In this document: piece after piece, positions 1 through 22,161 of the stretch
How the letters are laid out: the number at the start of each line of letters is the position of its first letter
Position numbering within the stretch: position 1 is the stretch's first letter
DNA from: a virus
DNA length: 22,161 nucleotides
Reading direction: 5' to 3' (one strand)
Virus record (IMG/VR): IMGVR_UViG_3300033153_005765
Span: 1 to 22,161 of that record
Program-made: the position numbers and the translations under genes
Notes under the pieces: generated by a model
Databases searched by the model: none
What the model saw: only the letters and a program-made list of their open reading frames with translations
Told to the model about the DNA's origin: nothing

Positions 1-2745
1 AGTACCATTAGCATCAAATGTTTTATTTGTGAATGTTGTTGTAGAATCATTAGTAGCAATATCAGCATCATAAGCTTGTACATCACTTCATATAGCTACT
101 CAAAGAGCTGTTCTTGCTCAAGATTCTGTACTTGAATTAGTACCTCAGTTAGCTATTGGTAATATTCCAGTAATATGTGATGTAAGATTAATTAAAGCTC
201 TTGTAATTACTTGTCAAGCTATTGTAATATAGTTTGGAGTTCAAGCTAAAGTTACATCTGTTGAATTATCAGTTCATGCTTGGTCTACATCTAAATTAGT
301 TCTAGCTCAAGAAGCTGTAGAAGCTCAAGTACCTCATCAAGCTATAGGTAGTCAAGTACAATTAGTTAATACTCAAGCACTAGGAGTTCATAACGCAGGA
401 GTAGTAAATGTAGGATTTACTGTTGTAGGTAAGACTGTTCAAGTTCAACTTAATGTATAACTTGCCGCAGCTCAACCTCAATCAAATCAAGCTATTGAGT
501 TTATTCAATCTGTATGTCAAGAACCAGTCCAACCTAAGTTTCCAAGTATAGTATGATCTGAACTTGAAGCTCAAGCAGTAAAAGCACTTCAGAAAGCTGG
601 TGTAACAGTTAATGTAGAAGTTCATTCTTGTGCTACTGCTTGTGAAACTAATACTCATACTCAATCCATAAATCAAGGAACTGTGGCTGGTAATGGAGCT
701 AATTGAGCTCAAGCTAACGTAGTATATTGTGCATCTCACATTATAATAACAAATCTAGGAGTAGTTCAACATAATACTACATAACCCCAATCTGCTCTAT
801 ATCTATTAGGCGAAAGTGATGTTAATGTTCAGTTTAAATCATATTGAGTATTATTTATTGCTTTACTATCTACTGTATAAGTATAAGAAGCTCTATCGTA
901 ATAATAATCAAATACATTTGCGTTTGCTGTTCAACCAACTGTTGTATCAAAACCTATATGACTTATTGGAGAATATCAGTAATAGAATTTACCTGCTGAA
1001 AGTATTGGATTTAATCAAGAAGCAGTTGTAACACTTCATCATCTTGCGTGCCAATAACCATTTTGGATACTACCGTCCCATTCTAAATCTCTTCTTCTTC
1101 ATTTTCTATTTCAATCTACTGATTGTTTTGTTGCATCTATTATAAATAAAGAGTTTCCTCTTCTTCAAATAGTATAAGCTTGCATCTTATCAGTACCATT
1201 ATAAGCATATATATCAGTTCAAGAAACCCAAACTGGATCTCAAGAATTATAATCTACATAATAATAAGTTACTTCATTATCTGCTGGGGTTTGTCAAGGA
1301 GCAGCAGCTACTTTATATACAGCTAATGTAGAATCATCATCATTACTAACCCTAAGAGCAACTTCACATTCTGCTAAATCAAATGTTCAATCTTCTTTAT
1401 CATCTATTTCAGCTCAATAAGTAATAGACCCACTTGTAAAATGTCTAAAAGCATCTTCATAATTAACTAATTCAGTCGGATTTGAAACAGTTGGTAATAA
1501 TGGAGTAACTCAAGTAGATACAACTTGATTACCTTTTATTCTATCTATATCATTAACTACTCTATTAATATTAGTATTGTTTTTCCTTATAAGGAATCTA
1601 GCTACTTCAATAAATGTAGATTCAGATTCATTAGTAAAAAATGCATAATTTATTTGTGCAGATTCTGCTTCTGTTTGTGTAGCATATTCTCAATTTCATA
1701 AAACTACAATAAACTCATTAGAGTCCTTAGATGTTTTTAATAATGTATCTACTTTCCAGTAGTTATCAGTCATTGTTTCTAAAGAAGCACCATCATTGAA
1801 TTGAGTTGTGTTCACTACTAATGTTGCTTCTGCATCTACTTTAGGTGTTCAATCCCAATAAGCATAACTAGCTGTAATATTATCTTCTTGTGATACAATA
1901 ACTTCTTTACCTTGTGCATCATAAAATACTCAAGCAGCTTGATTAACTTGTAATGGAGTAGAACTTTCTGTAAACTCTCAACCAGTTTCTGTATATAAAG
2001 CTAAAAATACATTTTCTCTTTCTTTTCTTTTTTTCCAACCTTCTTGGTCAATAAAAAATCTTTGGTCTATTGGATTCTGAATAGAAGCTGTAGGTCAACT
2101 TTCTCATTGAACAGAATTTATTCTAGCTATTGGTAATATAGTTTGTTTTTGTGCGTCACTATAATTTCAAGCTTGTGAAGTTCTTCAGGTAGCATCAAAT
2201 CAATATCTTCTAGCTGTTTCACCTACTAAAAGTCAATTAGCAAATCAAATATCTTCTGGTTCTACATATCTATCTCATTGCATATAATAAACAGCTTCAG
2301 ATTGATCTAATAGGCTGTCATCTCAAGCATTTACTGTAATTTCTCATCAAGAAACTAAACCAGTAATATTTGTAGCAGCTCATACTCAGTCATCAAAATC
2401 ACTAATAGTTGAAGCTGTTTGCGTTCAAGTATGATTAGCTCTATCTAAAGTTTGTGTAATAGTTTTACCTCAGTCTTTAATTAACTTACCTGTTGTACTA
2501 TCATATACAGCAATATTTTCATCTACTGCAGAAGCTGGTCATACTACATCTCAAGTTCATCATTCTCAAAATCATGGAGCTACAGCTGGTCAATTACTTT
2601 TTAGTACTTCTCAATCAGCTCATAATGTTATTTTCTGATAATTTCAATTATTATCCTTATATATAAGGGAATTATTATCTATATCATTTAATTCTTCTAC
2701 AGCTATAATCTCTTCTGAAGATAGCTCGTTTCAGGTTCTAGCCAT
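1..2745 (-). CDS. Large tail fibre / receptor-binding protein (3' end outside window)
   Basis: 915 codons are open from the ATG at 2745 to the window edge when UGA is read as Gly; the C-terminus is missing. The start overlaps the stop of the upstream coiled-coil gene by 8 bases. The N-terminus (MARTGNELSSEEIIAVEEL) is followed by Gly/Thr-rich stretches, then a long beta-type region. Near the left edge are two copies of a module common in phage tail fibres: LPIAGGGTGASTASGARTN and LPIANGGTNSSTESGARTA, then DVQAYDADIA and TTFTNKTFDANG. UGA falls exactly on the conserved glycines of these modules, which is among the best evidence for code 25 here. The protein probably sits distally on the tail and contacts the host surface. 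Fibre class is well supported; the receptor is unknown. It is the last gene of the visible operon. Confidence 0.85.
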
Positions 2746-3394
2746 TTTTATTTTTTTTAGAAAATAAATCTTTCTTTAGGTTTATTAGCCTAATTTCTTT
2801 AATCTTTAATCTTTTATCTTTTTGGATTAAATTTAATTCCTTTTCAGAGAGTTCTCTTTCTTTCTCTATATAGTAATCCTTTTTGTTATTAAAGTTCTCC
2901 AAATCTAACAAAATGTCTTGTTTTTTAGTATTTAAATTAGTTATTGCTTGTGATATATTAATACCCTCCAACTCTAATGCTTTAAATTTCTTTCTTTTTT
3001 CTCAGATTCTAAATATTAAACTTTGTTCTTCAGATAATAAATCTTCTATTTTTTTACATATAGAATCTTTCATTTTATTAGAATTAGATATTTCTTTATC
3101 TATATCTGATTTAACTATATTCAAATTTGATATAGATTTAATTAAATTATCTTTCTCAATCAAAAGAGCTGAATTACTCTTTGTTAATTCTATATTCTCA
3201 ATATTTATTAAATTATTTTTAGATGAATTTGAATTAATTATTTCTTGGTCGACTTTAACGTCTTTAGCTAAAGAGTTTCTATCTTCTTGTAAAATTACTA
3301 TACCAGCTTTTAATGTAGATATAGTTGTTTCCAATCCAAGTTTATATCATTCTAATTTATCTATACTATTATATAATCATTGTTTTTTTCACAT
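2738..3394 (-). CDS. Coiled-coil protein of the virion operon
   Basis: A 218-residue protein (MGKKQGLYNSIDKLEGYKLG at the start) made almost entirely of Lys/Glu/Leu/Ile/Asn-rich helix with heptad-like spacing, for example the stretch KIEDLLSEEQSLIFRIGKK and the C-terminal ERELSEKELNLIQKDKRLK. Three UGA codons lie in the first 20 residues and a fourth near residue 131, so a standard-code reading gives only two fragments. I chose the ATG at 3394; it begins 12 bases after the upstream stop. It lies between a small beta protein and the tail fibre, so a fibre-associated or tail-assembly role is plausible. No family was recognised. The large antisense reading frame over it is a shadow. Confidence 0.75.
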
Positions 3395-3406
3395 ATTGAT
3401 AATATA

Positions 3407-3805
3407 TTATTGATTATTAACCATTCATAATTTAATTTCAATACTTCAGGCTGTACGTGAAGATATTTTTACTCATATAAAATTATTATTATTATCATTA
3501 ATCTCATATCTTAATATTGAACTAGACGTACTTAATACTACTCATGTAGCTCAATCTAATGCCGTTCAATCTTGTAGATCTATTGACCTTACAACAGAAT
3601 ATTCATTAGAAGATGACGCAGCTACAGATAAGTCTGGTGCTATGCTATCTTGTTTATTTGAAGCATAAAATTTTACAGTTCATGTGAATCATGTAGCTAT
3701 AAGTGTAAAAGTAGATGTTCTAAATTCTCATGAATTTTGCATTACACTTACTCAATTAGCAGAAAAAGTTCCTAGATTATATTTAGCGTTAGTTCTATTA
3801 CTCAT
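3407..3805 (-). CDS. Small beta-rich virion protein, function unknown
   Basis: A 132-residue protein beginning MSNRTNAKYNLGTFSANG and ending in KISSRTAGSIEIKLGMVNNQ. It is rich in Thr, Ser, Val and Gly in alternating patterns, as in a beta sandwich, with the stretch FTLIATGFTGTVKFYASN in the middle. UGA supplies most of the glycines. It is the first gene after the terminator at 3822-3859, and its leader carries the AATAACACTAT element also found before two early small genes. Small beta proteins between capsid and fibre genes are often minor structural proteins; that role is an inference from position and composition. Confidence 0.7.
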
Positions 3806-3821
3806 AATAGTGTTATTTATT

Positions 3822-3859
3822 TAAATAAAATTAAAAGAGGCTATATTTCAAGCCTCTTT
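3822..3859 (-). terminator. Rho-independent terminator after the capsid block
   Basis: A 9-bp perfect stem (AAAGAGGCT at 3834-3842, AGCCTCTTT at 3851-3859) with an 8-base loop. On the minus strand it is followed by the T-rich run AATTTTATTT. It lies just past the stop of the small gene at 3871 and just before the gene starting at 3805, so it separates the capsid genes from the fibre genes. The T tract is interrupted, so partial read-through is likely. Confidence 0.75.
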
Positions 3860-3870
3860 AAGTGTTTAGG

Positions 3871-4134
3871 CTATTTTGCCTTCTTTTCATCAATTAATTT
3901 TTTAAGCTTTTCAGCTTTAATCATATGATGAGGATTCTTACCAAATAACTTTTTATATTCGGCAATTAAGGTTTCCATATCTTCAACAGTTTCTTCTACT
4001 TTCTTAGGAGTAGTTTCTTCTACTTTCTTAGGAGTAGTTTCTTCTGTTTGAGATTTTTCAGCCTCTTCCTTTTTTAGTTTTAGGTATTCTTTTGTTGATA
4101 CAAATCTTTTACCTACTTTAATGAAATTTCACAT
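3871..4134 (-). CDS. Small lysine-rich protein with a C-terminal HeH/LEM-like helical module
   Basis: An 87-residue protein. The N-terminal part (MGNFIKVGKRFVSTKEYLKL) leads into a charged linker with a tandem peptide repeat (EETTPKKV twice) encoded by a 24-base DNA repeat. The C-terminal part, LIAEYKKLFGKNPHHMIKAE followed by KLKKLIDEKK, resembles the short HeH/LEM-like helical modules seen at the ends of small proteins next to phage capsid genes. It starts 26 bases after the major capsid stop and ends 11 bases before the terminator stem. A head-completion or nucleic-acid-contact role is possible but is inferred only from position and this weak likeness. Confidence 0.7.
3991..4045. repeat. 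Tandem 24-base repeat inside a CDS (2.3 copies)
   Basis: Unit ttcttctactttcttaggag plus tagt occurs at 3991-4014 and 4015-4038, with a partial third copy to 4045. It keeps the reading frame and encodes the duplicated peptide linker of the small lysine-rich protein. The two full copies are identical, which points to a recent slippage duplication. Confidence 0.9.
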
Positions 4135-4160
4135 AACGTTATGATTTTAATTAAATAAGA

Positions 4161-5096
4161 TTAAGAACCTGAACCATCAGAACCATACCAGTCGATAGGT
4201 AAAACTGCGTTTACAAATCTAAATGAAGCAGAAGAAGGGAAAACATCAGTTAGATTTTCTCTTGTAATTCTATCTTCTAGCATTGGATCTTGGATGAAGT
4301 CCATTACAAATGAATTGTCTTGTCCTCTATCTTGAGCAAACCAAGCAGTAGAAGAAGTCATGTAAGGAGTTTCAATCAAAGTATAAGTACCATTATTGTA
4401 AATATTTACATCACCGATAGTTGTAGCAGTTAATTTATTATCACCAGCTAAAGTTTTTCTAAATGAAACAGAAGCAGATCAACCTTTCTTAACCCAAAGA
4501 GTATTTAAGTTAATAGGAAATTCTAATCAATTAGCATCTTTAAAATCACCAGAGTAAGCTTCTAAAGCAGTAAGCGCAGCTTCACCAGCAACAATATTAG
4601 AAGCGTGTTTGTTAGTAAAAGTAGCACCAGTTGATTTCCAAGTATGAGCAGCAAATATAGCATTACCATCTGGAGCTAAAAATTCAGCACCTGCAAAACC
4701 ATCGTTTAATAATTTCACACCTTGTCTTTCGATAAACATTCTCATTCTATTCATTAATAGAGGAACTTTTTCATCAACTATTTTATTAAATAAAGTAGTT
4801 TCATCTTTAGCATTTAATTTTTCTTTTTTAGAAATTGTGATTTTTCAACCAAATTCTTCAGAAGTAGAAACAACTTCATAACCTTCTTCGTTTTTAATGT
4901 CTTTAAGATTTTCATCTTCATTAAAATAAGCAACTTCATCACCACCTTCAGTAGAAGTATACCCTTTAGAGTAATCGTTTGAATTACTTACATTAAACAT
5001 TTTTGAAAAAACTGATTGTTCAACAGCCTCTTTTGAGTATTGTACAAAACTAGCTTTTACTTTCTCATCTAAATGAGCTGGAAAATTAGTAATCAT
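4161..5096 (-). CDS. Major capsid protein
   Basis: A 311-residue protein starting MITNFPAHLDEKVKASF at the ATG at 5096. Features include an acidic N-terminal part, a central segment with MFIERQGVKLLNDGFAGAEF, and a C-terminal part with YMTSSTAWFAQDRGQDNSF, FIQDPMLEDRITREN and a closing NAVLPIDWYGSDGSGS. Length, order (portal, scaffold, decoration, this gene) and the WFAQD/ITREN segment fit an HK97-fold major head protein. Only 3 of 23 glycines use UGA (near 4478, at 4527 and at 4845), far fewer than in the neighbours, as expected for the most highly made protein. The fold is inferred, not shown. Confidence 0.8.
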
Positions 5097-5125
5097 AATA
5101 TATTATATTATATAGTTAAAATAAA

Positions 5126-5530
5126 TTATAGAGTTTTGTTTATAACAACTCTAACTTTGTCAGTAGAATCAACAGTACCAGCATTTTCAGATGGTAATAC
5201 TTTTAATACATCAGTAGTAGATGTTCCTAGATCAATTAATTGAGCATCAGTAATATCTATTTCTGTACCTCTATTAGTTTTAGCAAAGTTTGCATCAGCA
5301 GTACCTTCTAATACTAAATTTTCATCATTATTTACTACTGCGATAGTTTCTCAATCAGCAGCTCATCCTTCACAATATGCAACAGCAGTAGAAGCAGCAA
5401 CTGCAACTATAGCTAATCCAGTATCTAATGCAACTAAACTACCAGCAGGAATAACTGTAGCAGAAGCTTTTTCTAATACAATAGTATTATCTATAGCAGT
5501 AGAATCTACAATTTTAAATTTTTTTGCCAT
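5126..5530 (-). CDS. Probable head decoration protein
   Basis: A 134-residue beta-rich protein starting MAKKFKIVDSTAIDNTIVLE. The segment ATVIPAGSLVALDTGLAIVA and the low-complexity AVAASTAVAYCEGGAAD resemble small capsid-surface proteins of the DUF2190/decoration type, in which an alternating hydrophobic pattern surrounds a conserved Gly-Ser-Leu turn. It sits directly upstream of the major capsid gene and downstream of the scaffold. Only 2 of its 9 glycines use UGA, like the capsid gene, which suggests high expression. The decoration role is inferred from position, size and composition. Confidence 0.65.
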
Positions 5531-5558
5531 GTTATTATTTTATTAAATTAAAATGGTT

Positions 5559-6185
5559 TTATAATCAAACACTTTTCATCCTATTTTTATATTCATCAGA
5601 TGAAAGCATTCAGAATTTTTTAACGTTTGGTCTATCCATTATATTTTCCTCTTTGTCTTTAGTAGGAGGAAGTCAAATATTACCTCATAAAACTTTAGAA
5701 TTTCATTTAGACTTCTCTAATTGAGCTTGATCTATGAATCATGTAGTTTTAAGAATTTCTGAATAATCCTTATCCTTGTGTAATTGTTTTAAATCTTTAA
5801 GTATAACCTTTTGAGTTTCACTTAACGTTTTAAATTCAGAAGTAAAATCATTAAATTCTTTGTCTTCTGCATCCTTAGATTGCTTAGACTCAATATCAGA
5901 CTTAAAGGTCTTAAATTCGTCTAATTCTTCATTGGTAGCAAAACCCATATCCTTTAGGATTTTTTTAGTCTGTTCCAATTCTACATCTCAAGGGTTCTTC
6001 TTTTCATCAGCTGTTTTTTGATTTCTTTGAGTAAACTCTTTTTGTAAGTTATTGTAACTATCTAAAAGTTGTTCTCAAGTCATATCTTGCCCATTTACTG
6101 AGAAAGTACTGTTTGTTGGTTGGTTATCCGAACCAGTCGAATCTCATTCCTGAGTTTGTTCAACCTTTTTATCTAACTCCGACAT
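5559..6185 (-). CDS. Probable capsid scaffold protein
   Basis: A 208-residue, highly charged, helix-rich protein. It starts MSELDKKVEQTQEGDSTGSD, has a Gln/Lys-rich coiled-coil middle (QTKKILKDMGFATNEELDEF, then KTLSETQKVILKDLKQLHKD) and a basic C-terminal tail (SSDEYKNRMKSVGL). An acidic, extended N-terminus, coiled-coil middle and small basic end placed between portal and major capsid is the usual layout of phage scaffolding proteins. The chosen ATG at 6185 is the one in frame; the ATG four bases upstream is not. About nine UGA codons are read as Gly. The start lies only 13 bases after the T tract of a terminator. Confidence 0.7.
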
Positions 6186-6196
6186 ACATAAAATGT

Positions 6197-6227
6197 TAAA
6201 AAATATATGGAGAAATCATCTCCATAT
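6197..6227 (-). terminator. Terminator or attenuator just upstream of the scaffold gene
   Basis: A 9-bp perfect stem (ATATGGAGA at 6205-6213, TCTCCATAT at 6219-6227) with a 5-base loop, followed on the minus strand by A and six T. A second hairpin (TATCAAT/ATTGATA, 6232-6249) lies just before it. It sits after the portal block and immediately before the scaffold-decoration-capsid genes. Complete termination would silence those genes, so it probably works as an attenuator, or a promoter is hidden upstream. Confidence 0.7.
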
Positions 6228-6260
6228 TACCTATCAATATAAATTGATAAGCAATAGGAA

Positions 6261-6578
6261 TTAATTTTTCTTTATTTGTGTTGACAAAGGGTTTTCATAA
6301 GAAGACAGAAACGTTAGAAATTTTTTAGATAATTCTAATTTAGCCTGAGCTTTAGCTACTTCCTCAATTCTTGAAGCATTAACGTTTTGAATTCTTTCTA
6401 AATTATCATTAAATTCTCTAGTCCAATAATCTTTTATCATTGAATATCAAGCAGTATTTCTAATCTTCTTAATATTGTCTATATTATGCAAAAAACCTTT
6501 ATCTGCAACTATAATATTATTTTCTAATATTTTTCTCTCACGATATTCTTGAATATCATCCAATATACTTGTAGACAT
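6261..6578 (-). CDS. Small helical protein between portal and scaffold
   Basis: A 105-residue, mostly helical, charged protein starting MSTSILDDIQEYRERKILEN and ending NPLSTQIKKN. It has one UGA (in RNTAGYSMI). It starts 8 bases after the portal stop, so it is very likely co-translated with the portal. Phages often carry a small head-assembly gene here, but I recognise no family and assign no function. Confidence 0.7.
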
Positions 6579-6585
6579 TTTGTTT

Positions 6586-8424
6586 TTAAGTTATGTTTAA
6601 ATTACCTCAAGCTACTTGCTCTGTTAATCATGCGGCATCTAAAGCTGGATTTAATTCAACTTTAGCTCAAGCTTTTCAAGTTACCTCTCAACCTAATTCT
6701 CATCCTCATCATAATAAGTCTCAAAGTCCTCATTCTTCTTTTTCTTTTATTACTCAATCCTCATATCATTCAAACGTACTAAATACTTTTCTGAAAATAT
6801 CATCCATATCTATATTAGCTCAATTAGCAGCTCCTTCTACTGCTATATTTTTAACAGCTAGAGCGTCAGCTCTTCTGTTTTCTACATCATCAAAACTTGA
6901 TGAATTAGCCTCTATTGTGATATCATATCTCTCTATAGCATCTTTTATAGCTTCAACATTTAACTTTAAAAATTCTCAACTATCTAATTTTTTAAGTGTA
7001 ATATTTTTATCTATATTATTTACTGTCCAATCAAGAATAGTATATGCTAATTCTTGAACTCATTTTTCAAAATTCTTTCTTAATTCTCATATAACTGAAT
7101 TTGATTCAAAGAAACTTATTCTGGCTCAAGTAGCAGTATTTGTTAATGCAGTTTGTCATCCTGGTTGAGATACATCAGTAGTATGTGATAACGCTTGAAT
7201 ATCTCTATTATAATCATTAACATTACTGAAATATTGAGCTGGTAATTGATTATCTTTTTGTTCTCTGAAATTTCTTTCAGCAGCCTCTACTCCATTTGTA
7301 CATACGATAATATTTCAAGGTTTATCTGAAACCAAACTAGCTGGATCTATTCAACTCTCTGGAGACCATAAATATGATCTATTTAATGATTTACTCATAG
7401 CTGTAGCCTGAGCATTCTTTTGAAAATTTAACTCATCTGTAACTCATAATATAGGAGCTACTAATCAAACAGAATAAAAAACCTCTGGATCTTCGTGTCA
7501 TTTAATATCAACATAAGATAATTTAGTTATTTCTTTAGCTCATATTAGAATAGTTCAATTTATAGACACAAATTCATACATTCTTTCATCTTTAGCTTCT
7601 CAAGTTAGACTATATTTTCATTCATATACTTGCAATTCGATACTATTTTTGTCTATTCATTGTTTTACTTTTATATCTGATATTCAAGTAATATTAAAAA
7701 TAGAAGATGCATAACTATCAATAGAATCAAAAGTAGTTCAAGCTAAATTATTAGCTTCTTCTGTATTAAAATATCAATCAGTAAACAAAATATCTTGCAT
7801 TCTAACTCTTTTTCTAATTCTAAACAAACCAGGCATATCTTCAAGAATTTTATATCTTGGATCATAATACATTTCAGTCCAACTAGCTATATCTATTGTA
7901 GGTAAAGTTTCTATAACTTTTTCAGTTACTTTTCATTTTCAATCTTTACTTCTTTGAACTTTATATTTAGGAATAACTTGAGCAAATGAATTTCAATATG
8001 TAAGCATGTTTACAGCCCAATATTTTAATCTTTCTCTAAATCAAGTATCTTCAAATACTGAAGTTAAATAATCTTGAGTAGCCTTAGCATACAGATTATG
8101 TTTTTCCAACATTTCCGTTCTATCTTTACCAGTCTTTTTTTCATCTCAAGCATCAAATAAATCAGTTCTAGTGCTTACTAGGAATCTTGGACTTCTAGCT
8201 ATTAATCTAGGAACTACTTTTCTAACAACCTCATGAGCTTTATTAATCTTAAATCTAGTTAATACATCTCATGTATCAGGCATTTCAAAGGTTGATAATG
8301 ATTCATATATTTGCAACATTTGCTCCCTATATCTAGAACTTTGAGTTTTAAATAGGTCTGTGTTCTCTTGAATAAATCAAAGAATTTCTTTTTGTTCTTT
8401 TTTTGTAGGAGTAAAAGCAGTCAT
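6586..8424 (-). CDS. Portal protein
   Basis: A 612-residue protein directly downstream of the terminase, as expected for a portal. It starts MTAFTPTKKEQKEILGFIQE. Portal-like features are the early segment INKAHEVVRKVVPRLIARSP, the central beta region, and the helix-rich segment LGVTDELNFQKNAQATAMSK, typical of portals where a long helix follows a Pro/Gly turn. The glycine-rich tail (GGLGDLLGGGGELGGEVTGK) makes heavy use of UGA. The portal is the dodecameric ring at the capsid vertex through which DNA passes. Function is inferred from order, length and segment style. The antisense reading frame near its 3' end is a shadow. Confidence 0.8.
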
Positions 8425-8479
8425 ATATTTATTTTTTAGTGATATAAATTTATTATATATAATTTTTATTCTTTGCAAA

Positions 8480-11023
8480 TTATTTAACTATAACAGGCAT
8501 TCAGTTTGCTGTATATTTAATTTTAGGCATTTTATATTTCATTCATACATTTGGTTGAAGTTCATATAAATATAAAAGCATTTGAAGTCAATCAGGACAA
8601 TCATCATGTCTTCATCTAGGAAATTTCAATAACTGAGACTCAAGTTTTTCTCATCTCATATCTTCTTTATGGTGTATTAGTCAGTTTCTATATAAAGGAA
8701 TTAGTGATCTTATTTTTGCTCATTTATCTTCCTTTTGTCTAATTTCTACAATTTCAGTTTTGTATATTCATTCTTTTTTCAATCTTCTCCTCAAAGAAAA
8801 AGTAATTGTAACCTGAGCCGCTATTGATTCAATTCAGATTTTTTCTGGATTCCATTTCTTGATATGATTCACCATTATATCCTCTAGTTCTGCTGGGTCA
8901 TATTTTCAAACAGTTTGTTCCAATATGTACATCTCATCTCAAACAAATTTAGCTGTAGTTACAACACTGTCATCAGCAGATTTCTTTTTACTAAAAGCTG
9001 GGTCAGTAGTGGTAAATATTCTTCATTGTTCACTAGGTGTTCATTTATAATACTTAAACCATTCTTCATGAAATTCTTGATTCTCTTTAGATATAGGATC
9101 TTGTTGATATTGACACGAAAATATTAATTCTCTTCATTTTCTAATCTTAGCAAGAACCTCTAAATCAAATCTAGCAGGAAACAAAGCTTCTCATATTTCT
9201 CTTCATACAACCCTTCAATCAGAAAGAGTAAACTCCTCTTTTTCTTCAGCTATTGCTGGTAAATTTACTATATCCCATTCATCTCAAGTTCAGTCATCCA
9301 TTTTTTCTCTTAGGAATCAACATAGGTCATTATCATGTAATCTTTGCATAATAATTATTATTGAATCTTTTTTAGGATTATTTAATCTTGAAACTACTGT
9401 ATTTTCAAACCAGTTATTGATTCAGATTCTTTTTATATCAGAATCTACTTCATCTGGTTTTAGTGGGTCATCTACTAAGAAGATTGAAGCTCACCTTCAA
9501 GTTATGGATCAACCTGAACCTGTTGCGTAATAACTACCTCATGTTTCTAATTTCCAATAATCTTTTGTATTCTGACTATCTTTAATTTTGGTATTTCTAG
9601 GAAAAATACTATTAAATCATTTTGAATTATAGTAATCTCTAGCTTCAGAAGAAAATTCTTGAGCTAGAGTTGCAGAATAAGAAGTAGATATTATTTCAAG
9701 ATAAGGATTACTTCATAAAGCCCAAACAGGAAAACATTTTGTAATTAGCTCGGTATTATGAGTAGGGATATATGATTTTCAAACAAGATACAAATGATCT
9801 TTATTGTCTACTTGTATACATTTTCAAGAAACAGAAGGTATCTTGTTTATTGAAATAATAGCATTTCTTCTATATAAACATTTTTTTACATTTTTTTGTT
9901 TTCTAGGTAAATGAGAAAAAATATCCTCTACATAAGGAGAAAATCAAACAACATAACATTGTTTTGTATCTTTTATAATATAACCATTTAGTAATCTATG
10001 GAATGTATTAATTTTTGGTTTATATTCTGTAATTCTAAATCATAAAGAGGAAACTAATTCTTTTACTCAGTTAATTATATTGATATTTGTATTAATAAAT
10101 CTAATTCTTCAAGATTTATCAATACTTCAATCACTATCTATTAACCCTCTTAGTAATTCCATTCTATCCTCAATATTTGATTGAAGATAGATATTAGGAA
10201 TATGTTTATTATTCAATAATTCCAATTTTCTTAGTTTTGTAGCTAATCATTTGAAATATTGAGTTATAACTCAAGTTGTTTTATGTTTGATTCTATATCA
10301 TAACTCAAATCAGAAATCTTTTTTTAAAACAACATCTAAATCTTCTTCACACATATTTAATTTTCAATCTGCAGAAGTTCAATCTCATAACCATAATCAT
10401 AAAAGATATGGATTGATAGATAAATTATTCTTAATGTATTCTACTGGTTTTGTAAAATCTACTAAGAATCTATTTCATTTACCATCCTTTCTGATTAATC
10501 AATCATTTACCATTGTTTGAGTATCTATTGTTCTGTATTTATTTAAACCTTTATCAAATACAGTCCATAAATGCTCTTTATGTGCTTTAATTACTCATTT
10601 ATTAGCAAATGTAACCTCTAAATCTATATCGTTTGTAGTTTCACTACAATGAGTTACAGTTGTAATTTTACCATCAATTCAAAATAACTTATCTCAAATC
10701 TGTAATTCTCAATGAGTTTTATATCATTTAATTGTAGGTATTAAAGTATCATTCGATATTTTTTTTCAATGTCTTGGTGGAAGGTTTATCATTAACCTAT
10801 TTACCTTTCATTCAATAACACCTTTTAATTTATCTGCTATTAAATCATAGTGCCAATTACTATCAAAATCCCTATTTTTTTCAGCTTTAAAGAATCATTT
10901 CATAAAAGAGATAAGATTATCCCTTTCATCTGTAGTTTTCTCTTCTAGAGCCTTTAAAATGATTTCTTTCTTAATTGCATCTTGAGCTAAATTCTTTTTA
11001 TTATTTCTTTGTCTGAAAGCCAT
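8480..11023 (-). CDS. Terminase large subunit, interrupted by an intein
   Basis: An 847-residue precursor starting MAFRQRNNKKNLAQDAIKKE. The exteins (87 and 424 residues) join to a 511-residue terminase of usual size. The Walker A motif PPRHGK (residues 82-87) is split after Lys by a 336-residue intein and resumes with TELITKCFPVW. Walker B is SIFLVDDPLKP (first Asp near residue 518 of the precursor). The nuclease part shows TTTDPAFSKKKSADDS (first Asp near 674), IGIESIAAQ and a C-terminal HDDCPDGLQMLL with the last acidic site. It cuts and pumps DNA into the prohead. The first 23 bases overlap the 3' end of a small upstream gene. Most glycines are UGA. Activity requires splicing, because the intein breaks the ATP site. 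Confidence 0.92.
9755..10762 (-). mobile_element. Intein with LAGLIDADG endonuclease in terminase (candidate class 3)
   Basis: 336 residues inserted between Lys and Thr of the terminase Walker A. The N-terminal block KISNDTLIPTIKG begins with Lys rather than Cys or Ser. The C-terminal block reads CIQVDNKDHLYLVGKSYIPT then HN, followed by extein Thr. Trp66 (in HKEHLW), Cys315 and Thr334 match the Trp/Cys/Thr triplet that marks class 3 inteins, which use the internal Cys in place of residue 1. Two dodecapeptides are present, YLLGLWLGDGTSADG (about 119-133) and ELLRGLIDSDGSID (about 202-215); both acidic catalytic residues are kept, so homing activity is plausible. UGA encodes 22 of its 27 glycines, so it is adapted to this code. 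Splicing and homing are inferred from motifs. Confidence 0.9.
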
Positions 11024-11252
11024 GTTTATTTTGTTTATATCATAAAGCTGCATCTAACTTCGCTGAAGCATTTTTAAACATTCTAAATATACTATTATTA
11101 AAAAAACTTATATTTCATAAAGTTATATAACTTTTAGTTTTTTTAAATCATCTCCATTCATGTATTACTATATTGATATCATACCTACCTAATAAATGAT
11201 TAATTAAATATAAGGTAAATAATATCATAACCATACTTCATAATATTAACAT
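11001..11252 (-). CDS. Small membrane protein overlapping the terminase start
   Basis: An 83-residue protein. The N-terminal 22 residues (MLILGSMVMILFTLYLINHL) form one hydrophobic helix, followed by a basic, soluble tail with RGFKKTKSY and KNASAKLDAALGYKQNKHG. It starts 10 bases after the stop of the large zipper protein and its last 23 bases overlap the terminase gene, which supports translational coupling. Four UGA codons are read as Gly. I recognise no family; position between an ejection-type protein and the terminase gives no firm clue. Confidence 0.6.
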
Positions 11253-11262
11253 AATTTATAAT

Positions 11263-13014
11263 TTATCTATTAAAGAAATCAACTTTTTTAGTTGTAGTGC
11301 CTACTGTCTCTTCGTCTTGTTGAGGTAACTGTATTGCTTGGTTCACTATAATCACATCTAATATTTTTTCAATAGCTTGTTTATCTCAGTTAGATATAGC
11401 GTCTGCTAATTTTTTCTTTCTATTAGCTGAAACTATTTTAAATTTAGGAGAAGATAATACAGAATCTATTTTATCAGCTATTTCTCTTCATATTAATATT
11501 CATAATGCTGCTCAAGCAAATCATCCAGCCGCTGCTCAAGTTGCTCAACCTAATCAAGCTCATGCTGCTCTTAACCTTCAACTTCTTTTTGATTCAATTC
11601 AACCTCATTCAAATTTACCTTTTTCTCTTCTAAGAGTTTCTTCTAACACAGTTTCTAATCATTTATAAAAAGAAAATTCTTTATTTACACCAGCTAAACT
11701 AGGATTAGATTTAGATATTTCTGATCTAATCTTATTAGCTAACTCAACTCTTAAACTATTTTGAAAAGAGTCTAGAGAAGCGTCAGTTCCATTTAATACT
11801 TGATCAAAGGCTTTTTTTACTCTATCTAATTTATCAAGTGGAATTACTGCATCCATATTTCATATTTGATCAGCAATAGCTTCCATTGCTTTAGCTTTAG
11901 CTTCTTGTCCTGATATTATATCAACTTCTTGTGGAGTTAATTTATCTTTTGGTTTTCTAGATAACTCATTCAAGAAAATAGATTCTCTTTCTGCTGCCTC
12001 ATCTAATATATCTAATAAATCAGATTTTTTCATTTCTCATTTTATACCATCAGCTTTTCTTATTTCTTCTATTTGTTTTCAGAAATCAGCTAATTGAGCT
12101 TTAGCATCAGCAAGGACATCTTTTCTAGTTCATTCAATTCATCTTTCTAGCATTTCTGGTCAAACTTTTTCTGCTAATCTAGTAGTTTTATCTTTAGTTG
12201 GCTTTAGGAATTGGTCAGTTAAAACTGAGGCTTCTTCACTAAGTTTTTCAACTTTCCCCTTTTGTGCGTCAGATAATTTTATTCTTCATGATTTTTTAAT
12301 AGCACTAAATGCTATTGTTAATAACACAGCAGGATTTTCTTGAAAAGCCTTCCATAATTTTGTAGGAGTTCAATATTTTTCACCTATTTCTTTACCTACA
12401 GAATCAATTAATTGAGTTTGTTCTGATTGAGTTCTAGTTTTTTGTCATGTTACTGTATCTAATATTCAAAACACTAACTTATCAGTTAATCATTGAGCTA
12501 AATCAGTCATTCATTGAAGAGTGTCAATTGGATTAGCTACAGAATCTATAGCCTCAGCTCACTCTTTAGCTAATCATGGAAGAACGTTTTTTAATACATT
12601 TAATCAACCTTCCTTAACTCATTCTTCTCAAGTTGCTTTAGATGTAAGAAAATCAGCTGCAACTTTTGATTTCTCTGCAAACTTAGTTAATGGTTCTGAT
12701 ATAAATTCCTCAACTCATCAAGCAACAGTTTCAGCAGCTCATCATAAAACAGTTCATCATGTTATTGTTGATAATGTTTCTGTTATTTTAGGAACAGTTC
12801 TACCAGCTGGAATCACCCCTTCTACCTGAGTAACTTCTTCTGTTATTTTTCATTCCGGAGCTTGAACTGTAACTTCTTCAGTAGTTACAACTTCTTCTGT
12901 AGGAGCTTTTTGTCTAATTCTTTGAATAGATGCTTTTATTCTATCAATAGAAACTCAAGCATCTAAAGCTTGTCTAACTTTTTTTAATTCCTCTGACGTT
13001 AATTTTTCTGGCAT
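11263..13014 (-). CDS. Large virion protein with a glycine-zipper membrane segment (candidate ejection protein)
   Basis: A 583-residue protein starting MPEKLTSEELKKVRQALDAG. After a Val/Glu/Thr-rich stretch come Gly-rich hydrophobic patches (TGGTVLGGAAETVAGG), a long charged helical middle, then near the C-terminus a striking run of small residues with AGAGLGGATGAAAGGFAGAA leading into LGILIGREIADKI. Spaced glycines in a hydrophobic helix (glycine zipper) suggest membrane insertion or oligomer packing, as in proteins that phages eject into the host envelope. Nearly every one of those glycines is UGA; with Trp instead the segment would make no sense. No homologue was recognised; the ejection role is an inference. 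Confidence 0.75.
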
Positions 13015-13023
13015 AATATTTTA

Positions 13024-15804
13024 TTAAGAATTAATAGTTCATTTTCTAAATCATTCTCCAATTTTAATAGCTTCTATTACTTTATTTTTTTCAGATTCAT
13101 TTAAACTTGCATAAGTTTTATTTAAATCTAATCATAATTTAGTAGCTTGAGCTTTATGTCAAGTTGCAGAAGTTCAAGTATGACTTTCTAATAACTTATT
13201 TATACTTAAATTTCACTTAGATTCAAGTAGTTGTCTTCAAGCTTTTAATCATTCTTCAACTGTTTTAAAATTTAATACTAGATTATCAACACTATCAGGA
13301 CTAAATAAGTCTGGAATAGCTCAGAATTTAGTAGTTAATCTTTCTGCACTTCAAGTTCAAGTAGCTGTAATAGCTAAGGGGTTATTAGTTCTAAAAGTTA
13401 AGCTTCATCAACTTAATCATAATACAGTATTGTCTCATCATTTCTCTATTACAGTTACTTTATTTTGTAAAGGTCATAGGATTCAACCTATTTTCCCCTT
13501 TGGTGTAGCAGGTTGTTCTGCATTATCTAAACCCTTGTCTCAGAAAAAAGAATCTAAATCATCATCTGTTGAATCTACATTTAACTTTATATCTGTAATA
13601 GTTTCTGTAACAATTCCTGAATCTCAACCAAATATTAAATTACTAATCTCATCGTCTGAACTTTGACTTGTTATGGTAGATTCAGCGGCAGATATTCATG
13701 TTTGTCATGGAATATTTACACCTGGATATAATGTAGATAATACTCAATCAGGAAAAACCTTATTGTAGTTAGTTGCTCAGAATTTTGATTCATAGAAATT
13801 ATTTGTTGAATTATTAAAGACATCAATTATAGAAAATATTTTTGCTGCATTTAATTCAGCGACTTTTCATATACCTGGAAACACATCAGCATATTCTTTT
13901 GCTTCACTTTCAGAAAAAGCTGCACCAGAACGAGATTGTCTATATTCTTGTATAGCTAAAGCTATTTTACTAGCAATAGCAGCTAATTTAGGATCTTGAG
14001 TAGCTCATAATACTTTACTTTCAAAAGTCTCAGTAACACCTGTTAATATTCATGTATCTCATCCTCATTCTTGAAAAGCTTGTAAATCTTTAGCTATATC
14101 AGTTAAGGCTCAAATAACGTCTTTTCTACCTTGCATCTTTTCTTTTACTTTTTCTCACGTAGATTCTACTGCCGCCTGTAATAAAAACTCTTTAGCAGAC
14201 GCCTCATCTTCTTCATCTAACCTTCTATTAAATTCAGTTATAAGAGATCATTTTTCTTCTTTTGTAAATCACGCTATAGTAGCAGAAGACATAGCATTTC
14301 TTAATGCTCATGTATAATCTTCACTAAATCAAATTTCTGATAATTGTTTTTTAATTTCCTTACTAGATAATCATTCTGACATTAAAGATTGTATAGCATT
14401 TACATTTTCTGTTTTCGTGCTACCAAATAATTCTTTAGCTAAAGATCTAGACTCAGTTATTTGAGTTGCTGATAAAATATCACTAGGATCTCTTTTTAAT
14501 GCTAGTGCAGATATTACTTTATTCCTTATTTTACTCGGAACTTCTCATCTAGTTAATCTTCAAGCTAAGATATCTTCTACATATCATGTTACAGCATCAG
14601 CATCTCATGCTGCTCAAGAAAAATTAACTTTTTTTCAATCAACCATAACTGGATTACCAAATTTATCTGAAACATATCATAATAATTCAGTAGCATTTTT
14701 ATCTATTCAATCTTTATCTACTCAAGCTATTTCTAATGATCCAACCAAAGAATCAAATGCTGATTGCGATTCTATTTTTCATTGAGCAACTAATTCTGCT
14801 TGAGATTCTAACTGTGATTGTAATTTAGTTTGAAGTGCTGTATTAGCTTTAGTTAAAGATTCTTGTAATGAAGCAATTCTTTTTTCATCAGCTCATTCTT
14901 GCTTTGCTTTGAATATATCTAATTCTAATTTAGATGCTGCCTGTGCAGATGAAATCAAAGAATCTCACTTCTCTTGCAACTCTACCATATCAGCTTCAGT
15001 AGCAGAAGATCTTCATACTCATCTCAAACTTCTTTGTCTTTGTAGAAGCTTTTGTTGAGCTGTAACTTGCTTATTTATTTGTTCTGTTTTTTTAGTTAAC
15101 GCATCTTCTAATAAAGCCTCTTTAGCTTCTACACTTGTAGCTCATGCTCATTTAATTCTTTCTTCTTTTAACCTAAAATCTCTAGATTTTAATATTTGTT
15201 TAATTTGAGTATCAGTTAATCATTGTCATTTTAAAAAATCTGATATTTTTGTATCATCAGATGTAGTTGATAATCATTCTTTTTCAAAAGCTCAACTAAT
15301 AAGTTTATCAGCAAAATTTAATGAAACTTCATCAGATAAAACAGATTCAGCAACTCATACTTCATCTTTTATAGTAGAAAATCAAATATTTTTTAATATA
15401 GGATCTTGTTCTCAAGTAACTCATTCTATGTCTCTTCTATTTTTAAGCTCCTTAACTAAAGATTTTGATTTATCATCTCATTTATTAATCACAGATATAA
15501 TACCTTCTCTATCAAGTCAATCAAAAAGCGACGTAGGTTCTTCAGGGGCTTCCCCAGTTATTTCGTCTCATATAACTACAGCGTCTTCTTTTGTTGGGAT
15601 TTTAGGAGTAATTACATCCTCTATAACTTCTTCTTTTTTAGCAGCCGCTTCTTCTGCAAGAGTTTCATCAAGAATGTCATTCATAGAAGGTCATTCTTCT
15701 TTAGGTTTAGCTGACAATCATCATTCTGATTGTTCTAGTTCACTTTTTTCATCAGACCTTAGTATTCTACCAAGTCTTAACTCTTCTTCTTGTATTGTAG
15801 CCAT
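13024..15804 (-). CDS. Large virion protein with C-terminal lysozyme-like domain
   Basis: A 926-residue protein starting MATIQEEELRLGRILRSDEK. The N-terminal 120 residues are acidic and extended. A coiled-coil region follows (about 230-400; KKTEQINKQVTAQQKLLQRQ), then helical repeats. The segment YRQSRSGAAFSESEAKEYAD followed by FPGIG is a pattern seen in large phage virion proteins. The last about 140 residues (FRTNNPLAITATGTG, NFKTVEEGLKAGRQLLE, then ESEKNKVIEAIKIGEGF) resemble the NNPxNI-type lysozyme-like domain of virion-associated murein hydrolases. It may be packed inside the head or tail and help DNA pass the cell wall. The domain match is by eye; tape measure is the main alternative. 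Confidence 0.75.
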
Positions 15805-15814
15805 AGGTTGTTTA

Positions 15815-16939
15815 TTAAGTTTTAATTATATAATTTATTACTAAATATGGTTGTAAAATATTATGTGAAGCTCATCATCAAGAAACTTGTATCATTGTTG
15901 TATTGACAGTATCATTAGAATTTTTACCCATAGTATTTCAAGCTGAAGAACTTGCAGATAGATAATTTGTAGCTCATATTGCCTCATTTGATAATCAACT
16001 TCAAACTAAAACATTATGATTATGTGATGGTATTTCTCCTGTTGTAAGTGTATGTGTTTCTGTACCTCAAGTATCTCATAACGCATTAAATGTAGCTCAA
16101 TCTTTACCTACTGGTGTATTACCTGTTAAATCTGGTATATTAAATGTAGTAGAACCATCTCATACTCAATAAGTAGTTCATATTACTGCAAATAATATAG
16201 CATAAGTAATCCTATTAATAGCACTTCAATCAGCTATTAACCAAGATGCTGGAGGTGTGTCAATAGTCCATAATTTTAATTCTCAAGGTATTCATATATA
16301 AGAAGCTCAGCCTATTATTTTATCAGCTCAAAAAGTTAATTCAGCTCATGTTCATCAAGTAGTTACTTGTGTATTAAATTCTGTTTGCGTTCACATCTCA
16401 ACCTTACCAGCTACAGCTTCACTTGCATTTGGAGTAGATCAAGTTGCTCTGTTAGTCCAAGTTCAACCTATATAATCTGTAAATAATCATAATGAAGTTA
16501 CGTATACTTGCATTCAATTAGTTGGAGATGTTATAACAGCGTCTCTAGCTGTTTCGTCGGCATAAATAACTCATAATCAGTCATCTGCATCTATTTTACT
16601 ATTTATAGCATCTTTAATATTTTTCCAGAATTGATAATTATTGGAAATTATCAATGTAGAGTTTACAGGATGATCTTGAGCAGTAGAATTTACTCATGCT
16701 CATTTCTCTAATGTAATATTAGAAACATTTAATGTTTTTAATACAGCATCATAAGAATCTATCTCAGCTATTTGGATATTATCGTTCTTAGGGTTTATAA
16801 CAATAAAAGTAGTTTCTCAAACAGGAAATGTAAAGTTTGGAACTTTATTTACGTTTACAGTTCAAAGTTGTCAATCGTAAGACTGCGATAAACTGGTTTC
16901 AAATCAATCTTCTAAAGGTATTGAAGTTAAATTAGTCAT
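15815..16939 (-). CDS. Tail-collar-domain fibre protein
   Basis: A 374-residue protein starting MTNLTSIPLEDGFETSLSQS. The N-terminal half is beta-rich. The C-terminal half is a textbook phage tail collar domain: PASWLIADGSAINRITYAIL, FAVIGTTYGVGDGSTTFNIP, DLTGNTPVGKD, the metal-site type motif EIPSHNHN, and the closing HNILQPYLVINYIIKT. 34 of its 43 glycines are UGA and they fall on the invariant glycines of the domain (DGS, GTTYGVGDG), giving independent proof of the code. It follows directly after a candidate tail-junction protein and probably forms a short fibre or collar element of the virion. Family assignment is strong; exact place in the virion is inferred. Confidence 0.9.
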
Positions 16940-16949
16940 TTTTTATAAG

Positions 16950-18509
16950 TTATCAAATATTGGCAAATTCAAATAAGTCTACATCTTCATTCTCATAATG
17001 TAAATTTAACTTATCTAGTGTAAATATTAGTGATTTACTACTAGCAGTCAAAATTACTTGTATATTTGATCATGATTCATACATAGGGACTCTTATTTTA
17101 TATTGGAATAGGTTTATTCATCCGTTTTCTATTCAACCTCATCATATTGCCCCTATTCATATAGGAGAAGTTCAAATAGGCAAAACATCACTTGTTGGAT
17201 TAGTAAAATCATCAGTTATAGTAGATCATCATACCTCATTTCAATCAACCAAGATAGAAACCTCTATGTCGTCTCATGGTGATTTTAATCAAACCAAATC
17301 TACAGCAGTATGAGTATCCCATTCTGTAGGATCTCCAAAATCATATTTTTTTGTTTTCAACTTATAATCAATAGCTAATCATAAATCATCTAGTCATGAT
17401 TCTAGTTCAAATACTTGTCAAGATGTAGCAGATGTTCATATATAATGTATTATTCCATCTTCATCCTCATATTCTCAAAAGCTATACATAGAAGGCCAAT
17501 TGTATTGAGCCCAAGATTTTTGAAGAGAACTATATACTAATGTAGTATCTGGCTTATCGTCTCATGATGTGTCAAACATTCAATAATAATTCGTAAGAGG
17601 AAGAATATATGATCATATAGTAGTATTATACTGTTTAGGTTTTGTTAAACTTGTTAAAGCTCTCACATCATCACTTAATGGCTCATCCTGGATGGCTGAA
17701 ACTCAAGTTATACCAGATTTAGCTTGAAGGGTATTAAACCCTCTGTCGTTGAAATATACTAGTGAATTTCAAACTCTTTGTATAGATCTATCTCAATATC
17801 AACCATTTTCAGCATCTAATGGTAGAGCTGAAGTCAAATCTCATGGAACTGAGTAGATTTTTTTATTTTTAAATGCTAGAACTTCTTTTTGTAGTTCTTC
17901 TAATCAATTTATTCTTCAAAATTCTTCTCATCAAACCAATACTTCATTAGCGTCTAATGTTCTTCAGTCTATAGCTCCTGCGTCAGTAGCATATAACATA
18001 GATGGATTTAAATCTTCTCATGCTCAATATATAGAATCTCATAGAAATGCTAAATATCTTACTTTTGGTTGAGAAGCTAAAGCTGTATAAGTATCTGTAG
18101 CTGAATCGTATTCAGCATAATCATCTATTCAATTACATAAGTATATTTTATTTAAGTAAACAGCAAAAGACCAACGAGTCCTAGTTACTCAATCAGTCTC
18201 AAATTCTGTTAGTCATGTTTTTATAGAAACCCAAGCTCAAGTTCATTCATTATACTTAAATACATCCTCTCAAGAAGATACTAAAGCAGTTCTTAGTAAT
18301 GTAGTAGGATTTTTATAAAAAAACCAAGATGTTGGTGGTTTATTTCATGGAATTGGATTTCAGAATAATCAAATTCAAGCTCTACTACGTAATCTTCAAT
18401 CAGAATCATAAAACATATTTAATAATTCTTCAAATTGATTATCTTCTAGAGTAGATGGCTCTTGTAAATTTAATCCTCATCCAAAATCTTTAACTGTAGC
18501 TTTTGGCAT
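16950..18509 (-). CDS. Large protein of probable head-tail junction or tail role
   Basis: A 519-residue protein starting MPKATVKDFGGGLNLQEPST, then EDNQFEELLNMFYDSDGRLR and SRAGIGLFGN. An N-terminus of the style DFxGGLN...Lxx-NQ...-Gly-Arg-Leu-...-Arg-x-Gly is common in phage virion proteins next to the head-tail adaptor. The middle is made of repeated beta-type strands with W/Y/G turns (WAQYNWPSMYSF, GTSATSGQVFELES), which would suit a propeller-like or tail-tube-closing fold. It lies between the adaptor and the collar fibre. The fold and role are inferred; no exact family is claimed. Confidence 0.7.
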
Positions 18510-18521
18510 ATTTTATAATTA

Positions 18522-19199
18522 TTAATTAAAAGTTCTTCTAGAAATTCTTCTTGTTGGAGACCTATAAGAATTTTTATATTGTAATTGATTTCTATCAGGT
18601 AATAAAAACGCATTATATAATTTACTTATCTCTCATTTATATCTTTTATCAAATTTTATTTGCGCCCTACTAAAGTTCTTGGCATCTCCAGGCTTTGTAA
18701 GTAAAGCATATGATGCAAATAATACTATAGCTCTATCAAATTGAAGAGAAAAAGGACTTAAATCAGCATTATCAGTTAGTGTTGGTAAAAATTTTCTATA
18801 AGTTAAGTCAATATCTCATATTATTGTAGTAATTGGTGTCAATTGTAGTTTTCAACCAAAAATAGAATAGTTAATTGGTGTTCATGATGGAAAAGATGAA
18901 TAAAATGCTTTTAATTCAATAAAATCAGCTGAATCTAATTCTTTTCAATCAATTTTAACAAGATCAGCACTTTGAAAATCATCAGGCAAATCATATGCTT
19001 GTTGATCAGGAACTGAATCAAACAGAGGAAAAATATCTCTATTTTCAGACCATTTAAAGTTTCAATAGTTTTGAACCTCTAATATAGCCTCATTTATAGC
19101 ATCTGTTAATTCATCGTCGTTCCAGACGCGTCAAATCTTGTCTAATTTCATTTCCAGTCTTGTTTTTGACCTTAATTTCGATAATGATGTATTTGCCAT
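18522..19199 (-). CDS. Head-tail adaptor (connector) protein
   Basis: A 225-residue protein starting MANTSLSKLRSKTRLEMKLD. The segment RVWNDDELTDAINEAILEVQ is the typical helix of P22 gp4/SPP1 gp15-type adaptors, followed by WSENRDIFPLFDSVPDQQAY and YDLPDDFQSADLV. The C-terminal part is helical (LLTKPGDAKNFSRAQIKFDK) and ends in a basic tail (SPTRRISRRTFN). Such proteins bind under the portal and start the tail. It is the first gene of the structural operon, downstream of a terminator and a candidate promoter. Assignment rests on motif style and context. Confidence 0.7.
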
Positions 19200-19227
19200 A
19201 TTTTGTTGTTAGAAATAATCTATGATT

Positions 19228-19255
19228 ATTTTAAAATTTTTTTAGAAAAAAGCAA
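19228..19255 (-). promoter_or_regulatory. Candidate promoter of the structural operon
   Basis: On the minus strand: TTGCTT (19250-19255), a 16-base spacer, TAAAAT (19228-19233). It lies between the terminator of the small-gene operon and the adaptor gene, which is where the structural genes need a new start. A small hairpin (AATAATC/GATTATT, 19214-19230) sits just downstream. In such A+T-rich DNA chance matches are common. Confidence 0.4.
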
Positions 19256-19285
19256 AAAAAAAAGAAGATTTAACTTCTTTTTTTT
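19256..19285. terminator. Bidirectional terminator after the small-gene cluster
   Basis: A 12-bp stem of A8-GAAG (19256-19267) with CTTC-T8 (19274-19285) and the loop ATTTAA. On the minus strand the stem ends in a run of T that continues past it. It touches the stop codon of the 68-residue gene at 19285 and closes the small-gene operon. Confidence 0.85.
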
Positions 19286-19491
19286 TAAAATTCGTACTCT
19301 TTTACGACATTTACAATATTTTTTACATCTCTGATTTTTTCTATAAATTTTTTAGCATCTCATAATGTTAGGAAAGTTCAATTATCCATAGTTTTCCATC
19401 AATCAGCAGCATAAGTTGCTACCAATCAAGAATATATCTGACATTCGTATTTTCATTCTTCCTCTTTGTAAATAATTCTATATTTTTTCAT
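19285..19491 (-). CDS. Small accessory protein, function unknown
   Basis: A 68-residue protein, MKKYRIIYKEEEGKYECQIY then SGLVATYAADGWKTMDNGTF, ending in GDAKKFIEKIRDVKNIVNVV. The pattern of an N-terminal beta hairpin and a C-terminal helix with an Asp-Ala-Lys cap is common in tiny phage proteins. Four of its UGA codons are read as Gly. It is the last gene of the cluster and its stop overlaps the terminator. No family recognised. Confidence 0.65.
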
Positions 19492-19495
19492 AATT

Positions 19496-19558
19496 TTATT
19501 TTCAAAAATAATATATTAAGTCTCATGTGGAATTCCAATTTATATCTTTTTCATCCAT
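19496..19558 (-). CDS. Possible 20-residue peptide
   Basis: ATG at 19558 opens a 20-residue frame (MDEKDINWNSTGDLIYYFGK) that ends 4 bases before the next start. It fits the tight spacing of the cluster and has two UGA codons read as Gly. It is so short that chance cannot be excluded. Confidence 0.25.
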
Positions 19559-19563
19559 AAATT

Positions 19564-19653
19564 TTATAATATTAAGAATTTATAGTAATGCAAGCATACT
19601 CATGCAATTATAAATAAGCAAGTAATAATTTCTAAAATTCTAAAACAATTCAT
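19564..19653 (-). CDS. Possible 29-residue membrane peptide
   Basis: MNCFRILEIITCLFIIAGVC then LHYYKFLIL: a single hydrophobic helix with one UGA read as Gly. It starts 5 bases after the Acb2-like stop and ends 5 bases before the next candidate start. A small membrane peptide is plausible in this cluster, but length limits confidence. Confidence 0.4.
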
Positions 19654-19658
19654 AATTA

Positions 19659-19910
19659 CTAATCTTTAAAAGTAATAAATTTCACAGCAGCCATTTGAGC
19701 AGTTATACAAGCTCTAATTGCCATTCCTCTGAAAGTATTTTTTAAATATGAATCTCTTTTTTCGTAAGCATCTCACAAATCGTGCTCATGAATAATATCA
19801 ATCAAAGAAGCAAATGCTCTCTTGATTTTTAAGGCTTTATCGTCTCAAAATGTATTAAAAGCAACTCCTACAGCTTGTTCTCAAAAAGTTTGTTCAGTAT
19901 TTTCAGGCAT
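19659..19910 (-). CDS. Acb2-like cyclic-nucleotide sponge (putative anti-immune protein)
   Basis: An 83-residue protein starting MPENTEQTFGEQAVGVAFNT. The order of motifs fits the Acb2 family: an N-terminal FGEQAVGVAFN turn, a helix KALKIKRAFASLIDIIHEHD, and a C-terminal helix FRGMAIRACITAQMAAVKFI followed by TF. Known Acb2 proteins are small phage proteins that form compact oligomers and bind cyclic di- and trinucleotides, blocking CBASS-type signalling. The C-terminal AQM-AVK-IT segment and the N-terminal GxxxVGVxFN are the clearest matches. Its position in an accessory cluster of tiny genes is usual for anti-defence genes. Family call is from recalled sequence patterns and is not tested; binding residues were not checked one by one. 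Confidence 0.6.
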
Positions 19911-19928
19911 AATTTTTTATGTTAATTA

Positions 19929-20072
19929 TTAATATTTAATCTCTTCAAATAGTCAGTCTTTGTTTACTTTGTATTTAATTTCTTTATGAACTCCCCGTAT
20001 TTTTCAATCTTCTTTTTTTTCTAATCAAATATGTTTTTGCTCACATAAAAATCATTCATCGTTTATATACAT
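19929..20072 (-). CDS. Small accessory protein, function unknown
   Basis: A 47-residue protein starting MYINDEGFLCEQKHIGLEKK and ending KYKVNKDGLFEEIKY. Four UGA codons are read as Gly. Its leader carries the 19-base element shared with the next upstream gene, which supports translation from this ATG. No family recognised. Confidence 0.55.
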
Positions 20073-20088
20073 AGTGTTATTGGTTATT
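20070..20088 (-). repeat. Shared 19-base start-site element, copy 1
   Basis: catagtgttattggttatt on the plus strand: the minus-strand sense is AATAACCAATAACACTATG, ending in the start codon of the gene at 20072 and also containing the stop of the upstream gene (20084-20086). The second identical copy is at 20207-20225. A related AATAACACTAT lies before the start at 3805. It may be a translation-initiation element in a genome with no Shine-Dalgarno, or a recent duplication. Confidence 0.7.
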
Positions 20089-20209
20089 TAATAAGTTGTT
20101 TATCTTTAAATAATTTATTTATTCGTTTTTCAAAAGATTCTCTGATATTTTTTTTAAATTTAATTTTATCTGACTCTTCTAGTACACATCTTCAATTATA
20201 GCATATCAT
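20084..20209 (-). CDS. Small basic protein, function unknown
   Basis: A 41-residue protein, MICYNGRCVLEESDKIKFKK then NIRESFEKRINKLFKDKQLIK. It has a CxxxxxC pair at the N-terminus and a basic helical tail. One UGA is Gly. The start follows the second copy of the shared 19-base leader. No family recognised. Confidence 0.5.
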
Positions 20210-20225
20210 AGTGTTATTGGTTATT
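20207..20225 (-). repeat. Shared 19-base start-site element, copy 2
   Basis: Identical to 20070-20088. Again the element ends in an ATG (20207-20209). The stop of the next upstream gene (20224-20226) overlaps its far end by two bases, so both copies span a stop-to-start junction. Confidence 0.7.
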
Positions 20226-20313
20226 AATTACAATTATAATGGTCACAAGAATACACCCGACGTTTTTGTATTTCACAGTAGTGCATTCATTGTTCTTCTT
20301 TATATTCACTCAT
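20224..20313 (-). CDS. Possible 29-residue Cys-containing peptide
   Basis: MSEYKEEQGMHYCEIQKRRV then YSCDHYNCN: three Cys and two His in the second half, which could bind a metal. One UGA is Gly. It fits the end-to-start spacing of the cluster. Short length keeps confidence moderate. Confidence 0.45.
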
Positions 20314-20331
20314 CTCTTAATAGTTATTTAA

Positions 20332-20559
20332 TTAAAGGCTATTCAATAGTTCTTGTTTAGATCAAAATAAGTAACTCTCATTAAAAGTTTTTCATTCAGA
20401 CATTCATTTAGTGGTTTTGTAGTTTATTTCAAATATATTTTCAATATAAGAATTTTCTGATACTTTTACTTCAATTATTGATATTGTAACAGTTTGTACT
20501 TTATTATCTTCCATGTAGAATACTTTTTGATTTATATTAAATTTAGTATTTATTTCCAT
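20332..20559 (-). CDS. Small accessory protein with SKQELLNSL tail
   Basis: A 75-residue protein starting MEINTKFNINQKVFYMEDNK and ending NESYLFGSKQELLNSL. The beta-type N-terminal half with a ... LFxSKxELLxSL ending is a pattern widely seen in tiny phage proteins of unknown role. Three UGA codons are Gly. It starts 3 bases after the stop of the coiled-coil gene at 20563, so the two are coupled. Confidence 0.65.
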
Positions 20560-20562
20560 AAT

Positions 20563-20790
20563 CTATTCATTAAATTCTATAATACTCCCTGCAATCTTTT
20601 TTATATCCTTTGTTAATTCAGCTACCCTTTTTACTTGTGCCTCCTTTCTTTGTAATATAGGACAAAAAGAACCTGTATTCATTATGTCAAGTAATTGAGT
20701 ATTGTAATCTTTAACCAACACCTCAGCTTCTTCTTTTTGGATTTTTAACTTTTCCTTTTCTTTTTTAAGGTTCTCTAAATATTGGTTCAT
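20563..20790 (-). CDS. Small coiled-coil protein
   Basis: A 75-residue protein without any UGA: MNQYLENLKKEKEKLKIQKE ... ending IAGSIIEFNE. A heptad pattern of Leu/Ile/Val with Lys/Glu runs through residues 1-30 and 45-70, broken by the CPILQRKEAQ turn, so it may form a helical hairpin. It opens the small-gene cluster, directly downstream of the structured stretch at 20814-21031. No family recognised. Confidence 0.7.
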   Translation of the reverse strand: MNQYLENLKKEKEKLKIQKEEAEVLVKDYNTQLLDIMNTGSFCPILQRKEAQVKRVAELTKDIKKIAGSIIEFNE

Positions 20791-20813
20791 CAGTTGTTGT
20801 TATTAAATAGTAA

Positions 20814-21031
20814 GTTGAGTGTATAAATAGTTTTAACCATAGTACCCACCTTAGACTAAATCAGGCTTCCTATGTGTGTGATAGTCTTAGTAGTCCTTAC
20901 CTATCTCCTGAAGCTATTAATTAGAATTTAAAATTAACTAACAATAGTATATCTCCAGGGTTTTTTATTATACACTCAACCCACAATTTAATGTGAGTAG
21001 TAAGTTTCACAATAACTTAATATTGTTAGTT
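20814..21031 (-). ncRNA. Candidate structured RNA or long structured leader
   Basis: No reliable reading frame occurs here in either strand. Two long perfect helices can form: GTTGAGTGTATA (20814-20825) with TATACACTCAAC (20969-20980), and AACTAACAATA (20936-20946) with TATTGTTAGTT (21021-21031). They interleave, so together they make a pseudoknot. Shorter pairs (AGACTA/TAGTCT, TCAGG/CCTGA, AATAG/CTATT, GGGTT/AACCC) fall inside, and ACAATA/TATTGT (21009-21026) would compete with the second helix. The block is more G+C rich than the flanks. It could be a leader of the gene at 20790 that folds in two ways, or a free RNA. No known RNA family was recognised. Confidence 0.45.
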
Positions 21032-21062
21032 TATACTCGTCTCGGAGGGCGTTTTCCTATTC

Positions 21063-21242
21063 TTATTCATGAATAAATAAAACACAAGGTAACCAAAATA
21101 TCATTAATACTATCTTAACAAGAAGTTTTTTCAAGTAAGATGCATTTTTATAATCTTCTCCTGCTTCTGTAATAAAATCAATACTTATAATTAATCATCA
21201 TAATAATAAATATATTATAATTACTGCTATTGTTATTGTCAT
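21063..21242 (-). CDS. Small two-helix membrane protein
   Basis: A 59-residue protein with two hydrophobic segments: MTITIAVIIIYLLLGGLIIS and IVLMIFWLPCVLFI, with the polar linker DFITEAGEDYKNASYLKKLL between. The two consecutive UGA codons give the Gly-Gly in the first helix. It starts about 20 bases after the terminator at 21261-21297. Small membrane proteins near phage control regions may act in lysis or exclusion; no evidence distinguishes these. Confidence 0.55.
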
Positions 21243-21260
21243 AATAAATATTTTTAAATA

Positions 21261-21297
21261 TTAAAAAACTTCCTATGTTTTGCAGCCATAGGAAGTT
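21261..21297 (-). terminator. Strong hairpin terminator before the membrane gene
   Basis: An 11-bp perfect stem (AACTTCCTATG at 21267-21277, CATAGGAAGTT at 21287-21297), 9-base loop TTTTGCAGC, and six T on the minus strand. It lies about 60 bases downstream of a promoter-like site and 19 bases before the start of the gene at 21242, so it ends a short RNA or attenuates the downstream genes. Confidence 0.85.
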
Positions 21298-21350
21298 AAA
21301 ACTTTTCAGAGTTCATAACGAAGAGCTGCAAACTCTAGTTTTGTTTTGTA
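21261..21350 (-). ncRNA. Candidate short RNA or attenuator with complementary loops
   Basis: Between the candidate promoter at 21356-21383 and the terminator lies a hairpin AGAG-loop-CTCT (21322-21336) whose 7-base loop CTGCAAA (plus strand) is the exact complement of TTTGCAG in the terminator loop (21279-21285). The two loops could kiss. A longer rival stem, AGAGTT/AACTCT (21308-21313 with 21331-21336), excludes the small hairpin. Two exclusive folds plus a terminator are the layout of an attenuator or a small regulatory RNA. Ligand or partner unknown. Confidence 0.4.
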
Positions 21351-21355
21351 GGGGT

Positions 21356-21383
21356 ATATTATAACAAAAACGCAGGAAGTCAA
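21356..21383 (-). promoter_or_regulatory. Candidate promoter of the short RNA / membrane gene
   Basis: On the minus strand: TTGACT (21378-21383), then TATAAT (21358-21363) at 14 bases or TAATAT (21356-21361) at 16 bases. The second spacing is closer to the usual 17. It points at the hairpin-terminator pair. Confidence 0.45.
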
Positions 21384-21577
21384 AAGTTTTTTGAAAGAAA
21401 ATTCTCAATCAAAGAAGAAAATATCTTTTGGCGAGGAAAATTTTTCAGAAATTTTTTTCGATTTGTGAAAGTAGAGGGGTTTCTGAGAAGAGGGGGTGAT
21501 TGGAAAATGGGAGGAGAATAAAAACAAGCCACGCCGGCGAAATGTAGACAAGAGACGCCATGGTGGATAGTTTTTAA

Positions 21578-21605
21578 GTTATACCCACGCAGGTGGAATT
21601 GTCAA
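21578..21605 (-). promoter_or_regulatory. Strong candidate promoter with a palindrome in its spacer
   Basis: On the minus strand: a perfect TTGACA (21600-21605), a 16-base spacer, TATAAC (21578-21583). The spacer contains the inverted repeat CCAC-CTGC-GTGG, which could be an operator for a repressor sitting between the two promoter elements. The transcript would start near 21571 and run into the pyrimidine-rich leader. Confidence 0.6.
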
Positions 21606-21841
21606 TAAAAATGTTTGAAAAATGTCAGAATTTTTGTGATTTACCTTAACGCTTAATTATTTATTCTTAAAATACAGGGGTAGGGGTAAGTAAATAAATG
21701 ATTATTTGGTTTTGTTTGTTCTGTTTTATGCTCTAATCTGCTCACAATCTGTGCTGAGGTAATTTCTAAGCTGTCTTAATGTCGAAAAGGATAACTTATA
21801 TACCAGAGATTAAAAGAAAGCTTAAAAGCTATTTAAATAAG

Positions 21842-21861
21842 TATTAAGTAATTACTTAATA
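21842..21861. repeat. 20-base perfect palindrome
   Basis: TATTAAGTAATTACTTAATA reads the same on both strands. It stands in non-coding DNA next to the inverted repeat at 21865-21902. It may be a dimeric protein-binding site; A+T richness lowers but does not remove its significance. Confidence 0.6.
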
Positions 21862-21864
21862 TAT

Positions 21865-21902
21865 TGATCTAATATCTATATATTTTATTAGCACCTAGAT
21901 CA
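21865..21902. repeat. Inverted repeat TGATCTA/TAGATCA
   Basis: TGATCTA (21865-21871) and TAGATCA (21896-21902) flank a 24-base A+T-rich stretch. Together with the adjacent palindrome it forms a small cluster of dyad symmetry, as in operators or replication-origin regions. Confidence 0.45.
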
Positions 21903-21940
21903 TATAATTATACTATACTCAAGTAATGGCTTAAATGCGT

Positions 21941-21979
21941 CAAAAACACTTAACATAATATATCATATGTTAAGTGTTT
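21941..21979 (-). terminator. Terminator of the right-edge gene
   Basis: A 14-bp perfect stem (AAACACTTAACATA at 21944-21957, TATGTTAAGTGTTT at 21966-21979) with an 8-base loop and a T-run on the minus strand. It overlaps the stop codon of the gene that ends at 21978, and it isolates that gene from the control region. Confidence 0.85.
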
Positions 21980-22161
21980 AGTTTAATTCTTCAAGCATTT
22001 CTTGAAGCTCTTCAGCTGACTTTTGGCTTAGGTCTGCTATATTTAAGTTGATATTGTCAGTAGCTCAACCAGTAAGCAACTGATTTTGTTTAAAACTTAC
22101 ATCTTTTACTGTTGAGATTTCTGAAATGCGCAGAGATTCCTTCTGACTCTTGAACTTTTCA
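21978..22161 (-). CDS. 3' end of an unidentified gene
   Basis: 61 codons including the stop are visible: KFKSQKESLRISEISTVKDV, then SFKQNQLLTGGATDNINLNI, ending LSQKSAEELQEMLEELN. One UGA is read as Gly (the second G of TGGAT). The tail is helical and acidic. The 5' part is outside the window, so no function is proposed. Codon use includes CTC, CTG and GCG, less A+T biased than the small genes. Confidence 0.65.

Follow-up and report, generated by a model that had tools for sequence, protein, structure and literature searches.

Depletion of the reassigned glycine codon UGA from capsid genes of code-25 phages

In phages that read UGA as glycine (code 25), this reassigned stop codon is depleted relative to its synonyms in the genes presumed to be highly expressed, with the virion role of each protein serving as the proxy for expression. 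The likely explanation, in which we place high confidence, is that, in the code-25 host, UGA serves poorly as a glycine codon and that translational selection strips it from the phage genes that are translated most.

UGA in the window and in related phages

The window, which is the whole stretch of DNA analysed here, is a virus record of 22,161 bases whose reading frames are open only when UGA is read as sense, with a mean open reading frame of 380 aa under code 25 as compared to 123 aa under code 11. At alignment columns that are invariant in code-11 sister phages, 125 of 134 UGA sites of code-25 phages align to glycine; for the UGA codons of the window, the same comparison gives 10 of 11. 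By this alignment and the openness of the frames, UGA is glycine in these phages. Judging by its code, the window phage would infect a Gracilibacteria or Absconditabacteria host. No close relative was found in INPHARED, where the top identities were 25-32%, and a scan of genome contigs with the terminase alignment returned Rhodobacterales matches only. Six close relatives (L006, L008, L009, L079, L022 and L029) use code 11, and TGA gene ends are rare in them (0-1 of about 5-14 reading frames of at least 90 aa). Across code-25 and code-11 relatives, the code label requires two changes on the portal tree, which may be compatible with a single origin.

The structural genes of the window lie on the minus strand. 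The gene at 4161..5096 encodes 311 aa under code 25 and is placed in the head module, after the scaffold and decoration genes. This synteny, together with matches of a low-confidence structural model, identifies it as an HK97-fold major capsid protein (MCP). The AlphaFold model has a mean pLDDT of only 44.5, yet the first 42 VIA-align matches to it, at Z 7.1-3.9, consist entirely of HK97-fold capsids, encapsulins and herpesvirus capsids, with unrelated folds appearing at Z 3.6 and lower. One member of the family matches the phrog_4523 major head and protease protein (E 1.5e-4). No family is matched directly by the window MCP itself, a Foldseek search on its own found nothing significant for it, and neither its family nor the decoration family of the window has a sequence match in the PDB. 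The other MCP type found in the relatives is securely identified as a capsid from its sequence, matching the phrog_267 major head protein in 14 of 14 cases as well as PDB capsid chains.

The adjacent gene at 5126..5530 (134 aa) is tentatively assigned as a capsid decoration (cement) protein. Homologues with 52-59% identity occur in the same synteny in L095, L096 and L097, and one of the homologues has a weak match to PF09956 Phage_cement_2 (E 0.025); the structural model of the protein (pLDDT 35) is unusable. A scaffold-like gene of 208 aa follows at 5559..6185, its identity suggested by position only. For comparison, the portal gene at 6586..8478, whose product has a low copy number (phrog_156 portal, E 1.7e-6), is well supported by sequence, and the large terminase gene at 8480..11053 (phrog_38 terminase, E 1.5e-100) and the tail collar fibre gene at 15815..16939 (PF07484 Collar, E 7.6e-20) are securely identified in the same way. 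An in-frame intein that includes a LAGLIDADG endonuclease domain (PF14528, E 3e-8) lies within the terminase gene at about residues 96-433, and the terminase of the relative L004 has an intein-like insert, apparently at a different site. In L002, the terminase frame is broken at L002:3974-3979 by an in-frame TAA or TAG with a possible restart close after, reflecting either a sequencing error or a real stop.

When counted by script over the 19 closed genes of the window, UGA accounts for 326 of 444 glycine codons; away from the MCP and decoration genes, its share in the window is about 76%. The MCP gene uses it at 3 of 23 glycines, with GGU taking 18 of the 23 (p=7e-10 against the other window genes, Fisher), and the decoration gene at 2 of 9 (p=0.0018, Fisher). 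In contrast, the scaffold-like gene has 9 of 13, the portal gene 38 of 47, the terminase gene 52 of 61 and the collar fibre gene 34 of 43. No further window gene is depleted to the level of the MCP and decoration genes, and the terminase gene is slightly enriched (p=0.03). These numbers reproduce exactly the counts for the MCP, decoration, collar fibre and scaffold genes in the initial annotation, which had allowed that a scripted count might make the ratios equal; they are unequal. A long gene that runs off the contig end (1-2745, minus strand), fibre-like by eye, uses UGA for about 75% of its glycines.

The contrast recurs beyond the window, as the initial annotation had anticipated for per-gene ratios over many code-25 phages. 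A first MCP scan with a single-sequence query had no matches, and IMG/VR scans with the terminase and MCP yielded 23 distinct code-25 phages having an MCP (the window included) and 7 code-11 sisters. When genes shorter than 100 aa or with fewer than 8 glycines are set aside, the smallest UGA share belongs to the MCP in 21 of the 23 phages. Measured against the rest of each genome, the Mantel-Haenszel odds ratio (OR) for UGA versus GGN in the MCP is 0.086 (z=-21), and leaving the window out gives 0.088 (p~1e-91). The decoration genes of three relatives use UGA at 6/15, 1/13 and 5/14 glycines (Mantel-Haenszel OR 0.17, p=3e-7, without the window). These p-values count related phages as independent, and the guard against an effect of kinship is provided by two unrelated phages and by two MCP families that profile comparison does not match to one another.

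The two unrelated phages were obtained with a P-loop pattern containing three UGA glycines, which is blind to capsids, followed by selection of two further code-25 contigs on reading-frame structure. Both are siphovirus-like, have a gene order unlike that of the window group and contain a PF05065 (Phage_capsid) gene. UGA makes up 4 of 26 glycine codons in the capsid gene of one, against a genome-wide share of 0.80 (p=7e-13), and 4 of 34 in that of the other, against 0.63 (p=4e-10). Their PF18906 tail-tube genes are intermediate, at 17/27 (p=0.03) and 14/38 (p=0.0007). On L291 (IMGVR_UViG_3300031993_000180), a code-25, siphovirus-like contig, gene starts at about 15.4-18.4 kb resemble enzymes of 7-deazaguanine (queuosine/preQ0) biosynthesis in a reading by eye.

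Departures from the pattern occur in individual phages. The L025 MCP (L025:4685-5890) retains UGA at 20 of 33 glycines, against 0.74 for its genome, while still avoiding AUA. The L027 MCP, at 13 of 35 against 0.62, shows little avoidance. The MCPs of L095 and L096 avoid UGA and do not avoid AUA. The separation of the two codons in L025, L095 and L096 indicates that their avoidance is imperfectly coupled and points to a UGA cost that varies by host; the L025 host may decode UGA better.

Codon preference across virion genes

Across families, avoidance of UGA is graded. The ORs are 0.09 for the MCP, 0.15 for decoration, 0.59 for scaffold, 1.02 for terminase and 1.11 for portal, where the decoration and scaffold values use a background that excludes the MCP and the scaffold value covers 23 phages. 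This order matches the expected copy number of the virion proteins. The proposal in the initial annotation that abundant proteins prefer GGN is thus borne out for high-copy virion genes.

The loss of UGA is accompanied by a wider change in codon use. The MCP is poor in 20 codons and rich in 16 (|z| of at least about 3, over 16 phages), with AUA, AGG, GCA, UUU and AGU going down and AUC, UUC, UAC, AAC, GCU, ACU, UCU and GGU going up. Most of the depleted codons (AUA, AGG, GCA, UUU, AGU) are likewise low in the MCPs of the code-11 sisters. Such a shift toward preferred codons over many amino acids is the signature expected of translational selection on highly expressed genes. Among well-populated codons, UGA has both the lowest OR and the largest z in the MCP, and AUA-Ile comes next, almost as avoided. 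Because the MCP is optimised across codons and the code-11 sisters shift alike without UGA, UGA acts as the worst sense codon under ordinary selection for high-output translation.

When a codon score that leaves glycine out is trained solely on the 7 code-11 sisters, the top rank goes to the MCP in 21 of the 23 code-25 phages and to the decoration gene in the remaining two. Across genes, this score is negatively correlated with UGA share (rho -0.47; -0.27 when MCPs are removed, p=3e-4). Virion role and these non-glycine codons together suggest that the MCP and decoration genes are the most highly expressed. Nor is the effect simply an aversion to A at the third position. When UGA is compared with GGA alone in MCPs, the OR is 0.081, whereas the MCPs of code-11 phages do not shun GGA (OR 0.87), so that avoidance is specific to UGA and does not extend to A-ending glycine codons.

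Several other causes were rejected. Gene conservation does not explain the pattern, as the terminase and portal genes (OR about 1) are as UGA-rich as the genome. Avoidance of a DNA motif does not fit the other frames, where UGA stands at 0.80x and 1.27x against 0.24x in frame. A ramp at gene starts was dismissed with a UGA share in the first 40 codons of 0.47-0.48 against 0.52-0.55, slightly lower. Inheritance of one capsid gene fails because the two MCP types of the group have no profile similarity and a third type occurs in unrelated phages. Frozen ancestry fails because MCP glycine codons turn over at the pace of those in the terminase and portal genes.

Why capsid genes lose UGA

The depletion, its replication and gradation, its specificity for frame and codon, and its co-occurrence with other codon optimisation are the observed parts of this account. 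Selection is proposed to act on elongation, falling first on the MCP, next on the proteins of the decoration and tail-tube genes, and only slightly on the scaffold. The most economical cause would be a low supply, or slow decoding, of tRNA-Gly(UCA), with GGU being read by tRNA-Gly(GCC). Elsewhere in the genome, AT-biased mutation from GGA to UGA would make UGA very common and often the commonest glycine codon, tolerated since little protein is required from the remaining genes. The initial annotation had suggested a scarce or slow tRNA, and this part of its reading remains reasonable, as UGA patterns with AUA-Ile and AGG-Arg, which are likewise strongly avoided. Its further statement that codon choice sets output goes beyond the data, which give only the loss of UGA and many poor codons from presumed high-expression genes. 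Standing against the preferred explanation, PMC10746230 proposes ample alternative-code tRNA in code-25 hosts.

A phage-encoded supply of this tRNA was not detected. ARAGORN found no tRNA-Gly(UCA) in the window and 31 loci, nor in the full contigs examined; an Rfam tRNA search of 16 records found none; and a tRNA(UCA) pattern run over viral contigs gave tRNA-like matches, none clearly a code-25 tRNA-Gly. A tRNA gene at L098:598-668, at the start of the contig of the code-25 phage L024, has the anticodon UCC, G1-C72, C2-G71 and G3-C70 pairs, U73 and an encoded CCA, features which make it probably a tRNA-Gly for GGA/GGG and not for UGA.

An alternative that is unlikely, although it shares one prediction with a poor codon, is that UGA is error-prone or terminating, through residual release or misreading by tRNA-Trp, and so harms proteins that must build a perfect shell. 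The cost of inaccuracy would likewise scale with protein amount, and proteomics of a BD1-5 bacterium detected low-level UGA mistranslation, with single peptides carrying Trp, Ala, Asp or Lys (PMC4032931). However, the UGA share at conserved versus variable glycines (terminase 0.46/0.57, portal 0.54/0.49, scaffold 0.69/0.42) reveals no consistent shunning. AUA and AGG, which carry no termination risk, are avoided too. As for release, in non-MCP genes the base following UGA (+4) has the same distribution as that following GGA (p=0.39), which means that UGA does not steer clear of contexts that favour strong termination, and prfB is reported to be absent from BD1-5 genomes (PMC6851277). The suggestion in the initial annotation that the tRNA competes with release therefore loses its footing, since hosts are reported without RF2 and the avoidance of strong termination contexts that such competition entails is not observed.

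Two historical or regulatory accounts fare worse. It is very improbable that the MCP and decoration genes, acquired or retained from a standard-code ancestor, are still on the way to accumulating UGA. In favour of this account, there are code-11 relatives, and the portal tree calls for two changes of code. The gene at L096:10107-13274, which encodes 1056 aa without a family match, uses UGA for 7% of 102 glycines and has an unremarkable codon score; being UGA-poor without a high codon score, it could be an import, possibly a recent one from a standard-code phage. As a general cause, though, ancestry is refuted by synonymous turnover. Glycine sites differ at 55% and 50% in MCP pairs and at 58% in the terminase and portal, yet UGA is involved in 36-44% of the MCP differences against 79-81% of the terminase and portal differences. 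Three MCP types in unlike phages are all UGA-poor, with no profile similarity found between two of them, and the optimised codon set of the MCP is missing from bulk code-11 genes. It is scarcely credible, in turn, that UGA content is regulatory, such that genes rich in UGA are kept in check while late genes free of it are let through, a scheme put forward for recoded phages whose hosts use the standard code. In favour of this reading, genes contrast strongly in their UGA use, and timing of late genes by such means has been proposed for some recoded phages (cited in PMC13059738). Here, the late tail, portal, terminase and fibre genes are as UGA-rich as others, and only high-copy proteins differ. 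The host is also inferred to read UGA as glycine throughout, and no tRNA-Gly(UCA) gene was seen in 25 phages, several of whose contigs are partial.

A broader and more tentative proposal is given somewhat less than even odds. In code-25 bacteria, the reassigned codon may never have reached parity with its synonyms: UGA-glycine would be the least favourable of all sense codons and a permanent burden wherever much protein is made. Phages would purge it from capsid genes and tolerate it where little protein is required, and some (RSA-ATP1) might offset it with a tRNA-Gly(UCA) of their own. That phage does encode one (PMC13059738).

Comparison with known systems

With nothing more than phage sequence, the pattern lets one read how well UGA is decoded in uncultured code-25 bacteria, and it separates the bulk frequency of UGA, set by mutation, from its translational merit, as seen in capsid genes. 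One practical consequence is that capsid genes are the least disrupted by UGA, so that standard-code annotation of code-25 phages should find the capsid first.

Avoidance of reassigned stops is known in eukaryotes. In Blastocrithidia (UAR=Glu, UGA=Trp), their use is lower in genes with high expression and falls as the codon adaptation index rises (PMC12153298), and in an oligohymenophorean ciliate (UAA=Lys, UAG=Glu) they are less used when expression is high (PMC10553269). The present case is alike in that the avoided codon is a reassigned stop and the genes are highly, here presumably highly, expressed. It differs in that those are eukaryotic nuclear codes, with UAA still terminating in Blastocrithidia, whereas this is a bacterial phage code with UGA as glycine. 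Here, moreover, no UGA release factor is reported in the hosts, and UGA usually supplies the majority of glycine codons in the genes that do not avoid it. We found no report of UGA avoidance in highly expressed genes for code 25 or its phages in the open-access literature; what appears new is the same pattern in this code, extending to bacteria what had been documented in a few eukaryotic nuclear codes.

As compared to classical translational selection in phages, the optimal MCP codons (AUC, UUC, UAC, AAC, GCU, ACU, GGU) are the same as in the code-11 sisters. The difference is that the codon most strongly rejected here is a reassigned stop, whose GGN synonyms differ at the first base.

The code-25 phages of Absconditabacteria and Gracilibacteria (PMC10746230) and RSA-ATP1 (PMC13059738) share the code and its dense in-frame UGA, and, unlike here, the available parts of these two sources contain no comparison of UGA between genes that we could find. 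The former argues that code-25 tRNAs may be plentiful, and the capsid pattern speaks against this published idea of hosts rich in UGA-decoding tRNA. Recoded phages on standard-code hosts (code 15 crAss-like phages; Borges 2022, cited in PMC13059738; PMC9523058) likewise use a former stop as sense in structural genes. Phage and host codes differ in those systems and UAG is tied to timing, whereas here the use of UGA tracks the expected amount of protein.

Follow-up and report, generated by a model that had tools for sequence, protein, structure and literature searches.

A probable Acb2-family cyclic-oligonucleotide sponge in a phage that reads TGA as glycine, with recoded CBASS operons in Gracilibacteria-class genomes

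Background

Acb2 (anti-CBASS 2) is a phage protein that sequesters the signal molecules of bacterial CBASS immunity. Two phage proteins of the Acb2 family have been proven by experiment, namely Acb2 of PaMx33 (p26; PDB 8H2J, 8H2X, 8IXZ and others) and Vs.4 of T4 (PDB 7UQ2). The published Acb2 architecture is a short helix followed by two long helices, whereas Tad1, with which it shares the hairpin domain named in PF24729, carries an N-terminal antiparallel beta-sheet (PMC12043709). In T4 Vs.4, the cGAMP contacts are Y8, H11, K23, R79 and F82, and the hexamer interface includes L29, A66, A73 and A77 (PMC10097602). Homologues of Vs.4 make up the group PHROG_717 (Jenson et al. 2023; PMC10097602).

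Among bacteria, genetic code 25, in which TGA encodes glycine, is confined to certain ultra-small lineages. Phages that clearly use this code have been predicted for both Absconditabacteria and Gracilibacteria (Liu et al. 2023; PMC10746230). That study mentions neither CBASS nor Acb2, and a groundwater survey (PMC12259885) covers the defence of CPR bacteria broadly, with CBASS named as an accessory family. No report of Acb2 or CBASS in the Gracilibacteria lineage was found in the literature searched, in keeping with the view of an earlier note on this DNA that such immunity is little described there.

Results and discussion

A phage window that reads TGA as glycine

The window, by which we mean the whole stretch of 22,161 nucleotides analyzed, clearly belongs to a code-25 phage. 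With the standard code, open reading frames of at least 100 aa take up 8% of it; with TGA read as sense they take up 85%. TGA accounts for 299 of the 402 glycine codons (74%) in its main genes. The terminase, the SU10-type adaptor and the tail collar protein are recognized solely from code-25 reading frames. A search of IMG/VR for relatives of the major capsid protein found none. The features that place the acb2-like gene in its phage context are as follows.

8480..11053, minus strand: terminase large subunit with an intein, LAGLIDADG homing endonuclease (PF14528, PF05204)
15815..16939, minus strand: tail collar protein (PF07484 and PF21939), whose C-terminal half matches Gracilibacteria-class tail genes
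18522..19199, minus strand: head-tail adaptor, SU10_adaptor (PF24175), which marks the phage context
19285..19491, minus strand: downstream co-directional small ORF of 68 aa with no assigned function
19659..19910, minus strand: acb2-like gene, 83 aa under code 25, ATG start and TAG stop (ORF, tblastn, leave-one-out profile, AF2 model)
20332..20559, minus strand: upstream co-directional small ORF of 75 aa matching phrog_25586 (unknown function; E=2e-7)
20563..20790, minus strand: upstream co-directional small ORF of 75 aa, probable coiled coil

The terminase intein sits within the Walker A motif, between PPRHGK and TELITK.

Under the standard code (table 11), the ORF at 19659-19910 is broken by three in-frame TGA codons, and it is open if TGA is sense. 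The coordinates that the earlier note had given for an Acb2-like protein are exact, with the gene on the minus strand and TGA necessarily sense, and both the FGEQAVGVAFN start and the AQMAAVKFITF end that it had claimed occur in the code-25 translation of 19659-19910 (minus strand):

MPENTEQTFGEQAVGVAFNTFGDDKALKIKRAFASLIDIIHEHDLGDAYEKRDSYLKNTFRGMAIRACITAQMAAVKFITFKD

The three TGA codons fall at these places in the protein.

19881..19883, minus strand: Gly10, in an alignment column that is G in 63/64 members
19845..19847, minus strand: Gly22, in the loop of the FNPSGD-like motif (ORF and alignment)
19773..19775, minus strand: Gly46, in the turn between the two long helices (ORF and model)

Membership in the Acb2 family

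The protein itself has no match in the Pfam, PHROGs, PADLOC or NCBIfam libraries; it does not reach the gathering cut-off of PF24729, nor does it match that model at E<=10. A phmmer search against the PDB returned nothing relevant, and the sole match of a profile search of PDB sequences, a designed repeat protein, was set aside as spurious. The link to Acb2 is instead transitive. Its tblastn relatives in Pasteurella phage Pmp11 (E=3e-7) and Phage DSL-LC05 (E=7e-6) score 42.5 and 40.4 bits with the PF24729 model ('Acb2/Tad1, hairpin domain'), whose cut-off is 27, and both also match PHROG_717. Among the 599 pattern matches listed from IMG/VR, at least 516 relatives were confirmed; the best 80 of these were kept, and 63 of the 80 were aligned with the window protein to give 64 members. 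PF24729 is matched by 41 of the 64, which match no other Pfam family, and PHROG_717 by 40. We therefore read the missing PF24729 match of the window protein as a limit of the library model, given how divergent this member is.

A leave-one-out profile, built from the 63 relatives with the window protein excluded, scores that protein at 88.3 bits when TGA is read as Gly, compared with 81.6 bits when it is read as X and 78.0 bits when it is read as Trp; the Trp reading was rejected on this score. The best of 994 shuffles of the protein reaches 6.6 bits and the reversed protein 0.9. No other ORF of the window goes beyond 2.7 bits, and among 9192 ORFs taken from shuffled windows the top score is 7.2. 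Separate IMG/VR alignments were then made around the two experimentally proven proteins. By hhalign, the window family matches the PaMx33 Acb2 family with a probability of 91% (E 1e-6, score 37.1), and the T4 Vs.4 family more weakly, over the last helix only, with a probability of 48% (E 2e-4, score 27.5). The maxima over 200 column shuffles are 22.3 for PaMx33 and 17.9 for Vs.4, and reversed profiles also score lower. These comparisons support the assignment of the window protein, from its sequence, as a divergent member of the Acb2 family. The likeness to Acb2 on which the earlier note had rested thus holds through intermediate relatives and profiles; of the HMM search that it had proposed, the family profile joins Acb2 and the direct Pfam search of the protein does not.

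Its closest named kin form a subfamily that includes Pasteurella phage Pmp11 XYO02252, Phage DSL-LC05 WJZ48178, Enterobacter phage EcP1 gp26 and a protein of Providencia phage PS3. The window protein resembles these in length and in the frame GE(K/Q)xVGxxFN...K..xA..I(D)...A...AQMxxVKxxT(W/F), at 33-44% identity. It differs in reading TGA as Gly and in having FNTF in place of FNPS and Ala rather than the usual Trp at position 74, and it falls short of the PF24729 model itself.

Predicted fold and conserved residues

An AF2 model computed on the alignment has helices at residues 9-14, 24-45 and 55-80 (mean pLDDT 86.4, pTM 0.76), that is, a short helix and two long antiparallel helices with no strand. 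The predicted fold has the Acb2 architecture. Identity with Tad1 was rejected, as the model of this 83-aa protein has no beta domain. Foldseek found no significant match in the PDB, the list being dominated by DgkA helical proteins, and we take this outcome as neither favouring nor opposing the assignment. When the PDB candidates were re-ranked, 7uq2, the T4 Vs.4:cGAMP complex, came first (Z 6.9, rmsd 5.6, 70 aligned residues), with unrelated helical chains such as DgkA close behind at Z 6.4 and the PaMx33-type Acb2 8h2x below it at Z 5.7, so this ranking is supportive and not decisive alone. In BFVD, which contains predicted viral structures, the top two matches are annotated as Acb2/Tad1 hairpin (E 3e-3 and 5e-3, probability 1.00), and the next has E about 1. 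In the structure comparison suggested beforehand, the model has an Acb2-type fold and the BFVD matches agree with it; the PDB search was not significant, and 7uq2 did not stand apart from DgkA and other helical chains.

Eight residues are invariant across the 64 diverse phages, including those aligned with the contact Lys and Arg. The profile alignment places K30 on Vs.4 K23 and K77 on Vs.4 R79; both residues are basic, and each is unchanged in 64/64 members. F18, also invariant in the family, falls on Vs.4 Y8 in a low-confidence global profile alignment. The interface positions L29, A66, A73 and A77 of Vs.4 correspond in the profile alignment to L36, A64, A71 and A75, all identical in the window protein. 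In contrast, the Vs.4 contacts H11, S74 and F82 are replaced by F21, Q72 and T80, and the profile alignment with Vs.4 covers only the C-terminal helix. PaMx33 Acb2 likewise lacks the equivalent of F82 in the profile alignment. With PaMx33 Acb2 the window protein shares the short N-terminal helix and the two long helices, a basic residue and a Met in the last helix, and the family's conserved Lys, which aligns with PaMx33 K26 as well as with Vs.4 K23; K26 is a cGAMP-contact residue. Identity to PaMx33 Acb2 is nevertheless only about 11% over the aligned part, the loop is three residues shorter, and the N-terminal motif is VGxxFNPSGD in the window family as against GYRDLSQEEI in PaMx33. An unlike fold or the loss of the nucleotide-contact residues had been named in advance as evidence against Acb2; the model has an Acb2-type fold and K30 and K77 are kept, while two contacts are uncertain.

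Recoded cyclic-nucleotide immunity genes and the proposed role

The host-side sample was centred on a Gracilibacteria genome recognized by an EF-Tu pattern that contains TGA, and comprised 288 genomes of its class. In 19 of the 288, the SMODS synthase domain (PF18144) is over cut-off, and four of these loci are plainly code 25, with 7, 13, 21 and 11 in-frame TGA codons in the synthases and with coding of 7-31% under the standard code compared with 81-98% when TGA is sense. The four TGA-recoded CBASS operons, all from Gracilibacteria-class genomes, are as follows.

L131: contig C18 of genome G214
L132: contig C29 of genome G237
L133: contig C17 of genome G152
L134: contig C7 of genome G242

All four synthases match PADLOC oligonucleotide-cyclase models (best E 1e-181), and one also carries an AGS_C sensor domain. 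The active-site Gly of the GS motif is itself encoded by TGA in 4/4, and the DxD and the later Asp are present. Among the neighbouring genes, G214 and G237 have matches to transmembrane CBASS effectors, and G152 and G237 have matches to E2 (ubiquitin-transfer) proteins; the operons of G152 and G242 further contain small proteins whose N-terminus is hydrophobic, noted by position only. LexA/S24-type regulators adjoin two of the operons by Pfam, with a similar ORF at a third, and one operon lies within a type I restriction locus.

Four class genomes (L252 in G226, L253 in G072, L254 in G071 and L255 in G158) have a Cas10 palm domain that contains 3-9 in-frame TGA codons, which points to type III CRISPR-like signalling in TGA-recoded genomes. 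One class genome has mCpol over cut-off, in a gene without in-frame TGA. Given the recoded synthases and Cas10, cyclic-nucleotide immunity genes exist in bacteria with the TGA=Gly code. The earlier note had asked whether hosts with very reduced genomes may use such immunity and had proposed a search for CBASS genes in Gracilibacteria and Absconditabacteria; for TGA-recoded genomes the search is positive, and the recoded operons of the matching class speak for its conjecture. A search of the 288 class genomes with the Acb2 profile found no member, and the same profile, as a positive control, does find TGA-coded viral genes. This implies that the gene is phage-borne and unseen in the sampled genomes or prophages.

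We consider it likely that this is the gene for a divergent Acb2-family sponge, carried by a code-25 tailed phage. Such a protein adds a divergent member to a known family, in an unreported setting, and is not a new kind of system. During infection, six of its helical hairpins would come together in a hexamer, which would sequester, without cleaving it, the cyclic oligonucleotide made by the CD-NTase of a host CBASS system; it might also take the cyclic oligoadenylate of type III CRISPR. The ligand would most likely be held between paired hairpins, with F18 available for base stacking and K30 and K77 for the phosphates. With the ligand kept away, the membrane-killing effector would then stay off.

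That an Acb2-fold sponge here serves mainly against the cyclic oligoadenylates of type III CRISPR, or against another host cyclic nucleotide, and not against CBASS seems unlikely, though the recoded Cas10 genes of the four class genomes lend it some weight, as does the finding that Acb2 has a separate site for cyclic trinucleotides such as cA3, for which its affinity is higher than for dinucleotides (reviewed in PMC12043709). Against this, CBASS-type synthases are commoner in the class (SMODS in 19/288 genomes vs Cas10 over cut-off in 7/288), and the invariant Lys, aligned as it is with the cGAMP-contact Lys, speaks for retention of the dinucleotide site.

Gene neighbourhoods of the family

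In several unrelated phages (the window, L002, L003 and L004), the acb2-like gene shares its strand with adjoining genes for the terminase, the portal or internal virion proteins. Structural neighbours on the same strand would suggest late expression, as opposed to the early expression expected of an immune antagonist; the timing of sponge action is a step that we infer. A hairpin-family protein that has lost sponge function or never had it, for instance a small virion-assembly or scaffold protein, would fit the head-tail genes that adjoin the gene in the window, the virion genes beside its relatives and the several Vs.4 contacts that are not conserved, and no biochemically tested member of the GEKAVGLxFNPSG subfamily was found. 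We regard this as rather improbable: the eight residues invariant in 64 phages include those aligned with the nucleotide-contact Lys and Arg, and the family is patchy, with gene neighbourhoods that differ among phages, as one would not expect from a core component of the virion.

Host of the phage

The presumed sponge would act in the cells of Gracilibacteria or Absconditabacteria, which the phage very probably infects, to judge by its code and the similarity of a tail gene. A code that needs a TGA=Gly decoder points to such a host. No tRNA gene was found on the window contig, so the host probably supplies the TGA-decoding tRNA, although the contig may be a fragment. The C-terminal half of the tail collar protein is ~47% identical over ~164 aa to TGA-rich tail genes of Gracilibacteria-class genomes. 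Other whole-window DNA matches were low-complexity and AT-rich and were disregarded; only the tail-collar matches hold at the protein level. Portal relatives were sought in the 288 class genomes and none were found, a weak negative run with no positive control. As neither Acb2 nor portal relatives appear in the 288 genomes, the link to the host rests on the code and one tail gene. The description of the window as a CPR phage in the earlier note is thus favoured by code 25 and the shared tail gene.

Infection of an ordinary bacterium, or of several hosts, with the sponge countering the CBASS of that host and not of a CPR bacterium, has in its favour that other bacteria, too, have spacers matching some predicted Absconditabacteria phages, including two that clearly use code 25 (PMC10746230), and that the closest named relatives of the protein are from Gammaproteobacteria phages. 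It is nonetheless quite improbable, as a phage with 74% of its glycines written TGA needs a UGA tRNA-Gly, which the host must supply unless it lies elsewhere in the phage genome, and as the tail gene is common to the window and the TGA-rich Gracilibacteria-class genes. The notion that the acb2-like ORF is an artefact, prompted by its three in-frame stops in table 11, is refuted by recoding that runs through the whole window, by the 88-bit profile score with TGA as Gly, above that with Trp or X, and by the fall of the TGA at position 10 on a conserved glycine.

Further recoded Acb2 genes and their setting

Because a glycine written TGA is missed by ordinary back-translation, IMG/VR was scanned with a pattern demanding TGA at Gly10. 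Four contigs matched, three of which encode clear Acb2 relatives; the fourth, L094, is a chance match. The further TGA-coded Acb2 genes are these.

L091:2773-3057, IMG/VR contig
L092:5482-5730, IMG/VR contig
L093:265-492, IMG/VR contig

Two of the three homologues pass the PF24729 cut-off, with 39.5 and 47.1 bits, and the third falls slightly short at 24.9. Reading TGA as sense raises coding from 25% to 83% in L091 and from 27% to 82% in L092, as in strongly recoded DNA. Protein annotation under code 11 would miss all three genes. In a poorly resolved tree of 67 short proteins, the four recoded Acb2 sequences form one group in 0% of bootstrap trees, and the starred branches force at least two changes, so recoded phages probably acquired Acb2 more than once, within the low resolution of that tree.

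Since bacteria of the same rare code carry CBASS genes, an arms race between CBASS and Acb2 probably exists in the little-studied TGA=Gly lineage too. We lean, with some reserve, towards a broader reading, namely that both cyclic-oligonucleotide immunity and the phage antidote to it have entered this lineage, that recoded CBASS operons defend ultra-small, probably host-dependent cells, and that recoded phages acquired Acb2 on at least two separate occasions to disarm them. The arms race would then extend to bacteria whose genomes are highly reduced and whose genetic code is rewritten, and the question of why a tiny, possibly host-dependent cell keeps an abortive-infection system becomes testable, as the named pairs of recoded synthase and recoded sponge can be synthesized and tested in E. 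coli.

In an Acb2 homologue from a standard-code phage contig (L020:6001-6243), a TAG interrupts the frame close to the end (VK*ITWKN, compared with VKYITWNN in relatives) and may be a truncating mutation. This TAG is of interest because T4 escapes Panoptes through loss of Acb2 (PMC12657218).

What the first reader, a model, noticed from the sequence alone, without database searches (positions are those of the whole stretch)
20814..21031. Interleaved long helices form a pseudoknotted RNA candidate
A 12-13 bp and an 11 bp perfect helix cross each other over 218 bases, with shorter nested and rival pairs, in a block that is G+C richer than its surroundings and codes for nothing. Chance pairing of this length and order is unlikely. 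It may be a new phage RNA or a structured leader of the small-gene cluster.
Basis: inference. Interest (0 to 1): 0.7.

Follow-up and report, generated by a model that had tools for sequence, protein, structure and literature searches.

The report
Phage RNA stem with swappable contents
A virus of bacteria that read the stop codon TGA as glycine carries, between two small genes, a 25-base-pair RNA stem; a second, different virus keeps the same stem through matched changes on both sides but has a tRNA-like sequence inside it instead, so the stem looks like a processing clamp around exchangeable RNA contents rather than a pseudoknot.

Summary
The two inverted pairs are in the sequence as stated, but they differ in standing. 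The 13-bp pair is the core of a 24/25-bp helix (P1, 20992-20968 with 20826-20802). It is far beyond chance (0 of 160 shuffled windows) and better paired as RNA on the minus strand, the coding strand of this code-25 (TGA=Gly) phage fragment. The 11-bp crossing pair is near chance, not favoured energetically, and not conserved.

One homologous leader was found, in a different phage (G019; two near-identical contigs). Upstream of a 71%-identical gene it keeps the 5' leader and P1. P1 shows four double compensatory changes, two changes to G-U and no broken pair within the 24 pairs of the window's helix. The interior is replaced: 141 nt of unknown RNA in the window, 81 nt with tRNA-like acceptor and T arms in G019.

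Similar 26-27-bp sense-strand helices occur in related phages, one around a tRNA-Cys. Best explanation (0.45): an intercistronic double-strand processing stem (RNase III type) that separates small-gene messages and excises or shields an exchangeable RNA insert. There are no transcript data and no Rfam match.

The parts
20968..20992 (-). P1, 5' arm (ATTAAATTGTGGGTTGAGTGTATAA)
   Evidence: 24 of 25 pairs with 20802-20826, two of them G-U on the minus strand; covaries with L070
20802..20826 (-). P1, 3' arm (TTATACACTCAACTTACTATTTAAT); its end lies 11 nt before the ATG at 20790
   Evidence: sequence read
20827..20967 (-). Interior of P1: 141 nt, three predicted hairpins, no relative found, not homologous to the interior in L070
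   Evidence: fold; alignment no better than shuffles; no Rfam; no match of model R1
20993..21051 (-). Conserved 5' leader, including arm a (21021-21031); 21-nt block ATAAACTAACAATATTAAGTT and 14-nt block TTACTACTCACATT identical in L070
20936..20946 (-).
20791..20801 (-). Single-stranded AACAACAACTG between P1 and the start codon, identical in L070
20563..20790 (-). Gene p75a, 75 aa, lysine/glutamate-rich, no family; first gene after the RNA
   Evidence: homologue 71% identical in L069/L070
21063..21242 (-). Gene p59, 59 aa, hydrophobic at both ends (predicted small membrane protein); last gene before the RNA
   Evidence: translation; no family

Best explanation
P1 is an intercistronic processing stem. 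The small-gene message is transcribed from the minus strand; between p59 and p75a the RNA folds into a 24/25-bp duplex, long enough to be a substrate for the host's double-strand-specific RNase III. Cleavage of the duplex would give the p75a message a defined 5' end just before its unstructured AACAACAACUG start region, and would release or shield the RNA inside P1. The inside can be exchanged between phages: a tRNA-like sequence in G019, an unknown 141-nt RNA here. Shown: the stem, its strand, its covariation, its position, and the swap of contents. Inferred: that it is transcribed, that RNase III cuts it, and that the contents are a separate RNA.
For: P1 scores above anything in 160 shuffled windows. 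It is better paired on the sense strand (46 against 37.5; minimum free energy z -4.35 against -1.12). Between window and L070, P1 has 4 pairs changed on both sides, 2 on one side to G-U, 18 invariant, and 1 pair at the apical end formed only in L070; slid partners give 32-46% paired against 98%. Changed pairs are flanked on both sides by unchanged ones, so this is divergence of one stem rather than insertion of another. In both phages a 25-26-bp helix ends 11-14 nt before the p75a ATG; in L070 that one is a second helix, 2916-2941/2963-2988. Other long sense-strand helices in related or gene-sharing phages: G015 27 bp around a tRNA-Cys, G019 a further 27-bp helix with 92 nt inside a non-coding stretch after a terminator-like hairpin, G006 26 bp with a 42-nt loop. 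In the 43 clade loci searched, the only two well-formed tRNA T arms both lie inside such helices.
Against: Only one independent homologue of P1 was found, so the covariation rests on two sequences; 29 of 500 shuffles reach the same count, which is all the power two rows can give. No RNA-seq. RNase III of the host was not tested. The helices in G006, G015 and the second one in G019 are not homologous to P1, so grouping them is by form only; the G006 helix overlaps a possible 40-aa ORF.
Confidence: 0.45

Rival explanations
1. P1 and its interior form a cis-acting regulator of p75a translation or of transcription through the small-gene cluster, sensing a ligand, protein or temperature.
For: It ends 11 nt before the start codon of p75a, and leader and start region are conserved with that gene in G019. 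The interior forms several hairpins.
Against: The interior, where a sensor would sit, is unrelated in the two phages although the downstream genes are homologous. P1 leaves the start region unpaired. No terminator-like site follows P1 on the minus strand. No riboswitch family matches.
Confidence: 0.2
2. The interior is the functional product, a phage small RNA (decoy, tRNA mimic or regulatory RNA), and P1 is only its protective or maturation end stem.
For: L070 holds a tRNA-like acceptor stem and perfect T arm inside P1 (cmscan 22.9 bits, below the family cut-off); G015 holds a tRNA-Cys inside a 27-bp helix (31.2 bits, above cut-off).
Against: The window interior matches nothing and has no tRNA features at E up to 10. 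The L070 tRNA-like lacks an anticodon arm and ARAGORN does not call it.
Confidence: 0.18
3. A DNA-level element: terminal inverted repeats of a small non-autonomous mobile element, or a recombination site where cargo is exchanged.
For: 25-nt inverted repeats around an exchangeable interior; the surrounding cassette is mobile (188 bp at 98.9% identity are shared with an otherwise different phage).
Against: Single copy in both genomes. No flanking target duplication seen. The non-Watson-Crick pairs other than one U-U are all G-U on the sense strand, and the arms diverged by compensating changes rather than as a repeat family.
Confidence: 0.1
4. The first reader's pseudoknotted RNA, with P1 and the 11-bp helix formed together.
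For: Both perfect helices exist and cross; loop lengths (28, 21, 109 nt) would allow it sterically.
Against: The 11-bp helix is near chance, costs as much as it gains, and arm a' is missing in L070 while arm a is intact.
Confidence: 0.05

Closest known systems
RNase III processing stems between phage early genes (for example T7) and around pre-rRNA (from general knowledge)
   Same: Long intercistronic duplex in a polycistronic message; the duplex, not its contents, is the conserved part; a gene start lies just downstream
   Different: Cleavage not shown; P1 is 24/25 bp with a long structured interior that differs completely between phages, and one phage has a tRNA-like sequence inside
Phage tRNA genes and their precursors
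   Same: G015 has a tRNA-Cys, and G019 a tRNA-like sequence, inside a 26-27-bp helix
   Different: The window interior is not tRNA-like; ordinary tRNA precursors are not known to me to carry such long closing stems
Retron msr-msd RNA
   Same: Long inverted repeat closing a 100-200-nt structured RNA
   Different: No reverse transcriptase (PF00078) in the window, in G019 or in nine other related phage records

Membership tests
RNase III processing stem | Continuous or near-continuous duplex of about 20 bp or more in a transcribed region | tested here: met
   24/25 bp on the minus strand; transcription itself inferred from gene direction
RNase III processing stem | Located between co-directional genes, outside coding sequence | tested here: met
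   Between p59 (ends 21063) and p75a (starts 20790); same in L070
RNase III processing stem | Cleavage by RNase III at the stem | not testable with these tools
   Needs RNA from infected host or in vitro cleavage
   P1 kept, crossing helix lost in L070
Retron ncRNA | Reverse transcriptase encoded nearby | tested here: not met
   PF00078: 0 of 11 records, with 3 of 14 control genomes positive
Any Rfam family, including group I intron, T-box, tmRNA, tRNA | Covariance-model score at the curated cut-off | tested here: not met
   No match at gathering; no related family at E up to 10
tRNA gene inside P1 (as in L070/G015) | Cloverleaf with T arm and acceptor stem | tested here: not met
   Window: none. 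L070: partial, 22.9 bits against cut-off 29
Mobile inverted-repeat element | More than one copy, or target-site duplication | tested here: not met
   Single copy in window and G019; no duplication seen by eye

The most novel reading that the evidence does not exclude
Phages that use TGA=Gly carry a class of 'clamped' RNAs: a 25-27-bp stem in the sense strand, inherited and moved as part of small-gene cassettes, into which different RNA payloads (tRNA, tRNA-like, unknown) are loaded and from which they are cut out by duplex-specific cleavage.
Probability: 0.15. Interest if true: 0.75.

Novelty: new variant of a known kind. Interest (0 to 1): 0.42.

Why it matters
If right, it shows a structural RNA whose closing stem is under selection while its contents are exchanged wholesale, in phages of a poorly known bacterial lineage with an altered genetic code. 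It would give a handle on how these phages process their messages, on where they keep tRNA genes, and on a possible new set of phage small RNAs that profile searches on the interior alone would never connect.

Tried and rejected
Homology by DNA: blastn of the RNA against phages, the portal-related records and held loci gave only chance pieces. Pattern GGAAGCCTGA..AAGGTGGG in viral contigs gave 11 stretches, all judged chance (L064 looked closest and is in another, standard-code genome). Pattern GGTAAGGACTA..GGAAGCCTGA in genome contigs: none. Leader 16-mer AACTAACAATATTAAG: 66 stretches, only the two known contigs real. RNA model R1 from the window alone found nothing in 41 other loci or 10 records. 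Protein scans with tail and head genes failed; a portal alignment reached 34 loci in viral contigs and none in genome contigs. Group I intron and T-box resemblance noted by eye was not borne out by Rfam. A T7-like promoter reading of TTACTACTCACATT was dropped: the motif is single-copy in both genomes; the search for a phage RNA polymerase (PF00940) was empty also in its controls and so says nothing. A conserved nested alternative for arm a (10 bp with the end of the second helix in L070) has no counterpart in the window.

Full report
Setting. With the standard code the window has no long genes; with code 25 (TGA=Gly) a continuous set of phage genes appears, all on the minus strand, with 288 in-frame TGA among 4627 codons of nine large genes, and the stops read at eleven genes are all TAA or TAG. 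Terminase, portal and tail genes match phage families. Code 25 is the code of Gracilibacteria and Absconditabacteria, whose phages often share it (PMC10746230). The window is a 22,161-base virus record. In two related phages (G003, G002) the gene at the right end of the window is followed directly by the gene at 19199, so the cluster with the RNA is an extra cassette here.

The observation. The two perfect pairs exist and cross. On the minus strand the 13-bp pair extends to 24 of 25 pairs with two G-U. The minus strand folds better than shuffles (z -4.35), the plus strand does not (z -1.12). A stem scorer found none as good in 160 shuffled windows. The 11-bp pair is unremarkable: 4.8 such helices are expected in the window, 11 are seen, and 12.9% of local shuffles have one. 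Forcing it without P1 costs 18 kcal/mol; adding it to P1 only reaches the nested optimum before any pseudoknot penalty.

The homologue. A scan with p75a found two near-identical contigs, L069 and L070 (record G019, 36 kb), with a 71%-identical p75a. They share 188 bp at 98.9% identity further down, including a 41-aa gene with 100% protein identity, while L070 carries other flanking genes, so the cassette has moved between phages. Upstream of p75a, L070 keeps the leader (21-nt and 14-nt blocks identical), then a 26-bp helix in the position of P1. Counted pair by pair: 18 unchanged, 2 changed to G-U, 4 changed on both sides, and one apical pair present only in L070. Slid controls pair at 32-46%. 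With two rows the shuffle control has little power (29 of 500). Innermost pairs TATAA/TTATA are unchanged, so the changed pairs lie between conserved ones; this speaks for point compensation and not for insertion of a new repeat.

The contents. The window interior (141 nt) and the L070 interior (81 nt) are no more alike than shuffles. The L070 interior holds an acceptor-like stem and a perfect T arm without an anticodon arm; cmscan gives tRNA at 22.9 bits, E 0.022, below the cut-off, and ARAGORN does not call it. Arm a of the crossing helix is kept in L070, arm a' is not. L070 has a second 26-bp helix directly before p75a whose 3' arm resembles that of P1.

Similar forms elsewhere. In a related phage (G015, L055) a 27-bp helix encloses a tRNA (31.2 bits, above cut-off; tRNA-Cys with an intron setting in ARAGORN). 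In G019 another 27-bp helix with 92 nt inside lies in a non-coding stretch after a terminator-like hairpin. In G006 (L053) a 26-bp helix lies in a gene leader. Where both strands were scored, the sense strand scored higher. The only two well-formed T arms in the clade loci lie inside such helices. These helices are not homologous to P1; the grouping is by form.

Mechanism. The parsimonious reading is an RNA duplex that separates two cistrons, cut by RNase III, with contents that are either carried along or released. Conserved AACAACAACTG before the ATG stays unpaired. Retron RNA is excluded for these records by the lack of reverse transcriptase with working controls. No step of processing has been observed.

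Limits. One independent homologue; no transcript data; metagenome collection not available; host unknown beyond the code.

Noticed in passing
window 21352-21265 (minus): Promoter-like TTGACT/TATAAT at about 21383-21356 followed by an 11-bp hairpin (21297-21267) with a T run; an upstream TTTGCAGC is complementary to GCTGCAAA in the hairpin loop. Looks like a leader attenuator or small RNA with loop pairing (fold z -3.78).
   Followed up: partly
window 21610-21580 (minus): TTGACA, 16 nt, TATAAC: strong promoter-like site; its spacer shares CCTGCGT with the site at 21383, a possible operator.
   Followed up: no
window 20093-20070 and 20230-20207: 24-nt direct repeat before two small genes (AATAACCAATAACACTATG on the minus strand); the block shared with L070 at 98.9% starts at it, as if it were a recombination linker.
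   Followed up: partly
window 19910-19659: 83-aa protein with relatives in proteobacterial phages (44% in Pasteurella phage Pmp11); recalls the anti-CBASS protein Acb2 from memory, not confirmed by Pfam or PDB sequence searches.
   Followed up: partly
window 11053-8480: Terminase large subunit gene with a probable intein near residues 97-433 (PHROG hits to the two halves); relative L006 has its intein-like insert at a different site.
   Followed up: no
L055 1636-1764: Phage tRNA-Cys with a long variable region inside a 27-bp helix that continues its acceptor stem.
   Followed up: partly
L142 about 14924-15069 (rc 2158-2303): 27-bp helix closing a 92-nt non-coding interior right after a terminator-like hairpin; unknown RNA.
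   Followed up: partly
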